Positions 1 through 64,000 of a stretch of 64,000 bases of DNA are shown here, one piece after another. The notes under the pieces are model-generated. The model was given only the letters and a program-made list of their open reading frames with translations, made no database searches and was not told the origin of the DNA. This stretch comes from Mycobacterium heckeshornense (GTDB lineage Bacteria; Actinomycetota; Actinomycetes; Mycobacteriales; Mycobacteriaceae), in the NCBI RefSeq assembly GCF_016592155.1, contig NZ_AP024237.1:496001-560000 (forward strand), given 5' to 3'. The first letter of the stretch is position 1, and each line of letters begins with the position of its first letter. The position numbers and the translations under genes were made by a program.

Positions 1-1046
<1,046 letters not shown>

Positions 1047-1047
1047 C

Positions 1048-1061
1048 TAGAACACGTTTCA
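1048..1061. promoter_or_regulatory. KstR operator upstream of fadA5
   Basis: TAGAACACGTTTCA fits the KstR consensus TNNAACNNGTTNNA with no mismatch. It lies 11 bases upstream of the fadA5 ATG, in the divergent fadA5/cyp125 promoter region. KstR is the TetR-family repressor released by cholesterol-derived CoA thioesters; its role here is inferred from the motif. Confidence 0.85.
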
Positions 1062-1126
1062 TTACTCTGACAAGCGAGGATGCTTTCGCGCCTTTCGTCT
1101 GTGGTGGAGCCATGTTTTACTGGCAC

Positions 1127-1140
1127 TAGAACACGTTGTA
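1127..1140. promoter_or_regulatory. KstR operator upstream of cyp125
   Basis: TAGAACACGTTGTA is a perfect KstR-type box ending one base before an ATG at 1141 and 15 bases before the preferred cyp125 start at 1156. With the box at 1048-1061 it gives each divergent gene its own operator, 79 bases apart. Confidence 0.87.
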
Positions 1141-1155
1141 ATGAGGAGCCCACCG

Positions 1156-2409
1156 ATGCCTACCGCGAATCTAGCCCCCGGGTTCGACTTCCTCGACCCC
1201 GACATCAACGTCAAGGGCCTGCCGGTCAAGGAGTTCGCCGAGCTGCGCAAAGCGGAGCCGATCCGCTGGATCGAACAGGCGCCGGGCAAGGGTGGCGGCT
1301 TCCACGACGGCGGCTACTGGGCGATCACCAAGCACAAGGACGTCAAGGAGGTGTCGCTGCGCAGCGACGTCTTCTCCAGCTACGAGAACTGCGTGATTCC
1401 GCGCTTCCCCGACGACATGGCGCGCGAGGACATCGAGGTGCAGCGGTTCGTGATGCTCAACATGGACGCGCCGCACCACACCCGGCTGCGCAAGATCATC
1501 TCCCGCGGCTTCACCCCGCGGGCCATCGGCCGGCTGCGCGACGAGCTCAACCGGCGGGCACAACACATCGCCAAGACGGCCGCCGGCCAGGGCGCCGGTG
1601 ACTTCGTCGAGCAGGTGTCGTGCGAGCTGCCGCTGCAAGCCATCGCCGACCTGCTCGGGGTGCCGCAGGAGGACCGCGACAAGTTGTTCCGCTGGTCGAA
1701 CGAGATGACCGGCAACGAGGATCCCGAGTATGCCGACATCGATCCCAAGGCGTCGTCGGCCGAGCTGATCATGTACGCGATGCAGATGGCTGAGGAAAAG
1801 GCCAAGAATCCGGGCGAGGACATCGTCACGCAACTGATCCAGGCCGACATCGACGGCGAGAAGCTGTCCGACGACGAGTTCGGCTTCTTCGTGGTGATGC
1901 TCGCGGTGGCCGGCAACGAGACCACCCGAAACTCCATCACCCACGGCATGATCGCGTTTTCTGAACACCCCGACCAGTGGGAGCTGTTCAAAAAGGAGCG
2001 TCCGCAGACCGCGGTTGATGAGATCGTCCGCTGGGCCACCCCGGTGACCTGTTTCCAGCGCACCGCGCTGCGGGACTACGAACTGTCCGGCGTGCAGATC
2101 AAGAAGGGCCAGCGGGTGGTGATGTTCTACCGCTCGGCCAACTTCGACGAAGAGGTCTTCGACGATCCGTACACCTTCAATATCCTGCGGGATCCCAACC
2201 CGCACGTCGGGTTCGGGGGCACCGGGGCGCACTACTGCATCGGTGCTAACTTGGCCCGGATGACGATCGAGCTGATTTTCAACGCGGTGGCCGACCACAT
2301 GCCCGACCTGAAACCGATCTCGGAGCCCGAGCGGCTGCGCTCCGGGTGGCTGAACGGCATCAAGCACTGGCAGGTCGACTACACCGGCAAGTGCCCGGTC
2401 GAGCGCTGA
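1156..2409 (+). CDS. cyp125: CYP125, steroid C26/C27-monooxygenase
   Basis: Cytochrome P450 that oxidises the terminal methyl of the cholesterol or cholestenone side chain to the acid, the entry step of side-chain degradation. It has 417 residues. Visible features are the I-helix AGNETTRN, the ExxR region (DEIVRW), and the heme loop GFGGTGAHYCIGANLAR with Cys361 as axial ligand. Long blocks match the known M. tuberculosis CYP125 (for example VQRFVMLNMDAPHHTRLRKI). ATG 1156 is chosen because GAGGAG at 1143-1148 is well placed before it; the in-frame ATG at 1141 directly abuts the KstR box and has no ribosome site. It heads an operon with fadE28-fadE29-chsH2-chsH1-ltp2; its stop overlaps the fadE28 start. 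Confidence 0.96.
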   Translation: MPTANLAPGFDFLDPDINVKGLPVKEFAELRKAEPIRWIEQAPGKGGGFHDGGYWAITKHKDVKEVSLRSDVFSSYENCVIPRFPDDMAREDIEVQRFVMLNMDAPHHTRLRKIISRGFTPRAIGRLRDELNRRAQHIAKTAAGQGAGDFVEQVSCELPLQAIADLLGVPQEDRDKLFRWSNEMTGNEDPEYADIDPKASSAELIMYAMQMAEEKAKNPGEDIVTQLIQADIDGEKLSDDEFGFFVVMLAVAGNETTRNSITHGMIAFSEHPDQWELFKKERPQTAVDEIVRWATPVTCFQRTALRDYELSGVQIKKGQRVVMFYRSANFDEEVFDDPYTFNILRDPNPHVGFGGTGAHYCIGANLARMTIELIFNAVADHMPDLKPISEPERLRSGWLNGIKHWQVDYTGKCPVER

Positions 2410-3485
2410 TGGACTTCACACCTGACGCGGCGCAGCGGGCTGTCGCCGATGTGGTTACCTCAGTGCTGCAACGAGATTCGACCTGGCAGGCGCTGGTCGA
2501 TCGCGGTGTGACGGCGCTGCCGGTGCCGGAACGGTTGGGCGGCGACGGCGTCGGCCTGGCCGAGGTCGCAACCGCGCTGACCGAGCTGGGCCGGCACGGC
2601 GTCATCACGCCGGCATTGGCTACCTTGGGATTCGGTGTGGTGCCACTGCTGGATTTGGCGTCCGAGGCTCAGCAAGACCGCTACCTGGCCGGCGTGGCTA
2701 ACGGGACGGTGCTGACCGCCGCGTTGAATGAACCAGGTGCCGCACTGCCTGAGCGGCCGGCCACGACGTTCGTGCATAGCCGCCTGTCGGGAACCAAGGT
2801 GGGTGTCGGGTATGCCGATCGGGCCGAGTGGATGATCGTCACCACCGACAGTGCCGTCGTCGTGGTGTCGCCGAAGGCCGCCGGTGTCGAGCTGGTCCGC
2901 ACCCCGACGTCCAATGGCAGCGAGGAATACACCGTCACGTTTTTCGACGTGCCGGTCCCCGAACAGGACGTGTTGACCGGTGCTGCTGTCCATCGGGTCA
3001 ATCAGCTGGCGCTGGCGATGATCGGCGCCTATGCCGATGGGCTGGTGGCCGGAGCGCTGCGGCTCACCGCCGACTACGTGGCCAACCGGCACCAGTTCGG
3101 CAAACCGCTGTCGACGTTTCAGACTGTCGCCGCGCAACTCGCCGAAATTTATATCGCCTCGCGCACAATTGATTTGGCTGCCAAATCCGTGGTCTGGCGT
3201 CTTGCCGAGGGCCTTGATGCCGACGCCGACCTCGACGTGCTCGGATATTGGGTGACGTCGCAGGCGCCGCCGGTGATGCAAACCTGTCACCACTTGCATG
3301 GCGGTATCGGGGTCGACATCACCTACCCGATGACCCGGTACTACTCCACGATCAAGGACCTGAACCGGTTACTGGGCGGACGGTCGCACCGTCTTGACCT
3401 GGTGGCGATCGCAAGCGCGGCGAAGCCGGGCGCAGCGGGTCGCGACCCAGACGATTTGGTGGGAGCGCAATGTTCATCGACCTGA
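2409..3485 (+). CDS. fadE28: FadE28 (ChsE2), subunit of heteromeric 3-oxo-4-pregnene-20-carboxyl-CoA dehydrogenase
   Basis: Acyl-CoA dehydrogenase-family protein of 358 residues that, with FadE29, forms the alpha2beta2 enzyme dehydrogenating the C22 steroid CoA ester (the third side-chain beta-oxidation cycle). The fold is seen from the helical N-terminus (MDFTPDAAQRAVADVV) through the RLTADYVANRHQFGKPLSTFQ helix and the HHLHGGIGVDITYPMTRYY block typical of the C-terminal domain. The ATG at 2409 overlaps the cyp125 stop (TGATG), and the 3' end overlaps fadE29 by 16 bases, consistent with coupled translation of the two subunits. The C-terminus is somewhat longer than my recollection of the M. 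tuberculosis protein (339 residues). Confidence 0.92.
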   Translation: MDFTPDAAQRAVADVVTSVLQRDSTWQALVDRGVTALPVPERLGGDGVGLAEVATALTELGRHGVITPALATLGFGVVPLLDLASEAQQDRYLAGVANGTVLTAALNEPGAALPERPATTFVHSRLSGTKVGVGYADRAEWMIVTTDSAVVVVSPKAAGVELVRTPTSNGSEEYTVTFFDVPVPEQDVLTGAAVHRVNQLALAMIGAYADGLVAGALRLTADYVANRHQFGKPLSTFQTVAAQLAEIYIASRTIDLAAKSVVWRLAEGLDADADLDVLGYWVTSQAPPVMQTCHHLHGGIGVDITYPMTRYYSTIKDLNRLLGGRSHRLDLVAIASAAKPGAAGRDPDDLVGAQCSST

Positions 3486-4633
3486 CCCCCGAACAGCGCC
3501 AGCTGCAAGCCGAACTGCGGCAATACTTCTCGACGCTGCTCACGCCCGAAGAAGCGGAGGAGATGAAGACCGACCGGCACGGCAAGGCCTACCAGGAAGT
3601 GGTGCGGCGCATGGGCCGTGACGGCTGGCTGGGTGTGGGCTGGCCCAAAGAGTACGGCGGACGCGGCTTCGGGCCTCTCGAGCAGCAGATCTTCGTCAAC
3701 GAGGCGTCCCGGGCCGACGTGCAGCTGCCGTACGTGACGCTGCAAACGGTCGGCCCCACGCTGCAGGTGTACGGCACCGAAGAGCAGAAGAAGAAGTTCC
3801 TGCCGGCGATCCTGGCCGGTGAAATACATTTCGCGATCGGCTACACCGAGCCGGAGGCCGGCACCGACCTGGCGTCACTGCGCACCACCGCGGTCCGCGA
3901 CGGCGACCACTACGTCGTCAACGGCCAGAAGATCTTCACCACCGGCGCACACGAAGCAGACTACATCTGGCTAGCGTGCCGCACCGATCCGAATGCACCG
4001 AAACACAAGGGTATTTCGATCCTGATCGTCGACACCAAGGATCCCGGATACTCGTGGACCCCGATCATCAGCAACGATGGCGCTCATCACACCAACGTCA
4101 GCTACTACAGTGATGTGCGGGTGCCGGTCGATATGCTGGTCGGCAAGGAGAACGACGGCTGGCGGCTGATCACCACTCAGCTCAACCACGAGCGGGTGAT
4201 GCTCGGCCCGGCTGGGCGCATCGCCGGCATCTACGATCGGGTGCACGCCTGGGCCGCCAAGCCGCGGGCCGACGGTGTGGCCCCGATCGACCATGCAGAC
4301 GTACGCCGGGCGCTCGGCGAGATGCACGCGGTGTGGCGCATCAACGAGTTGCTGAACTGGCAGGTGGCCGCCGCAGGGGAGACCATCGACGTTGCGGACG
4401 CCGCAGCAACGAAAGTCTTTTCCACCGAACGTGTTCAAGCGATCGGCCGGCTTGCCGAGGAGGTCGTCGGCCGGTTCGGCAACCCCGCCGAGCCCGAGAC
4501 GGCCGAGCTGCTGGAGTGGTTGGACGTGCAGACCAAACGTAACCTGGTTATCACGTTCGGCGGCGGTGTCAACGAGGTGATGCGGGAAATGATCGCCGCC
4601 GCGGGTCTCAAGGTGCCGAGGGTGCCGCGATGA
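3470..4633 (+). CDS. fadE29: FadE29 (ChsE1), partner acyl-CoA dehydrogenase subunit
   Basis: Second subunit (387 residues) of the ChsE1-ChsE2 dehydrogenase acting on the pregnene-carboxyl-CoA intermediate; in this family it carries the catalytic base and most FAD contacts. Visible motifs are GWPKEYGGRGFG near residue 60, the FAD/substrate stretch IGYTEPEAGTDLASLRT, VNGQKIFTTGAHEADYIWL, and the C-terminal ITFGGGVNEVMREMIA. The ATG overlaps the end of fadE28, and the 3' end overlaps chsH2 by four bases (ATGA), so the order dehydrogenase, hydratase, aldolase is kept in one transcript. Identification is firm from sequence blocks and synteny. Confidence 0.95.
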   Translation: MFIDLTPEQRQLQAELRQYFSTLLTPEEAEEMKTDRHGKAYQEVVRRMGRDGWLGVGWPKEYGGRGFGPLEQQIFVNEASRADVQLPYVTLQTVGPTLQVYGTEEQKKKFLPAILAGEIHFAIGYTEPEAGTDLASLRTTAVRDGDHYVVNGQKIFTTGAHEADYIWLACRTDPNAPKHKGISILIVDTKDPGYSWTPIISNDGAHHTNVSYYSDVRVPVDMLVGKENDGWRLITTQLNHERVMLGPAGRIAGIYDRVHAWAAKPRADGVAPIDHADVRRALGEMHAVWRINELLNWQVAAAGETIDVADAAATKVFSTERVQAIGRLAEEVVGRFGNPAEPETAELLEWLDVQTKRNLVITFGGGVNEVMREMIAAAGLKVPRVPR

Positions 4634-5586
4634 CCGGGGTGAGCGATATCCGGGAAGCCGTTGCACAGGTCAAGGCGGCTGGGCGCAGCAAGCCACGGGT
4701 GGGCCGCGACCCGGTAAACCAGCCGATGATCAACAACTGGGTCGAGGCCATCGGCGACCGCAACCCCATCTACGTCGACGAGGCAGCCGCCCGTGCCGTC
4801 GGTCATCCCGGAATTGTGGCGCCGCCAGCCATGATTCAGGTATGGACCATGGTGGGTCTGGGTGGTGTCCGCCCCGACGACGATCCGCTGGGCCGGATCA
4901 TCCAACTCTTCGACGACGCCGGTTACGTCGGGGTGGTGGCGACCAACTGCGAGCAGACCTATCACCGGTATCTGCGCCCGGGCGAAGAAGTCAGTGTCAG
5001 CGCTGAACTCGGCGATGTGATTGGGCCAAAGCAGACCGCTTTAGGCGAAGGCTGGTTCATCAACCAGCACATCGTGTGGCAGGTCGGCGACGAAGATGTG
5101 GCCGAAATGAACTGGCGTATACTAAAATTCCGGCCGAAGGATGCCGAAAGGCCAGCGGTGCCAGAGGATCTGGATCCGGAGGCTCTGATGCGACCGGCAG
5201 CGTCGCATGACACGAAGTTCTTCTGGGACGGCGTCAACGCTCACGAGCTGCGAATCCAGCGCCGCCCGGACGGCAGCCTGCAGCACCCCCCGGTGCCGGC
5301 CGTTTGGCAAGACAAACAAGCGCCGATCGACTATGTGGTGGCCAGCGGCAAAGGCACGGTGTTCAGCTATGTGGTGCACCACGCGCCGAAAGTGCCCGGC
5401 CGGACGCCCCCGTTCGTCGTCGCGCTGGTCGAGCTGGAAGAGGGTGTCCGCATGCTCGGCGAGCTGCGCAATGTCGACCCGGCGAAGGTAGAAATCGGAA
5501 TGCCCGTTCGTGCAATCTATCTCGACTTTCCGGCCAGCAACAGCGGTCCCGCGTGGACACTTTACGCCTGGGAGCCGCAAGCATGA
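4630..5586 (+). CDS. chsH2: ChsH2, MaoC-like hydratase subunit with C-terminal DUF35 aldolase-partner domain
   Basis: A 318-residue two-domain protein. The N-terminal MaoC-like (hotdog) part pairs with ChsH1 to hydrate the C17-side-chain enoyl-CoA. The C-terminal DUF35 OB-fold part, after about residue 185 (HELRIQRRPDGSLQHPPVPAVWQDKQAP), binds Ltp2 and is needed for the retro-aldol step that removes propionyl-CoA. In the N-terminal domain GDRNPIYVDEAAARAVGHPGIVAPPAM resembles the hydratase motif. It overlaps fadE29 upstream and chsH1 downstream by four bases each. Functions are those established for the Rv3542c family; assignment here rests on sequence and operon order. Confidence 0.94.
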   Translation: MTGVSDIREAVAQVKAAGRSKPRVGRDPVNQPMINNWVEAIGDRNPIYVDEAAARAVGHPGIVAPPAMIQVWTMVGLGGVRPDDDPLGRIIQLFDDAGYVGVVATNCEQTYHRYLRPGEEVSVSAELGDVIGPKQTALGEGWFINQHIVWQVGDEDVAEMNWRILKFRPKDAERPAVPEDLDPEALMRPAASHDTKFFWDGVNAHELRIQRRPDGSLQHPPVPAVWQDKQAPIDYVVASGKGTVFSYVVHHAPKVPGRTPPFVVALVELEEGVRMLGELRNVDPAKVEIGMPVRAIYLDFPASNSGPAWTLYAWEPQA

Positions 5587-5996
5587 GTGCCCCAGCGGTG
5601 GACGTCGGGACCAAGCTGCCGGAGCTGTCGATCTACGGCGATCCGACCTTCATCATCTCGTCGGCGTTGGCCACCCGTGACTTTCAAGACGTGCACCACG
5701 ACCGGGACAAGGCACAGGCCAAAGGCTCGAAGGACATCTTCGTCAACATCTTGACCGATACCGGGCTGGTGCAGCGGTATGTGACCGACTGGGCGGGCCC
5801 GTCGGCGCTGATCAAGTCGATTTCGCTGCGGCTGGGCGTGCCGTGGTATGCCTACGACACGGTGACCTTCTCAGGCGAAGTGACCGCGATCGAAGATGGA
5901 GTGATCACAGTGAGTGTGATGGGCCGCAACAGTCTTGGCGATCATGTTATCGCCACGGCCACGCTGGCCTTGGGCGGTGCGGATGCTGTCGGGTAA
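5583..5996 (+). CDS. chsH1: ChsH1, MaoC-like steroid enoyl-CoA hydratase subunit
   Basis: A small 137-residue hotdog-fold protein that supplies the active site of the ChsH1-ChsH2 hydratase. The motif RDFQDVHHDRDKAQAKGSKDIFVNI carries the Asp/His pair typical of MaoC hydratases. The ATG at 5583 overlaps the chsH2 stop (ATGA), and the 3' end overlaps the ltp2 start by 14 bases. Length and position match Rv3541c. Confidence 0.93.
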   Translation: MSAPAVDVGTKLPELSIYGDPTFIISSALATRDFQDVHHDRDKAQAKGSKDIFVNILTDTGLVQRYVTDWAGPSALIKSISLRLGVPWYAYDTVTFSGEVTAIEDGVITVSVMGRNSLGDHVIATATLALGGADAVG

Positions 5997-7143
5997 GGCG
6001 GCGATCGTCGGGATTGGCGCCACCGACTTTTCAAAAGACTCCGGCCGCAGTGAACTGCGGCTGGCCGCCGAGGCAGTTCAAGACGCACTTGATGACGCCG
6101 GGCTGAGCCCGTCCGACGTCGACGGGCTGACCACGTTCACGATGGACAGCAACACCGAGATCGCCGTCGCGCGGGCGGCAGGCATCGGCGAGTTGACGTT
6201 CTTCTCCAAGGTTCATTACGGCGGCGGCGCGGCGTGCGCGATCATCCAGCAGGCGGCGATTGCCGTCGCCACCGGGGTGGCCAATGTTGTTGTGGCGTAT
6301 CGGGCATTTAACGAGCGCTCCGGAATGCGATTCGGCCAGGTACAGACCCGACTGACAGAGAACGCCGATTCCACCGGTGTGGACAACTCGTTCTCGTATC
6401 CGCACGGTTTATCCACGCCGGCCGCGCAGGTCGCGATGATCGCCAGGCGTTACATGCACCTGTCGGGAGCGACCAGCCGCGACTTCGGTGTGATCTCGGT
6501 GGCGGACCGCAAACACGCCGCCAGGAATCCAAAGGCTTACTTCTACGAAAAGCCGATAACGATTGAGGATCACCAGAATTCGCGCTGGATCGCTGAGCCC
6601 CTGCGGCTGCTGGACTGCTGCCAGGAGACCGATGGCGCCGTCGCGATCGTGGTGACGTCGGTCGAACGTGCCAAGGATCTCAAGCACCGGCCGGCCGTTG
6701 TTGAGGCCGCCGCTCAAGGCTCCAGCCCCGACCAGTACACGATGGTCAGTTACTACCGGCCCGAGCTCGACGGCCTACCCGAGATGGGCTTGGTCGGCCG
6801 GCAACTCTGGGCGCAGTCCGGTCTGGGGCCCGAGGATATCCAGACCGCGATCCTCTACGACCACTTCACCCCGTTCACGCTGATCCAGTTGGAGGAGCTC
6901 GGTTTCTGCGGCAAAGGCGAAGCCAAGGACTTCATCGCCGACGGCGCGATCGAGATCGGGGGCCGGCTGCCCATCAACACACATGGCGGGCAGCTCGGCG
7001 AAGCCTACATTCACGGCATGAACGGCATCGCCGAAGGGGTGCGCCAACTTCGGGGCACCTCGGTGAACCAGGTCCCGAACGTCGAGCATGTCTTGGTGAC
7101 CGCCGGCACCGGTGTGCCGACGTCCGGCCTCATTCTGGGCTAA
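5983..7143 (+). CDS. ltp2: Ltp2, steroid side-chain retro-aldolase (thiolase fold)
   Basis: A 386-residue thiolase-fold protein of the SCP-x/lipid-transfer type. With the DUF35 domain of ChsH2 it cleaves 17-hydroxy-3-oxo-pregnene-carboxyl-CoA to androstenedione and propionyl-CoA. The start MLSGKAAIVGIGATDFSKDS and the C-terminal LPINTHGGQLGEAYIHGMNG match the family; the classical thiolase nucleophile Cys is not obvious, as expected for this aldolase. ATG 5983 is preferred over in-frame starts from 5935 because it gives the family length. It is the last gene of the cyp125 operon; a hairpin-flanked DUF559 gene follows 20 bases after the stop. Confidence 0.94.
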   Translation: MLSGKAAIVGIGATDFSKDSGRSELRLAAEAVQDALDDAGLSPSDVDGLTTFTMDSNTEIAVARAAGIGELTFFSKVHYGGGAACAIIQQAAIAVATGVANVVVAYRAFNERSGMRFGQVQTRLTENADSTGVDNSFSYPHGLSTPAAQVAMIARRYMHLSGATSRDFGVISVADRKHAARNPKAYFYEKPITIEDHQNSRWIAEPLRLLDCCQETDGAVAIVVTSVERAKDLKHRPAVVEAAAQGSSPDQYTMVSYYRPELDGLPEMGLVGRQLWAQSGLGPEDIQTAILYDHFTPFTLIQLEELGFCGKGEAKDFIADGAIEIGGRLPINTHGGQLGEAYIHGMNGIAEGVRQLRGTSVNQVPNVEHVLVTAGTGVPTSGLILG

Positions 7144-7164
7144 CGATTTCTCGCCCTTCCCGCT

Positions 7165-7226
7165 CGAACGTGACGCTACAGTCACGCTCGGCTTCGAACG
7201 TGACTGCAACGTCACTCTGAAGTGAC
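7165..7226. repeat. Left flank hairpin repeats of DUF559 cassette 1
   Basis: Two units of the form CGAACGTGAC-N6-GTCAC, with GTGAC arms starting at 7170 and 7200, exactly 30 bases apart; each can fold as a 5-bp stem with a 6-base loop. A third GTGAC (7222-7226) pairs with the GTCAC at 7211-7215. The same unit occurs twice on the other side of the nuclease gene (8089-8147), again at 30-base spacing. Just downstream of ltp2 these could also act in transcription termination. Confidence 0.75.
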
Positions 7227-7258
7227 TAGGTTCCCGTGCCCTGGCACGCTGGCCGGTC

Positions 7259-8098
7259 ATGGGGGAACCGTTTATCGGCAGTGAGGCAGTGATTTCCGGC
7301 GTGACCACCCACAACGAGCTGCGCCGCCGGTATAGGCGCGTGTTCCGCGATGTCTATGTCAGCGGCGGCACGGAGCTGACTGCGGCAGTGCGTGCGAAAG
7401 CCGGATGGTTGTGGTCGCGGCGGCGCGGCGTGGTCGCGGGATTCTCGGCGTCTGCCCTGTACGGCAGCAAGTGGGTGGATGCTCGTCAGCCAGCGGAGCT
7501 AATTCACGACAACCGGCATCGACTGCCCGGTATCCAGGTATGGGGCGATCACCTTCAGCCCGACGAAGTCCGGCTTATCGACGGCATTCCGGTCACCACG
7601 CCGCCAAGAACAGCGCTAGATCTCGCATGTTGGTATCCCACCCTGACGGCAGTACCTGCCATCGACGCACTGGCCCGCGCATGCGAACTCAAACTCGCCG
7701 ATGTCGACTTGCTTGTCCAGCGTCACCGGGGCCGACGAGGTCTTCAGCAGGCTCGAGAATCACTAGAGCTCGTGGATGCCGGTGCCCAGTCACCGAAGGA
7801 AAGCTGGCTGCGGGTGATCCTGATGCAGGCCGGTCTACCCAGACCGCAGGCCCAGATCCCGGTCTACAGCGGCTTCGGCGACGTGATCGCCTATCTGGAT
7901 ATGGGGTGGGAAGACGCCAAGGTCGCCGTCGAGTACGACGGCGACCATCACCGCAGCGATCGGTCCCAATACTTCTGGGACATCCGTCGGCTGGAGATGT
8001 TAGAGCGTCGTGGCTGGATCGTCGTCCGGGTCGTGACGACTGATCGGCCGGCCGACATCATCCGCCGTGTCCGCGCCGCGCTTGCTCACCGAACGTGA
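7259..8098 (+). CDS. DUF559-family protein with AbiEi-like N-terminus
   Basis: A 279-residue protein. Residues about 5-70 look like the winged-helix type IV antitoxin (AbiEi) N-terminal domain (SEAVISGVTTHNELRRRYRR, then SASALYG). The C-terminal third is a DUF559/Vsr-like PD-(D/E)xK nuclease: Glu181 in SPKESWLRVILMQAGLP, Asp214 in YLDMGW, and Glu225, Asp227 and His230-231 in VEYDGDHH. The final codons CGA ACG TGA lie in the flanking hairpin repeat. It is clearly homologous to the 26637-27476 product: same length, shared blocks such as MGEPFIGSEAV, WLWSRRRGV and EYDGDHH or EYEGDHH. Biological role unknown; a DNA-nicking or cassette-homing function is only an inference. It shares no operon logic with the sterol genes. 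Confidence 0.85.
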   Translation: MGEPFIGSEAVISGVTTHNELRRRYRRVFRDVYVSGGTELTAAVRAKAGWLWSRRRGVVAGFSASALYGSKWVDARQPAELIHDNRHRLPGIQVWGDHLQPDEVRLIDGIPVTTPPRTALDLACWYPTLTAVPAIDALARACELKLADVDLLVQRHRGRRGLQQARESLELVDAGAQSPKESWLRVILMQAGLPRPQAQIPVYSGFGDVIAYLDMGWEDAKVAVEYDGDHHRSDRSQYFWDIRRLEMLERRGWIVVRVVTTDRPADIIRRVRAALAHRT

Positions 8099-8147
8099 CA
8101 GTGCAGTCACCCCCGCATTCGATCGTGACCGCAGCGTCACGCTCGGC
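8089..8147. repeat. Right flank hairpin repeats of DUF559 cassette 1
   Basis: Two CGAACGTGAC/CGATCGTGAC-N6-GTCAC units with GTGAC starting at 8095 and 8125 (30-base spacing), followed by GCTCGGC as after the first left-hand unit. The stop codon of the DUF559 gene (8096-8098) lies within the first unit. Confidence 0.75.
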
Positions 8148-8158
8148 CGGACAGGAAC

Positions 8159-9028
8159 TCACGCCGGCACCAACTCTACCCCGCTGAGCACCACCGAGTT
8201 GTCGCGGGCGGGCGCCACCACACTGGCCAACAATCGGTCGTCGTCTTTCCAAATCGCGACGCTGAGCTTTTCACCAGGGAACGCGACACCGGAAAACCGT
8301 GCGCCGTAGGAAGCGACGGCACCGGCATTGCCATCGAGTACAGTGTCGACCATCGCCTTGCACGTCATGCCGTAGGTGCATAACCCGTGCAGGATCGGGC
8401 GCGGAAAGCCTGCAGCGGCGGCGAATTCGGGATCGGAATGCAGCGGATTGCGGTCGCCGCAGAGCCGGTACAGCAGCGCCTGCTGCGGCAGCACCGGGAT
8501 GTCGACCTCGATGTCCGGCGCCCGCTCCGGCGCCGCGACTGACGACCCGCCCCCTGAGGGCCCGCGCTCGCCGCCGAATCCGCCCTCGCCGCGGGCGAAA
8601 ATCGAGCGCCGCTGCGTCCACAACAAGGCTCCGTCCGACGTGGTCACCGATGTCTCCAGCACGACCACCGCGGCCTTGCCCTTGTCCCATACCTCGACGA
8701 TTTTGCTGAGAGCACGAGCGCTGCCCGTCGGCGGCAGTGGGGCCGGCACGCTCACTTGCTCGGAGGCATGCAGGATCTTCGCCAGGTCGATCTGGACGCC
8801 TGGCCAGCTGACCTTCGGTGGCTCGATCTGGTGAAACGACGCCGCCACGCAGCCGAATGTCGGCAGAACCTGGGGAGTATGGTCACGCACGTAGCTGAGC
8901 TCACGTGGGCTGACCGGGTCTGCGCCGGCCCCCAGAGCCAGGTTGTAGAGCTGCACATCCGTTGCCGTCCACGAGAATTCAACAGCCCCGAATTCGGCAC
9001 CAAGTGCAACAGCCGGATCGATGGGCAT
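8159..9028 (-). CDS. chsH3: ChsH3-type 2-enoyl-CoA hydratase (Rv3538-like, double hotdog)
   Basis: A 289-residue MaoC-type hydratase 2. The C-terminal half carries the hydratase motif YRLCGDRNPLHSDPEFAAAAGFPRPILHG (Asp and His catalytic pair) at about residues 200-230. The N-terminal half is the degenerate hotdog (PTFGCVAASFH). Members near kstD hydrate side-chain enoyl-CoA intermediates. The start lies two bases after the kstD stop, so it is the second gene of the kstD operon under the KstR box at 10727. A glycine-rich linker (GGFGGERGPSGGGSS) joins the two halves. Confidence 0.88.
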   Translation of the reverse strand: MPIDPAVALGAEFGAVEFSWTATDVQLYNLALGAGADPVSPRELSYVRDHTPQVLPTFGCVAASFHQIEPPKVSWPGVQIDLAKILHASEQVSVPAPLPPTGSARALSKIVEVWDKGKAAVVVLETSVTTSDGALLWTQRRSIFARGEGGFGGERGPSGGGSSVAAPERAPDIEVDIPVLPQQALLYRLCGDRNPLHSDPEFAAAAGFPRPILHGLCTYGMTCKAMVDTVLDGNAGAVASYGARFSGVAFPGEKLSVAIWKDDDRLLASVVAPARDNSVVLSGVELVPA

Positions 9029-9030
9029 CG

Positions 9031-10725
9031 CTAAGCGCCTCCTGCACGTGATTCAGCGATATGCAACGCTGCCAGGTAGCCGAATGTCATTGCCGGACCG
9101 ATGGTTCCGCCTGGGCCGGGGTAGGTGTGTCCCATTACCGGGGCGCTGACGTTACCTGCGGCGTAGAGCCCCTCGATGACGCTGCCGTCGTCGCGCAGCG
9201 CACGACCGTGGACATCGGTGCGGATGCCGCCCTTGGTGCCCAGATCACCTGGCACCATCTTGACCGCGTAGTAGGGCGGATGTTTCAGCTCGCCCAGGCT
9301 CGGGTTGGGCTTGTTGGTGGGATCGCTGTAGTAGCGGTCGTAGGCGCTTTCCCCCCGGTGGAAGTCCTCGTCGACGCCGGTACGGGCGAATCCGTTGAAC
9401 CGTTCTACGGTGCGCACCAGCCCGTCGACATCCACGCCGATTTTCTCGGCCAGCTCTGGAATGGTATCGGCCAGCACCACAACACCGGATTCCAGCCATT
9501 TGCGTGGGATGCGTTGCCCGCCTTGCAAGCCAGCGAACAGATACCGGTCGCGGCACTGCTGGTCCATGATCATCCACGCCGGAATGTTCTCACCCGGCCC
9601 TGGGCCCTGACCCCATTTGCCGCCGTACATCCGGTGGGTGGCCTCGACATACGGCAACGCTTCGTTCATAAAGCGGTGGCCGGCCGAGTTGACGATGATC
9701 GAGCCGGGCGCGTTGCGCTCGGACAGCGCGAACCACGGCCCGTTGGGCAGCGGGATTGTCGGACCCCACCATGCGTCCTCCATTAAATCCAAAGCGGCGC
9801 CGAGCTTTTCAGCAGCCACAATTCCATCGCCGGTATTGGCGGCCGCGCCCACCGTCCAGTCGGCGTTGATCGGGGCACGCTGGTATTTGACCCGCATCTG
9901 CTCGTTGCGTTCGAATCCGCCGCAGGCCAAGATGACGCCGCGCCTCGCCTTGATCAGCCGTGGCTCCGCCGATTCGGACGCACTGGTATCGCGCACGTAC
10001 ACGCCACGCACCGCGCCGTCTTCGACATAGAGATCGGTCAAGGCCGTGTTGAGCAGTACGGGTACCCCCGCCTGCCGCAACCCGATCCGAAGCGGGGCAA
10101 CCAACGCACGACCCATCCCGACTAGATTCTTGCCAGTCGCCTTGGCCCAGAAGGTGCGGGCTGCCACTCGCATACTGCGTAAAAACCCCTTCGGGTGACG
10201 CTTCAGCAGGTTGAGTCTCACATAATCCTGTTGCATCACAACAACATTCATCGGCACCTTGCTGTACGGCGGCTCCAACCCGGGCAAATCAGGGCCGAGT
10301 TTGTTGGCGTCGAACGGTTTCGGCTCGATCGAGCGGCCACCGGGGCGGCCCCCGTCGGCCTCAGGGTAGTAGTCGGAGTAGCCCGGCACCCAGCACATCT
10401 TCAGCGGTGTGTGCTTCAGCACGAACGACAGCATCTCGGGGCCGCGTTGCAGGTAGGTGTCGATGCGCTCCGGTTCGACGACGCCTCCGATGATTCCGTG
10501 CAGGTAGCGACGGGCAGCTTCGGGGGTATCGCGGACGCCGTCGCGCTTGAGGACCTCGTTGTTGGGAATCCACACGCCGCCACCGGATCGGGCGGTCGAC
10601 CCACCGTAGTGCGGGGCCTTTTCGATGACTATTGTCGAAAGGCCACGGTGGGCGGCGGTAAGGGCGGCGACCATGCCGGCGCCGCCGCTGCCGACCACGA
10701 CGACGTCGAACTCCTGAGCTGTCAT
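9031..10725 (-). CDS. kstD: KstD, 3-ketosteroid delta1-dehydrogenase
   Basis: FAD enzyme that introduces the C1-C2 double bond into ring A of androstenedione; with KshA this triggers opening of ring B. It has 564 residues. Visible are the N-terminal dinucleotide fold VVVVGSGGAGMVAALTAAHRG, the STARSGGGVWIPNN block, the GVILACGGFERN motif, and the C-terminal GLYAAGNVSAPVMGHTYPGPGG that closes the FAD site. The ATG at 10725 (MTAQEFDVV) is chosen over an upstream ATG at 10734 that lies inside the KstR box. The box ends two bases from the start codon, so a leaderless or nearly leaderless transcript is likely. Divergent from hsaE. Confidence 0.96.
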   Translation of the reverse strand: MTAQEFDVVVVGSGGAGMVAALTAAHRGLSTIVIEKAPHYGGSTARSGGGVWIPNNEVLKRDGVRDTPEAARRYLHGIIGGVVEPERIDTYLQRGPEMLSFVLKHTPLKMCWVPGYSDYYPEADGGRPGGRSIEPKPFDANKLGPDLPGLEPPYSKVPMNVVVMQQDYVRLNLLKRHPKGFLRSMRVAARTFWAKATGKNLVGMGRALVAPLRIGLRQAGVPVLLNTALTDLYVEDGAVRGVYVRDTSASESAEPRLIKARRGVILACGGFERNEQMRVKYQRAPINADWTVGAAANTGDGIVAAEKLGAALDLMEDAWWGPTIPLPNGPWFALSERNAPGSIIVNSAGHRFMNEALPYVEATHRMYGGKWGQGPGPGENIPAWMIMDQQCRDRYLFAGLQGGQRIPRKWLESGVVVLADTIPELAEKIGVDVDGLVRTVERFNGFARTGVDEDFHRGESAYDRYYSDPTNKPNPSLGELKHPPYYAVKMVPGDLGTKGGIRTDVHGRALRDDGSVIEGLYAAGNVSAPVMGHTYPGPGGTIGPAMTFGYLAALHIAESRAGGA

Positions 10726-10726
10726 G

Positions 10727-10740
10727 TAGAACACGTTATA
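10727..10740. promoter_or_regulatory. KstR operator between kstD and hsaE
   Basis: TAGAACACGTTATA is a perfect KstR-type box. It is one base upstream of the kstD start codon and 57 bases upstream of hsaE, so it can repress both divergent operons. Confidence 0.88.
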
Positions 10741-10797
10741 GAATTGCCAGCGTCGGGCGCTACTGCCCCGGTCACACCCACGAGGGGACTTCGGTTC

Positions 10798-11583
10798 ATG
10801 CTTTCAGCCGCCATCCGCGAAGCGTTGGCCGCCGATCTGGCGAGGGCGGAGTGCAGCCGTGAGCCGATCGCCCCGTTGACGTCGGTCCACCCGCAGATTG
10901 ACGTCGTCGACGCTTACGAGATCCAGTTGATAAATATCCGTCGGCGGGTGGCCGCGGGTGCTCGGGTGGTGGGCCACAAAGTGGGGCTGTCGTCGTTGGC
11001 GATGCAGCAGATGATGGGGGTTGACGAGCCCGACTACGGGCATTTGCTCGACGAGATGCAGGTGTTCGAGCACACCCCGGTCCGGACGGCGAAGTATCTG
11101 TATCCGCGGGTCGAGGTCGAAGTCGGTTTCATCTTGGCCGCCGATCTGCCCGGCGCGGGGTGCAGCGAGGACGACGTGCTGGGTGCGACGGCCGCGTTGG
11201 TCCCGGCGATCGAGTTGATCGACACCCGGATCACCGACTGGAACATCGCGTTGTGCGACACCATCGCCGACAACGCGTCCTCGGCCGGCTTTGTGCTCGG
11301 CGGGCAGCGGGTGGCGCCCGTTGACGTCGACATCACCGGCGTCGAAGCGGTGCTGGCGCGCAACGGTGAGGTGGTGGCCAAGGGTCGCAGCGACGCCGTG
11401 CTGGGCAATCCGGTCACGGCCGTGGCATGGCTGGCCCGCAAGGTGGAAAGCTTCGGTGTACGGCTGCGAGCAGGTGACATCGTGTTGCCCGGCTCGTGTA
11501 CCCGGGCCGTCGACGCCCGGCCCGGCGATACGTTCGTCGCGGAGTTCGACGGCCTGGGGTCGGTGCGGTTGTCGTTCGAGTAG
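10798..11583 (+). CDS. hsaE: HsaE, 2-hydroxyhexa-2,4-dienoate hydratase
   Basis: A 261-residue member of the 2-keto-4-pentenoate hydratase family that hydrates the C6 fragment of rings A/B to 4-hydroxy-2-oxohexanoate. Family signatures include [27 protein letters not shown], the metal-binding region [12 protein letters not shown] (Glu residues), and [18 protein letters not shown] at the C-terminus. ATG 10798 starts the recognisable protein; a long upstream extension in the same frame is antisense to kstD and is rejected. First gene of hsaE-hsaG-hsaF. Confidence 0.94.
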
Positions 11584-11593
11584 AGGAGCGTTC

Positions 11594-12508
11594 ATGCCAT
11601 CCAAAGCCTCGGTCGCGATCGTCGGGTCGGGCAACATCAGCACCGACCTGCTCTACAAACTGCTGCGCTCGCAGTGGCTGGAGCCGCGCTGGATGGTGGG
11701 CATCGACCCGGAGTCCGAGGGACTGGCCCGCGCCCGCAAGCTGGGTTTGGAGACTACCCATGAGGGCATCGACTGGCTGCTGGCCCAGCCGGAGAAACCG
11801 GACCTGTTGTTCGAGGCCACCAGCGCCTACGTGCACAAGGCGGCCGCACCCAAATACGCCGAGGCCGGGATCCGGGCCATCGATTTGACGCCCGCCGCGG
11901 TCGGCCCGGCCGTGATTCCGCCGGCGAATCTGCGCGAGCACCTCGATGCGCCGAACGTCAACATGATTACCTGCGGCGGGCAGGCCACGATCCCGATCGT
12001 GTACGCGGTGTCACGCGTCGTCCAAGTGCCCTACGCGGAGATCGTTGCTTCGGTTGCTTCGGTGTCGGCCGGGCCGGGCACCCGGGCCAACATCGACGAG
12101 TTCACCAAGACCACCGCCCGCGGTGTGGAGACCATTGGCGGCGCGCAGCGCGGCAAGGCGATCATCATCCTGAATCCGGCTGAGCCGCCGATGATTATGC
12201 GTGACACCATCTTCTGCGCCATCCCCGAGGACGCCGACCGCGACGCGATCGCCAAATCCATCCACCAGGTCGTCGATGAGGTGCAGACCTACGTGCCGGG
12301 ATACCGGCTGCTCAACGAGCCGCAGTTCGACGAGCCGTCGTTGAATTCGGGTGGCCGGGCAGTGGTCACGACCTTCATCGAGGTCGAGGGCGCCGGCGAT
12401 TACCTGCCGCCGTATGCGGGCAATCTGGACATCATGACCGCGGCGGCGACCAAGGTCGGCGAGGAGATCGCCAAGGAAACGCTGTCGGTTGCAGGAGGCA
12501 CGCGATGA
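11594..12508 (+). CDS. hsaG: HsaG, acylating propionaldehyde/acetaldehyde dehydrogenase
   Basis: Converts the aldehyde (propanal) released by HsaF to propionyl-CoA with NAD and CoA. It has 304 residues: Rossmann start [20 protein letters not shown], catalytic Cys127 in [12 protein letters not shown], and the [18 protein letters not shown] block. AGGAG at 11584-11588 is placed five bases before the ATG. The 3' end overlaps hsaF by four bases, as expected for enzymes that channel the aldehyde. Confidence 0.95.
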
Positions 12509-13542
12509 CTATCTGGGACGTCCGGATCACCGACACCTCGCTGCGGGACGGGTCGCACCACAAACGCCACCAGTTCAGCAAAGACGAAGTCCGCGCTATC
12601 GTGGCGGCGCTGGACGCGGCCGGGGTTCCGGTGATCGAGGTGACCCACGGTGACGGCCTGGGCGGGTCGTCGTTCAACTACGGGTTCTCCAAGGTTCCCG
12701 AGCAAGAGCTGATCAAGCTGGCCGCCGACACCGCCAAAGACGCCAGGATCGCGTTTTTGATGCTGCCCGGGGTGGGCACCAAAGACGACATCAAAGAAGC
12801 CCAGGACAACGGCGGGTCGATCTGCCGGATTGCCACCCATTGCACCGAGGCCGACGTGTCGATCCAGCATTTCGGGCTGGCCCGAGAGCTTGGCCTGGAA
12901 ACGGTCGGGTTTTTGATGATGGCCCACACCATTCCGCCGGAGAAACTGGCCGCGCAGGCCCGGATCATGGCCGACGCGGGCTGTCAGTGCGTCTACGTCG
13001 TCGACTCGGCCGGCGCGCTGGTGCTCGAAGGCGTGCGCGACCGGGTTGCGGCGCTGGTAGCCGAACTTGGCGAGGACGCCCAGGTGGGCTTTCACGGGCA
13101 TGAAAACCTCGGCCTCGGGGTCGCCAACTCGGTGGAGGCCGTGCGTGCGGGGGCCAAGCAGATCGACGGGTCGTGCCGGCGCTTCGGGGCGGGGGCGGGC
13201 AACGCTCCGGTCGAGGCGCTGATCGGGGTGTTCGACAAGATCGGCGTGAAAACCGGCATCGACTTCTTCGAGATCGCCGATGCCGCCGAAGACGTGGTGC
13301 GCCCGGCCATGCCGGCCGAATGCCTGCTCGACCGCAACGCGCTGATCATGGGCTACGCCGGGGTCTACTCCAGCTTCCTCAAGCATGCCGTGCGCCAGGC
13401 CGAGCGCTACGACGTGCCCGCATCGGCGCTGCTGTACCGGGCCGGCCAGCGCAAACTCATCGGCGGCCAAGAAGACCAGCTCATCGACATCGCGCTGGAA
13501 ATCAAGCGCGAACAGGAGCAGGGTCAGGTCGTCACGCACTGA
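12505..13542 (+). CDS. hsaF: HsaF, 4-hydroxy-2-oxohexanoate aldolase
   Basis: DmpG-type class II aldolase of 345 residues that cleaves 4-hydroxy-2-oxohexanoate to pyruvate and propanal. The N-terminal [16 protein letters not shown] holds the RDG metal/substrate motif; the TIM-barrel metal pair is in [16 protein letters not shown]. The C-terminal helical part ([21 protein letters not shown]) is the segment that interacts with the dehydrogenase. ATG overlaps the hsaG stop. Last gene of the operon. Confidence 0.95.
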
Positions 13543-13615
13543 ACTGCGCGCAACTGCCGCTCCTGACAAATCGCACGCACGGGCCGCGCAAAGGTCGCGC
13601 GAGTAACCTTGCCGC

Positions 13616-13924
13616 ATGAGCACATCCAAGACAGTCGGCGCTCGTCGCAGCGGGTATAGCTTGCTTGCGGGCGGGCTACTAACCGCGACCGCCGCGACGG
13701 TGATCGCGCTGCCCCTGGCGGGCACGGCCACCGCAGATCCGCAGTGCGACCAGACCGTCGGCGACTCTATTGACCAGTACCTGCAAAAGCACCCTGACCT
13801 CCACCAACAGCTGCAAGCCAGGGCGCAAGCGGAGGGCAACAACGGCAGCATCATCGACTACCTGAACCGGCATCCGGATGTGCGGCAGCATTTGATCGAC
13901 CTATCGCAGCAATGCGCACCGTAG
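13616..13924 (+). CDS. Hemophore-related secreted protein (Rv0203-like family)
   Basis: A 102-residue protein with a clear signal peptide: basic MSTSKTVGARRSG, a hydrophobic stretch at residues 14-35, and a likely cleavage after ALA-type TATA40. The mature part is small and helical with two Cys (44 and 100), Q/H-rich helices and repeated HPD motifs (KHPDLHQQL, RHPDVRQHL), as in mycobacterial hemophore-like proteins. It lies between hsaF and the Rv3531c-like gene, where I recall PPE genes in M. tuberculosis. Heme binding is inferred from the family, not shown. No KstR box precedes it directly. Confidence 0.72.
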   Translation: MSTSKTVGARRSGYSLLAGGLLTATAATVIALPLAGTATADPQCDQTVGDSIDQYLQKHPDLHQQLQARAQAEGNNGSIIDYLNRHPDVRQHLIDLSQQCAP

Positions 13925-13988
13925 TGAGCGGGCGTCGTCGTTGATCCTCGCGCACGACGCGCGAGGATGTTCGCCATTGACTCAAAAT

Positions 13989-14002
13989 AGGAACACGTTC
14001 TA
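13989..14002. promoter_or_regulatory. KstR operator (one mismatch) upstream of the Rv3531c-like operon
   Basis: AGGAACACGTTCTA matches TNNAACNNGTTNNA except for the first base. It ends ten bases before the GTG at 14013, a spacing similar to other boxes here. Likely functional because the downstream three-gene operon belongs to the sterol cluster. Confidence 0.7.
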
Positions 14003-14012
14003 GCGTCTAGTC

Positions 14013-15152
14013 GTGTCCGATGCGTCCTTTTCTGAGCCGCTGGTTTCCGCGATCGTCGAGGCAGAGAAACTCGTCGCCGCCGCTCCTCACATCGAGACCG
14101 AAGCCGACCTGCTCGAAGGATTGCAATATTTGGCCGGCTGCATCGAAGCCTGCACGCACATGGCATTCAACTACGAGCGCGACCACCCGTTCCTGCTGTC
14201 GGGAACCGGGCCCTTCACCAAGATGGGCCTGGACAACCCGGACACCCTCTATTTCGGCACCCGCGTGCTTCCCGACCACGACTATGTCGTCACCGGCCGG
14301 CGCGGCACGACCACCGATTTGAGCTTTCAGCTGCTCGGCGGCGAATACACTGACAACAATGTGCCGGCCAGCCAGGTGGCGTTCGACGACCGCGAACTCG
14401 AGATCGCCGAGGACGGCAGCTTCGAGTGGCGACTGCGCCCAGCCACTGCCGGGCAACTGGTGATCCGCGAGGTGTACGGCGACTGGTCCCAACAGCGGGG
14501 GACGCTGGCGATCTCGCGACTCGACACCGTCGGCACCGCACCGCCGCCGCTGAGCCGCGCAACGCTGGAAAAGCGTTATGCCACAGCAGGAAAGCAGTTG
14601 GTTCAACGGGTGAAGGCGTGGCTGCAATTCCCGCAGTGGTTCTACCTCAACATCCCGGTTAATACCATGGTGCCGCCCCGCCTGACGCCGGGTGGGCTGG
14701 CTACCCAGTACTCCTCGGCCGGGCATTTCGAGTTGTCGGCCGATCAGGCGCTGATCATTACGGTGCCGGTCAGCGACGCGCCCTATCTGGGCTTCCAGCT
14801 GGGCAGCATGTGGTACATCTCGCTGGACTACATCAACCATCAGACGTCGCTGAACGCCACTCAGGCCCAAGCTGATCCGGACGGCAAGATCCGCATCGTG
14901 GTCGCCGGCCAGAATCCCGGCGTTACCAACTGGGTGGAGACGCTCGGTCACCGGCGCGGCTTTCTGCAGTTTCGGTGGCAACGAGTGTCACGCGCGCTCA
15001 CCGAGGCCGACGGGCCCACCGTCGAACTCGTTGACTTCGACACGATTCCTGCCGCGCTGCCGTATTACGAGCACAACAAGATTTCCCAAGATGACTGGCG
15101 CGCACGAATAGCTCTGCGCCAAAGACAAATTGCCAACCGGATGCTGGGGTAG
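14013..15152 (+). CDS. Conserved protein of the sterol cluster, Rv3531c-like
   Basis: A 379-residue protein of unknown biochemical role conserved in the KstR regulon (Rv3531c position). No transmembrane segment, signal peptide or nucleotide-binding motif is evident. The middle part (TTDLSFQLLGGEYTDNNVPASQ, WFYLNIPVNTMVPPRLTPGG) is mostly beta-like, and the C-terminus reads NKISQDDWRARIALRQRQIANRML. GTG 14013 lacks a ribosome site and sits ten bases after the KstR-like box, suggesting leaderless translation. It is followed two bases later by an SDR gene and then a sulfotransferase-like gene. Confidence 0.82.
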   Translation: MSDASFSEPLVSAIVEAEKLVAAAPHIETEADLLEGLQYLAGCIEACTHMAFNYERDHPFLLSGTGPFTKMGLDNPDTLYFGTRVLPDHDYVVTGRRGTTTDLSFQLLGGEYTDNNVPASQVAFDDRELEIAEDGSFEWRLRPATAGQLVIREVYGDWSQQRGTLAISRLDTVGTAPPPLSRATLEKRYATAGKQLVQRVKAWLQFPQWFYLNIPVNTMVPPRLTPGGLATQYSSAGHFELSADQALIITVPVSDAPYLGFQLGSMWYISLDYINHQTSLNATQAQADPDGKIRIVVAGQNPGVTNWVETLGHRRGFLQFRWQRVSRALTEADGPTVELVDFDTIPAALPYYEHNKISQDDWRARIALRQRQIANRMLG

Positions 15153-15154
15153 CC

Positions 15155-15937
15155 ATGGCCGGATTGCTTGACGGCAAGGTAGTGGTGATCAGCGGTGTAG
15201 GGCCCGCACTGGGCAGCACGCTGGCTCGCCGATGCGCGCACGACGGCGCGGATCTGGTGCTGGCGGCCCGCACCGCCGAACGCCTGGACGACGTCGCTAA
15301 GCAGATCACCGACACCGGGCGCCGTGCGGTGGCGGTCGCGACCGACATCACCGACGACGAGCAGGTGGCCAACCTCGTCGACTCTACAATGGCGGCCTAC
15401 GGCAAGGTCGACGTGCTGATCAACAACGCGTTCCGGGTGCCGTCGATGAAACCTTTGGCCGACACCACATTCCAGCATATCCGGGACGCGATCGAGCTCA
15501 CGGTGCTGGGTGCGCTGCGGCTCAGCCAGGGCTTTACGCCTGCGCTGGCAGAGTCCAAAGGTGCGATTGTCAACGTCAACTCTATGGTGATCCGGCACTC
15601 TCAGCCGAAGTATGGCGCCTACAAGATGGCCAAGTCAGCGTTGCTGGCGATGTCGCAGTCGCTGGCCAGCGAACTAGGCGAGCAAGGCATTCGCGTCAAT
15701 TCTGTTGCACCGGGCTATATCTGGGGACAGACACTGAAAAGTTACTTCGAGCATCAGGCTGGCAAGTACGGCACGACAGTGGAGGAGATCTACACCGCCA
15801 CAGCTGCGAATTCCGACCTCAAGCGGCTACCGACCGAGGACGAAGTCGCCTCGGCCATCATATTTTTGGCGAGCGACCTGGCCAGCGGCATTACCGGCCA
15901 GACCCTGGACGTCAACTGCGGAGAGTACAAGGCGTGA
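15155..15937 (+). CDS. Short-chain dehydrogenase/reductase, Rv3530c-like
   Basis: Classical SDR of 260 residues: cofactor motif VISGVGPALGSTLARRCA (a variant of TGxxxGxG with SGVGPALG), the NNAF motif at about residues 91-94, catalytic Ser/Tyr/Lys in VNSMVIRHSQPKYGAYKMAKSA, and the C-terminal DLASGITGQTLDVNCG. The substrate is presumably a hydroxylated sterol or its CoA ester, since the gene is cotranscribed with the Rv3531c-like and sulfotransferase-like genes. It overlaps the next gene by four bases. Confidence 0.88.
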   Translation: MAGLLDGKVVVISGVGPALGSTLARRCAHDGADLVLAARTAERLDDVAKQITDTGRRAVAVATDITDDEQVANLVDSTMAAYGKVDVLINNAFRVPSMKPLADTTFQHIRDAIELTVLGALRLSQGFTPALAESKGAIVNVNSMVIRHSQPKYGAYKMAKSALLAMSQSLASELGEQGIRVNSVAPGYIWGQTLKSYFEHQAGKYGTTVEEIYTATAANSDLKRLPTEDEVASAIIFLASDLASGITGQTLDVNCGEYKA

Positions 15938-17079
15938 CCGAGCGCACCGATGTCGGCACGGTCGAGGAACTGCACGAGTCGGCCACCAAGGTCACCGGGT
16001 TGGACGATTTCGGCAGCGACGACGACAACTACCGTGAAGCGCTAGCCGTCTTGCTCGACTCGTACCGCCGCGAGGCGGACCTGACGCCGTTGGGCAGCAA
16101 GATGAACCGGTTCTTCCTGCGTGGTGCGCTGGTGGCGCGGTTGTTGTCCGAGGCGGCCTGGAAACAGTACCCCGAGCACGCCGACGTCGTCATCGAGCGG
16201 CCGATCTTTGTCACCGGGTTGGTGCGCACCGGGACCACGGCGCTGCACCGGCTGCTGGGCGCCGATCCGGCCCATCAGGGTTTACAGATGTGGTTGACCG
16301 AGTACCCGCAGCCCCGCCCGCCACGCGAAACCTGGGAATCTAACCCGGTCCATCGGGAAATTGACGCGCGGTTCACCCGGCATCATCAGGAGAATCCGGA
16401 ATACACCGGGCTGCATTTCATGGCCGCTGACGAACTCGAGGAATGCTGGCAGCTGCTGCGGCAGTCGTTTCATTCGGTGTCCTATGAAACCTTGGCGCAC
16501 ATACCGACTTATGCGCAATGGCTGTCGCAGCAGGACTGGACACCCGCGTACCAGAGGCACCGTAAAAACCTTCAGCTGATCGGGCTCAACGACGCCGCCA
16601 AGCGGTGGGTGTTGAAAAACCCCAGCCATTTGTTCGCTCTTGACGCCCTCATGGCGACCTATCCCGACGCGCTGGTGATCCAGACACATCGGCCGGTCGA
16701 GACGATCATGGCCTCGATGTGCTCGTTGGCGCAGCACACGACCGAGGGCTGGTCAAACACGTTCGTGGGCGCACAGATTGGCTACGACGCAATGGAAACC
16801 TGGTCGCGGGGCCTGCAGCGTTTCAACGCCGAACGCGCCAAATACAATCCGGCTCAGTTCTACGACGTCGACTACGCCGATTTCGTGGCCGACCCGATTG
16901 GTACCGTACAGGCGATCTATCGTCACTTCGGGCTGAGGCTCACCGACGAGGCGCTGGCTGCCATGAAAAAGGCCCACGCCGAAAGCCAAACCGGCCCCCG
17001 CGCCCCTAAACACAGGTATTCGCTTGCCGATTACGGGTTGACGGCAGAGTCGGTCAAGGAAAAGTTCGCCGGGCTCTGA
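15934..17079 (+). CDS. Sulfotransferase-family protein, Rv3529c-like
   Basis: A 381-residue protein with the PAPS-binding loop PIFVTGLVRTGTTALHRLLGADP at about residues 90-112, the LKNPSH block (3'-phosphate region), and a DALVIQTHRPVETIMAS segment, as in the Stf3-like sulfotransferases of actinobacteria. It could modify a sterol hydroxyl, but no substrate is known to me. ATG/GTG overlap with the SDR stop indicates an operon. The C-terminus (HRYSLADYGLTAESVKEKF) matches the family. Convergent with the Rv3527-like gene seven bases away; no strong terminator is visible. Confidence 0.85.
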   Translation: MTERTDVGTVEELHESATKVTGLDDFGSDDDNYREALAVLLDSYRREADLTPLGSKMNRFFLRGALVARLLSEAAWKQYPEHADVVIERPIFVTGLVRTGTTALHRLLGADPAHQGLQMWLTEYPQPRPPRETWESNPVHREIDARFTRHHQENPEYTGLHFMAADELEECWQLLRQSFHSVSYETLAHIPTYAQWLSQQDWTPAYQRHRKNLQLIGLNDAAKRWVLKNPSHLFALDALMATYPDALVIQTHRPVETIMASMCSLAQHTTEGWSNTFVGAQIGYDAMETWSRGLQRFNAERAKYNPAQFYDVDYADFVADPIGTVQAIYRHFGLRLTDEALAAMKKAHAESQTGPRAPKHRYSLADYGLTAESVKEKFAGL

Positions 17080-17086
17080 CGGGTCC

Positions 17087-17560
17087 CTATCCGTTGCAGT
17101 CCTCGCCATCGCACGGAGGCGGTGTGGACGGCGCCGGCTCCAGAATGCCTTCAGCGATCGCATGATCGATGCTGTCGGCCAGCTTCGGGCAGGTGGGAAT
17201 GCGTGCGGTGTCGCCACCGGCTTCCCGTACTTGTGCGAAGAAGGCACAGCCCCGGGTGCCTTCGGAAGTCCATTGCACCGAGGTATGTCCTGGCCCCAGC
17301 TTGCGGACCAGCACCGAGACATGGCAGAACCGGCAGTCAACCGGTTGTAGGCCCCAACTGAGGTATCGATCCCTCTCGCGTTGGGTCGCCTCACGCAGCG
17401 CGTCGGCGCGGTGCGGCTCCAAAACCGGTGCGGGCGGTGCTGAGGCGCGCTGCCCCGGCTGACGCGGCGGTCCGCCGTCGCGGTGAGCGCCATGCAGTGC
17501 CAGCATCGATCGAGCCAGCTGGTCGACGTCTGGGATGCTCGGATCTTTGTGCGAGCTCAT
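17087..17560 (-). CDS. Conserved protein downstream of kshA, Rv3527-like
   Basis: A 157-residue protein of unknown function. The central part contains several Cys and His (VDCRFCHVSVLV, TRGCAFF, PTCPK), which could bind metal, and the C-terminus ends in a Pro/Cys-rich tail (PPPCDGEDCNG). Its ATG overlaps the kshA stop (ATGA), so it is translationally coupled to the steroid hydroxylase. Known from the same position in M. tuberculosis; function not established. Confidence 0.82.
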   Translation of the reverse strand: MSSHKDPSIPDVDQLARSMLALHGAHRDGGPPRQPGQRASAPPAPVLEPHRADALREATQRERDRYLSWGLQPVDCRFCHVSVLVRKLGPGHTSVQWTSEGTRGCAFFAQVREAGGDTARIPTCPKLADSIDHAIAEGILEPAPSTPPPCDGEDCNG

Positions 17561-18714
17561 CGTGACGGTTGGGCAGCCTGTCCTTCTGCTTCGGCCCGGC
17601 GCCGCAGGTTCTCTTCGACCTCTTTGTGCCAGAACTCGTTTGCTTTCGTGGTGTCCACCTCGATCTCGAACCGGTCGGTCATCTCCGGGGTGACATCGGC
17701 GGCGTCGACATAAAACTGCTCATACCAGCGCCGCAACTGATACACCGCGCCGTCCTCCTCGACCAGCAGCGGATTGTCGATGCGCGCCTTGTTCTTCCAG
17801 ATCTCGACGTCCTGCAAAAACCCCTTGCTGACTCCGACCGTGAACGCGTCGGCGAGCTTGTTGGTCATCTCTTCGTCCATGCCCTTGGGTTTTTGGACGA
17901 TGACGCCCCATTGCAGCATGAACGAGTTCTGCGTGACGGGGTAGTGGCAGTTGATCAGGATTGACTCGGCCTGGTAGCCGCCGTAGTTGTTGTGCAACCA
18001 GTTGATCATGAACGACGGCCCGAAATACGAAGCTTCCGAATCCAATATCTGCTCGCCGGTGTAGCTGGAGCCACCCAGATCGACATCCGGGCGGCCAACG
18101 GTGCGCAGGTACTGCGAGGCCACGTGGCCCTCGAAGACGTTCTTGAAATACGTCGGGAACCCGAAGTGGATGTAGAAGAAGTGCGCCATATCGACGACGT
18201 TGTCGATGATATCGCGGCAATTCGACGGGATCAGCTCGCGATTCCAGCGCCAGTCTGTCCACTCGTCGCTGGCCCACTCCGGGATTTCCGGGATGCGGAC
18301 TTCCGGTGGCGGCGGGTTGCCCTCCACGTCGTGCCAGACAAACAACAGGCCGCTGCGCACATCGGTGGTCCACGATCGGGTGCGGGCCATGCGTGGCGTG
18401 CGCTTGGCGTAGGGCACGAGTTTGCAGCGCCCGTCGCCGCCCCAGCGCCAGTCGTGGAACGGGCAGGCGATCTCATCACCCTTGATGGTGCCCTGGGTGA
18501 GGTCACCGCCCATGTGGCGGCAGTAGCCGTCCAGCACGTGCAGATCGCCGTGCGAGTCGGCGAACACGACAAGCTTGGTACCGAACGCCTCGATCGCGTG
18601 CGGTTCGCCGTCTGAGAACTCCGCGACAGGTCCCAGGCAGTGCCAACCACGGGCGTACCTGGTCGGCAGGGCGCCGGAATCGATGTCGCGGACGCCGACA
18701 CTGTCGGTACTCAC
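17557..18714 (-). CDS. kshA: KshA, 3-ketosteroid 9-alpha-hydroxylase oxygenase
   Basis: Rieske-type oxygenase (385 residues) that hydroxylates C9 of 3-ketosteroids; after the KstD step ring B opens. The Rieske [2Fe-2S] ligands are Cys65, His67, Cys84 and His87 in YCRHMGGDLTQG and CPFHDWRWGG. The mononuclear iron site lies in NCRDIIDNVVDMAHFFYIHFG. It needs a separate reductase (KshB), which is outside this window unless the KshB-like protein at 35880-36911 can serve. A perfect KstR box lies 29 bases upstream. Confidence 0.96.
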   Translation of the reverse strand: MSTDSVGVRDIDSGALPTRYARGWHCLGPVAEFSDGEPHAIEAFGTKLVVFADSHGDLHVLDGYCRHMGGDLTQGTIKGDEIACPFHDWRWGGDGRCKLVPYAKRTPRMARTRSWTTDVRSGLLFVWHDVEGNPPPPEVRIPEIPEWASDEWTDWRWNRELIPSNCRDIIDNVVDMAHFFYIHFGFPTYFKNVFEGHVASQYLRTVGRPDVDLGGSSYTGEQILDSEASYFGPSFMINWLHNNYGGYQAESILINCHYPVTQNSFMLQWGVIVQKPKGMDEEMTNKLADAFTVGVSKGFLQDVEIWKNKARIDNPLLVEEDGAVYQLRRWYEQFYVDAADVTPEMTDRFEIEVDTTKANEFWHKEVEENLRRRAEAEGQAAQPSR

Positions 18715-18742
18715 CTGTCACCTCCCACTCGATGCCCCTAAC

Positions 18743-18756
18743 TAGAACACGTTACA
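18743..18756. promoter_or_regulatory. KstR operator upstream of kshA
   Basis: TAGAACACGTTACA is a perfect KstR-type box in the 155-base gap between kshA and the ketosteroid-isomerase-like gene. It is oriented to control kshA and its small downstream partner. The rest of the gap shows nothing else I can assign. Confidence 0.86.
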
Positions 18757-18869
18757 GTTTTTCCCGTCGATCGTGCAACGACGCTGGGCGAGGGGTGGGC
18801 GAAGCAGACGCTGAGCCACCCATTTCGCACGAAATGGCCGCCTCAGCGTGCCTAAGCGCTGCTCGACGT

Positions 18870-19277
18870 CTAGACCGGCCGCGCGGTGGCGGCGGCCCGG
18901 TCCATCTCCCAGTAGGCGCGCAGGGCGACCAGCTTGCCGTCGTCGTCGACCTTGTAGGTGAAAACCCCTTCGGCGGTGATCTGGTGTCCGCCCATGGTGA
19001 TGACGATGTTGCCGACGTTGGCCTCTTCGTTGCCGCACTGGTAGGTGTCGCGGAAGTTGAATTCGATCTTGTCGGTGGGCGCGATCGCCTTGTCCCAGAA
19101 TGCTGAGATCGCGTCACGGCCCCGGTGCCCCTTGCCCGCGGGGTCGAAAGGCGACGGCCCGATCGGATCTTCGACGATGGCGTTGTCGGCGAACACTTCC
19201 AGCCAAGCTTGTTTGTCCCTGGCCTGCACCGCGTCTCGTGAGCGCCGACCAGCGGCGTGCGCAGGATGCTCGGTCAT
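18870..19277 (-). CDS. Ketosteroid-isomerase-like (SnoaL/NTF2-fold) protein
   Basis: A 135-residue NTF2-fold protein: an N-terminal helix (SRDAVQARDKQAWLEVFADNAIVEDPIGPSPFDPAG), then GRDAISAFWDKAIAPTDKIEFNF and the C-terminal beta-sheet ITAEGVFTYKVDDDGKLVALRAYWEMD. This matches the ketosteroid isomerase/SnoaL family, so a steroid delta5-delta4 isomerase role is plausible in this cluster but not shown. The ATG (19277) overlaps the stop of the F420-type oxidoreductase gene by four bases, placing it last in the Rv3521-ltp4-ltp3 operon. I recall different genes (Rv3524/Rv3525c) here in M. tuberculosis. Confidence 0.83.
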   Translation of the reverse strand: MTEHPAHAAGRRSRDAVQARDKQAWLEVFADNAIVEDPIGPSPFDPAGKGHRGRDAISAFWDKAIAPTDKIEFNFRDTYQCGNEEANVGNIVITMGGHQITAEGVFTYKVDDDGKLVALRAYWEMDRAAATARPV

Positions 19278-20170
19278 GATCGCTCCTGCCAGCCGGAGTG
19301 GATATAGGTGTCGGCGAAGCGTTTCAGCGAGTCGCGTTTCTTGCCCAGCGGCGCGTCGAAGCCCAGGCCATCGAGAACCCACGGGATGACAATGTTGTCG
19401 GTGACGCCGATCTGGGCGAGTTCGCGGTGCCCGTCGACGCCGAACCTGTCGATGCACACGGCCTGAAACTCGAACGGTCGATCGCCACGACCGTATTCGA
19501 CGCGCAAGTCATTCAGCCGTCTGATGGTCTTGGCGAGCTGTTCGGCTGTCATCATTGCGCTGGTCCAGCCGTCGCCGACCCGCGCGGCCCGCCTGAGCGC
19601 CGGCTCGGTGTGCCCGCCGACGTAAAAAGGCACCGGCTGCGATGGCGCCGGGCTCATCTGCAATCGGTCGAAATCATAGAATTTGCCGTGAAATTCGACC
19701 ATGCCGCCGCCCAGCACCAGCCTGATGACCTCGATCATCTCGTCGACCCTAGCCCCGCGGCGCTCGTAGGGCTGGCCGCACCATTCGAATTCCTCTGGCG
19801 CCCAGCCAATGCCGACTCCAAAGCCGAACCTGTTGTTGGTGAGGTTGGCGACTGAGCCGACTTGGCGTGCCAGCAGCAGCGGGTTGCGGGAACCGAGCTT
19901 CATCACGTTGGTGTAGAACCGCAGCGTCGAGGTCACCGCACCCATGGCGGCAGCGGCGATCAACGGGTCCACCCAGGGCGTGTTCTCGTCCCACATCCGC
20001 GATCCGTCCGCGGTGTAGGGATAGTCGGCAGCGGCCTTCTCCATGTAGAAGAGCGAATCCGGCAGTGCGATCGAGTCGAAGCCGACTTCTTCGGCGGTGC
20101 GCGCAATGTCGAGTAGTTCGTCGATGGGACCCATCGCGATGCTGCATGTGTATTTCATGCGACCGCTCAT
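19274..20170 (-). CDS. LLM-class (F420-dependent-type) oxidoreductase
   Basis: A 298-residue luciferase-like TIM-barrel protein. Family blocks are VGFDSIALPDSLFY, LRFYTNVMKLGSRNPLLLARQVGSVANLTNNRFGFGVGIGWAPEEFEW, and PVPFYVGGHTEPALRRAARVGDGWTS. Such proteins in mycobacteria usually use F420, but flavin cannot be excluded from sequence. ATG 20170 is chosen because it overlaps the ltp3 stop (ATGA); an in-frame start at 20194 would extend into ltp3. Position between ltp3 and the isomerase-like gene suggests a steroid redox step. Confidence 0.87.
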   Translation of the reverse strand: MSGRMKYTCSIAMGPIDELLDIARTAEEVGFDSIALPDSLFYMEKAAADYPYTADGSRMWDENTPWVDPLIAAAAMGAVTSTLRFYTNVMKLGSRNPLLLARQVGSVANLTNNRFGFGVGIGWAPEEFEWCGQPYERRGARVDEMIEVIRLVLGGGMVEFHGKFYDFDRLQMSPAPSQPVPFYVGGHTEPALRRAARVGDGWTSAMMTAEQLAKTIRRLNDLRVEYGRGDRPFEFQAVCIDRFGVDGHRELAQIGVTDNIVIPWVLDGLGFDAPLGKKRDSLKRFADTYIHSGWQERS

Positions 20171-21336
20171 GGCTTGTCGGCCCCCACCACCCACATCGAG
20201 AAGTACTGCGAGCCACCGCCGTAGGCATGGCCCAGCGCTCTGCGGGCACCCGGAACCTGATGAGCCCCACCCTTGCCCATCACCTGGATGGCCGCCTCAG
20301 CGAAGCGGATCAGGCCGGAGGCACCGATCGGGTTCGACGACAGCACGCCACCGGAGGGGTTCACCGGCAGCCGCCCGCCGATCGCCGTCTCGCCGGCTTC
20401 GGTGAGCTTCCAGCCTTCGCCTTCGGGAGTGAATCCGAGGTTCTCCAGCCACATCGGCTCGAACCACGAGAACGGTACATAAATCTCGGCGGCGTCGATT
20501 TCGTCGATCGGGCTGGTGATGCCCGCTGCTTTCCACAGCGCGGCCGCGCAGTCCCGGCCGGCCTGCGGGTTGACTTGGTCGCGGCCGGCGTACGCCAACG
20601 GCTCGGTGCGCAGCGCAGTGGCGTGGATCCAAGCCACCGGATGACCCTCGGCCACACGCTGGTCGGCGATCTCTTCGTTACCGATAACCATCGCGCACGC
20701 ACCGTCTGACGACGGACAGGTTTCATCGAATCGGATTGGATCCCAAAGCATTTGGGACGACAGTACTTTCTCCACCGTGATGTCGGGCTGCTGGACGTGC
20801 GCCAGCGGGTTCTTGGCACCGTTGAGGCGGTCTTTGACCGCGACCAGGGCGCCGATGTGGGTCGGCGCACCCGAGCGGCGGATATACGCCCGCACGTGCG
20901 GGGCAAAGTAGCCGCCCGCCCCGGCGCCGACGGGCTTGGTGAACGGCACCGGAATGGACAGCGCCCACATGGCGTTGGATTCGGACTGCTTTTCCCAAGC
21001 CATCGCCAGCACGCGGCGATACTTGCCCGACTGCACCAGGCTGGCCGCCACCACTCCGGTGGATCCGCCCACCGAGCCGGCGGTGTGCACCCGGATCATC
21101 GGTTTGCCGGTGGCACCAACGGCGTCGGCCATGAACAGTTCCGGCATCATGACGCCTTCGAAGAAGTCGGGCGCCTTACCGACCACGACGGCGTCGATAT
21201 CGTGGAAGGTGGCGCCGGAGTCGGCGAGCGCTCGGTCGATGGCCTCGCGCACCATGCCGTTCATCGACACGTCGTGGCGCTTGGCGACGTATTTCGTCTG
21301 CCCGGTGCCCAGAACTGCGGCGAGCTGCTTAGCCAT
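20167..21336 (-). CDS. ltp3: Ltp3, SCP-x-type thiolase-fold protein
   Basis: A 389-residue thiolase-fold protein closely matching Rv3523: MAKQLAAVLGTGQTKYVAKR start, HTAGSVGGSTGVVAASLVQSGKYRRVL, ETCPSSDGACAMVIG and the C-terminal VNPSGGVLSSNPIGASG. By analogy with Ltp2 it probably carries out a retro-aldol cleavage of a branched sterol side chain with a DUF35 partner, here the Rv3521-like protein. It follows ltp4 by 54 bases and overlaps the next gene. Confidence 0.93.
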   Translation of the reverse strand: MAKQLAAVLGTGQTKYVAKRHDVSMNGMVREAIDRALADSGATFHDIDAVVVGKAPDFFEGVMMPELFMADAVGATGKPMIRVHTAGSVGGSTGVVAASLVQSGKYRRVLAMAWEKQSESNAMWALSIPVPFTKPVGAGAGGYFAPHVRAYIRRSGAPTHIGALVAVKDRLNGAKNPLAHVQQPDITVEKVLSSQMLWDPIRFDETCPSSDGACAMVIGNEEIADQRVAEGHPVAWIHATALRTEPLAYAGRDQVNPQAGRDCAAALWKAAGITSPIDEIDAAEIYVPFSWFEPMWLENLGFTPEGEGWKLTEAGETAIGGRLPVNPSGGVLSSNPIGASGLIRFAEAAIQVMGKGGAHQVPGARRALGHAYGGGSQYFSMWVVGADKP

Positions 21337-21390
21337 CGGCGCTACTCCTTCTCATCGCACTGCGCGCTCTGCGTCGTCGCCGGCGCACCA

Positions 21391-22455
21391 TCAGTTCTTC
21401 CTTTCCATAACCGCGACCAGATTCTGTTGCAGCGCAGGCCCGCTGGTGGCATGTGCGAGCACGCGTCGTGCCGAGCCGTTCCAGATGTGTTGGGCGGCGA
21501 AACCGATACGCTCGAGACCGGCGACAAACATCGGATTCGCTGCCAATGCGCCGCCCGACGGGTTCACTTTGACCGATGCCGGCAGCCGCATCGCCTCGGC
21601 GAGGATGAGGTGTTGGTGGGTGAACGGAGCATGGATTTCGGCGACATCGATCGTGCGCATTTTGTCCCCGGTGGCGATCTTCGTCGCCGCGGTGGTCGAC
21701 GGTGACACCGTGAGATCGCGTGCGCCCAGCACCGGGGATTCGATCCGGTGCTCGAAACCGGTGATCCAGGCGGGGTTTTCGCGCAGCTCGCGAGCGCGGT
21801 CGTCGGCGGCGAGTACGATGGCGGCAGCGCCGTCGGTGATCGGTGCGATGTCGTGGCGCCGCAGCGGGTCCGCGAAAAACGGTTGATCCAAAAGGTCTTC
21901 AAGACTCTTGGGCGACGGTACCCGGTCCACGCGCTGCGCCACCGCGAACGAGTCGTAGGCGACGCGGGCCATCTGCTCGAAACTCCACTTTTCGGCCTCG
22001 AGCCCAAGACGGGCCTGCAGCGCGGCGATCGACACGGAGTCCGGCCACAGCGGCGCCACCGTGTAGGGGTCGGTTTGGCGCGACAAGATCCGGCGCAGGA
22101 TTCCCGCCGACGACTTACCGAACCCGTAGACCAGCGCGGTGTCGACTTCGCCGGTCAGCAGTTTGATGTAAGCCTCGTAGGCCGCCCACGCCGCGTCCAT
22201 CTCGACGTGTGACTCGTTGATCGGCGGCACGGCCCCGATCGAGTCGATCGCTGAGATAAACGAAAATGCCCGGCCAGCCAGGTAATCGGAGGACCCTGAG
22301 CACCAGAATCCGATATCGGCACGGGTAATGCCGAGCTCCTCATACAACTGGGCGAAGCACGGCATCAGCATCTCGACGCCGTTGGTGGTGCCGTCGGTGC
22401 GGCGGACATGCGGGGCGTGGGCGAAGCCGACGACCGCGACATTGCGAGCGCTCAT
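21391..22455 (-). CDS. ltp4: Ltp4, SCP-x-type thiolase-fold protein
   Basis: A 354-residue thiolase-like protein in the Rv3522 position. Motifs are VAVVGFAHAPHVRRTDGTTNG, FWCSGSSDYLAGRAFSFISAID, and VNPSGGALAANPMFVAGLERIG. Paired with ltp3 and the double-DUF35 protein, it probably forms an aldolase or thiolase complex for alternative sterol side chains; this is inference from Ltp2-ChsH2. Sixteen bases separate it from the upstream Rv3521-like gene. Confidence 0.92.
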   Translation of the reverse strand: MSARNVAVVGFAHAPHVRRTDGTTNGVEMLMPCFAQLYEELGITRADIGFWCSGSSDYLAGRAFSFISAIDSIGAVPPINESHVEMDAAWAAYEAYIKLLTGEVDTALVYGFGKSSAGILRRILSRQTDPYTVAPLWPDSVSIAALQARLGLEAEKWSFEQMARVAYDSFAVAQRVDRVPSPKSLEDLLDQPFFADPLRRHDIAPITDGAAAIVLAADDRARELRENPAWITGFEHRIESPVLGARDLTVSPSTTAATKIATGDKMRTIDVAEIHAPFTHQHLILAEAMRLPASVKVNPSGGALAANPMFVAGLERIGFAAQHIWNGSARRVLAHATSGPALQQNLVAVMERKN

Positions 22456-22470
22456 TGCCAGTACAGCCCT

Positions 22471-23475
22471 TTACAGGTGGTGCTTGTAGGAGTCGTAGTC
22501 GGCGTCGGGTTCGCCGGTCGGTCGGAAATGGGAGATGTTGTCGATGCCCAGCCCCCATTCCTCGCGGGGACGCCACACAGCTTCGACGCGCATGCCCATC
22601 CGCACCTGCGAGGCGTCGACCTCGGTCACCAGGTGCAAAAACGGGATGTCGGCGCCGTCGAGCAGCACGTAGGCCGCCACATAGGGCGGCTTGATGCGCT
22701 GCCCGGCGAATGGGATGTTGATGATCGCGAACGTCGTCACCGTGCCCTTGTCGGACACCTCGACATAGTTGTCGAGCGGCAAGCCGGTGGCCGGATCTGC
22801 TTCCCGCGCAGGGAAGTAGACCTTCCCGTCCTCGCCAGTGCGAGCCCCGAGCAGCTTTCCTTCCTGAAGGGCCCGCAGATACGCGCTTTCGGGACGCGAC
22901 GCGGTGTGCTGAATCTCCATGCGGATGGGGGTGCTCAGCATGGTCACCGGGTCGCGATTGTCGCTGGTCTGTGGAGATTTTCTTGCCGGTTCGCCCTCGC
23001 CGGGCGCGAAATACGCGATGTCGGTGATGGCGCCGGCCGGGTTGTCGACCCACCGGGCGTGCACCCGCATGCCGGTGCGCATGGCTTTCGGTCCGTCGTC
23101 GCCGGCATCCACGGCGTGCAACAGGGTGGTGTCGGCGCCGTCGAGTTTGATCAGTGCCCACGCGAACGGGCGGTCCAGAGGCTGACCCTCGAGCGGCTCG
23201 GGTTGCCAAGACCAGGACGCGACGGTCCCGGTAGTGGACACCGGTACGATCTCGCTCAGCGGTTCGAAGGTGACCGGGTCGTATTCGGCCGGCGGCACAT
23301 GCACCCGGCCATCCGACCCGCGCACCCCGACGATGCGGCGGTCGCGTAAGGCGGTGAAGAACTTACCCAGCGTCGGGCCGACCGAACGGGTGTAGTCGAA
23401 GGACACCGTCAGCGGTGCCGAAAGGGGTGGCTCGGGTTGATCGATCAGGGTCAGGCGAGTTGAGCTGGCTGTCAC
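22471..23475 (-). CDS. Rv3521-like protein with two DUF35 (OB-fold) domains
   Basis: A 334-residue protein built of two DUF35-type units: FTALRDRRIVGVRGSDGRVHVPP around residues 40-60 and YLRALQEGKLLGARTGEDGKVYFPA around 200-220, each followed by an OB-fold ending in MRTGMRVHARW or VRMGMRVEAVW. The zinc-binding Cys of many DUF35 rubredoxin-like parts are absent. By analogy with the ChsH2 DUF35 domain and Ltp2, it likely partners Ltp3/Ltp4. GTG 23475 is chosen: it lies nine bases after the KstR box, whereas the longest open frame would begin inside or before the box. Confidence 0.88.
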   Translation of the reverse strand: MTASSTRLTLIDQPEPPLSAPLTVSFDYTRSVGPTLGKFFTALRDRRIVGVRGSDGRVHVPPAEYDPVTFEPLSEIVPVSTTGTVASWSWQPEPLEGQPLDRPFAWALIKLDGADTTLLHAVDAGDDGPKAMRTGMRVHARWVDNPAGAITDIAYFAPGEGEPARKSPQTSDNRDPVTMLSTPIRMEIQHTASRPESAYLRALQEGKLLGARTGEDGKVYFPAREADPATGLPLDNYVEVSDKGTVTTFAIINIPFAGQRIKPPYVAAYVLLDGADIPFLHLVTEVDASQVRMGMRVEAVWRPREEWGLGIDNISHFRPTGEPDADYDSYKHHL

Positions 23476-23484
23476 GTCTTCGAG

Positions 23485-23498
23485 TAGAACAGGTTCTA
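23485..23498. promoter_or_regulatory. KstR operator between Rv3521-like and Rv3520c-like genes
   Basis: TAGAACAGGTTCTA, a perfect and nearly fully palindromic KstR-type box. It lies 9 bases from the GTG of the Rv3521-like gene and 35 bases from the Rv3520c-like ATG, so it can serve both divergent units. Confidence 0.87.
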
Positions 23499-23533
23499 AC
23501 AATCCAGGCAAGAATCGGTCGAAAGGCAGTCTA

Positions 23534-24565
23534 ATGAAGCTCGGGTTGCAGCTGGGATACTGGGGCGCTCAGCCACCGGACAACGCCGGTGAGCTGGTCG
23601 CCGCGGCCGAGGAGACCGGGTTCGACGCGGTTTTCACCGCCGAGGCGTGGGGCTCCGACGCTTACACACCGCTGGCCTGGTGGGGTGCATCCACCCGACG
23701 CGTGCGCTTGGGTACCTCGGTGGTGCAGCTGTCTGCGCGCACCCCGACTGCCTGCGCGATGGCAGCGCTGACCCTGGATCACCTGTCCGGAGGCCGGCAC
23801 ATCCTGGGGCTCGGCGTGTCCGGTCCGCAGGTCGTGGAGGGCTGGTATGGGCAGCCGTTTCCCAAGCCGCTGGCGCGCACCCGGGAATACATCGACATCA
23901 TCCGTCAGGTGTGGGCCCGGGAAAAACCGGTGACCAGCGATGGCCCGCACTACCGGCTGCCGCTGACCGGCCAAGGCACGACGGGGTTGGGTAAGGCGCT
24001 CAAACCCATCACCCATCCGCTGCGGGCCGATCTGCCGATCATGCTGGGTGCGGAGGGCCCGAAGAATGTGGCGTTGGCCGCCGAGATCTGCGACGGCTGG
24101 CTGCCCATCTTCTACGCGCCGCGGTTGGCCGACATGTACAACGAATGGCTGGACGAGGGCTTCGCGCGCCCCGGCGCGCGCCGCAGCCGCGAGGACTTCG
24201 AGATCTGTGCTACCGCGCAGGTAGTGATCACCGACGACCGGACCGCGGCATTCGCCGGCATCAAGCCGCATCTGGCGCTCTACATCGGCGGCATGGGCGC
24301 CGAGGACACCAACTTCCACGCCGACGTCTACCGCCGGATGGGGTACGGCGAGGTCGTCGACGACGTCACTCGGTTGTTTCGCAGCAACCGCAAGGACGAA
24401 GCCGCCAAGGCCATCCCCGATGAGCTCGTCGACGACGCGGTCATCGTCGGCGACATCGACTACGTGCGTAAGCAGATCAGCGTGTGGGAGGCCGCCGGGG
24501 TCACCATGATGGTGGTCTCGGCGCGCAGCCCCGAGCAGGTCCGTGAGCTAGCCACCTTGGTCTAG
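23534..24565 (+). CDS. LLM-class F420-dependent-type oxidoreductase, Rv3520c-like
   Basis: A 343-residue luciferase-like monooxygenase/F420 enzyme: MKLGLQLGYWGAQPPDNAGELVAAAEETGFDAVFTAEAW start, TSVVQLSARTPTACAMAALTLDHLSGGRHILGLGVSGPQVVEGWYG (the family core), and AEICDGWLPIFYAP. Members of this subgroup are assigned as F420-dependent in mycobacteria; the steroid substrate is unknown. It is monocistronic and convergent with the Rv3519-like gene. Confidence 0.88.
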   Translation: MKLGLQLGYWGAQPPDNAGELVAAAEETGFDAVFTAEAWGSDAYTPLAWWGASTRRVRLGTSVVQLSARTPTACAMAALTLDHLSGGRHILGLGVSGPQVVEGWYGQPFPKPLARTREYIDIIRQVWAREKPVTSDGPHYRLPLTGQGTTGLGKALKPITHPLRADLPIMLGAEGPKNVALAAEICDGWLPIFYAPRLADMYNEWLDEGFARPGARRSREDFEICATAQVVITDDRTAAFAGIKPHLALYIGGMGAEDTNFHADVYRRMGYGEVVDDVTRLFRSNRKDEAAKAIPDELVDDAVIVGDIDYVRKQISVWEAAGVTMMVVSARSPEQVRELATLV

Positions 24566-24605
24566 TTTCGGCCGCGGCCGCTCGGCACGCATCTTGCCAG
24601 CGAAT

Positions 24606-24619
24606 TAGAACGCGTTCTA
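24606..24619. promoter_or_regulatory. KstR-type box in a convergent intergenic region
   Basis: TAGAACGCGTTCTA is a perfect palindrome matching TNNAACNNGTTNNA. It lies 41 bases after the stop of the Rv3520c-like gene and 20 bases before the end of the Rv3519-like gene, so no annotated start codon lies near it. It may drive an antisense or small RNA, act on chromosome structure, or mark a displaced promoter. Confidence 0.75.
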
Positions 24620-24638
24620 GATTGGCCTGGTGGGCCGG

Positions 24639-25358
24639 TCAGATCGGGCGTGCGTCGCCGAACGTCATCTCTACATTGCGCACCGATCCCGACGTCAGCG
24701 CTCGCCTGGGCAGACCCAGCGACCGCAGCTCCTCGGCGTACGGATGAGCCCCCAGCCGAAGTGTCGCGCCGCCGATGCGGCCCCGCACTCCCGCCGTCTT
24801 CATCTCCCAGGGCACTTCCCGGGTGCTGCCCTCGGCGTGTGTGTAGGTCTTCAGTACTTGCGGTCGCGCAGTGAACATCGACGGGACCGGCAAGCCCGGG
24901 CCGAAGTCGATGCCCGCAATGTGCAAGCCCTCGGCGCTGACATCGAAACCGAAGCGACGCCCCTCGCGAACGGTGAAGTCCGCCATGATCTTCGGGAAGC
25001 CCCAGATGCGACGACCGGCCTCCAACGTGAACGACTGGTCGACCGGCAGATGGTGGATGAACGCGGCGGCGTCTTTAAATGCCCGCCAGCCGTGGGCGCG
25101 CGAACCGGGCGGATTGACCATGACGGCGGTGCCGAATTCGTGATACTGCCCGAGGTCACCGTCGAAGTAGCGGGCCAGCATGAGGTTGACCACGGCGCGT
25201 CCGGGTCGGTACTGGCAGACTTCCAGACCGCTGTAGTCGATGAGCTTTTGCGCCGCCGCGGCGTCGACCGAGAACATCGCGGCGTGCACGTCGGCCTTCC
25301 GAATCCGGACGGGCATGGTCAGCACTGTTCCGGCGATGGTGTGTTGCGAGGCAGACAT
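24639..25358 (-). CDS. Acetoacetate-decarboxylase-like protein, Rv3519-like
   Basis: A 239-residue protein of the acetoacetate decarboxylase fold: PGRAVVNLMLARYFDGDLGQYHEFGTAVMV, FIHHLPVDQSFTLEAGRRIWGFPKIMADF (the Glu/Lys-containing family core; WGFPK holds the Lys in the Schiff-base region), and PSMFTARPQVLKTYTH. Substrate unknown; it lies in the Rv3519 position beside cyp142. ATG 25358 is preferred; a GTG at 25367 is possible. It is divergent from cyp142, with only 28 bases between the starts. Confidence 0.85.
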   Translation of the reverse strand: MSASQHTIAGTVLTMPVRIRKADVHAAMFSVDAAAAQKLIDYSGLEVCQYRPGRAVVNLMLARYFDGDLGQYHEFGTAVMVNPPGSRAHGWRAFKDAAAFIHHLPVDQSFTLEAGRRIWGFPKIMADFTVREGRRFGFDVSAEGLHIAGIDFGPGLPVPSMFTARPQVLKTYTHAEGSTREVPWEMKTAGVRGRIGGATLRLGAHPYAEELRSLGLPRRALTSGSVRNVEMTFGDARPI

Positions 25359-25386
25359 GACGCTCACTGTAGTGGGGAGGGTGGCG

Positions 25387-26598
25387 ATGACTGAAGCGAT
25401 CGCAATTCCTGACGTAGACCTGACCGACGGCCAGTTCTACGCCAGCGGGGAAGCCCGGGCTGCATACCGCTGGATGCGGGCCAACCAGCCGGTGTTTCGC
25501 GACCGAAACGGTCTGGCCGCCGCGTCGACATACCAGGCCATCATCGACGCCGAGCGCAACCCGGAACTGTTCTCCAACAGCGGCGGCATCCGGCCCGACC
25601 AGGACGCGCTGCCGATGATGATCGACATGGATGACCCACCACATCTGTTGCGGCGCAAGCTCGTCAACGCCGGCTTTACCCGAAAGCAGGTGAAGGACAA
25701 GGAACCGTCGATCGCCGAGCTCTGCGACATGCTCATCGACGCCGTGTGTGAACGCGGCGAGTGCGACTTTGTCCGCGACCTCGCCGCGCCGCTGCCGATG
25801 GCGGTTATCGGCGACATGCTCGGAGTGCGCCCAGAGCAGCGCGACATGTTCCTCAAGTGGTCCGACGATCTGGTGTCATTCCTCAGTTCCCATGTGTCGC
25901 AAGAGGACTTCCAGGTCACGATGGATGCCTTCGCTGCCTACAACGACTTCACCAGGGCCACGATTGCCGCGCGTCGGCAAGAGCCTGCCGACGACCTGAT
26001 CAGCGTGCTGGTGAGTTCTGAAGTCGACGGGGAGCGGCTGAGCGACGACGAGCTCGTCATGGAAACACTGCTGATCCTCATCGGCGGCGACGAGACCACC
26101 CGACACACACTCTCCGGCGGCACCGAGCAGCTGCTGCGCAACCGCGAGCAGTGGGACATGCTGCGGCGTGATCCGGATCGGCTGCTGCCCGGGGCCATCG
26201 AGGAGATGCTGCGCTGGACGTCGCCAGTGAAGAACATGTGCCGCACGCTGACCGCGGACACCGAGTTCCACGGCACCCAGCTGCACAAGGGCGAAAAGTT
26301 GATGTTGCTCTTCGAGTCGGCCAACTTCGACGAAGCGGAATTCGATGAACCGGAGCGCTTCGACATCACCCGGAACCCCAACAGCCACTTGGCGTTCGGT
26401 TTCGGTACGCATTTCTGCCTCGGCAATCAGCTGGCCCGCTTGGAGCTCACACTGATGACGCGGCGGGTGCTCGAACGACTACCCGATCTGCGGTTGGCCT
26501 CCGGCGGCCAGCTGCCGCTGCGTCCGGCGAATTTCGTCAGCGGCCTGGAGTCAATGCCGGTGGTATTCACACCGACAAAGCCGCTGCGCCGAACGTGA
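25387..26598 (+). CDS. cyp142: CYP142, cholesterol C26-monooxygenase
   Basis: Second P450 able to oxidise the sterol side-chain terminus, with opposite stereochemistry to CYP125 in characterised mycobacteria. It has 403 residues: I-helix LIGGDETTRHTL, EEMLRW (ExxR), and the heme loop LAFGFGTHFCLGNQLAR with Cys344. ATG 25387 follows GGGGAGG. The last residues PLRRT and the stop codon are made by the hairpin repeat (CGCCGAACGTGA) that borders the DUF559 cassette, so the native C-terminus appears to have been replaced. This is far from the heme and probably harmless. Confidence 0.94.
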   Translation: MTEAIAIPDVDLTDGQFYASGEARAAYRWMRANQPVFRDRNGLAAASTYQAIIDAERNPELFSNSGGIRPDQDALPMMIDMDDPPHLLRRKLVNAGFTRKQVKDKEPSIAELCDMLIDAVCERGECDFVRDLAAPLPMAVIGDMLGVRPEQRDMFLKWSDDLVSFLSSHVSQEDFQVTMDAFAAYNDFTRATIAARRQEPADDLISVLVSSEVDGERLSDDELVMETLLILIGGDETTRHTLSGGTEQLLRNREQWDMLRRDPDRLLPGAIEEMLRWTSPVKNMCRTLTADTEFHGTQLHKGEKLMLLFESANFDEAEFDEPERFDITRNPNSHLAFGFGTHFCLGNQLARLELTLMTRRVLERLPDLRLASGGQLPLRPANFVSGLESMPVVFTPTKPLRRT

Positions 26599-26647
26599 AA
26601 CCTTGGTGAGCATTCGGCCGAAAATTCGCAACAGTTTCACGTTCGGC
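26588..26647. repeat. Hairpin repeat at the 3' side of DUF559 cassette 2
   Basis: Perfect 14-base arms GCCGAACGTGAAAC (26588-26601) and GTTTCACGTTCGGC (26634-26647) enclose 32 bases including CGGCCGAAAATTCGCAACA. The cyp142 stop lies in the left arm and the DUF559 gene stop in the right arm, so the hairpin also separates two convergent genes and may terminate both. A second copy in the same orientation lies at 27513-27569. Confidence 0.85.
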
Positions 26648-27476
26648 GATCCCATGCTGCTGATACTCGCCGGATAATGCCGGCTTCGGTGTCCTCGGCC
26701 GTGACGCGAACGTCGATCCAGCCGAGATCTGTCAACGCATCGGCGCGGCGGATGTCGTGGTTGAACTGGCGTCGATTCATCCAGTGGTGGTCGCCCTCGT
26801 AGTCAACCCCTACTTTGATGTGGTCCCAGCCCATGTCGACAACGGCGACGAGCTGGCCGTATTCGTCGTACACCGGGATCTGGGTCTGCGGGGCAGGAAA
26901 ACCGGCCCGTATCAACAGCAGTCGCAGCCACGTCTCCCGCGGAGACTCGGCCCCAGAATCGACGAGGTCTAGCGCGACGCGGGCATTTCGGATGCCGCGG
27001 CGGCCCTTGTACCTCTCGGTCAGCAACTCGACGTCGGCCAGCTTGAGGCGTGTGGCTCGGGCGAGGGCATCGATCATCGCGACCGCCTTGCCGACCGGAT
27101 ACCGGCACGCCAGATCGAGGGCCGTCCGTGCTGGTGTAGTCGCGGGCATGCCGGCGACCACCATGACCTCGTCGTCTTCGACGTGATCCGACCAGGTTTG
27201 GATCGACGCCGGGGCGTGGCGGTTGTCGAAGATGATCTCGGCCGGCGCCCGAGCGTCGACCCACTTCGCGCCGTGCAAAGCCGAAGCGGAGCGGCCGGCT
27301 ATCACGCCCCGCCGCCGTGACCACAACCATGCCGCCTTAGCCCGCACTACGGCGCTGATCTCGCTACTAGGTGGTAGGAACACGCCGCGGTGGACAGCAA
27401 CGAATCTGGTGCGCAATTCGTACGGCGTCACCCGGCCGGATGCGACGGCCTCGCTGCCAATAAACGGCTCCCCCAT
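26637..27476 (-). CDS. DUF559-family protein with AbiEi-like N-terminus (paralogue)
   Basis: A 279-residue protein from ATG 27476, the same length as the 7259-8098 product; a TTG at 27506 would add ten residues. N-terminus MGEPFIGSEAVASGRVTPYELRTRF is the AbiEi-like winged helix. The nuclease domain shows SPRETWLRLLLIRAGFP, VAVVDMGWDHIKVGVDYEGDHHWMNRRQF and a C-terminal RVTAEDTEAGIIRRV. Here the motif is VDYEGDHH (Asp for the first Glu) against VEYDGDHH in the paralogue. The last codons CGA ACG TGA lie in the hairpin repeat. Function unknown; a nicking or homing activity is inference. Confidence 0.85.
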   Translation of the reverse strand: MGEPFIGSEAVASGRVTPYELRTRFVAVHRGVFLPPSSEISAVVRAKAAWLWSRRRGVIAGRSASALHGAKWVDARAPAEIIFDNRHAPASIQTWSDHVEDDEVMVVAGMPATTPARTALDLACRYPVGKAVAMIDALARATRLKLADVELLTERYKGRRGIRNARVALDLVDSGAESPRETWLRLLLIRAGFPAPQTQIPVYDEYGQLVAVVDMGWDHIKVGVDYEGDHHWMNRRQFNHDIRRADALTDLGWIDVRVTAEDTEAGIIRRVSAAWDRRT

Positions 27477-27512
27477 AGGCGGGAGTGTGCCGGGCCGGTC
27501 CGACAATCGATC

Positions 27513-27569
27513 GAACGTGAAACTGTGGCGAAAAATCGGCCGAAAATTCGCAACAGTTTCACGTTCGGC
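27513..27569. repeat. Hairpin repeat at the 5' side of DUF559 cassette 2
   Basis: Arms GAACGTGAAAC (27513-27523) and GTTTCACGTTC (27556-27566) enclose a loop with GGCCGAAAATTCGCAACA. Direct repeat of 26591-26648, differing mainly in the left part of the loop. It ends six bases before the echA19 stop codon. Confidence 0.83.
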
Positions 27570-27574
27570 GCAAG

Positions 27575-28363
27575 CTACCGGCCTTTGAACCGCGGGGGCC
27601 GCTTCTCCTTGAAGGCCAGCGGCCCTTCCTTGGCGTCCTCAGACAAGAACACCTGGATCCCCAGCTGGGTGTCGATTGTGAACGCCTCGTTCTCGGGCAG
27701 GCCCTCGGTCTCCCGGATGGCGCGCAGAATCGCCTGCACCGCCAGCGGCCCGTTTGCCGAAATGACGTCCGCGATCTCCAAGGCCTTGGTCAGTGCCTGC
27801 CCGTCGGGCACGACGTAGCCGATGAGCCCGATCTCCTTGGCCTCGGCGGCGGTGATGTGCCGCCCGGTCAGCAGCAGATCACAGGCATGCGTGTAGGGAA
27901 TCTGTCGGACCAGCCGCACCGCTGAGCCCCCCATCGGGTAAAGGCTCCAGCGCGCCTCCGAAATGCCGAACTTCGCGCTTTCGCCGGCGACCCGGATGTC
28001 GGTGCCCTGCAGGATCTCGGTGCCGCCGGCAATCGCCGGGCCCTCCACCGCGGCGATCAGCGGCTTGGTCAGCCGTCGACCCTTAAGCAGGGCGTCGATG
28101 CGCGACGGGTCGTAGCTGCCGTCCTTGAACGACTCACCCGGCGGCTTCGCGGTCGCCGCCTTCAGGTCCATGCCCGAACAGAAATAGCCGCCGGCCCCGG
28201 TCAGGATCGCGCAGCGGATGTCGGGATCGTGGTCGACACGGTCCCACGCTTCGACCATGATTTGCATCATTTCGGTGCTGAGCGCGTTGCGGGCCGCCGG
28301 CCGGTTGAGCGTCACGATGAGGGTGTGTCCGCGCTGCTCGACGAGGGCATCGGGTTGTTCCAC
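27575..28363 (-). CDS. echA19: EchA19, steroid enoyl-CoA hydratase
   Basis: A 262-residue crotonase that hydrates cholesterol-derived enoyl-CoA in an early side-chain beta-oxidation cycle. Blocks: [15 protein letters not shown], the oxyanion loops [15 protein letters not shown] and [30 protein letters not shown], and the C-terminal [12 protein letters not shown]. In the acyl-CoA loop Glu residues follow GGTE and SEAR as in hydratases. Divergent from fadD19 with a shared perfect KstR box. Confidence 0.94.
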
Positions 28364-28407
28364 GGGTGTCTGCCTTCCTGCGTATAGGCCCCGGACTTGT
28401 CAGAAAA

Positions 28408-28421
28408 TGTAACACGTTCTA
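28408..28421. promoter_or_regulatory. KstR operator between echA19 and fadD19
   Basis: TGTAACACGTTCTA, a perfect KstR-type box. It is 44 bases upstream of echA19 and ten bases before the fadD19 GTG, the latter again suggesting a leaderless transcript. Confidence 0.87.
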
Positions 28422-28431
28422 ATTTGGGGCC

Positions 28432-30072
28432 GTGGCCCTGAATATCGCCGACCTCGCCGAGCACGCGATCGACGCCGTGCCTGACCGTGTCGCCTTGATC
28501 TGCGGCGACGATCAGCTGACCTACGCCCAGCTCGAGGAGAAGGCCAACCGCTTCGCGCACTACCTGATCGACCAGGGCGTCAAGAAGGACGACAAGGTCG
28601 GCCTGTACTGTCGCAATCGCAACGAGATCGTGATCGCGATGCTGGGCATCGTCAAGGCGGGCGCAATCGGAGTCAACGTCAACTTCCGCTACGTCGAAAG
28701 CGAACTGCGCTACCTGTTCGAAAACTCCGACATGGTGGCGCTGGTGCACGAGCGCCAGTACGCCGACCGCGTCGCCCACGTGCTCCCCGATACCCCCAAC
28801 GTCAAGACAGTGCTCGTGGTTGACGACGGCAGCGACAAGGACTACCGACGATACGGCGGTGTCGAGTTCTACTCTGCACTCGAAAAGGGCTCACCCGAGC
28901 GTGATTTCGGCCCGCGCAGCGCCGACGACATCTACCTGCTCTACACCGGCGGCACCACCGGGTTCCCGAAGGGCGTGATGTGGCGTCACGAGGACATCTA
29001 TCGGGTGCTGCTCGGCGGAACTGACTTCGCCACCGGTGAATACGTCAAGGACGAATACGACCTGGCCAAGCAAGCGGCCGCGGCGCCACCGATGGTCCGG
29101 TTCCCCATTCCCCCGATGATCCACGGCGCGACGCAATCCGCTACGTGGATGGCGCTGTTCTCCGGCGGAACCATTGTGCTGGCACCAGAATTCGACGCCG
29201 ACGAAGTGTGGCGGACGGTGCATAAACACAAAGTGAACCTGCTCTTCTTCACCGGCGACGCGATGGCAAGGCCGCTTTTGGACGCACTGAGCAAGGACAA
29301 CGACTACGACCTGTCATCGCTGTATCTCCTGGCGAGCACCGCTGCGCTGTTCTCGCCCAGTATCAAGGAGAAACTCCTTGAGCTGCTGCCCAATCGGGTG
29401 ATCACCGACTCGATCGGTTCCTCGGAGACCGGCTTCGGTGGCACCAGCGTCGTCGCCAAAGGCCAGGCGCACACGGGCGGCCCGCGCGTCAACATCGACA
29501 AGTGGACCGTCGTGCTCGACGAGAACGGCAACGAGGTCAGACCCGGCTCCGGGGTGCGGGGGGTCATCGCCAAGCGGGGTCATGTCCCGGTCGGCTACTA
29601 CAAGGACCCGGAAAAGTCCGCGGCCACCTTCAAGGTCATCAACGGCGTGCGCTACGCGATTCCCGGCGACTACGCGACGGTCGAGCAAGACGGCACCGTG
29701 ACACTGCTGGGTCGCGGCTCGCAGTCGATCAACAGTGGCGGGGAGAAGATCTACCCCGAAGAAGTGGAGGCCGCGCTGAAGGGCCATCCGGACGTGTTCG
29801 ACGCCCTGGTGGTCGGGGTGCCCGACGAGCGTTACGGCCAATGCGTGGCCGCGGTGGTGCAGCCTCGGTCTGGAACACGCCCGACCCTGGCCGAACTCGA
29901 CCGGTTTGTGCGCAGCGAGATCGCGGGATACAAAGTGCCACGCAAACTCTGGTACGTCGACGAGATCAAGCGATCACCCGCGGGCAAGCCGGATTACCGC
30001 TGGGCCAAGGAGCAAACCGAAGCCCGGCCCGCCGACGAGGTGCATGCCAACCACGCGGCGACCCGAACCTGA
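28432..30072 (+). CDS. fadD19: FadD19, steroid-26-oyl-CoA synthetase
   Basis: Acyl-CoA synthetase (546 residues) that activates the C26 acid made by CYP125/CYP142, starting side-chain beta-oxidation. ANL-family motifs: A3 loop YLLYTGGTTGFPKGVMW at about residue 167, IGSSETGFGG, the hinge/A8 region GDYATVEQDGTVTLLGRGSQSINSGGEKIYPEEVE, and the A10 Lys in KRSPAGKPDYRWAK. GTG 28432 without a ribosome site is chosen from family length and the KstR spacing. Downstream are an amidohydrolase-like and an IlvX-like gene on the same strand. Confidence 0.95.
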   Translation: MALNIADLAEHAIDAVPDRVALICGDDQLTYAQLEEKANRFAHYLIDQGVKKDDKVGLYCRNRNEIVIAMLGIVKAGAIGVNVNFRYVESELRYLFENSDMVALVHERQYADRVAHVLPDTPNVKTVLVVDDGSDKDYRRYGGVEFYSALEKGSPERDFGPRSADDIYLLYTGGTTGFPKGVMWRHEDIYRVLLGGTDFATGEYVKDEYDLAKQAAAAPPMVRFPIPPMIHGATQSATWMALFSGGTIVLAPEFDADEVWRTVHKHKVNLLFFTGDAMARPLLDALSKDNDYDLSSLYLLASTAALFSPSIKEKLLELLPNRVITDSIGSSETGFGGTSVVAKGQAHTGGPRVNIDKWTVVLDENGNEVRPGSGVRGVIAKRGHVPVGYYKDPEKSAATFKVINGVRYAIPGDYATVEQDGTVTLLGRGSQSINSGGEKIYPEEVEAALKGHPDVFDALVVGVPDERYGQCVAAVVQPRSGTRPTLAELDRFVRSEIAGYKVPRKLWYVDEIKRSPAGKPDYRWAKEQTEARPADEVHANHAATRT

Positions 30073-30159
30073 TGCGCACACCGGGCGCAGCTGGTCGTCT
30101 CCGATCACCGTGGAGGGCCTGATTCAGTAGCTGGGCATCCGAGGCTACAGTCGAGCGCG

Positions 30160-30996
30160 ATGACGATCGACGTCTGGATGCAGCACCCGACACTGCGCTT
30201 TTTGCGCAGCGACATGCTGGCCTCGCTGCGGCGCTGGACTGGCGGGGCGATACCCGATACCGAAATCCCGATCGAGGCCACCCTGGCCGCGATGGACGCC
30301 GCGGCTGTCGACGTCGGGCTGCTGTCTGCCTGGCGCGGCCCGAATGGTCAAGACCTGGTCAGCAACGACGAGGTGGCCGAATGGGTTCGATTGCACCCCA
30401 ACCGGTTTGCCGGTCTGGCAGCGGTCGACCTGGACCGCCCGATGGATGCGGTGCGCGAACTGCGGCGGCGAGTGCGTGACGACGGGTTCCTCGGCCTGCG
30501 TGTGGTGCCTTGGCTGTGGGATGCGCCACCGACCGATCGCCGCTACTATCCGCTGTTTGCCGAATGCGTGCAGTTGGGTGTCCCGTTCTGCACCCAGGTC
30601 GGCCACACCGGTCCGCTCCGGCCCTCGGAGACCGGCCGCCCGATTCCCTACATCGACCAGGTGGCGCTGGACTTTCCCGAGCTTGTCATCGTCTGCGGGC
30701 ACGTCGGCTATCCGTGGACCGAGGAGATGGTCGCCGTTGCCCGCAAGCACGAGAACGTCTACATCGACACCTCGGCCTACACCACGAAACGACTCCCCGA
30801 AGAACTCATCCGGTTCATGAAAACCGGCAGCGGACAGCGAAAAGTGCTGTTCGGCACCAACTATCCGATGATCGCGCATGTCCATGCGCTGGCAGGCCTC
30901 GACGACCTCGGACTGAGCGACGACGCCCGCCGCGACTATTTGCATGCCAACGCCGAACGGGTCTTCAAGGTCGGCACGCGGAAGGCACAGACGTGA
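30160..30996 (+). CDS. Amidohydrolase-2-fold protein with degenerate metal site, Rv3510c-like
   Basis: A 278-residue TIM-barrel protein of the amidohydrolase 2 (ACMSD-like) group. The barrel His in LVIVCGHVGYPWTEEM is kept, but the N-terminal HxH is replaced by IDVWMQHPT and the conserved C-terminal Asp by Asn in KVLFGTNYPM. Catalysis by the usual metal mechanism is therefore doubtful. It overlaps the IlvX-like gene (GTGA), so the two are probably co-translated. A related degenerate protein lies at 42270-43136, beyond the island. Confidence 0.83.
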   Translation: MTIDVWMQHPTLRFLRSDMLASLRRWTGGAIPDTEIPIEATLAAMDAAAVDVGLLSAWRGPNGQDLVSNDEVAEWVRLHPNRFAGLAAVDLDRPMDAVRELRRRVRDDGFLGLRVVPWLWDAPPTDRRYYPLFAECVQLGVPFCTQVGHTGPLRPSETGRPIPYIDQVALDFPELVIVCGHVGYPWTEEMVAVARKHENVYIDTSAYTTKRLPEELIRFMKTGSGQRKVLFGTNYPMIAHVHALAGLDDLGLSDDARRDYLHANAERVFKVGTRKAQT

Positions 30997-32536
30997 ACGG
31001 CGCCCACGCGCTGATCAACACCCTGGTCGACGGGGAGTCGACGTGTGCTTCGCCAACCCGGGCACCTCCGAGATGCACTTCGTCGCGGCGCTTGACAGCG
31101 CGCCGCGGATGCGCAGCGTGCTGACCCTGTTCGAGGGGGTGGCCACCGGCGCGGCCGACGGATATGCCCGCATCGCCGGGACGCCCGCCGCGGTGCTGGT
31201 GCACCTTGGGCCCGGGCTGGCCAACGGGCTGGCCAATCTGCACAACGCCCGCCGGGCCCGGGTGCCGATGGTGGTGGTCGTCGGCGACCACGCCACCTAT
31301 CACAAGAAATACGACGCCCCACTGGAATCCGACATCGACGCGCTGGCCGCCAGCGTGTCGGGTTGGGTGCGCCGCAGCCGTAGTACCGGCGAGGTCGCTG
31401 CCGATGCGGCCGAAGCCATCACCACAAGCCGAGCAAGCCAACATATTTCGACGCTCATCCTGCCTGCGGATGTGTCGTGGTCGGATGGTGCGACGACAGC
31501 CAGGGCGGTGTCGGCGCGGCGGACGCCGGTTGCCGACATTGACCGAATCGCCACGGTGTTGCGCTCGGGCGAGCCGACGGTGGTCCTGGTCGGCGGTGAC
31601 GCCACCCGCGAATCCGGGCTGACCGCCGCTGCGCGCATCGCCACGGCCACCGGTACGCGCTGGTACTGCGAGACGTTCCCGACCCGGTTGCAGCGTGGCG
31701 CCGGACGGCCCGTCGTCGAGCGCCTCGCCTACTTCGCCGAGGCCGTCACCGCCCAGCTCGACGGCGCCAAACACCTTGTGCTGGCCGGCGCCAAGTGGCC
31801 CGTATCGTTTTTCGCGTACCCGGGCCGGCCCAGCGACCTGGTACCCAAGGGCTGCGAAGTTCACCACCTCGCCGACGGTGTCGGTGCCGCCGACGCGTTG
31901 ATCGCGCTCGCCGAGGAGGTGGCGCCCGGGATCGCTGCGCCGCTGGCTGCGCCGTCGCGTCCGGTGCTGCCGACCGGTTCCCTGACCGCGGCGTCGGCAG
32001 CCGACGTCGTTGGCGCGCTCATGCCCGAGGACGTGATCGTCGTCGACGAATCCAACACCTCGGGCCCGCTGCTGGCACAAGCCACCGCCGGAGCGCCGGC
32101 ACATGACTGGCTGACTCTGACCGGTGGCGCCATCGGGTATGGCATCCCCGCTGCCATAGGTGCTGCAATCGCGGCGCCGAATCGACCGGTGCTGTGCTTG
32201 GAATCCGACGGCTCGGCGATGTACACGCTCGCCGGGCTGTGGACACAGGCCCGGGAGAACCTGGACGTCACCACTGTCATCTACAACAACGGGGCCTACG
32301 ATATCCTGCGGCTGGAGCTGCAACGCGTCGGCGCAGAAAACGCACCGGGGCCTAAGGCGCGCGAACTGCTCGATTTGACCTGTCCTGCAATAGATTTCGT
32401 CAAGCTGGCCGAAGGCATGGGAGTGCCGGGCCGCCGCGTGAACACCGCCGAGGAATTTGCCGACGCGCTGCAGGCCGGGTTCGCCACCCCCGGACCGCAT
32501 CTCATCGAGGCGGTAGTCCCGTCAATGCTCGGCTAG
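30993..32536 (+). CDS. ilvX: IlvX-like ThDP-dependent enzyme (acetolactate-synthase family) with apparent N-terminal frameshift
   Basis: A ThDP enzyme of about 514 residues in the Rv3509c family. It is related to acetolactate synthase, but its actual reaction is not known to me. The ThDP Glu is in LFEGVATGAADGYARIAG, and the pyrophosphate/Mg motif is ESDGSAMYTLAGLWTQ...NN near the C-terminus. The first 14 residues (GTG 30993, NGAHALINTLVDG) are in one frame; the rest, from GVDVCFANPGTSEMHF, continues in the +1 frame. A missing G in the GGGG run at 31032-31035 would explain this. Either a sequencing error, a real disruption, or use of an in-frame GTG at 31043. Its 3' end is duplicated at 41780-42180. 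Confidence 0.8.
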
Positions 32537-32544
32537 CGGACTAT

Positions 32545-32625
32545 GTCGAGACTGCGTCCATGGCTGTCGAACGGGCCTGCACGACGCCGTAGGTACAGTT
32601 TGGACGCCGTGTCCGCAGTCTCGAC
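32545..32625. repeat. Long-loop inverted repeat after ilvX
   Basis: Arms GTCGAGACTGCG (32545-32556) and CGCAGTCTCGAC (32614-32625) are perfect 12-base inverted repeats around a 57-base loop. They sit in the 113-base gap between the convergent ilvX-like and TauD genes, at the left end of the island. Possible bidirectional terminator or a solo relic of a hairpin element like those flanking the DUF559 genes. Confidence 0.65.
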
Positions 32626-32649
32626 GCGGGCGTTACTTGGCGTTTCGCA

Positions 32650-33495
32650 TCACTGGATCGGTTCGTCGCCAAGCACCGTGGTGCGCAACATCTCTCGGGG
32701 CGAAAACGGGTCGTAGGGCGCTGCTCGGTGCAGCACGCCGCGGTTGTCCCAGATCACCGTGTCGCCGACCGACCAGCGGTGGCTGTACACCCTGTCGGGC
32801 ACGGTGGCACGCTCGAGCAGCTCGGCCAGCAGCGCGCGGCCCGCATCGAGATCCATGCCGACGACGTAATCGGCTGACGCACCCAGCACCAGCGACTTGC
32901 GACCGTCGTTGTGCGTCCATACCAGCGGATGCCGGTGGGTAGGCCGCGACCGCCACCGCGCCAACTGCTCCGGCGTGGGATCGGGAGTGACGCGCCGCTG
33001 CGACGCCTCCAGCGAGTGAACGACTTTCAGCGACGCGAACCGCTGCTTCTCGTCGTCGCTCAACGCGTCGTAAGCCGCATACGTGCTGGCGAATTCGGTT
33101 TCGCCGCCGCGTTCGGCGACCTGCACCGCCGACAGCACGGTGGCCTTCTGCGGGCATTCGTCGCCCATCGGCGTGCAGCCGTCGATGTGCCAGTCGAAGG
33201 TGGCGCGCAGATACGCCGCCGACGAATTCTTCGACAGGTCCAACGTAATCGGGTAGATACCCGGAACGGGGTGATGACCGTCGGAGGAGTGGTCGACATC
33301 GCCGAGACGGCGGCAAAAGTCCACCTGTGCTTCGGGATTCAGATGCAACTCGGGGAAGACCAGCACGCCGTTGGTTTCCAGTGCGTCGAGCACGGCTTCG
33401 GCGAGCGCGTCGTCGGTGGCGAGCCGATCGGGATCGATGCCGGTGACTTCGGCTCCCACCGATGCGGTGAGCTTTTTGACGGTTAGCAGACTCAT
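32650..33495 (-). CDS. TauD/TfdA-family 2-oxoglutarate-dependent dioxygenase
   Basis: Non-heme Fe(II) dioxygenase of 281 residues. Metal ligands fit His103-x-Asp105 in TFDWHIDGCTPMGDECP and His256 in WDNRGVLHRA; the 2-oxoglutarate Arg is likely Arg267 or Arg271 in SPREMLRTTV. The N-terminus VKKLTASVGAEVTGIDPDRLATDD is typical of the TauD/TfdA group. ATG 33495 is chosen because family similarity begins there; the open frame runs further upstream into the next gene. It is the last gene of the reductase-SDR-Rieske-small protein operon. Substrate unknown. Confidence 0.87.
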   Translation of the reverse strand: MSLLTVKKLTASVGAEVTGIDPDRLATDDALAEAVLDALETNGVLVFPELHLNPEAQVDFCRRLGDVDHSSDGHHPVPGIYPITLDLSKNSSAAYLRATFDWHIDGCTPMGDECPQKATVLSAVQVAERGGETEFASTYAAYDALSDDEKQRFASLKVVHSLEASQRRVTPDPTPEQLARWRSRPTHRHPLVWTHNDGRKSLVLGASADYVVGMDLDAGRALLAELLERATVPDRVYSHRWSVGDTVIWDNRGVLHRAAPYDPFSPREMLRTTVLGDEPIQ

Positions 33496-33524
33496 CGCCT
33501 TGTCCCCTTCTTGATGGACGGCGC

Positions 33525-33860
33525 TCACGGCACCGGCTCGCTGATGCGAGTCATGACGGCATCGGCAGCATCGGTGGGCCGGGGCTGATGCATGATCTCC
33601 ACCGCCATCGCGACCATGATCAGCGAATAGATGAGGTGCAGCAGGTGCACCGCGTCCTCGGGCATGTCGTCCAGCGAGAACTTGTCGCAATACTCGATCG
33701 CCTCCTCCAACCGGGGAAAGAAGGCGTCGTAGAACTCCCGCATCTCGGCCATGCTGCTGGCCATCCGCCGGTCCCACCGTTCGGCTTCGGTCGGCAGACA
33801 CCAAATCCGCGCGAACGGCTCGAGTTCGGCAAAAGCACTAGGCAACGACGTGTCAGCCAT
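33525..33860 (-). CDS. Small Rieske-partner protein, type 1 (unknown family)
   Basis: A 111-residue, mostly helical protein with no recognised domain. Key conserved segments shared with the 38651-38980 product are LPTEAERWDRR, SSMAEMREFYDA, YCDKFSLDDMPED, HLIYSLIMVAM and the C-terminal SEPVP. Its ATG lies within the last codons of the Rieske oxygenase gene (8-base overlap), as does that of its paralogue, so each probably works with the adjacent oxygenase as a subunit or chaperone. It does not resemble the ~170-residue NTF2-fold beta subunit of ring-hydroxylating dioxygenases. Confidence 0.8.
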   Translation of the reverse strand: MADTSLPSAFAELEPFARIWCLPTEAERWDRRMASSMAEMREFYDAFFPRLEEAIEYCDKFSLDDMPEDAVHLLHLIYSLIMVAMAVEIMHQPRPTDAADAVMTRISEPVP

Positions 33861-35124
33861 GGCGCGCCCCTGCCGGTCTACGTTCGGCCTGATATTCCGC
33901 CACCCAATCAGCAACCGCCTTGTGCAAATGGCGGACCAAGATCTCCTGATCGTTGAGCGGGAAGTCATCGACGATGCCAGTCTCCAACGCGGCCTGAGTG
34001 CCGCCCAGCATGCCGGCGTCTTGCAGTGCAAACTCTTTGAGCACCACCGCCGCGACCTCGTGTTCGATCCGTTCCCGCACGCTGCGGGCTGGATGGAAGT
34101 AGGTGAGCGCCTCGAACCGGTGGGTGTTGTGCGAGGTCGGCCAATACCGGTAGAGCAAGTACCAGCCGCCGTAGATGAGGATTTCCAGGTTCGGGAAGAT
34201 CTGGAAGTTGCTGATACCCCAGGGTTCGATGCCACCCGGATTGAGCCCGGCTGGCAGTTCACCCAAATCGGGAGTCCGCCAGGGGCCGACCAGCCCACTG
34301 CGCGTGACCCGCTCGATCGGATACATGTACTCCGGCGCCAACAGCCAGCGGCGGGTGCCTGCCGTGGACACCAGGCGGTGCGGTCCGTCGATCTGGAAGT
34401 GCGCGCATTCGAAACCGGCGTTGGGATCCCGCACCTCGGGCGGAACCTGCTGCGGGTGCAGCGACGGCACGTGGTAGTACTCCTGGAACGCGTCGGCGAA
34501 GATCTTCCAGTTGCTGTTGTTGTCGGCGACCCACTCGTAGCGTTCGGTCAGCTTGTCGAATGGGTAGTCGTCCAGCCCGGTGATCATCGGGCCGAGGAAC
34601 TCCCGCAAAGTTTGCCGCGGCTCGGGATCAAAGTTGACGAAGATGAAGCCGTTCCAGACGTCGCAGTGCACCGAACGCAGACCGTATTCTGCACGGTCGA
34701 GGTCGAAGAACTCCGACTCCTGCTGCACGAACGTCAGCGCGCCGTCGAGGTCGTAGCGCCAGCCGTGATACTTGCAGGTGAACTGCCGGCAGATCCCTTT
34801 GGTTTCCTGATCGGGAAAGTCGTTCCACACCAGCTTGTTTCCGCGATGACGGCAGATGTTGTGGAATGCGCGGATCACCTTGTCCTTGCCTTTGACCACG
34901 ATGATCGACGTGCCCGCCGCGGCGATGTCCTTGGTGAAGTAGCTGCCGACGCGGGGAAGTTCCTCCACGCGCCCGACGTTGAGCCAGGCGCGTTTGAAGA
35001 TCGCCTCGCGTTCGGCCGCGTAGAACTCCGGCGACGTGGAATCGCGGAACGAGATCGGTCCGGTGCCCAACTCCGGATAGTGTTCGGTCCAACTACCCTC
35101 CGCCGGTTTAGGCCATCTCGCCAT
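33853..35124 (-). CDS. Rieske oxygenase alpha subunit 1 (ring-hydroxylating dioxygenase type)
   Basis: A 423-residue oxygenase. Rieske ligands are Cys91, His93, Cys117 and His120 in NICRHRGNKLVW and CKYHGWRYDLDG. The mononuclear iron His pair is His218 and His223 in FADAFQEYYHVPSLH. The C-terminal SRPBCC-like catalytic domain follows (NFQIFPNLEILIYGGWYLLYRYWPTS). It is close in sequence to the second island oxygenase (38980-40245): near-identical N-terminus MARxPKPxEGSWT and the same spacing of all ligands. Electrons probably come from the KshB-like reductase two genes upstream. Substrate unknown; likely aromatic or terpenoid. Confidence 0.9.
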   Translation of the reverse strand: MARWPKPAEGSWTEHYPELGTGPISFRDSTSPEFYAAEREAIFKRAWLNVGRVEELPRVGSYFTKDIAAAGTSIIVVKGKDKVIRAFHNICRHRGNKLVWNDFPDQETKGICRQFTCKYHGWRYDLDGALTFVQQESEFFDLDRAEYGLRSVHCDVWNGFIFVNFDPEPRQTLREFLGPMITGLDDYPFDKLTERYEWVADNNSNWKIFADAFQEYYHVPSLHPQQVPPEVRDPNAGFECAHFQIDGPHRLVSTAGTRRWLLAPEYMYPIERVTRSGLVGPWRTPDLGELPAGLNPGGIEPWGISNFQIFPNLEILIYGGWYLLYRYWPTSHNTHRFEALTYFHPARSVRERIEHEVAAVVLKEFALQDAGMLGGTQAALETGIVDDFPLNDQEILVRHLHKAVADWVAEYQAERRPAGARHG

Positions 35125-35136
35125 GTGAACCTCCCT

Positions 35137-35883
35137 TCACATCACGGCTCCGCCGTTGACGCCGAGCACCTGGCCGGTGATGAAGCCGGCTTCCTCGGAG
35201 CACAAAAATCCCACCGCGGCGGCGATGTCGGCGCCCGTGCCGAGGTGGCCCACCGGAATCCGGCCGGCGAGCGTCTCGTTCGACGGCAGGTGTCCCTCGG
35301 CTTGCGATTGGCGTTGCATCGGCGTTTCGATGCCCGACGGGGGGATGTTGTTGACTGTGATGCCGGCGGACGCATACTCGTGCGCCAGCGATTTGGTCAA
35401 CGTGATCACCGCTCCTTTGGAGGCGGCGTAATGAGCCATGCCGGGCGAGCCACGTTGGGCGCTCGACGACGAAATCATCACGATCCGCCCCCAACCCGCG
35501 GCCACCATGTCCGGTATCGCGACCTGGCAGCAGTGAAACGTGCCGGTGAGGTTGACGTCGATGATCCGCTGCCACGACTCGGGAGTGATCTCCGTGAACG
35601 GCGCAAACCCCACCATGCCGGCGCTGGTCACCAGAATGCCCACCGGGCCGAGCTCGCTGCGCACTTTGGCGAACGCCTCCTCGACCGCCCGACGGTCGGT
35701 CACATCCACCTCGGCCGCCAACGCGGTCACGCCGTCCGCACAGAGCTCGTCGCAAACGCGATGCGCGGCTTGGCCGTTGAGGTCGAGGATAGCGACCTTG
35801 TGGCCACGGCGGCCCAGCTCATGACAGATCGCCTCTCCCATTCCGGATGCGCCGCCGGTCACCACCGCCACCCGCTCGGTCAT
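35137..35883 (-). CDS. Short-chain dehydrogenase/reductase of the island
   Basis: A 248-residue classical SDR: VAVVTGGASGMGEAICHELGRRGHKVAILDLNG, NxAG variant TSAGMVGFAP, catalytic IVMISSSSAQRGSPGMAHYAASKGAVITLTKSLAHEY (Ser, Tyr and Lys), and GFITGQVLGVNGGAVM at the end. It could oxidise a diol or alcohol made by the neighbouring Rieske enzyme. ATG 35883 overlaps the reductase stop by four bases; the oxygenase begins 12 bases after the stop. Confidence 0.9.
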   Translation of the reverse strand: MTERVAVVTGGASGMGEAICHELGRRGHKVAILDLNGQAAHRVCDELCADGVTALAAEVDVTDRRAVEEAFAKVRSELGPVGILVTSAGMVGFAPFTEITPESWQRIIDVNLTGTFHCCQVAIPDMVAAGWGRIVMISSSSAQRGSPGMAHYAASKGAVITLTKSLAHEYASAGITVNNIPPSGIETPMQRQSQAEGHLPSNETLAGRIPVGHLGTGADIAAAVGFLCSEEAGFITGQVLGVNGGAVM

Positions 35884-36911
35884 TCGTACACCACCTTCAG
35901 TGTCCGACTGGTCGGCATGGATTGGCAGGTCAGCACCCAACCTCCGGCGACTTCGTCCTCGGTGAGCGCGTCGTTGTTGATCATCCGTACGCTCCCCTCC
36001 ACCAGTCGCGCCATACATGTTCCGCACGAACCGGTTTCACACGACGACGGCGGGTTCAGGCCAGCCAGGCGGGCAGTCTGCAGCACGGTGTTTCCCGCCC
36101 GATACGGGACCACCGTATTGCGTCGGTCCAGCCGGATCGTCACTTCCTCGGTCACCGTCACGGCTGGGAGCGCTGCGTCAACAACGTCGAACCGCTCCAG
36201 ATGGATTCGGTCGGGTGCCACCCCGTTTTCGAGCATGGTGGCTTCCACGGTGTCCATGAATTCTCGTGGCCCGCAGATGTAGTACTCGGCGTCACGGGCG
36301 TCGGCGAGAAACGCCTCGATCTCATCGGGCTGCACGACACCCCTGTCCTCGTCGAGATGCTGCACGACGACCAGTCGATCCGGGTGCTCTTCTGCCAGGC
36401 GCGCCAGCGTGTCGGCGAAGATCACCGACTCGCGTGTGCGATTGGCGTAGAACAGCCGAACCCGCCGGGTGGTTACGGCCAGAGCCGACCGGATCAAGGA
36501 GAACACCGGGGTGATTCCGCTGCCGCCGGCGAACGCCACCAGCTCGCGATCGGAATCGCCGAGCAGGAACCGACCCTCCGGTGGTGCGGCGTGGATTTCG
36601 TCGCCCGGGGTGGCGGTGTCGTTGAGCCAGTTCGACACCACGCCACCCGGGTCGCGTTTGACCGTGATGCGCAGGTCCTCGGCGACCACCGGCGACGACG
36701 ACATCGAATAGCACCGCCGGTGTTCCTGGCCGTCCACCTGCACACGCAAGGTGAGGAACTGGCCGGGCTGGTAATGGAACTGCTGCGAAAACGGTTCCGG
36801 CACATCGAGAATCAGCGAGACAGCGTCAGCGGTCTCGCGCACCACCTGTTTGATGCGAAGCGGTGCGAAGCCGTCGCGGCTCGGCGCGCCGTTCAGCGTG
36901 TGTTCCATCAT
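35880..36911 (-). CDS. KshB-like oxygenase reductase (FNR-type with C-terminal [2Fe-2S] ferredoxin)
   Basis: A 343-residue class IA-type reductase. It has an FAD domain (HRRCYSMSSSPV), an NAD domain (LVAFAGGSGITPVFSLIRSAL, EYYICGPREFMDTVEATML) and a C-terminal plant-type ferredoxin with ligands in PSSCETGSCGTCMARLV and VLTCQS. The architecture is that of KshB (Rv3571 in M. tuberculosis lies outside this region), so this looks like a paralogue serving the two Rieske oxygenases of the island. ATG 36911 or 36908 are both possible. The start lies ten bases after the first palindromic operator, and the gene heads a five-gene operon ending with TauD. Confidence 0.9.
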   Translation of the reverse strand: MMEHTLNGAPSRDGFAPLRIKQVVRETADAVSLILDVPEPFSQQFHYQPGQFLTLRVQVDGQEHRRCYSMSSSPVVAEDLRITVKRDPGGVVSNWLNDTATPGDEIHAAPPEGRFLLGDSDRELVAFAGGSGITPVFSLIRSALAVTTRRVRLFYANRTRESVIFADTLARLAEEHPDRLVVVQHLDEDRGVVQPDEIEAFLADARDAEYYICGPREFMDTVEATMLENGVAPDRIHLERFDVVDAALPAVTVTEEVTIRLDRRNTVVPYRAGNTVLQTARLAGLNPPSSCETGSCGTCMARLVEGSVRMINNDALTEDEVAGGWVLTCQSMPTSRTLKVVYE

Positions 36912-36920
36912 CCAGCAGAG

Positions 36921-36938
36921 TATCAAGTACTTGTGATA
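36921..36938. promoter_or_regulatory. Palindromic operator O1 upstream of the reductase operon
   Basis: TATCAAGTACTTGTGATA around the core AAGTACTT. Reverse complement is TATCACAAGTACTTGATA, which differs in one base from the site near 40306. It lies between marR and the reductase gene, 20 bases from O2. The core also fits the KstR2 consensus AnCAAGnnCTTGnT with one mismatch. Confidence 0.7.
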
Positions 36939-36940
36939 TG

Positions 36941-36956
36941 TATCAAGTACTTGATT
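36941..36956. promoter_or_regulatory. Palindromic operator O2 upstream of the reductase operon
   Basis: TATCAAGTACTTGATT, an AAGTACTT-centred palindrome spaced exactly 20 bases (two helical turns) from O1, and overlapping the 3' end of marR. The 14 bases ATCAAGTACTTGAT fit the KstR2 consensus AnCAAGnnCTTGnT perfectly, so KstR2 and the local MarR are both candidate regulators. Confidence 0.7.
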
Positions 36957-37407
36957 CATCATCGCCTTGTTCCCTGAACAGGGGGTTGCCCGTGCCTTCT
37001 TCGACCACCCGGGCCAGCAGATCGTGCAGCAGCTGTCGTTCATCGGCGTCGAGCACGCCGAACACCCGCTCGTGAGCGGCCAGCGCGTCGGCGAGCACCG
37101 CGGAGACCACCGCGCGGCCCTGGTCGGTGAGATAGGCCTGCAGGATCCGCCCGTGCTGGGGATCTTGCTTGCGCTCGACGAGGCCGCGGCGCTCCAGCGC
37201 GGTTATCGCCAACTGCACACCCTGGGGGCTGATCATCAGCCGGCGGGCCAGCTCCGCCCCGGACAGCCCTGGCTCGTTGGCCAACTGGCGCATCAGGCCG
37301 ATCTGGGCAGTGGTCACCCCGTGGCTGCTGATCGCGTCGTTGACCGTCTTCAGCGAGAAGTGAAAGGCCTGCTTGAGCAGCCACAAAATGTTGTCGGTGA
37401 GTTCCAT
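36943..37407 (-). CDS. MarR-family transcriptional regulator
   Basis: A 154-residue winged-helix regulator. The helix-turn-helix is in LSGAELARRLMISPQGVQLAITALERRGLVERKQDPQHGRILQAYLTDQGR, and N- and C-terminal dimerisation helices are present (WLLKQAFHFSLKTV; LDADERQLLHDLLARVVEEG). MarR proteins of catabolic islands usually repress until an aromatic CoA or acid binds. It follows the amidohydrolase gene by eight bases. The three AAGTACTT palindromes are its natural candidate targets. Confidence 0.88.
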   Translation of the reverse strand: MELTDNILWLLKQAFHFSLKTVNDAISSHGVTTAQIGLMRQLANEPGLSGAELARRLMISPQGVQLAITALERRGLVERKQDPQHGRILQAYLTDQGRAVVSAVLADALAAHERVFGVLDADERQLLHDLLARVVEEGTGNPLFREQGDDESST

Positions 37408-37415
37408 GGGGTGTC

Positions 37416-38654
37416 CTAAGGACGCTTGTAAACGTGGCCGTCTTTCATCACGAACTGCACGTCAAGGGTGGTGGCGACGTCATGCGAGGGGTCGCCGGGT
37501 ACGGCGACGATGTCGGCCAGGTAACCGTCGGCCAGTCGGCCCAGTTCGTGGTCGGCTTCGATGAGCTCCGCGCTGGTGACCGTGGCGGCGCGGATCGCCT
37601 GCATCGGCGTCATGCCGCGTTCGACCAGCGCGCAGAGCTCCTTGGCGTTTTGGCCATGCGGGATCGCCGGCGCGTCGGTGCCGCACGCAATCCGTACCCC
37701 GGCGGCAATCGCCTTGGGCAGCATCGCTTTCGCTTGCGGGAACACCTCGGCGGCTTTCTTGCGGAGCTCGGGCGCGACGCGGTCGACGGCCATGGCCTCG
37801 GTCAGATAGGTCGTGGACACCAAAAAGGTGCCATGGTCGACCATCATCGCAATGGTGTCGTCGGTGGCGAGGAATCCGTGTTCGATGCAGTCGATGCCGG
37901 CTTTGATGCAGGCGCGGATCGCCCTGTCGCCGATTGCGTGAGCGGCCACCCGGATGCCGGCGCGGTGGGCCTCGTCGGCGATAGCGGCCAATTCCTCGTC
38001 GGAGTACTGCTGCGATCCAGGCGAGGTGCTGTGCGACATCACTCCGCCTGAGGCGGATACCTTGATCACCTTGGCGCCGTGGCGAATTTGGTAGCGCACG
38101 CACGCCCGTACATCCGGCACCCCGTTGGCGATGCCTTCGGCCACGGACAGCGGCATGATGCCCGGGGCCAGCCGCTGAAACACCGTCGGATCCAGGTGCC
38201 CGCCATAGGGCGTGACGGCGTGCCCGGCCGGCACGATCCGTGGACCGACGTGCCACCCCGCGTCGATCGCGCGTTGCAGCGCCACGTCGAGCAGATAGCC
38301 GCCCGTCTTGACCATCAGTCCGAGATTGCGCACGGTGGTGAAACCCGCATCCAAGGTTGTTCGCGCGTTGACCGCGCCGCGCAGGGTGCGGTAGGCGGGA
38401 TCGTCCTGCACGCCGTGCATCGGGGTCGGCAATCCCTCCGGTCCGCCGGGGCCGCCGATGAGCAGGTTGAGTTCCATGTCCATCAGCCCGGGCAGCAGCG
38501 TCACATCGCCGAGGTCGATCTCGGTAATCGAATCAGTAGGTGGCTGGGGAGGATTGACCGAAACGATTCGGTTGCCGTCGACAACGACCGTAGCCGGTGA
38601 GCGCACTTCGCCGGCGTCGACGTCAGCCCAGCGGGCGGCCCGCAGCACGATCAC
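37416..38654 (-). CDS. Amidohydrolase-1-family protein lacking the HxH motif
   Basis: A 412-residue protein of the imidazolonepropionase/prolidase-like amidohydrolase group. The canonical PGLIDxHxH is replaced by PGLMDMELN at about residues 55-63, so the two beta-strand-1 metal His are missing. Other metal-site positions look intact: Lys198 (KVIKVSASGG), His239 (AAHAIGD), His259 (IEHGF) and Asp327 (CGTDAP). It may therefore bind one metal or act differently. GTG 38654 overlaps the small-protein stop. Lies between the second Rieske pair and marR in one operon. Confidence 0.85.
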   Translation of the reverse strand: MIVLRAARWADVDAGEVRSPATVVVDGNRIVSVNPPQPPTDSITEIDLGDVTLLPGLMDMELNLLIGGPGGPEGLPTPMHGVQDDPAYRTLRGAVNARTTLDAGFTTVRNLGLMVKTGGYLLDVALQRAIDAGWHVGPRIVPAGHAVTPYGGHLDPTVFQRLAPGIMPLSVAEGIANGVPDVRACVRYQIRHGAKVIKVSASGGVMSHSTSPGSQQYSDEELAAIADEAHRAGIRVAAHAIGDRAIRACIKAGIDCIEHGFLATDDTIAMMVDHGTFLVSTTYLTEAMAVDRVAPELRKKAAEVFPQAKAMLPKAIAAGVRIACGTDAPAIPHGQNAKELCALVERGMTPMQAIRAATVTSAELIEADHELGRLADGYLADIVAVPGDPSHDVATTLDVQFVMKDGHVYKRP

Positions 38655-38980
38655 GGCACGGGTTCGCTAACGCAATCCAACGTCGATGCGCCGGAGTCTG
38701 GAATACGGGGCTGCTTCCAGCATTCGACCGGGAAGGACACCATGATCATCGAGTACAGCAGGTGCATCAGGTTCATGACGTCCTCGGGCAGGTCGTCGAG
38801 ACTGAACTTGTCACAGTAGGCGAGTGCGTCTTCCGCGCGGGGGGTGATGGCGTCGTAGAACGCTTGCATCTCGGCCATCGAGCTGCTGAGCCGCTTATGA
38901 TAGCGCTGCGGCTCGGTCGGCAGACACCAGTCGGAAAACGGTTCCAAGTCGGAGAATTCGGGCGGCAGTTTAGCGGTCAT
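38651..38980 (-). CDS. Small Rieske-partner protein, type 2 (unknown family)
   Basis: A 109-residue paralogue of the 33525-33860 protein: DWCLPTEPQRYHKR, SSSMAEMQAFYDA, YCDKFSLDDLPED, LLYSMIMVSFPVE and the SEPVP end. It overlaps the upstream Rieske gene by one base (TGATG) and the amidohydrolase by four. The repeated oxygenase-plus-small-protein gene pair argues for a conserved two-component enzyme. Confidence 0.8.
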   Translation of the reverse strand: MTAKLPPEFSDLEPFSDWCLPTEPQRYHKRLSSSMAEMQAFYDAITPRAEDALAYCDKFSLDDLPEDVMNLMHLLYSMIMVSFPVECWKQPRIPDSGASTLDCVSEPVP

Positions 38981-40245
38981 CAGACCCCCGCAGTGCTGCG
39001 CCGGTACTGGTCAACCCATTCGGCGGCTTCCTTGTGCAGATGCCGCAGCAACACCTCCTGGTCGTTGAGCGGAAAGCGGTCAACCACACGTGATTCGATC
39101 ATCGATTGCGTAGCTTCCAGCGTGTTGGCGTCCTGCATGCCGTATTCCTTGAATGTCACCGTTGCCAGCTCCTGGGCGACCCGCTCACGCGGAGTGCGCG
39201 GCGGCGGGAAGTACAGCGTGCCTTCGAAGAGGTGGCTGTTGTACGACGTCGGCCAGTAATGGTAGGTCAAATACCAGCCCTGGCCCCAGATCAGGATCAC
39301 GAAGTTCGGGAAGAGCTGAAACGAGTCGAGGCCCCAGGGATTGCAGTTGGCGGGGTTGACGCCGGCAGGCAGCTCGCCGAGGTCGGGGTTGTCCCATGGC
39401 CCGAAAAGTCCGCTGCGACAGATGTCTTCGATCGGCTTGCGCATGTCGGCGGCCATCTCCCAGGCGCGCACACCCGATGTGCTGACCAGCCGGTGTGGTC
39501 CGTCGATGCGGTAGTGCGGCGCCTCGAACCCGGCTTCGGCCGCCGCCTTCGAGTACGTGGTCGGTGACTGGTTCGCATGCAATACCGGCGCGTGGTAGAA
39601 CTCCTGAAACGCGTCCAGGTACAGCTTCCAGTTCGCCTTGACTTCCGAGCGGTAATACCAGCGCGACGTCAACCGCCCGAACGGATAGCCTTCCAGCGCA
39701 GTGATCATCGGGCCGAGGAACTCCCGAAGCGACTGCTCGGGTTCAGCGGCGAAGTTGACGAAGACGAAGCCCTCCCAGACCTCGCAGTGCACCGGCACCA
39801 GGCCGTAGCGGTTCTTGTCCAGGTCGAAGAACTCGCTTTCCTGTGGGACGTGGGTCAGGTTGCCGTCCAAGTCGTAGCGCCAGGCGTGGTACTTGCACCG
39901 GAACTGCCGGCAAAAGCCGCTGGTTTCCTCCAGCGGCATGTCGTTCCACACCAGTTTGTTGCCGCGGTGACGACAGATGTTGTGGAACGCCTTGATCTCG
40001 CCGTTCGTGTTGCGGACCACGACGATCGAGGTGTTGACGACCTTAAGTTCCTTGGTGAAGTAGCTTCCGTTGCGCGGAAGCTGCTCGGCGCGACCAACAT
40101 TCAGCCACGCACGCTTGAAGATCGCTGCCCGCTCCAGTTCATAGAACTCCGGTGAGATGGAGTCCTCATAAGACACCGGACCGGTTCCCAGGTCGGGGTA
40201 GTGCTGGGTCCAGCTGCCTTCCGGTGGTTTGGGGAAACGAGCCAT
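38980..40245 (-). CDS. Rieske oxygenase alpha subunit 2 (ring-hydroxylating dioxygenase type)
   Basis: A 421-residue oxygenase with Rieske ligands Cys91, His93, Cys117 and His120 (NICRHRGNKLVW; CKYHAWRYDLDG, with Ala where Gly is usual after the last His) and iron ligands His218 and His223 in LDAFQEFYHAPVLH. Strongly similar to the 33853-35124 protein, with differences concentrated in the substrate-domain region (HANQSPTTYSKAAAEAGFEAPHYRIDGPH). ATG 40245 lies about 60 bases from the AAGTACTT operator shared with the divergent aldehyde dehydrogenase. It heads the operon small protein 2, amidohydrolase, marR. Confidence 0.9.
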   Translation of the reverse strand: MARFPKPPEGSWTQHYPDLGTGPVSYEDSISPEFYELERAAIFKRAWLNVGRAEQLPRNGSYFTKELKVVNTSIVVVRNTNGEIKAFHNICRHRGNKLVWNDMPLEETSGFCRQFRCKYHAWRYDLDGNLTHVPQESEFFDLDKNRYGLVPVHCEVWEGFVFVNFAAEPEQSLREFLGPMITALEGYPFGRLTSRWYYRSEVKANWKLYLDAFQEFYHAPVLHANQSPTTYSKAAAEAGFEAPHYRIDGPHRLVSTSGVRAWEMAADMRKPIEDICRSGLFGPWDNPDLGELPAGVNPANCNPWGLDSFQLFPNFVILIWGQGWYLTYHYWPTSYNSHLFEGTLYFPPPRTPRERVAQELATVTFKEYGMQDANTLEATQSMIESRVVDRFPLNDQEVLLRHLHKEAAEWVDQYRRSTAGV

Positions 40246-40305
40246 GTCTACTCCTGTCGAAACGACCACCTGCCCACAGCGCCGACGGTATATGCTCAAA
40301 GAGAG

Positions 40306-40323
40306 AATCACAAGTACTTGATA
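40306..40323. promoter_or_regulatory. Palindromic operator O3 between Rieske 2 and the aldehyde dehydrogenase
   Basis: AATCACAAGTACTTGATA matches 17 of 18 bases of the reverse complement of O1. Placed between the divergent starts at 40245 and 40339, 15 bases from the aldehyde dehydrogenase GTG. Fits the KstR2 consensus with one mismatch. Together with O1/O2 it links all island transcripts. Confidence 0.72.
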
Positions 40324-40338
40324 TTCCCGGAGGTTGGC

Positions 40339-41820
40339 GTGCAACGACGAGACCAGCTCTTCATCGGCGGGACGTGGTCGGCGCCGAGCAGCGATGCCGT
40401 CATCGAGGTGGTTTCGCCGTCCACCGAAACGCCGGTTGCGCACGTCGCCGCTGCCGGACCGGCCGACGTCGACGTCGCGGTCGCGGCCGCCCGTGAGGCG
40501 TTCGACGACGGGCCCTGGCCGCGGCTCGATCCATCCGAACGCATCGACGCGGTGCGGCGGCTCGCGGCGCTCTATGACGCGCGACGGTCGGAGATCGCCA
40601 AGCTGATCACCACCGAGATCGGTGCTCCGATCAGTTTCGCCCAGCGCGCCCAGGTCGGTCTGCCGTGGATGATGATGACCGCGTTTTGCTCGCTGGCTGA
40701 GGGGTTTCCATGGCAGGAGACCCGCCGCGGTTGCTACGGCGCCGACATCCGCATCCACCGCGAACCGGTTGGTGTGGTCGCGGCGATCGTGCCGTGGAAT
40801 ATGCCGCAGTTCCTGATCGTCACCAAGCTGGTGCCGGCGTTGCTGGCCGGCTGTTGCGTGGTGCTCAAGCCGGCGCCCGAATCCCCGCTTGACGCGCTGC
40901 TGCTTGCCGAGCTCATCGAACAGCTCGAGCTGCCGCCCGGCGTCGTCAGCGTGTTGCCCGGCGGTGCCGACCTCGGCACCTACTTGGTCGGGCATCCCGG
41001 TGTCGACAAGGTGTCGTTCACCGGATCCACTGCCGCCGGACAGCGCGTCGCGGAGACCTGCGCGGCCGGGCTTAAACGGGTGAGCCTGGAACTCGGCGGC
41101 AAATCGGCGGCGATCGTCCTGGACGACGCCGACCCGGCGCCCGTCGCGGCCGGAATCCGCTCGGCGAGCCTTTCGAACAGCGGCCAGATCTGCAACGCGC
41201 TCACCCGGATCCTGGTGCCCGCCAAGCGGTCCAGCGACTTCGTCGACGCGTTGGCCGCCGAAGTGCACGCGATTCGGGTGGGAGATCCGATCGACCCCGC
41301 CACGCAACTGGGTCCCCTGGTCTCGCAGCGACAGCAGCAGCGTGTGCTCGGCTACATCGAAAACGGCCAGCATGAAGGTGCGCGCTTGGTCACCGGAGGC
41401 ACCGCCATGCCCGAGGGTCTGGACCGCGGCTGGTATGTGCGACCGACGCTGTTCGCCGACGCGGACAACACCATGCTGATCGCGCGCGAAGAGATCTTCG
41501 GCCCGGTGCTGACCGTCATCTCCTATCGCGATGAGGACGAGGCGGTCGCCATCGCCAACGACTCCGACTACGGGCTGGCCGGTTCGGTGTGGACCGAGGA
41601 CACCGAGCGCGGGGTGGCGCTGGCCGCCCGTGTCCGCACCGGCACGTTCGGGGTCAACCAGGGCTACACCATGGACCCCTACGCCCCATTCGGCGGCGTC
41701 AAAGCCAGCGGCTACGGCCGGGAATTGGGCCGCGAAGGCATCGAAACCTACCTCGACACCAAGTCGATCTCGGTGGCCGGACCGGCGGCGCCATCGGGTA
41801 TGGCATCCCCGCTGCCATAG
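40339..41820 (+). CDS. NAD(P)-dependent aldehyde dehydrogenase with altered C-terminus
   Basis: A 493-residue aldehyde dehydrogenase: VVAAIVPWNMPQFLIVTKLVPALLAGC, KVSFTGSTAAGQRVAE, the catalytic Glu in LELGGKS, the catalytic Cys in SNSGQICNALTR, and EEIFGPVLTVISY. GTG 40339 follows GGAGG at 40329-40333. From about residue 482 the frame runs into the ilvX-derived repeat, so the last twelve residues (through GMASPLP) and the stop codon are out-of-frame ilvX sequence. The native tail has thus been replaced at the island junction. It could oxidise an aldehyde formed by the island oxygenases. Confidence 0.9.
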   Translation: MQRRDQLFIGGTWSAPSSDAVIEVVSPSTETPVAHVAAAGPADVDVAVAAAREAFDDGPWPRLDPSERIDAVRRLAALYDARRSEIAKLITTEIGAPISFAQRAQVGLPWMMMTAFCSLAEGFPWQETRRGCYGADIRIHREPVGVVAAIVPWNMPQFLIVTKLVPALLAGCCVVLKPAPESPLDALLLAELIEQLELPPGVVSVLPGGADLGTYLVGHPGVDKVSFTGSTAAGQRVAETCAAGLKRVSLELGGKSAAIVLDDADPAPVAAGIRSASLSNSGQICNALTRILVPAKRSSDFVDALAAEVHAIRVGDPIDPATQLGPLVSQRQQQRVLGYIENGQHEGARLVTGGTAMPEGLDRGWYVRPTLFADADNTMLIAREEIFGPVLTVISYRDEDEAVAIANDSDYGLAGSVWTEDTERGVALAARVRTGTFGVNQGYTMDPYAPFGGVKASGYGRELGREGIETYLDTKSISVAGPAAPSGMASPLP

Positions 41821-42180
41821 GTGCTGCAATCGCGGCGCCGAATCGACCGGTGCTGCTCGGCGATGTACACGCTCGCCGGGCTGTGGACACAGGCCCGGGC
41901 GAACCTGGACGTCACCACTGTCATCTACAACAACGGGGCCTACGATATCCTGCGGCTGGAGCTGCAACGCGTCGGCGCAGAAAACGCACCGGGGCCTAAG
42001 GCGCGCGAACTGCTCAATTTGACCTGTCCTGCAATAGATTTCGTCAAGCTGGCCGAAGGCATGGGAGTGCCGGGCCGCCGCGTGAACACTGCCGAGGAAT
42101 TTGCCGACGCGCTGCAGGCCGGGTTCGCCACCCCCGGACCGCATCTCATCGAGGCGGTAGTCCCGTCAATGCTCGGCTGA
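41780..42180 (+). pseudogene. Truncated duplicate of the ilvX 3' end
   Basis: Bases 41780-42178 repeat 32119-32534 with about four substitutions and a 17-base deletion corresponding to 32195-32211. The deletion removes the ESDG part of the ThDP/Mg motif and shifts frame, so it cannot encode the active domain. Downstream of the deletion the frame is open to TGA 42180 (YTLAGLWTQARANLDVTT). The low divergence points to a recent event. It marks the right edge of the island. Confidence 0.88.
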
Positions 42181-42269
42181 CGACCGAGCCCGGACCACTG
42201 GACAAAAATCGACGCCTGTCCCAATCTTGGGGACGCCGCAATCGGCAAGTCTTGGATTCGGAGGACCTC

Positions 42270-43136
42270 ATGGCTGGCTGTGCCGGGTTGCCCGTGTTCG
42301 ACACGATGATCGGCTTTCCCCGGCAAGGCTTCGGCCAGTACGACTTCATCCGCAGACAGACCAAGGACCGCGAGTCGCGCGAGCAGTTCGAGTTCCCGGT
42401 CGAGTACCTGTTCAAGGAGGTGCCGAAAGACCTGCCCACCAGCGATCCCATCGGGGTGACGCTGCACGAGATGGACCGCTTCGGAATCGAGAAGGGTCTG
42501 ATCGGCGTCGCCGACGAGACGTCGCAGCTGGCCTTGAAGAGGCACCCCGACCGCTTCGTGCCATCCGGGACGGTGAGCGATCCCAACGACGTGATGGGGT
42601 CGGTGACCGCGATTCACCGCCAGCACGACGAGTTCGGTATCCGGGCCACGTCGGTATTCCCTGCGGGTACGTTTCCGCAGGTACCGATCGACGACGCGAA
42701 GATGTACCCGATCTACGCCACGTGCGTCGAGCTGGGCATACCCATCTTCGTGTGCGCCGGGGTGCCCGGGCCACGGGTGCCGTTCGGGCCGCAGGACGTC
42801 GCGCGTATCGACATTGTCATGTTCGACTTTCCGGACCTGGTGTTCGTCACCCGCCACGGCTGCGAGCCGTGGGAGGACCTGGCCGTCAAGCTGATGCTCA
42901 AGTGGCCGAACCTGTACTACTCGACGTCGGCGTTCGCGCCCAGGTATTACCCCAAAGCGATCATCGACTACGCCAACACGCGCGGCGCGGACAAGGTGCT
43001 CTACGCCGGGTATTTCCCGATGGGATTGTCGCTGGAGCGAATCTTCACCGAGATGCCCGACGTCCCATTCCGCGACGCGGTGTGGCCGAAGTTTCTGTAC
43101 GGCAACGCCGCACGCATTCTCGGTGTCGATGGTTAG
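42270..43136 (+). CDS. Amidohydrolase-2-fold protein with degenerate metal site
   Basis: A 288-residue amidohydrolase 2-like protein: GLPVFDTMIGFPRQGFGQYDF replaces the N-terminal HxH, VFVTRHGCEPWEDLAVKL keeps one barrel His, and VLYAGYFPMGLSLERIF lacks the usual C-terminal Asp. ATG 42270 is preferred over TTG 42252 because GGAGG at 42260-42264 precedes it. Likely the original downstream neighbour of ilvX before island insertion; related in type to the 30160-30996 protein. Function unknown. Confidence 0.82.
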   Translation: MAGCAGLPVFDTMIGFPRQGFGQYDFIRRQTKDRESREQFEFPVEYLFKEVPKDLPTSDPIGVTLHEMDRFGIEKGLIGVADETSQLALKRHPDRFVPSGTVSDPNDVMGSVTAIHRQHDEFGIRATSVFPAGTFPQVPIDDAKMYPIYATCVELGIPIFVCAGVPGPRVPFGPQDVARIDIVMFDFPDLVFVTRHGCEPWEDLAVKLMLKWPNLYYSTSAFAPRYYPKAIIDYANTRGADKVLYAGYFPMGLSLERIFTEMPDVPFRDAVWPKFLYGNAARILGVDG

Positions 43137-43166
43137 GTAGCGTCATCACACATGCCGGGGGCTCGA

Positions 43167-43532
43167 ATGGCGTCTTTGTACCACCGGATCGGCGGCTACG
43201 ATGTTATCGCGGCCGTCATCGAGGACTTGTTCAACAGCTTACGCGCCGATCCCGCCTTTGCCCGATTCGCGTCGGGCCGCAGCCTCGATTCACAGGCGCG
43301 GGCTCAGCAGCTGTTGGTCGAGCAGATGTGTGACCTAAGCGGCGGACCCTGCAGATATCTCGGCCGTGATATGAAGACCTCGCACGCCGGGCTGGGGATC
43401 ACCGAAGCGGAGTGGAATGCCAACATGCAGTACGCAGCTGCTGCCCTGGCGAAAAATGGGATCGGTGAAGCCGAAAAAGCCGAGTTTCTAGGGCTTTTCG
43501 AGCGTTACCGGCACGATATTGTCGAGGCGTAG
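43167..43532 (+). CDS. Truncated hemoglobin, group I type
   Basis: A 121-residue globin of the 2-on-2 fold: SLYHRIGGYDVIAAVIEDLFNSL start, LSGGPCRYLGRDMKTSHAGLGITEAEW with proximal His73, and the short C-terminal helix region. Group I members bind O2 or NO. ATG 43167 (after a GGGGG tract) fits family starts; ATG 43152 is an alternative. It follows the amidohydrolase-like gene by 30 bases and converges with the flavin monooxygenase, 15 bases apart. It may deliver oxygen or protect oxygenases; this is inference. Confidence 0.88.
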   Translation: MASLYHRIGGYDVIAAVIEDLFNSLRADPAFARFASGRSLDSQARAQQLLVEQMCDLSGGPCRYLGRDMKTSHAGLGITEAEWNANMQYAAAALAKNGIGEAEKAEFLGLFERYRHDIVEA

Positions 43533-43547
43533 TCGGCGGCGGTCGAG

Positions 43548-45020
43548 TCAATGCCGGGCCAGTTCCGGGGGCGTGAAGCGCAGGTCGTAGTTTTCCAACT
43601 TCGTTTCGGCGAGCATGGCGCGGTGCTTGGCGGGTGTGAACGGCCACACTTCTGGCAGCCCATTCTTGCCGAGATACCAGCTGTCACACCCGGTGGTCCA
43701 CACGGTGTTAGGCATCGCCGCCGTCAGTGCGGCGTTGAACGCCTGAGTCGCCGATTGCGTCGGCTCCACGGTGTCGAATTCTTCACGCTGCCAACGCTTT
43801 ATCCAACCCAGGATGTGATTGGCCTGCGATTCGGCGACCGCGGTCAACGGAAAGTTGCCCACTGGACTATGCGGGCCGAGCAGCATAAAGAAGTTCGGAA
43901 AACCTGGCATGGCAACGGTTTCGAAAGCGTGCGGTCCGTCGCGCCACGCCTCGTCCAGGCAGATCCCGTCGCGGCCGACCACCCGCATTGGTCGCATGTA
44001 GGCGTGCGCGTCGAATCCGGTTGCCAGCACGATGACGTCGGCCTGGTGCAGGATGCCGTCGTCGGTGACGATGCCGCGGGGTTCGATGTGATCGATGCGG
44101 GAAGTGACCAGCTCGACGTCGTCACGCTGGATTGCGCGATAGAACCCGCCGGAGATCACCAGCCGCTTGCACATCGGTGTGTAGTTCGGGGTCAGGGCCT
44201 TGCGCAGGTGCGGGTCGCGCACCGTGCGCAGGTTCGCCCGGCACAGCGCGGCCACGAAACGCCGACGCCAGCCCGGCTTGACCAACGCGGCGGAAAAGAT
44301 CTCCATCGGGATCCGGTATCCATGGTAGCCAAGGTGATTCAGCCAAGGGAAGACCCGATGGGTGCGGTGCGTCAGTCGCGGGTAGCGGGGATTGGGCATC
44401 GGCATGATCCACTGCGGGGTGCGCTGAAAAAGTGTCAGCCGGGCCGGGGTGCCTGCGAGCCGACTGACGATCTGCACTCCTGTGGAGCCGGTCCCGATCA
44501 CCGCGACCCGGCGGCCCCGCAGCTCGACGCTGTGGTCCCACCGCGCGGAATGAAACACCGAACCCGAGAAGTCGCTGAGTGCGCGAATGTCCGGAATCTT
44601 CGGGTGGTGCAGCACCCCGGTCGCCGATATCAGAAAGTCGACCCGCGACGTCTCGCCGGCGCGGGTCGACACAACCCAGCCGCGACCGTCGAACTCGGCG
44701 CTGACGACCTCGGTACGGAACCGGATCCGCTCGTAGACGCCGGTTCGTTTGGCCACGTCGGTGAAGTACTCCTGGATCTCGCCGCCGGGTGAAAACAAGT
44801 GGCTCCAGCCCGGATTCGGCGCAAAGCTGAACTGGTAGAACCGCGACGGCACATCGCAGGTCAGGCCGGGATACGTGTTCTCCCGCCAGGTGCCGCCAAC
44901 CTCGTCGGCCTTCTCATACAGCGTGACATCGTCAATACCGCCCCGCTGCAGAATGATTGCCGCGCAGATGCCAGACATCCCGGCTCCCGCGATCGCGACT
45001 GTCGGCTGGCGCTTTGTCAC
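43548..45020 (-). CDS. Baeyer-Villiger-type flavin monooxygenase
   Basis: A 490-residue FAD/NADPH monooxygenase. It shows the FAD fold VAIAGAGMSGICAAIILQ, the BVMO fingerprint FSGSVFHSARWDH (FxGxxxHxxxW), and the NADPH fold RVAVIGTGSTGVQIVSRL. Such enzymes insert oxygen next to ketones; in a sterol cluster a steroid or cyclic-ketone substrate is possible but unproven. GTG 45020 start. Together with fadD17 it is in a same-strand run; a 27-base gap separates them. Confidence 0.88.
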   Translation of the reverse strand: MTKRQPTVAIAGAGMSGICAAIILQRGGIDDVTLYEKADEVGGTWRENTYPGLTCDVPSRFYQFSFAPNPGWSHLFSPGGEIQEYFTDVAKRTGVYERIRFRTEVVSAEFDGRGWVVSTRAGETSRVDFLISATGVLHHPKIPDIRALSDFSGSVFHSARWDHSVELRGRRVAVIGTGSTGVQIVSRLAGTPARLTLFQRTPQWIMPMPNPRYPRLTHRTHRVFPWLNHLGYHGYRIPMEIFSAALVKPGWRRRFVAALCRANLRTVRDPHLRKALTPNYTPMCKRLVISGGFYRAIQRDDVELVTSRIDHIEPRGIVTDDGILHQADVIVLATGFDAHAYMRPMRVVGRDGICLDEAWRDGPHAFETVAMPGFPNFFMLLGPHSPVGNFPLTAVAESQANHILGWIKRWQREEFDTVEPTQSATQAFNAALTAAMPNTVWTTGCDSWYLGKNGLPEVWPFTPAKHRAMLAETKLENYDLRFTPPELARH

Positions 45021-45047
45021 TCGACCCGCCTCCCGCTTCGACGAGGG

Positions 45048-46553
45048 TTACCGCCGAATCTGCCATACCGGGTCAGCGCAGTCGAGACCCTCGGCCGCCA
45101 GCTCGCGTTTGAGCACCTTGAAGGTCGCGGTACGTGGCAGCGTGCTGCAGATCCGGACATACGACGGCCACTGCTTGGGTCCAAGGTCGGGCTGCTCGGC
45201 CAGAAAGGCGCGAAACTTATCGGCGTCGAATTCCGCTCCCGGCGCCAGCACCAGTGCCGCCATCACCTGGTCGCCGACGGTCGGGTCGGGCACCGCATAC
45301 ACGGCCACCTCGGTCACGTTCGGGTAGCGCGCGAGCACCCGCTCGATGGGTGCGGTGCCGAGATTTTCGCCGTCAACCCGTAGCCAATCACCGAGCCGGC
45401 CGGCGAAGTACACATAGCCGCGCTCGTCGCGATAGGCCAGGTCGCCGCTGTGATAGGCCCCGCCGGCCATGCGCTGCGCGGTGGCTTCGGGATCGTTGTA
45501 ATAGCCCTCGAACCGGCCGGCCCCAGCGGTGTTCACCAGTTCGCCCACCATGCCGGGCGGGCACGGTTGTCCGGTGTCGACGTCGACGATCTCAACCCCG
45601 TCGGGCAACGGGCCCAGCGAACCCGGCGGCGTGTCCGGTGTTCGGCTGATCGCCACCCCGCCCTCGGTTGAGCCGAACCCGTCGATCACCACACACCCGA
45701 ATCGGCGGGCGAAGCGTTCCACGTCGGCGGGTGCGCCTTCGTTGCCGTACACCGCGCGCAGCGGGTTGTCGGCGTCGTCGGGACGCTCCGGGGTGGCCAG
45801 CACATACGACAACGGCTTGCCCACATAGTTGGCATAGGTGGCGCCGTAGCGGCGAATGTCGGGAAGGAACTGCGAGGCGGAGAACTTGCGCCGCAACACC
45901 ATTGAGCCGCGACAAGCCAACGCCACCGACCATCCCACCAGCACGGCGTTGGAATGAAACAGCGGCATCGACACGTAGCAGACATCGTCGGGGCCGAGGC
46001 TGAAGCGGTCGGTCATCGTCACACCGGCTATCCCGACCTTGCCGTGACTGCACATCACCGCCTTGGGGTCACCGCTGGTGCCCGAGGTGAAGATCAGCAT
46101 GAAGAGATCCTCGGGCCGCGCCTCTTGGAAGCGCACCTCGGTGTCTCGGTGTGCGGCGACCTCGTCGGCCCATTCCGGGGAGTCGACGTTGACATGCTCG
46201 ATATCACCCAGTGCTGCAGCCGAATTCGAGTCAGCTAGCACCAGCTGGCAATCCGCGTGGCGAATGTCGCGGGCCAGCGCGGCGCCGCGACGCACCGGGT
46301 TGAGACCCACCGGCACGATGCCCGACAGCCCCGCCGCAACCAGCACCGCCGAAAAGAACGGCGTGTTCTCCAGCAGCACGCCTACGTGTGGCGGCTTGCC
46401 CGGGTCAAGCCGTGCCCGCAGGGCGGCGGCGATTGCCGCGCCGTGCCGAACGTGGTCGCGCCAGTTGACAAACGAGTCCTCGAAATAGACTCCCCGATCG
46501 TCGACGTCGACGAGCGGTCTCAGCAAGTCTGTGACGGTCGGTAGGCGCTCCAT
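45048..46553 (-). CDS. fadD17: FadD17, acyl-CoA synthetase
   Basis: ANL-superfamily synthetase (501 residues) in the Rv3506 position: A3 loop MLIFTSGTSGDPKAVMCSHGK, GSTEGGVAISRTPDTP, YHSGDLAYRDERGYVYFAGRLGDWLRVDGENLG, and the C-terminal Lys in TATFKVLKREL. FadD17 activates sterol side-chain acids in known mycobacteria; side-chain selectivity here is inferred. The start lies three bases after the fadE27 stop. Confidence 0.92.
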   Translation of the reverse strand: MERLPTVTDLLRPLVDVDDRGVYFEDSFVNWRDHVRHGAAIAAALRARLDPGKPPHVGVLLENTPFFSAVLVAAGLSGIVPVGLNPVRRGAALARDIRHADCQLVLADSNSAAALGDIEHVNVDSPEWADEVAAHRDTEVRFQEARPEDLFMLIFTSGTSGDPKAVMCSHGKVGIAGVTMTDRFSLGPDDVCYVSMPLFHSNAVLVGWSVALACRGSMVLRRKFSASQFLPDIRRYGATYANYVGKPLSYVLATPERPDDADNPLRAVYGNEGAPADVERFARRFGCVVIDGFGSTEGGVAISRTPDTPPGSLGPLPDGVEIVDVDTGQPCPPGMVGELVNTAGAGRFEGYYNDPEATAQRMAGGAYHSGDLAYRDERGYVYFAGRLGDWLRVDGENLGTAPIERVLARYPNVTEVAVYAVPDPTVGDQVMAALVLAPGAEFDADKFRAFLAEQPDLGPKQWPSYVRICSTLPRTATFKVLKRELAAEGLDCADPVWQIRR

Positions 46554-46556
46554 AAG

Positions 46557-47654
46557 TCAAACGGGGCTGTCGGCCAGTTCGCGGCCGATCCGCCGCAGTG
46601 CTCCGGTGGCACTGCCCAGCGCGAACTCCGTCTGCTTGGCGGCCAGGAAATAGCGGTGCACCGGGTGGTCGATGTCGATCCCGACGCCACCGTGCACATG
46701 AACGACGGTGTGCGCCACGCGATGGCCGGCGTCGGCGGCCCAGAACGCCGCGGTCGCTACTTCGGTGTCGGCGGGTAGGTTCTCACTGACCCGCCAGGCC
46801 GCCTGTGTCAGCGTCAGCCGCAAACCTTTGACGTCGATGTAGCCGTCGGCCAGTCGCTGCGACACCGCCTGGAAGCTGCCGATCGGCCGGTCGAACTGTT
46901 CGCGGGTGCGGGCGTAGTCAGCGGTCATCTGCAATCCACGGTCGAGCACACCGAGTTGAAAAGCACTGCGGCCCAGAGTGGCTCGCAATGACAGCCAGTC
47001 AGCAACCTCGCGGCCGCCGACTAGCCGCCCACTGCCGATTTCCACGCCCGACAACTCCAGCTGGCCGACACTGCCCAAACCGGTGGTCTCCAACGGGGCC
47101 ACCGCCACGCCGGGATCGTCGACTGCGACCAGAAAAACCGCTGTGCCGGAATCGGTTTCGGTGGGCACCAGGAAGGCGTTGGCCACCGGTCCGTATCCCA
47201 CCTGGGTGCGGGTGCCGGTGAGCCGGTAGCCGTCGCCGGAGCGGGTCGCCTGTACCGGCCCCTCACCCATGTCGCCGTCCAGGGCAACGGTGAGGACCTG
47301 CTGGCCGCTGACCGCCGGTGCGCCCCACTGCTGCGCAAGCTCGGCAGCGGCAAATCGGGCCAGCGCACCCGCGGCCAGCGTCACCGACTCCAGATACGGC
47401 ACCGCGGCCAATCCCCGGCCCAAGGCGACCAGCACCGCGGTCTGCTCCAGCACCCCGTATCCGCTTCCGCCCAACGACTCTGGTGCGGCGGCGCTCAGCA
47501 CGTCGGCGTCGATCAGCTTGCGCCACAGCTCACGGTCGAACCGCTGCTCGAGCCCGTCGAGCTCGCGCTGGTGCTGCGGTGTGCATACCGCGTCCACGAT
47601 GGTAGTGACCGGGCCGCCAAGGTCTCGGGCCGCTTCGGTTGTCGAGAAATCCAT
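46557..47654 (-). CDS. fadE27: FadE27, subunit of heteromeric sterol acyl-CoA dehydrogenase (with FadE26)
   Basis: A 365-residue acyl-CoA dehydrogenase-fold subunit: MDFSTTEAARDLGGPV start, LTGTRTQVGYGPVANAFLVP, LQMTADYARTREQFDRPIGSFQAV and VHVHGGVGIDIDHPVHRYF. Pairs with FadE26 to dehydrogenate the long-side-chain steroid CoA (first beta-oxidation cycle). ATG 47654 is chosen over the longer open frame because it gives the family start; the gap to fadE26 is 19 bases. Confidence 0.92.
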   Translation of the reverse strand: MDFSTTEAARDLGGPVTTIVDAVCTPQHQRELDGLEQRFDRELWRKLIDADVLSAAAPESLGGSGYGVLEQTAVLVALGRGLAAVPYLESVTLAAGALARFAAAELAQQWGAPAVSGQQVLTVALDGDMGEGPVQATRSGDGYRLTGTRTQVGYGPVANAFLVPTETDSGTAVFLVAVDDPGVAVAPLETTGLGSVGQLELSGVEIGSGRLVGGREVADWLSLRATLGRSAFQLGVLDRGLQMTADYARTREQFDRPIGSFQAVSQRLADGYIDVKGLRLTLTQAAWRVSENLPADTEVATAAFWAADAGHRVAHTVVHVHGGVGIDIDHPVHRYFLAAKQTEFALGSATGALRRIGRELADSPV

Positions 47655-47673
47655 GGATAAGTCCTTTGCCCGG

Positions 47674-48855
47674 TCAGCGGTTGGCTCGCGGCAGGCCCAG
47701 CGCCACCATGCCGATGATGTCACGCTGAATTTCGTTGGTGCCGCCGCCGAAGGTCAGGATCAGGCACGCCCGGTGCATCCGCTCGATCCGGCCGCGCAGC
47801 ACCGCGCCGGGCGAATCCGGGCGCACGGTCGCGGCAGTGCCCAGCACCTCCATCAGCAGCCGGTAGGCCTCGGTGGCCAGTTCGGTGCCGAACACTTTGG
47901 CGGCCGATGCGTCGGCCGGCGACGGGGCAGCCTCGTTCGACGACGCCAGCTCCCAGTTGATCAACTTGAGCACCTCGACCTTGGCGTGCACCCGGGCCAG
48001 GTTCAGCTGCACCCACTCGGAGTCGATGAGCCGCGCACCGGAGGCGTCCTTGGTGTTTTGCGCCCATTCCCGAACCTCGTTGAGCGCGGTGATGATCGGC
48101 TGCGCGGATACCAACGCCACGCGTTCGTGGTTGAGCTGGTTGGTGACCAGTTTCCAGCCGCCGTTCTCTTCGCCGACCCGGTTGGCCACCGGCACGCGGA
48201 CGTCGGAGTAGTAGGTGGCACTGGTGTCGGGACCGGCCATGGTGTGCACCGGCGTCCAGGAGAAACCCTCGGCGGTGGTCGGCACGATCAGCACCGAAAT
48301 GCCGCGATGTTTCTTGGCTTCGGGGTTGGTGCGTACCGCCAGCCACACATAGTCGGCGTACTGGATGAGGCTGGTCCACATCTTCTGGCCGTTGACGATG
48401 TAGTCGTCGCCGTCGCGCACCGCGGTGGTGCGCAGGTTGGCCAGATCGGTGCCCGCACCCGGCTCGGAGTAGCCGATCGAAAAATGGATCTCGCCGGCGG
48501 CGATCTTGGGCAGGTAGAACTTTTTCTGCTCCTCGGTGCCGAACGCCATGATCGTCGGCGCGACGCTGTTGATGGTCAAAAACGGCACCGGGGCGCCGGC
48601 GATGGCGGCCTCGTCGGTGAAGATCAGCTGATCCATCGCCGAGCGAGCCTGCCCGCCGTACTCCTTGGGCCACCCCAGCGCCAGCCACCCGTCGCGGCCC
48701 ATTTCGGCGACGATCTCGCGGTAGACGTTGCCGCTGCCGATTTCGCCCGACGTCGAGTTGAGCGCCTCGCGGCGTTCCGGGGTGATCAGCTTGGCGAAGT
48801 ACGACCGCAGTTCGCGACGCAGCTCCTCCTGCTCGGGGGTGTAACCGATGCGCAT
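47674..48855 (-). CDS. fadE26: FadE26, catalytic subunit of heteromeric sterol acyl-CoA dehydrogenase
   Basis: A 393-residue dehydrogenase: MRIGYTPEQEELRRELRSYFAKLITPERREAL, IGYSEPGAGTDLANLRTTAVRDGDDYIVNGQKMWTSLIQYADYVWL, and the C-terminal LTFGGGTNEIQRDIIGMVALGLPR. ATG 48855 is chosen; an open frame continuing to 49110 would cross the KstR box and run antisense into fdxD. The gene heads fadE26-fadE27-fadD17 under the box at 48891. Confidence 0.93.
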   Translation of the reverse strand: MRIGYTPEQEELRRELRSYFAKLITPERREALNSTSGEIGSGNVYREIVAEMGRDGWLALGWPKEYGGQARSAMDQLIFTDEAAIAGAPVPFLTINSVAPTIMAFGTEEQKKFYLPKIAAGEIHFSIGYSEPGAGTDLANLRTTAVRDGDDYIVNGQKMWTSLIQYADYVWLAVRTNPEAKKHRGISVLIVPTTAEGFSWTPVHTMAGPDTSATYYSDVRVPVANRVGEENGGWKLVTNQLNHERVALVSAQPIITALNEVREWAQNTKDASGARLIDSEWVQLNLARVHAKVEVLKLINWELASSNEAAPSPADASAAKVFGTELATEAYRLLMEVLGTAATVRPDSPGAVLRGRIERMHRACLILTFGGGTNEIQRDIIGMVALGLPRANR

Positions 48856-48890
48856 TGGCGGTCCCTTCGCGATCCGTCTACCTTCCTGGT

Positions 48891-48904
48891 TGTAACACGT
48901 TCTA
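48891..48904. promoter_or_regulatory. KstR operator between fadE26 and fdxD
   Basis: TGTAACACGTTCTA is a perfect KstR-type box, identical to the echA19/fadD19 site. It lies 35 bases upstream of fadE26 and 71 bases upstream of fdxD, serving both divergent operons. Confidence 0.87.
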
Positions 48905-48975
48905 GTATGCGGGTCCAGCAAGGTGTCGTCGTATGGTGGTGCTACCGGCAACCGGAAAGGCCAAGGAGGAGAGCC

Positions 48976-49167
48976 GTGCGAGTGATAGTGGACCGCGATC
49001 GGTGTGAAGGCAACGCGGTGTGCATGGGAATCGCGCCGGACATCTTCGAGCTGGACGACGAGGACTACGCCGTGGTGAAGACCGATCCGATACCGCCCGA
49101 CCGGGAACAACTCGCCGAGCAGGCGATCGCCGAGTGCCCGCGGGCGGCGCTGAAGCGCAGCGACTAA
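48976..49167 (+). CDS. fdxD: FdxD, [3Fe-4S] ferredoxin
   Basis: A 63-residue ferredoxin of the P450-partner type: cluster ligands Cys10, Cys16 (CEGNAVC, with Asn in the position that is variable in this group) and Cys54 (AECPRAAL). It may feed electrons to CYP125/CYP142 or a Rieske enzyme; the partner is not shown. GTG 48976 is preceded by AAGGAGGA at 48963-48970. Cotranscribed with hsd4A. Confidence 0.93.
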   Translation: MRVIVDRDRCEGNAVCMGIAPDIFELDDEDYAVVKTDPIPPDREQLAEQAIAECPRAALKRSD

Positions 49168-49191
49168 TCACCGACTAGAGGTATTCATAAA

Positions 49192-50100
49192 TTGACTAGC
49201 AGCACGAACGCGACCGATCTGTCCGGGAAGGTCGCGGTGGTGACCGGCGCGGCCGCGGGCCTGGGCCGCGCCGAGGCCATCGGCTTGGCGCGTGCCGGCG
49301 CCACCATCGTCGTCAACGACGTGGCGACGGCGCTGGACGCCTCCGACGTCATCGACGAGATCTCCGCGGTCGGCGCCAAAGCCGTCGCAGTCACCGGCGA
49401 CATCAGTCAACGCGCCACCGCCGACGAGCTGGTCGCCTGCGCTGACGGGCTGGGCGGTTTGAGCATCGTGGTCAACAACGCCGGGATCACCCGCGACCGG
49501 ATGCTGTTCAACATGTCCGACGAGGAGTGGGACGCCGTCATCGCCGTGCACTTGCGTGGCCACTTCCTGCTCACCCGCAACGCGGCCGCGTACTGGCGGG
49601 CCCGGGCGAAGCAATCCGACGGCCCGGTCTACGGCCGCATCGTCAACACCTCGTCGGAGGCCGGGCTGGTGGGCCCGGTCGGGCAGGCCAACTACGCCGC
49701 CGCCAAGGCGGGCATCACCGCGCTGACCCTGTCGGCGGCGCGGGCGCTGGGCCGCTACGGTGTTTGCGCCAATGTGATCTGCCCGCGGGCTCGGACCGCG
49801 ATGACGGCCGAGGTGTTCGGCGCGGCACCCGAGACCGGCGAGATCGATCCGCTGTCTCCCGAACATGTGGTAACCCTGGTCCGCTTTCTGACCTCTCCGG
49901 CCGCCCAGGCGGTCAACGGCCAGCTTTTCATCGTCTATGGCCCGCGGGTGACGTTGGTGGCCGCGCCCACCGTCGAGCGCCAGTTCACCGCGGACGCACC
50001 GGCCTGGGACCCCGGCGAGCTCAGCGCGACACTGCATGACTACTTTGCTGGGCGCGATCCGGAACGCAGCTTTTCGGCGACCGGTCTGATGGAGTCCTGA
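49192..50100 (+). CDS. hsd4A: Hsd4A-like 17-beta-hydroxysteroid/3-hydroxyacyl dehydrogenase (SDR), Rv3502c-like
   Basis: A 302-residue SDR: VAVVTGAAAGLGRAEAIGLARAGATIVVND, NNAGITRDRMLFNM, catalytic VNTSSEAGLVGPVGQANYAAAKAGITALTLSAARAL, and an extension after the SDR core (ADAPAWDPGELSATLHDYF) typical of steroid/multifunctional members. It oxidises 17-hydroxysteroids and/or the beta-hydroxyacyl-CoA side-chain intermediate in known homologues. TTG 49192 start with AGAGG ten bases upstream. Followed by the Mce4 promoter region. Confidence 0.88.
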   Translation: MTSSTNATDLSGKVAVVTGAAAGLGRAEAIGLARAGATIVVNDVATALDASDVIDEISAVGAKAVAVTGDISQRATADELVACADGLGGLSIVVNNAGITRDRMLFNMSDEEWDAVIAVHLRGHFLLTRNAAAYWRARAKQSDGPVYGRIVNTSSEAGLVGPVGQANYAAAKAGITALTLSAARALGRYGVCANVICPRARTAMTAEVFGAAPETGEIDPLSPEHVVTLVRFLTSPAAQAVNGQLFIVYGPRVTLVAAPTVERQFTADAPAWDPGELSATLHDYFAGRDPERSFSATGLMES

Positions 50101-50138
50101 TCCAGCGGAGACGATAGCTGGCGGGGCTCTTCGCCGAC

Positions 50139-50152
50139 TAGAACACGTTGCA
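50139..50152. promoter_or_regulatory. KstR operator 1 of the mce4 promoter region
   Basis: TAGAACACGTTGCA, a perfect KstR-type box, located in the 265-base gap between hsd4A and yrbE4A. It lies 213 bases upstream of the yrbE4A start. Confidence 0.84.
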
Positions 50153-50227
50153 GGATGATCTGGCTCACAATGCCGCTGACCTCGACAAAATACTAACTTT
50201 TGTCTAATTTTCTCGTTCTTTGACACT

Positions 50228-50241
50228 CAGAACCTGTTCTA
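50228..50241. promoter_or_regulatory. KstR operator 2 of the mce4 promoter region (one mismatch)
   Basis: CAGAACCTGTTCTA fits the consensus except the first base and is almost a full palindrome. It lies 75 bases downstream of operator 1 and 124 bases before yrbE4A, leaving a 5' leader of about 120 bases that shows no clear extra gene. Confidence 0.75.
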
Positions 50242-50365
50242 GTTACTATGATCCGGCTCACGCGGGGCGTCGTCCGACAGCAGAAAGACGAAGCGGCGCG
50301 CACAGGACGACGCCGAGGCTCCGCGCCACGTTGCAGAGAGACCCCGGCCCAGAAGGGACCTCAGG

Positions 50366-51130
50366 TTGATCGAACAGCTCGCGGTTCCGGCCCGGGCCGT
50401 GGGCGGGTTTGTGGAGATGTCGCTGGAGACCCTGCGTGGAGCGTTTCGGCGACCCTTTCAGTTTCGGGAGTTCCTCGAGCAGACCTGGATGATCGCGCGG
50501 GTATCGCTGATCCCGACGCTGCTGGTTGCCATTCCGTTCACCGTGCTGGTGGCGTTCACGATCAACATCCTGCTGCGCGAACTCGGCGCTGCCGACCTGT
50601 CCGGCGCGGGCACCGCGTTCGGCACCATCACCCAGCTGGGCCCGGTGGTCACAGTCCTGGTGGTAGCCGGTGCCGGAGCCACTGCGATCTGCGCTGATCT
50701 GGGCGCCCGCACCATCCGCGAGGAAATCGACGCGATGCGGGTGCTGGGCATCGATCCCATCCAGCGCCTGGTAGTGCCACGGGTGCTGGCGTCGACGTTC
50801 GTCGCGCTTTTGCTCAACGGGTTGGTGTCGGCGATCGGTATTTGCGGTGGCTACGTCTTTTCGGTGTTGTTGCAGGGCGTCAATCCGGGCGCATTCGTCA
50901 ACGGTCTGACCGTGCTGACCCATCTGGGTGAGTTGGTGCTCTCGGAGGTGAAGGCGCTGTTGTTCGGGGTGGTCGCCGGGCTGGTCGGCTGCTACCGCGG
51001 CCTGACGGTCAAGGGTGGCCCAAAGGGGGTGGGTAATGCCGTCAACGAGACCGTGGTGTATGCGTTCATCTGCTTGTTCGTGATCAACGTCGTCATGACC
51101 GCGATCGGTGTGCGGGTGCTGGCCCGGTGA
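50366..51130 (+). CDS. yrbE4A: YrbE4A, Mce4 permease-like membrane subunit
   Basis: A 254-residue MlaE/YrbE-family membrane protein with about five to six hydrophobic helices. It forms the inner-membrane channel of the Mce4 sterol importer with YrbE4B and the MceG ATPase (not in this window). The family motif is seen in ICADLGARTIREEIDAMRVLGIDPIQRLVVPRVLA. TTG 50366 follows a purine-rich GAAGGGA. First gene of the mce4 operon. Confidence 0.95.
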   Translation: MIEQLAVPARAVGGFVEMSLETLRGAFRRPFQFREFLEQTWMIARVSLIPTLLVAIPFTVLVAFTINILLRELGAADLSGAGTAFGTITQLGPVVTVLVVAGAGATAICADLGARTIREEIDAMRVLGIDPIQRLVVPRVLASTFVALLLNGLVSAIGICGGYVFSVLLQGVNPGAFVNGLTVLTHLGELVLSEVKALLFGVVAGLVGCYRGLTVKGGPKGVGNAVNETVVYAFICLFVINVVMTAIGVRVLAR

Positions 51131-51179
51131 GCCGCACCGGTGACGATGCAGAGCGCAGCGGTGAGGAGGAGCGGCGCAC

Positions 51180-52022
51180 TTGAGTTACGACGTCACGCTG
51201 CGCATGCGCCGGTGGCTGTCCCGGTTCGCCGGGCCGGTCGACGCTTTCGGCGAGCAGGCGCTGTTCTACGGCGAATCGGTGCGCTGGATCCCGAACGCGA
51301 TCACGCGCTATCGCAAAGAGGTGTTAAGGCTCGTCGCCGAGATGACGCTGGGCACCGGTGCCCTGCTGCTGATCGGCGGAACGGTCGGCGTCGCGGCATT
51401 TCTTACGCTGGCGTCCGGCGGCGTGATCGCGGTCCAGGGTTACGAATCGCTGGGCAATATCGGTATCGAGGCGTTGACCGGTTTTCTGTCGGCATTTCTC
51501 AACGTCCGCATCGTGGCCCCGGTCGTGGCCGGTATCGCACTGGCTGCCACCATCGGCGCGGGCACTACAGCCCAGCTGGGTGCCATGCGAGTGGCCGAAG
51601 AAATCGACGCCATCGAATCGATGGCCGTGCACTCCGTGTCCTATCTGGTGTCGACCCGGCTGATCGCGGGGCTGATCACCATCATCCCGCTGTATTCACT
51701 GGCCGTGCTGGCCTCGTTCTTCGCTGCACGGTTCATCACGATCTTTGTCAACGGTCAATCGGCAGGCCTGTACGACCACTACTTCAACACGTTTCTCAAT
51801 CCGACGGATCTGCTGTGGTCTTTCCTGCAGGCCATCGTGATGTCGATCGCGGTGATGTTGGTCCACACGTACTACGGCTACAACGCATCCGGGGGCCCGG
51901 TCGGGGTCGGCCTAGCGGTCGGCCAGGCCGTGCGGACGTCGCTGATCGTTGTCGTCGTCATTACCCTGGCGATCTCCCTGGCGGTCTACGGCGCCTCGGG
52001 TAACTTCAACCTCTCCGGCTGA
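51180..52022 (+). CDS. yrbE4B: YrbE4B, Mce4 permease-like membrane subunit
   Basis: A 280-residue MlaE-family partner of YrbE4A: AATIGAGTTAQLGAMRVAEEIDAIESMAVHSVSYLVSTRLIAG is the cytoplasmic coupling region contacted by the ATPase, with about five hydrophobic helices around it. TTG 51180 with GAGGAGGAG upstream (51163-51171). Followed seven bases later by mce4A. Confidence 0.95.
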   Translation: MSYDVTLRMRRWLSRFAGPVDAFGEQALFYGESVRWIPNAITRYRKEVLRLVAEMTLGTGALLLIGGTVGVAAFLTLASGGVIAVQGYESLGNIGIEALTGFLSAFLNVRIVAPVVAGIALAATIGAGTTAQLGAMRVAEEIDAIESMAVHSVSYLVSTRLIAGLITIIPLYSLAVLASFFAARFITIFVNGQSAGLYDHYFNTFLNPTDLLWSFLQAIVMSIAVMLVHTYYGYNASGGPVGVGLAVGQAVRTSLIVVVVITLAISLAVYGASGNFNLSG

Positions 52023-52028
52023 GCAACG

Positions 52029-53228
52029 GTGGCAAAGGTGGGCAGACGCACTCAGATCAGGCTCGCGGCGGCGGTGCTCGCCAGCGCGTTGGCGAGCTTC
52101 GCGGTGTTGACGTATCTGTCTTACACCGCAGCGTTCTCGTCAACCGACACGGTGTTTGTCAGCGCGCCGCGCGCCGGGCTGGTGATGGAACGTGACGGCA
52201 AGGTGAAATACCGCGGCATCCAGATCGGCAAGGTAAAAAACATCGCGTATTCCGGTGACGAGGCGCAGCTAACCTTAGCCATCAACAGCGACGACCTGCA
52301 TTACCTTCCGGCCAACGTGACCGTCCGCATTGCCAGCAACACGATTTTCGGTGCGAAATCAGTCGAATTCGTTCCGCCCGCATCGCCCTTGCCCGTGTCG
52401 CTGCGGCCGGGCGCGCACGTCGAGGCTTCTGCGGTCGCGGTTGAGGTCAACACGTTGTTCCAGTCGCTGATTGACCTGTTGCACAAGATCGACCCCGTCG
52501 AGTTGAACGGTACCCTGAGCGCTCTCGCTGAGGGCCTGCGCGGCCACGGAAATGACCTGGGCGACCTGCTGTCGGGCCTGAACACCCTTACCAAGCAAAC
52601 GAATCCGAAGTTGCCGACTCTGCAACAAGATTTCGGTAAGACCGCCGCGGTAGCCAACATTTATGCCGACGCCGGTGCGGACCTGACGACCGTGCTCGAC
52701 AACGTGCCGACGATCAGCAAGACGATCGTGGACCAGCAGAGCGACCTCAACGACACCCTGCTGGCGGCGATCGGGGCTTCTAACAGCGTCTCCGACACAC
52801 TGGAGCCGGCCGAGCGCAACCTCATCGACGCGATCAAGCGGTTCCGCGCCCCGATCAAGGTGGCCGCTGACTACTCACCCGAATTTGGCTGTCTGTTCAA
52901 AGGTATCGACCGCGGTATCAAGGAATTCGCCCCGCTGCTCGGCGTGCGCAAGGCGGGACTGTTCACCTCGTCGAGCTTTGTGCTGGGCGCGCCGTCGTAT
53001 ACCTACCCGGAGAGCCTGCCGATCGTCAACGCCTCCGGCGGCCCGAATTGCCGTGGCCTACCTGATATCCCGACCAAGCAAAACGGTGGCTCCTGGTACC
53101 GGGCACCGTTTCTGGTGACCGACAACGCGTATATTCCGTACGAGCCGTTCACCGAAATGCAGGTGGATGCACCGTCGACGCTGCAGTTCCTGTTCCACGG
53201 CGCATTCGCGGAACGAGACGATTTCTGA
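52029..53228 (+). CDS. mce4A: Mce4A, sterol-importer Mce protein
   Basis: A 399-residue protein: one N-terminal membrane helix (LAAAVLASALASFAVLTYLSY), then the MlaD/Mce domain (GLVMERDGKVKYRGIQIGKVKNI) and a long helical C-terminal needle-like segment. The six Mce4A-F proteins are thought to form a hexameric tunnel across the periplasm to the cell wall. GTG 52029; the stop overlaps the mce4B ATG. Confidence 0.95.
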   Translation: MAKVGRRTQIRLAAAVLASALASFAVLTYLSYTAAFSSTDTVFVSAPRAGLVMERDGKVKYRGIQIGKVKNIAYSGDEAQLTLAINSDDLHYLPANVTVRIASNTIFGAKSVEFVPPASPLPVSLRPGAHVEASAVAVEVNTLFQSLIDLLHKIDPVELNGTLSALAEGLRGHGNDLGDLLSGLNTLTKQTNPKLPTLQQDFGKTAAVANIYADAGADLTTVLDNVPTISKTIVDQQSDLNDTLLAAIGASNSVSDTLEPAERNLIDAIKRFRAPIKVAADYSPEFGCLFKGIDRGIKEFAPLLGVRKAGLFTSSSFVLGAPSYTYPESLPIVNASGGPNCRGLPDIPTKQNGGSWYRAPFLVTDNAYIPYEPFTEMQVDAPSTLQFLFHGAFAERDDF

Positions 53229-54274
53229 TGGCGCGCTACGAATCTCATCGAGCAATAATGGTGAAGGTCAGCATCTTCACCGTTGCGATGCTGCTTGTTG
53301 CCGTCGGCCTTGTGGTGATTTTCGGCGAGTTCCGGTTCGGTCCGCAAAACACCTACCACGCAACGTTCATCGACGCGACAAGGTTGAAACCCGGTCAGAA
53401 GGTTCGTATCGCCGGTGTGCCGGTCGGGTCCGTGCGAGACGTCAAGCTCAACCCGAACAACAGCGTCAACGTGACGTTCGGCGTGGACAAGCGCTACACA
53501 CTGTATTCGTCCACGCGTGCAGTGATCCGATACGAAAACCTGGTCGGTGACCGGTATTTGGAAATCACCTCCGGACCCGGGGAGTTGCGCAAGCTGCCAC
53601 CCGGCGGGACCATCGATGAGCACCACACCCAGCCTGCGCTGGACCTCGACGCGTTGCTGGGTGGTCTACGGCCCGTGCTCAAGGGGCTGGACGCCGACAA
53701 AATCAACACCATCAGCAGTTACGTGATCGAACTTCTGCAGGGCCAGGGCGGGGCGTTGTCGAACCTGCTGGCCGACGCCGACGCCTTCACGTCAACACTG
53801 GGCGCACGCGACCAGCTCATCGGTGACGTGATCGACAACCTCAACACGGTGCTCACCACCGTCGACCAAAGGGGCGCCCAGTTTTCGGCGAGCGTTGGCC
53901 AGCTGCAGCAACTGATCACCGGCCTGGCCCAGGGCCGTGACGCGGTGGGCGGAGCGATCCCGCCGCTGGCCTCGGCCGAACGCGATCTGACTTCGCTGCT
54001 GCAGAACTCGCGCCCCGCCTTCAAGGGCGTCGTGCAAAATACCCGGTTCATCGCCGCCGAGCTCGACGAGCGAAAAGCCGAGGTGAACAACGATATTGAA
54101 CAGCTGGGCGAGGACTACTTGCGCCTGGCCGCGCTCGGCTCCTACGGTGCCTACTTCAACATCTATTTCTGCTCGGTGACAATCAAGCTCAACGGCCCCG
54201 TCGGCGGCGACTTACTGATTCCGATGGGCGGCCAGGTCGATCCCAGCAAGGGGAGGTGCGCCTTTGCCAAATAG
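53228..54274 (+). CDS. mce4B: Mce4B, sterol-importer Mce protein
   Basis: A 348-residue Mce-family protein with an N-terminal hydrophobic helix (IMVKVSIFTVAMLLVAVGLVVIF), Mce domain (LKPGQKVRIAGVPVGSVRDVKLN) and helical C-terminal region ending in a Cys-containing segment (YFCSVTIKLNGPVGG). Overlaps mce4C by 11 bases. Confidence 0.95.
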   Translation: MARYESHRAIMVKVSIFTVAMLLVAVGLVVIFGEFRFGPQNTYHATFIDATRLKPGQKVRIAGVPVGSVRDVKLNPNNSVNVTFGVDKRYTLYSSTRAVIRYENLVGDRYLEITSGPGELRKLPPGGTIDEHHTQPALDLDALLGGLRPVLKGLDADKINTISSYVIELLQGQGGALSNLLADADAFTSTLGARDQLIGDVIDNLNTVLTTVDQRGAQFSASVGQLQQLITGLAQGRDAVGGAIPPLASAERDLTSLLQNSRPAFKGVVQNTRFIAAELDERKAEVNNDIEQLGEDYLRLAALGSYGAYFNIYFCSVTIKLNGPVGGDLLIPMGGQVDPSKGRCAFAK

Positions 54275-55325
54275 CAGAGACGGACGTGACCCCGTCCGCA
54301 CCGGCATCTTCGGTGTGGTCCTGGTGGCATGCATTGTGTTGGTGTCGTTCGGCTATAGCCAGTTGCCGTTTTGGCCGCAGGGCAAACGCTACGACGCCTA
54401 CTTCAGCGACGCCGGCGGTATCGCACCCGGCAACGACGTCTACGTTTCGGGCATCAAGGTGGGCCGGGTGCAGTCCGTGGCTTTGGCGGGCGACGCCGCG
54501 AAGGTGTCGTTCACCGTCGACCGCCGCATCGCCGTCGGCGACCAATCGCTGGCATCGATCCGCACCGACACCATCCTGGGTGAACGGTCGGTCGCGGTAA
54601 CACCGGCCGGCAGCGCAAGTACGACGACCATTCCGCTGAGCCGAACGACCACGCCGTATGCCCTGGGCACCGCGCTGGAGGATCTCGGCGGCAATGCCGG
54701 CGACTTGGACAAGGGCCGGTTCGAGACGTCGCTGCGCGTCCTCACCGACGCGCTGCACGACGCCACCCCGCAGCTGCGCGGTGCCCTGGATGGGGTGACG
54801 TCGCTGTCGCGCACCCTCAACCGCCGCGACGAAGCGCTGGCCAGGTTATTGGCCCACGCGAAGTCGGTGACGGCTGTTTTGGCCAAACGTGCCGAGCAGG
54901 TGAACAAGTTGATCCTCGACGGCAATCAGTTGTTTGCCGCGCTGGACGCCCGCCGCGCCGCGCTGGCACAACTGATTTCCGGGATTGACGAACTGGCCCA
55001 ACAGATCTCAGGATTTGTCGCCGACAACCGCCGCGAGTTTGGCCCGTCGCTGAGCAAGCTCAACCAGGTGCTGGACAACCTCAATGAGCGCCACGAGTAC
55101 ATCACCGAGGCGCTCAAGCGCTTGCCGCCGTATGCCACCACGCTCGGCGAGGTGGTTGGTTCGGGTCCTGGATTCAATGTGAATGTCTACAGCGTCCTGC
55201 CGGCACCGTTGGTGTCAATCGTGTTCGACTTGGTCTTCCAACCCAACAAGCTCCCCGACAGTTTCGCCGACTACCTGCGCGGACTGATCCAGGAGCGGTG
55301 GATCATCAGGCCGAAGTCGCCATGA
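54264..55325 (+). CDS. mce4C: Mce4C, sterol-importer Mce protein
   Basis: A 353-residue Mce protein: N-terminal helix GIFGVVLVACIVLVSFGYSQL, Mce domain GIAPGNDVYVSGIKVGRVQSVAL, and long heptad-like helices (RLLAHAKSVTAVLAKRAEQVNKLI). TTG 54264 follows GGGGAGG (54250-54256). Confidence 0.94.
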   Translation: MPNSRDGRDPVRTGIFGVVLVACIVLVSFGYSQLPFWPQGKRYDAYFSDAGGIAPGNDVYVSGIKVGRVQSVALAGDAAKVSFTVDRRIAVGDQSLASIRTDTILGERSVAVTPAGSASTTTIPLSRTTTPYALGTALEDLGGNAGDLDKGRFETSLRVLTDALHDATPQLRGALDGVTSLSRTLNRRDEALARLLAHAKSVTAVLAKRAEQVNKLILDGNQLFAALDARRAALAQLISGIDELAQQISGFVADNRREFGPSLSKLNQVLDNLNERHEYITEALKRLPPYATTLGEVVGSGPGFNVNVYSVLPAPLVSIVFDLVFQPNKLPDSFADYLRGLIQERWIIRPKSP

Positions 55326-56722
55326 CGCTCTTCTCGGTCGCTGGAGAACGCAGGCGGGGGCTGCGGTTGGTAGCGGCCGCCGCTCTGGCCCTGCTTTTGC
55401 TGGCAGGTGTTTACCTGGTGTGGCCGACGCGGGCCAGCCACAAGATCGTCGGCTACTTCACCTCCGCGGTAGGGCTTTATCCCGGTGATCAGGTGCGCAT
55501 TCTGGGCGTACCAGTGGGCCGGGTCGACCGCATCGAGCCACGAGCCTCCGATGTCAGGATCGTCATGTCGATCCCCCCCGACGTCAAGGTGCCGTCGAAC
55601 GCCAGGGCCGTCATCATGGCGCCAAACCTAGTGGCAGCCCGGTTTATTCAGCTCACCCCCGCCTATACCGGCGGACCGGCATTGCCCGACGGTGCCGTCA
55701 TCGGGCTGGACCGCACCGCGGTTCCGGTGGAATGGGACGAGGTTAAAGATGCGCTGAGCAAGCTGGCCGGCCAGCTCGGTCCAACGGCGGGACAGATGCA
55801 AGGTCCCCTCGGCAAGTTGATCAACCAGGCCGCAGACACCCTTGACGGAAACGGCGACTCGTTCCACGCAGCGCTACGCGAGCTGTCGCAAGCCGCTGGG
55901 CGGCTGGGGGATTCGCGCACCGACATCTTCGGCACGGTGAAAAACCTCCAGGTTCTCGTCAACGCGCTCTCGAAGAGCAACGAGCAGATCGTCGAATTCT
56001 CCGGTCACGTGGCATCGGTATCTCAGGTGCTCGCCGATAACTCACGTGATCTGGACACCATGTTGGGCACCCTCAACACCGCGCTCACCGATATCAGGGG
56101 CTTCCTGCACGAGAACAACTCGACGTTGGTCGCAACGGTGACCAAACTGAACGACTTGACCAAGGTGTTGAGCGACCAGAGCGAGAACATCGAACAGGTA
56201 TTGCATGTCGCGGGGCCCGGGATCACCAACTTTTACAACATCTACGATCCTGCGCAGGGCACGCTGAACGGGTTGCTCTCGATACCGGAGTTCGCCAACC
56301 CGGTGCAGTTCATCTGCGGCGGGTCCTTCGATACCGCCGCCGGGAAAGCGGCTCCGGACTACTACCGACGGGCTGAGTTCTGCCGCGAGCGGCTGGGGCC
56401 GGTGCTGCGCCGCTTGACGGTCAACTACCCGCCGATCCTGTTTCACCCGATCAACTCGATCACGGCGTACAAGGGTCAGATCATCTACGACACCCCGGCC
56501 ACCGAAGCCAAGGCGGCGACCCCGATCCCGGAGCTGACCTGGATTCCGGCGCCCGGTGTACATCCGCCGAACCCCGATGACTTGCAAGCGCTGCTGGTGC
56601 CGCCTGCCCCGACCGCCAAGCCCGCGCCGGGGGCGCCGTCAGCGGCCTCCGCACCCAATGGGCCTGCACCCGGCGCGGCGCCAGCCGTGCCGGCTCCGGC
56701 GGAGCAAAAGGGCGGCCGATGA
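55322..56722 (+). CDS. mce4D: Mce4D, sterol-importer Mce protein
   Basis: A 466-residue Mce protein: hydrophobic LVAAAALALLLLAGVYLVW, Mce domain GLYPGDQVRILGVPVGRVDRI, helical middle, and a Pro/Ala-rich C-terminal tail (PTAKPAPGAPSAASAPNGPAPG). ATG 55322 overlaps the mce4C stop by four bases; an upstream in-frame start at 55298 would lie inside mce4C. Confidence 0.94.
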   Translation: MTLFSVAGERRRGLRLVAAAALALLLLAGVYLVWPTRASHKIVGYFTSAVGLYPGDQVRILGVPVGRVDRIEPRASDVRIVMSIPPDVKVPSNARAVIMAPNLVAARFIQLTPAYTGGPALPDGAVIGLDRTAVPVEWDEVKDALSKLAGQLGPTAGQMQGPLGKLINQAADTLDGNGDSFHAALRELSQAAGRLGDSRTDIFGTVKNLQVLVNALSKSNEQIVEFSGHVASVSQVLADNSRDLDTMLGTLNTALTDIRGFLHENNSTLVATVTKLNDLTKVLSDQSENIEQVLHVAGPGITNFYNIYDPAQGTLNGLLSIPEFANPVQFICGGSFDTAAGKAAPDYYRRAEFCRERLGPVLRRLTVNYPPILFHPINSITAYKGQIIYDTPATEAKAATPIPELTWIPAPGVHPPNPDDLQALLVPPAPTAKPAPGAPSAASAPNGPAPGAAPAVPAPAEQKGGR

Positions 56723-57882
56723 ACCGGATCTGGTTGCGCGGCGGCGCGTTGGCGGCGGGCAGCGTGGTGCTGGCCGGCTGCCAATTCGGTGGGTTGAACT
56801 CGATTGCCTTGCCCGGCACGGCCGGTCACGGACCAGGCTCCTACAAGGTCACCGTCGAGTTAAAGGACGTCGCGACCTTGCCCCAGAACTCCCCGGTGAT
56901 GGTCGACGACGTCACCGTGGGCAGCGTGTCGGGTATCCAGGCGGCCCAGCGAGCGGACGGCAGCTTCTACGCCGCTGTGGAATTGGCGCTGGACAAAAAC
57001 GTCGTACTGCCGGCCAACGCCACCGCCAAGGTGTCGCAGACGTCGCTGCTCGGTTCCCAGCACATCGACCTGGCCCCACCGGTGAACACGCCACCGATCG
57101 GCAGGCTCGGCAACGGCTCGAGGATTGCCGAGTCGAGCACCAGCCGCTATCCCACCACCGAAGAGGTCCTCGCGGCGCTGGGCGTGGTGGTCAACAAAGG
57201 CAATCTTGGTGCCCTGCAAGAGGTTACCGATGAGACATACCGGGCGGTGGCGGGCCGGGAGGGCCAGTTCACCAACCTCGTACCCAGGCTCGCGGCCCTG
57301 ACCGCGGGTCTCAACCGGCAGGTCAACGACATCATCGCCGCCGCCGAGGGGCTGAACCGTTTCTCCGCGATTTTGGCCCGCAGCAAGGACAGCCTGGGCC
57401 GGACGCTGGACACGCTGCCCGATGCGCTTCGGGTGCTCAACAAGAACCGTGACCACATCGTCGAGGCATTTGCCGCGTTGAGACGTGTGGCAACCGTTGC
57501 CTCCCATGTGCTTTCGCAAATCAAGGGCGATTTCGCCGAAGACCTCAAAGGTCTGTATTCGGCCACCAAGGCGCTCGCCGACAACCGCAAGGACTTCGTC
57601 ACCTCATTGCAACTGTTGCTGACGTTCCCGTTCCCCAACTTCGGCATCAAGCAGGCGGTCCGCGGTGACTACCTCAACGTGTTCACCACCTTCGACCTGA
57701 CCCTCCGACGGCTCGGCGAAACGTTTTTCACGACGTCGTATGCACTCGATCCGAACATGATGCACATGAGTGAGATCCTCAACCCGCCGGACTTCTTGAT
57801 CGGTGAACTGGCCAACCTCTCGGGGCAAGCCGCCGACCCGTTCAAGCTGCCGCCGGGACAACCGCAGCAGGGGTCGCGCTGA
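56719..57882 (+). CDS. mce4E: Mce4E (LprN), lipoprotein Mce subunit
   Basis: A 387-residue Mce protein with a lipoprotein signal: hydrophobic core and lipobox LAGC (Cys21 region, VVLAGCQFGG). The Mce domain follows (LPQNSPVMVDDVTVGSVSGIQ), then a helical tail. In each mce operon the E gene encodes the lipid-anchored subunit. Overlaps mce4D by four bases and mce4F by one. Confidence 0.94.
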   Translation: MNRIWLRGGALAAGSVVLAGCQFGGLNSIALPGTAGHGPGSYKVTVELKDVATLPQNSPVMVDDVTVGSVSGIQAAQRADGSFYAAVELALDKNVVLPANATAKVSQTSLLGSQHIDLAPPVNTPPIGRLGNGSRIAESSTSRYPTTEEVLAALGVVVNKGNLGALQEVTDETYRAVAGREGQFTNLVPRLAALTAGLNRQVNDIIAAAEGLNRFSAILARSKDSLGRTLDTLPDALRVLNKNRDHIVEAFAALRRVATVASHVLSQIKGDFAEDLKGLYSATKALADNRKDFVTSLQLLLTFPFPNFGIKQAVRGDYLNVFTTFDLTLRRLGETFFTTSYALDPNMMHMSEILNPPDFLIGELANLSGQAADPFKLPPGQPQQGSR

Positions 57883-59603
57883 TGCATGACCGGCTGACCA
57901 GAATTCAGCTAGCCGTCTTCGCGGTGGTCACCGCCATCACGGTCACCCTGATCGCGGTTTTTTATCTCCGGTTGCCGGCCAGCCTGGGTCTGGGCACCTA
58001 CAGCGTGACCGCTGATTTCGAAGCCGGCGGCGGTTTGTACAAGAACGCCAACGTCACCTACCGCGGCGTCGCGGTCGGCCGGGTGGAGTCGGTGGGACTG
58101 AACCGCAACGGCGTCGACGCCAAAATGCGGCTCAACAGCCAAACCCCGGTCCCGTCGAACGTCATCGCGAGCGTCAAGAGTGTTTCTGCCATCGGTGAGC
58201 AGTACATCGACCTCGTCCCGCCCGCTGAACCGTCAGCGACCAAGCTGCACAACGGGTCTCGCATTGCACGCAGTAATACTCGGCTCAGCGAGGACGTCGC
58301 CACACTGCTGCGCAAGTCCGAGACCCTGGTCAACAGTGTGGCTGACACGCGGCTGCGGGAACTGCTGCACGAAACCTTCACCGCGTTCAACGGCACTGGT
58401 CCCGAACTGGCCCGGCTGATTGAGTCGTCACGGTTGCTGGTCGACGAAGCCAACGCCTACTATCCGCAGACCTCGGAATTGATCGACCAGGTGGGCCCGT
58501 TCTTGCGGGCGCAGATCCGCTCCGGTAGCGACATCCGGTCACTGGCCGACGGGCTGGCCCGATTCACCTCGCAGGTACGCCACGCCGATCCGCAGGTTCG
58601 CAAATTGCTGGCCGTGGTTCCGGGCGCCGCCGATGAGACCAGCACCGCCTTCTCCGGTATCCGGCCCTCGTTCCCGGTGCTGGCGGCGAGCCTGGCCAAC
58701 CTGGGCCGGGTCGGCGTCATCTACCACAAGACGCTCGAGCAGTTGCTGGTGGTGCTGCCGGCACTGTTCGCCGCGATCACCACTGCCGCCGGCGGCGTAC
58801 CCCAAGACGAGGGGGCCAAGCTGGATTTCAAGATCGACCTCGGCGATCCGCCGCCCTGCAACACCGGGTTCCTTCCGCCGCCACTGATCCGGACGCCCGC
58901 CGACGAGACATTGCGCGAGCTGCCGACGGACATGTACTGCAAAGTCGCGCAGAACGACCCGACCACGGTGCGCGGCGCGCGCAACTACCCATGCCAGGAG
59001 TTCCCCGGGAAGAGGGCACCGACCGTGCAGCTGTGCCGTGACCCGCGCGGTTACGTTCCGATAGGCAGCAACCCGTGGCGCGGACCACCGATACCATACG
59101 GCACTCCGATGACGAACGGCCTTAACGTGTTGCCGCCGAACAAGTTTCCGTATATCCCCCCGGGCACCGATCCGGATCCGGGTACCCCCATCGTGGGGCC
59201 GCCGCCACCCGGGGTGGTGCCGGGACCCGGCCCGGCGCCCAATCAGCCGTTCCCGGTGCCACCGCCGCCCAACACCGGCGGAACCGATGGTCGGCCGGCG
59301 TGGATACCGCCAGCGCCCTACACGCCGCAGCCGCCGCAGCTGCCTTACCCGAAGTGGCTTCCACCGCCCCCACCGCCGGTCGGGATCAATCCCCCGCCAG
59401 CGGGCCCAGGGCCCGAGAAGCCGTGGGGGCCGCCGCCTGGTCCGGTGCCGCAGGCCAGTGGCCCGGCCTACACCACCTATGACCCGCACACTGGAGCCTT
59501 CCCGGATCCGGCGGGCGGCACTGGTATCTTCGCGCCCGGCATGAGCAAAGCGTCGAGCGCGGAGAACTGGGTGGATCTGATGCGCGACCCGAGGCAGTTG
59601 TAG
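57882..59603 (+). CDS. mce4F: Mce4F, sterol-importer Mce protein with Pro-rich tail
   Basis: A 573-residue Mce protein: N-terminal helix LAVFAVVTAITVTLIAVFYL, Mce domain GGGLYKNANVTYRGVAVGRVESVGL, and helical needle part to about residue 310. The C-terminal ~150 residues are very rich in Pro/Gly (GPPPPGVVPGPGPAPNQPFP, LPPPPPPVGINPPPAG), presumably extended within the cell envelope. Last Mce subunit; the accessory gene overlaps its stop. Confidence 0.94.
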   Translation: MHDRLTRIQLAVFAVVTAITVTLIAVFYLRLPASLGLGTYSVTADFEAGGGLYKNANVTYRGVAVGRVESVGLNRNGVDAKMRLNSQTPVPSNVIASVKSVSAIGEQYIDLVPPAEPSATKLHNGSRIARSNTRLSEDVATLLRKSETLVNSVADTRLRELLHETFTAFNGTGPELARLIESSRLLVDEANAYYPQTSELIDQVGPFLRAQIRSGSDIRSLADGLARFTSQVRHADPQVRKLLAVVPGAADETSTAFSGIRPSFPVLAASLANLGRVGVIYHKTLEQLLVVLPALFAAITTAAGGVPQDEGAKLDFKIDLGDPPPCNTGFLPPPLIRTPADETLRELPTDMYCKVAQNDPTTVRGARNYPCQEFPGKRAPTVQLCRDPRGYVPIGSNPWRGPPIPYGTPMTNGLNVLPPNKFPYIPPGTDPDPGTPIVGPPPPGVVPGPGPAPNQPFPVPPPPNTGGTDGRPAWIPPAPYTPQPPQLPYPKWLPPPPPPVGINPPPAGPGPEKPWGPPPGPVPQASGPAYTTYDPHTGAFPDPAGGTGIFAPGMSKASSAENWVDLMRDPRQL

Positions 59604-60283
59604 TGGCGGCGCAGGACTCGGCGACGCACCGTGCCCGTCGTCGGGCGTCGCGCGCGGCCGGGCCGGCCAAAGGCGAGTCCAGCGCCACCACCACGGTTCG
59701 GGTGCAGGCATCGATCGTGCCGCCAAAGCAGCGCACGGCGGCGCCGGGACCGCCGCCGCGGCGGCCCGCACATCGTCGCCTGGTCGGATGGATCGGCCTG
59801 GGCGGGGGCATGGTCGCGATCGCGCTGTTGGCCGCCGGCCTGACGGTGCTGGTTGTCCAGCAGCAGCATGCCGACGCCCAGCAGGCCCGCAACCAGCGAT
59901 TCGTCGACACCGCCACCCAGACGGTGGTCAACATGTTCAGCTACACCCAAGACACCATCGACCAGAGTGTGAATCGGTTCGTCGAGGGCACCAGCGGGCC
60001 GCTGCGCAGCATGCTCGACTCGAACAACAACGTGGAGAACCTCAAAATCCTGTTCCGCGACACCAAGGCCAGCTCCGAGGCGGTCATCAGCGGTGCGGCT
60101 CTGGAAAGCGTCGACGGCGTCACCGACAACGCATCCGTGCTGGTGTCGGTGCGGGTCACGGTCACCGACATCGACGGGGTCAACAAGCCGTCCATGCCTT
60201 ATCGCATGCGGGTGATCGTGCACGAGGACGACAATGGCCGGATGACCGGCTACGACCTGAAGTATCCGGAAGGCGGGAATTGA
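59603..60283 (+). CDS. Mce4-associated membrane protein (Rv3493c-like)
   Basis: A 226-residue protein with a basic, disordered N-terminus (RARRRASRAAGPAKGESS), one membrane helix (GGGMVAIALLAAGLTVLVVQQQ) at about residues 67-90, and an extracytoplasmic NTF2-like/VirB8-like domain (FVDTATQTVVNMFSYTQDTIDQSVNRF). Mce-associated (Mam) proteins stabilise Mce complexes. GTG 59603 overlaps the mce4F stop. Confidence 0.9.
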   Translation: MAAQDSATHRARRRASRAAGPAKGESSATTTVRVQASIVPPKQRTAAPGPPPRRPAHRRLVGWIGLGGGMVAIALLAAGLTVLVVQQQHADAQQARNQRFVDTATQTVVNMFSYTQDTIDQSVNRFVEGTSGPLRSMLDSNNNVENLKILFRDTKASSEAVISGAALESVDGVTDNASVLVSVRVTVTDIDGVNKPSMPYRMRVIVHEDDNGRMTGYDLKYPEGGN

Positions 60284-60765
60284 TGCGGCCGTTGCAGGTG
60301 ATCGCCGCCGGCCTGCTCAGCGCTGTGTTCGTCGCATTGGCTGCGGCCAGTGGCTGGTTCTACTGGGACCGGGTTCAGACCCGCGGCGAGCAGTCGGCAC
60401 GGGCGGTCCTGCCCGCACTGGCCGCCAAGCAGATACCCGAGGTTTTCGGCTATGACTTTCAGACGGTCGAACGCAGCCTGGGTGACGCGTATCCGCTGCT
60501 GACCCCGGACTATCGACAGGAGTTCAAAAAGAGCGCCAACCAACAGATCATCCCGGAGGCGCGCAAGCGCGAAGTCGTGGTGCAGGCCAGCGTCGTCGGC
60601 GTGGGAGTCATGGCCGCCAAACGTGATTCGGCCACGGTCATGGTCTACCTGAACCGCACCGTGACGGACAAGTCACGGCAACCGGTCTACGACGGCAGCC
60701 GATTGCGCGTCGACTACAAACGCATCGGCGGCAAGTGGCTGATCAACTACATCACGCCGATCTGA
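60283..60765 (+). CDS. Mce4-associated membrane protein (Rv3492c-like)
   Basis: A 160-residue Mam-type protein: N-terminal membrane helix VIAAGLLSAVFVALAAASGWFY, then an extracytoplasmic domain (KQIPEVFGYDFQTVERSLGDAYPLLTPDYRQEFKKSANQQIIPEAR) as in the previous gene. The ATG directly follows the preceding stop region (overlap at 60283). Last gene of the mce4 operon; converges with a secreted-protein gene seven bases later. Confidence 0.9.
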   Translation: MRPLQVIAAGLLSAVFVALAAASGWFYWDRVQTRGEQSARAVLPALAAKQIPEVFGYDFQTVERSLGDAYPLLTPDYRQEFKKSANQQIIPEARKREVVVQASVVGVGVMAAKRDSATVMVYLNRTVTDKSRQPVYDGSRLRVDYKRIGGKWLINYITPI

Positions 60766-60772
60766 CGGCGGC

Positions 60773-61348
60773 TCAGTAGCAAATGGCAATGTTGTTGCAT
60801 TGCAGCGGATAACGCTCGACGGGTGGGTCTAGCGGCGCGACGAACTGCAGGCTGAACGGCTCCTTGTGCATCGCGGGCTGCAGACCACAGACGTCACCGT
60901 GCAGCGACGTGTGCGTGCCCGTCATCGTCTCGTCGTCGAACGCGTAGGTCTCGGTGGACTGCGCGGTGCTGCCGTCCGGGCACAACACTCCGGCGTCTTG
61001 TTTGACTTGTAAGGTCCACAGGCCATTGGTCAGCCGCGCTCTGCCGGTGAAGTTTTGCAGCTTGTCTTCCCGCTTGATGGTGCTGTCGGTGTAGCTCACC
61101 ACGTTCACGGCACAGAAATCGGCCTGGATAATCGGGTTGGCGTAGTCGGCGTAATAGCGGCTTCCGTTTACCTGATCGCACAGCGACGACACCTTCCACG
61201 TGGCCGCCGGTGCCCCCGCCTGGTTGAAGGTGTAGATGCCGTCCGCCGGCGGTGCCAGCGCCCCGGCCGGGCTCGCGGACACCACCGCAAGTCCGATTTC
61301 GAACGCTGTGCAGATGGCGGCGGTGGTCAACCCGCGAGCGATGGTCAC
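60773..61348 (-). CDS. Secreted conserved protein (Rv3491-like)
   Basis: A 191-residue protein with a signal peptide (MTIARGLTTAAICTAFEIGL, hydrophobic to about residue 27, likely cleavage near SPAGALA). The mature part is beta-rich with several Cys (57, 79, 122 and others), suggesting disulfides. No enzymatic motif recognised. It is on the opposite strand to mce4 and lies upstream of otsA on the same strand. Confidence 0.83.
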   Translation of the reverse strand: MTIARGLTTAAICTAFEIGLAVVSASPAGALAPPADGIYTFNQAGAPAATWKVSSLCDQVNGSRYYADYANPIIQADFCAVNVVSYTDSTIKREDKLQNFTGRARLTNGLWTLQVKQDAGVLCPDGSTAQSTETYAFDDETMTGTHTSLHGDVCGLQPAMHKEPFSLQFVAPLDPPVERYPLQCNNIAICY

Positions 61349-61408
61349 CTGGTGCCTCCCTTCGCGCGGCGCAAAGCACTGCGTCGAGTATCGCGCTCGC
61401 CGGGCATG

Positions 61409-62878
61409 CTAGCCAGAGCCCGGCGGATGCGCTTCGGCGAGCGCGTCGAGAAACGACCGGGCCCAGCGGTCGACGTCGTGGGCGAGCACCTGGCGGCGCA
61501 TGGCCCGCATCCGGCGCCGCCCCTCGTCGTCGGTCTGGTTGAGTGCCGCCTCGATCGCGTCCTTGACGCGTTCGGTGTCGTGCGGGTTGACCAGGTAGGC
61601 CTGGTGCAATTCGGCTGCAGCGCCGGTGAATTCGCTCAACACCAGTGCGCCGCCCAGGTCACTGCGGCAGGCGACATACTCCTTGGCCACCAGGTTCATT
61701 CCGTCCCGCAGCGGAGTGACCAGCATGACGTCCGCGGCGACGAAAAACGCGATCAGCTCGTCGCGGGGAACGGGACGGTGGATGTAGTGCACCACCGGAT
61801 GGCCGACCTCGCCGTATTCGCCGTTAATGTGGCCGACCTGGCGTTCGATGTCACTGCGCAGGATCTGGTAGCTCTCCACGCGCTCGCGGCTCGGGGTCGC
61901 CAGCTGGACCAGCACGGTGTCGTCGCGCTTGGCGCGGCCCTCGGCGAGCAGCTCGGAAAAGGCCTTCAGCCGAACGTCGATGCCCTTGGTGTAGTCCAGC
62001 CGGTCGACTCCCAGCAGGATCTTGCGGGGGTTGCCGAGCTCGGCCCGGATCTCGCGGGCCCGTCGGCGGATGTTGCGGTCCCGGGCCTTGCGGTCGAGCT
62101 CGGCGGAGTCGATCGAGATCGGGAACGCGCCCACCCGGACCGTGCGCGACCCGAGGTCGACCTCGCCGAACCGGGATCGGACACCGACCGCCGCGCGCGA
62201 CGTATTGGCCCCGGCCAACCGCCGCGCCAGGAACAGGAAATTCTGGGCGCCACCGACCAGGTGGAAGCCCACGAGGTCGGCGCCGAGCAGGCCTTCGATA
62301 ATTTCGATGCGCCAGGGCAGCTGCATGAACAGCTCGACCGGCGGAAACGGAATGTGCAGGAAAAATCCGATGGTCAGATCGGGCCGCAGTTCGCGCAGCA
62401 TCTTCGGCACCAGCTGCAGCTGGTAGTCCTGGACCCACACGGTCGCGCCGCGGGCAGCCGCACGCGAGGTCGCTTCGGCGAATCGGCGGTTGACGTCGAC
62501 ATAGCGATCCCACCACTGGCGGTGGTAGATCGGCTTGACGATGACGTCGTGGTACAGCGGCCACAGCGTGGCGTTGGAGAATCCCTCGTAGTATTGGGCA
62601 ACGTCGTCGGCGGACAGCCGGACCGGGTACAGCTGCAGGTCTTCTTCGACGATGGGCTGCTCGTCGGCATCGACGATGCCCGGCCACCCGATCCAGGCTC
62701 CGCGGCGGCGGCGCAGCAATGGCTCTAACGCCGTGACCAGCCCGCCCGGGCTGCGCTTCCAGGTGGTGGTGCCGTCGGCGAGCCGCTCCATGTCGATCGG
62801 AAGCCGGTTGGCGACCACCACGAAATCGGAATCCCCGGAGCCCGAAGCTTTGGTGCCCTGGCCTTCCCCGGGACTCAC
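61409..62878 (-). CDS. otsA: OtsA, trehalose-6-phosphate synthase
   Basis: GT20 glycosyltransferase (489 residues) joining UDP- or ADP-glucose and glucose-6-phosphate to trehalose-6-phosphate. Motifs: [77 protein letters not shown] and [21 protein letters not shown] 62878 follows directly on the stop of the small upstream gene (TAAGTG), so they are cotranscribed. Confidence 0.95.
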
Positions 62879-63043
62879 TTACGTCTCGGGTTTCGTCGGC
62901 GCAATACCGAGCATGGACAAGAACATGCGGCATTCATCGGCGTCGTTCGCGTATGCGGCCACTACGCGCCTGGCCTGGCTTGCGGTGCTGTCGGTCAATG
63001 GTTCCACGTCGCCGATTTCGCCGGGGTCAGACTTGGTAGGCAT
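62879..63043 (-). CDS. Small conserved protein upstream of otsA (Rv3489-like)
   Basis: A 54-residue protein, MPTKSDPGEIGDVEPLTDST... with a helical C-terminus (ARRVVAAYANDADECRMFLSMLGIAP). Same position as Rv3489. ATG 63043 is chosen from that length; an upstream in-frame start at 63079 is possible. Function unknown. Confidence 0.8.
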   Translation of the reverse strand: MPTKSDPGEIGDVEPLTDSTASQARRVVAAYANDADECRMFLSMLGIAPTKPET

Positions 63044-63160
63044 GACATCACTGTAGGCGAAATGACCTTTTGGCCGCATACGCGTTACAACCCGCCGACG
63101 GCGGCGTTACGCGGTGGCCGTAATCTGTAAGTATCGGACGAACCCAGGTGAGGTGGCGAA

Positions 63161-64000
63161 ATGGCAGTCCACGACGAAGTGGGCACCAGTGCGATCAGCA
63201 GTGGTGAAACCGCTGAGCTGGTGACTTACGAAACGCTCGACGGTGGCCGCATCGCCCGGGTGTGGCTCAACCGGCCCGAGGCGCACAACGCGCAGAACCG
63301 TACGCTGCTGGTCCAGCTCGACGACGCATTCGCCCGCGCCGAGGCCGACGACACGGTCCGGGTGGTGATCCTGGCGGCGCGGGGCCGAAACTTCTCCGCC
63401 GGCCACGACCTGGGGTCGGAGGCCGCGTTGGCCGAACGCAAGCCCGGTCCGGGCCAGCACCCGACGTTTCGCGGCTATGGCGCCACTCGGGACCCGATCG
63501 CCGAGAAAACGTTCCTGCAGGAATGGCACTTCTATTTCCAGAACACCTGCCGCTGGCGCGATCTGCGCAAGATCACCATCGCGCAGGTTCAGGGTAATGC
63601 GATCTCCGCGGGGTTGATGCTGATCTGGGCATGCGATCTCATCGTCGCCGCCGACAACGCGAGATTTTCTGATGTGGTCGGTGTCCGAATGGGTATGCCG
63701 GGTGTCGAATACTATGCACACCCTTGGGAATTCGGCCCGCGCAAAGCCAAAGAACTACTGTTGACCGGCGATTCGCTGGACGCCGACGAGGCATACCGGC
63801 TAGGCATGGTGTCCAAGGTCTTTCCGCTTGAGCAGTTGGAAGAGAAAACGTTGGAATTCGCGCGGCGGATTGCCGAGCGGCCGACTATGGCGGCGCTGCT
63901 GATCAAAGACTCGGTGAACGCCGCCTCTGACGCGATGGGATTCACCGAGGCGCTGCGGCACGCATTCCATGTACACGAACTCGGGCACGCCCACTGGGCG
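63161..64000 (+). CDS. Enoyl-CoA hydratase/isomerase family protein (partial, C-terminus outside window)
   Basis: Crotonase of at least 280 residues with no stop before the window edge: VWLNRPEAHNAQNRTLLVQLDDAF, ILAARGRNFSAGHDLGSEAAL, QVQGNAISAGLMLIWACDLIVAADNARFSDVVGVRMG. A longer than usual loop after the first oxyanion strand (PGQHPTFRGYGATRDPIAEKTFLQEWHFYFQNTCRW) is notable. Position (beyond otsA) differs from my memory of M. tuberculosis, where a PadR regulator follows. AGGTGAGG precedes the ATG. Substrate unknown; the gene has no KstR box. Confidence 0.85.
   Translation, partial: MAVHDEVGTSAISSGETAELVTYETLDGGRIARVWLNRPEAHNAQNRTLLVQLDDAFARAEADDTVRVVILAARGRNFSAGHDLGSEAALAERKPGPGQHPTFRGYGATRDPIAEKTFLQEWHFYFQNTCRWRDLRKITIAQVQGNAISAGLMLIWACDLIVAADNARFSDVVGVRMGMPGVEYYAHPWEFGPRKAKELLLTGDSLDADEAYRLGMVSKVFPLEQLEEKTLEFARRIAERPTMAALLIKDSVNAASDAMGFTEALRHAFHVHELGHAHWA

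Follow-up and report, generated by a model that had tools for sequence, protein, structure and literature searches.

Does the nuclease-like gene that stands among sterol genes of Mycobacterium heckeshornense form one system with the palindromes that frame it, and is that system mobile? The locus lies in a stretch of 64,000 nt (contig NZ_AP024237.1, positions 496,001 to 560,000), here referred to as the window, and the genes next to it encode ChsH2-like, thiolase, MaoC and FAD-dependent enzymes. Two cassettes of such a gene and its palindromes were located in the window (Table 1).

Table 1. Positions of the two nuclease-like genes and their framing palindromes in the window.
Feature	Position (nt)	Strand	Remarks
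5′ palindromic element, cassette 1	7165–7219	.	16-bp units 7170–7185 and 7200–7215, 14-bp spacer
Nuclease-like gene, cassette 1	7259–8098	+	279 aa
3′ palindromic element, cassette 1	8090–8145	.	16-bp units 8095–8110 and 8125–8140; holds stop codon 8096–8098
3′-end palindrome, cassette 2	26590–26645	.	sequence unlike cassette 1; overlaps stop codon
Paralogous gene, cassette 2	26637–27476	-	60% identical to cassette 1 gene
5′-end palindrome, cassette 2	27512–27567	.	

The protein of cassette 1 comprises an AbiEi-like N-terminal half (residues ca. 1–173) and a Vsr/EDxHD-like domain (ca. 176–279). The initial annotation of the window had already read an AbiEi-like N-terminus and a Vsr-like nuclease domain from the letters, with which Pfam, PADLOC and the leading fold matches, i.e. 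AbiEi and the catalytic domain of the homing endonuclease I-Bth0305I, agree. The Pfam match to PF18741 (MTES_1575) was sub-threshold, with an E-value of 1.6e-7 and 31.8 bits against a cut-off of 38.2, and the same match is precomputed for most of the homologues listed. Residues E181, D214, H231 and D241 showed little or no variation across 59 aligned rows and may correspond to EDxHD. Sequence searches of the PDB returned nothing useful. Relatives of the protein were found in all 60 mycobacterial genomes sampled, with 2–19 matches in each, and were encoded by 8 of 72,556 plasmid records, every one of them less than 60% identical, and by none of 50,697 phage records.

Exact GTGAC-N6-GTCAC units begin at 7170, 7200, 8095 and 8125, where the initial annotation had put them, with two units per side, a spacing of 30 nt in each pair, and the stop codon of the gene within the third unit. 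The four units are parts of two larger palindromic elements of ca. 55 bp. The stretch 7170–7215 is among six palindromes scoring at least 44 in the window, and the 3′ element scores lower, at 36. Compared as direct repeats, the two elements are 75% alike over 67 nt, and as inverted repeats 74% complementary over 61 nt. A single unit with at most one mismatch is weakly in excess over chance in the window, with 6 occurrences against a mean of 3.6 expected (11 of 100 shuffles reach 6). The pair of units at 30-nt spacing, at most two mismatches allowed, is not explained by chance: it occurs at seven sites in the genome of 4.96 Mb, including the two at the nuclease gene, and the reversed-control pattern occurs at none.

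The second cassette (26590–27567) has the same build as the first, with palindromes of another sequence, CGAACGTGAAAC...GTTTCACGTTCG. In total, the genome contains six such nuclease genes, one of which is frameshifted, and five of the six have a palindrome of ca. 60 bp on each side, alike within the locus and different between loci. The paralogue L003 showed no matched pair by alignment and, by eye, a single dyad on the 3′ side. The frameshifted paralogue (L005/L006, G000:C1:1104132-1104952) keeps palindromes on both sides.

In 29 loci from mycobacterial genomes, among them the truncated L036 and L049 with misplaced gene ends, palindromicity was raised mainly up to ca. 300 bp from the gene, and strong windows were few beyond that distance. 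When 27 loci were scored singly, these two being left aside, the palindrome score was at least 40 on one side or more in 24, and on both sides in 12. The best dyad of 52–64 bp began 80–120 nt 5′ of the ATG in 48 of 93 loci and within the interval -40 to +20 relative to the stop in 56 of 92, and maxima exceeded the 99% level of 186 gene-internal stretches in 36/93 upstream and 22/92 downstream flanks. Chance hairpins are ruled out by these dyad positions together with the genome-wide pair count and its reversed control. The signal was weaker in 59 further paralogues, a hand-picked and non-random set of 60 loci from which L174 was too short to score: one flank lay above the gene-internal 99% level in 17 and both flanks in none, and similarity between the upstream and downstream flanks exceeded the cross-locus 99% level in 13. 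Outside the genus, within the family, 15 of 26 loci scored at least 40 on one side or more, and six (L322, L324, L328, L332, L337 and L338) on both.

The stretch behind the thiolase gene could be read in 55 of the 60 genomes. The nuclease gene was present there in the same orientation in 20 of the 55 loci, the M. heckeshornense locus included; one of the 20 copies is decayed (G026). In another (L118, G046:C1:4398638-4404938) the gene is split by an insert of ca. 2.1 kb and both palindromes are intact. In two loci (L141, L142) the gene lies farther from the thiolase gene and in the other orientation, in four (L104, L119, L123, L140) a short spacer devoid of the gene precedes MaoC, and the remaining loci have other sequence or MaoC out of reach. 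From the sequence comparison, the gene at this locus appears old and mostly vertically inherited, because its orthologues stand behind the same thiolase gene in many species. A fresh insertion into the sterol genes was rejected on the same distribution, and the initial annotation, which had assumed no counterpart at this point of the sterol gene order, was wrong in this respect. Its description of a mobile cassette holds in so far as this class of nuclease gene comes with the hairpins, which are matched at both gene ends, and fails in that a fresh interruption of the sterol genes is not supported.

Palindromes of the thiolase locus are mostly built of 16+14+16 nt, and they differ between species and agree within them. 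They were sorted into types, with author-defined labels: A (GTGAC..GTCAC), B (GTGCG..CGCAC), C (GTGAA..TTCAC), D (GTCAC-type; L260, labelled D, may be another type) and E (GCCCG..CGGGC). With this geometry imposed, at least 14 of the 16 pairs form in 16 of the 49 elements upstream of the gene and in 18 of the 48 downstream of it, a level reached by 0.1% of shuffles upstream and 0% downstream; type A cannot reach it because its 6-nt loops do not pair. The locus set consisted of 50 rows, i.e. the M. heckeshornense locus and 49 of 80 named loci. A thiolase match upstream of the gene was found in 47 of the 80, and L209 and L214, whose contigs end there and which have no thiolase match, were added by hand. 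Both flanks could be typed in 42 rows, and in 41 of these they carried the same type, when 10,000 shuffles reached at most 25; the flanks of L228 disagree. Hairpins at the ends of the gene, whose conservation the initial annotation had proposed to look for, are present in these typed orthologues.

The types also follow the protein. On a maximum-likelihood tree of the 48 typed rows (the untypeable L216 and L218 had been dropped beforehand), 6 changes account for the types, compared with 25.8 on average after shuffling; type E forms one group, type A forms one group except for one row, and type C is basal to B and E. The stop codon is usually supplied by the palindrome: in 40 of 48 downstream elements the best pair starts at -4 (TGA in GTGA) or -10 (central TAG), counted from the stop-codon end. 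Type-linked variation (MI/H) was 0.42 in residues 1–40, 0.38 in residues 76–115, 0.33 in residues 41–75 and 116–175, and lowest, 0.19–0.22, in the nuclease domain. Residue 87 is Arg in each of the 17 rows of type B, even in L225, a row separate from the other B rows on the tree, and His in every row of types A, C and E. Such type-linked residues are candidates only, and the MI/H figures are inflated by shared ancestry. The initial suggestion that the nuclease may recognise the hairpins is strengthened, because protein and palindrome appear to share their history.

The same variation, highest in the N-terminal half, would also suit an AbiEi-like autoregulator, with the palindromes as its operators, the dispersed copies as further sites or decoys, and the nuclease domain in another job such as defence. 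AbiEi and Rv2827c are described as binding 23-bp inverted repeats, arranged in tandem, within their own promoters (PMC7319586), and the upstream element of cassette 1 ends ca. 40 nt before the ATG. We regard this explanation as unlikely, however: a matching palindrome also covers the stop codon at the 3′ end, and of the 45 dispersed copies described below, 30 have a stop codon no more than 60 nt away, in a count that scored stop codons. A defence role is further opposed by the four neighbouring genes, which returned no match against PADLOC-DB, with neither a defence gene nor an AbiE-type gene called. Autoregulation through the upstream element may nevertheless operate alongside the mechanism proposed below.

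Pair patterns of types A, B and C were scanned in the 60 genomes, with 2, 2 and 1 mismatches allowed, and matches were obtained in 14, 12 and 14 genomes, respectively, against 1, 0 and 0 genomes for the reversed controls. These copy counts include the flanks of the gene itself. Type A was matched 10 times in G057 and in G048, 9 times in G046, 7 times in G000 and 4 times in G026; type B 15 times in G010, 12 in G017, 8 in G006 and in G058, 7 in G047 and 3 in G031; and type C 11 times in G038 and 5 in G059. Generally, the palindromes that abound in a genome are of the type found at its nuclease gene. Matches in G004 and G024 had 1–2 mismatches and mostly resemble a separate palindrome family, and the G052 matches also have a different appearance. 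At least three pair matches of any type were present in 15 of 16 gene-clade genomes against 6 of 44 others (Fisher p 1.4e-8, relatedness uncorrected), where the gene clade is a hand-made list of the thiolase-locus genomes plus G048. The gene-clade genome without three matches, G023, has palindromes of type D, and the scan covered A, B and C. Units away from such genes, which the initial annotation had taken as an argument against its cassette, do occur, yet the copies are mainly in genomes of the gene clade.

Type C copies were also found in genomes with a B or E gene (G006 5, G047 3, G058 2, G031 2, G030 6), and these may be fossils, as the tree would predict. Against that prediction, G046 and G048, whose gene is of type A, contain 9 and 7 type-B copies, and G051, with no gene at the thiolase locus, contains 9; the type-B copies of these three genomes are unexplained by a simple succession of types. 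Another palindrome family, GTAACGCCACGGCG, scanned with 3 mismatches, is dispersed in 27 of the 60 genomes (reversed control 0), frames other paralogues, and has the same 46-nt core length.

On the basis of a simple gene call from third-position GC, a stop codon is found no more than 60 nt away from 30 of 45 dispersed copies examined; usually the copy follows it by 13–27 nt or contains it. Nine of the 45 have stop codons nearby on either side, and nine overlap a called ORF; 24 belong to three sister species and, being orthologues for the most part, are not independent. One type-A pair (L008, G000:C1:249214-249259) lies inside a called open reading frame of 654 aa. Behind one enoyl-CoA hydratase gene, palindromes of several families were present in 9 of 30 loci read and none was visible in the other 21; the 3′ end of this gene (G000:C1:848160; L289–L318) looks as if it were a favoured landing place for palindromes.

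Such positions, both the 13–27 nt behind stops and the nine copies between two gene ends, are what would be expected if the palindromes were gene-end hairpins, i.e. bidirectional terminators or RNA stabilisers that spread as such, with the nuclease gene merely caught between two of them. The elements do fold strongly as RNA: the minus strand of the cassette 1 5′ element gives a single long hairpin of -39.5 kcal/mol (z -7.8), and the plus strand -25.7 kcal/mol (z -4.4). Terminator calling, which covered the T-run type, however found no hairpin with a T-run at the elements, an Rfam search of 6900–8500 gave no match, and the gene-sense strand folded better in only 9 of 21 cases (Wilcoxon p 0.85), leaving RNA hairpins tuned on that strand unsupported. 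That the sequence type tracks the nuclease clade, and that the 5′ element stands upstream of the gene at a similar distance in many loci, also speak against the idea, which we consider distinctly unlikely. A terminator role is possible for stray copies, and would leave the link to the nuclease unexplained.

In the M. kansasii group, eight of the nine solo sites of M. ostraviense are common to M. attenuatum, and seven of these also to M. innocens. The copies in this group are old and their movement is rare, because most of the solo sites are shared with sister species. The ninth site, close behind the stop codon of another gene, consists of 31 bp of the end of the nuclease gene followed by the 3′ palindrome, and matches the ends of the M. 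ostraviense and M. innocens cassettes at 92–94% identity. The element is absent at that place in the eight other genomes searched. Two of these are from sister species, with upstream flanks 95% and 89% identical and downstream sides that do not align; in G026, similar sequence (70%) is found on the far side of the site, with the element absent. This comparison indicates that the end of a cassette can, by some route, come to lie at a new place. Alternatively, the fragment could be the remnant of a second cassette that was lost. With regard to mobilisation driven by the enzyme, the species-specific copy with its gene end is suggestive.

Candidate empty sites, of the kind that the initial annotation proposed to look for, are the four thiolase loci with gene-less spacers; no clean insertion with target duplication was seen. 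One of these spacers, L119 of G036, keeps a solo, type-C-like palindrome of 26 bp. It could be the unoccupied target of a homing endonuclease gene that inserts into solo palindromes, in which case the frames of the gene would be the target duplication and the dispersed palindromes unoccupied targets; the fold of the catalytic domain of I-Bth0305I points the same way. The palindrome of G036 is, however, equally explained as a remnant after loss of the gene. The gene is moreover framed by two full palindromes and not by two halves, and it is fixed at one place across many species while palindrome copies lie elsewhere, so that homing seems improbable, and the least probable of the explanations considered. 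Within copies, the self-complementarity of the spacer was no higher than across copies, and compensation between the loops of type-A units was weak, with 3.29 of 6 matches in the same copy against a permuted mean of 2.84 (41 copies; 73 of 5000 permutations reach 3.29).

The account that we favour, and hold to be somewhat more probable than its negation, is that nuclease and palindromes are a two-part system that behaves like REPIN/RAYT with an unrelated enzyme, and that is old and slow. In the mechanism proposed, the AbiEi-like N-terminal half would recognise and bind the 16-bp palindromes, and the Vsr/EDxHD domain would cut or nick them. Repair from another copy would keep the palindromes of one genome alike. 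Occasionally it would also seed a palindrome, or the end of a cassette, at a fresh site, in many cases shortly after a stop codon, where new copies would be tolerated. The nuclease gene itself would be passed on vertically for long periods. The wider proposal of a Vsr/EDxHD-driven, REPIN-like class, in which enzyme and palindrome change specificity together, cut-and-copy keeps the copies alike and older types persist as fossils, is put forward tentatively, as something we would not quite call probable.

With REPIN/RAYT the cassettes share an enzyme gene that stands between palindromes of a kind also scattered over the genome. Further likenesses, on what the sources report, are dispersed nonautonomous paired palindromes of low activity and an enzyme gene that is vertically inherited and described as not seen on plasmids (PMC8049555, PMC3733652). 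The cassette system is not a member of REPIN/RAYT, because its enzyme, AbiEi-like with a Vsr/EDxHD domain, is not the tyrosine (Y1) transposase of that system. The copies are also fewer, with ca. 3–15 pair matches per genome against at least 69 REPINs reported per E. coli genome (PMC8049555). A constant tag comparable to the GTAG/CGTC tag was not noticed, by eye only, in the 27 scored and the thiolase-locus sequences. REP-like sequences without tags have been reported by others in M. tuberculosis, and one REP class is described as being without a known transposase (PMC3733652).

EDxHD homing endonucleases such as I-Bth0305I and the Vsr/DUF559 nucleases have the fold of the C-terminal domain in common with the protein, which differs from them by its AbiEi-like N-terminal half and by the matched palindromes at both gene ends; unlike with the homing enzymes, no intron or intein context was noticed here. 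With the AbiE type IV toxin-antitoxin systems an AbiEi-type protein is shared (PADLOC, fold match), whereas an adjacent gene for an AbiEii nucleotidyltransferase toxin is lacking and a nuclease-like domain is fused. The ‘novel Vsr-REase’ domain of MTES_1575 is shared at the sub-threshold level of the Pfam match to PF18741, whereas MTES_1575 itself is described as a large protein in which HEPN, helicase and further domains occur (PMC3710099).

The literature searched, with most subscription papers outside it, contained no DUF559 protein associated with palindromes, no nuclease paired with mycobacterial REP-like elements and no role for the mycobacterial relatives of this protein. If the favoured account is true, the protein family would gain a substrate, and mycobacteria would gain a REP-like repeat family with a dedicated enzyme. 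The natural enzyme and site pairs of several types would then lend themselves to the study of how DNA specificity evolves.
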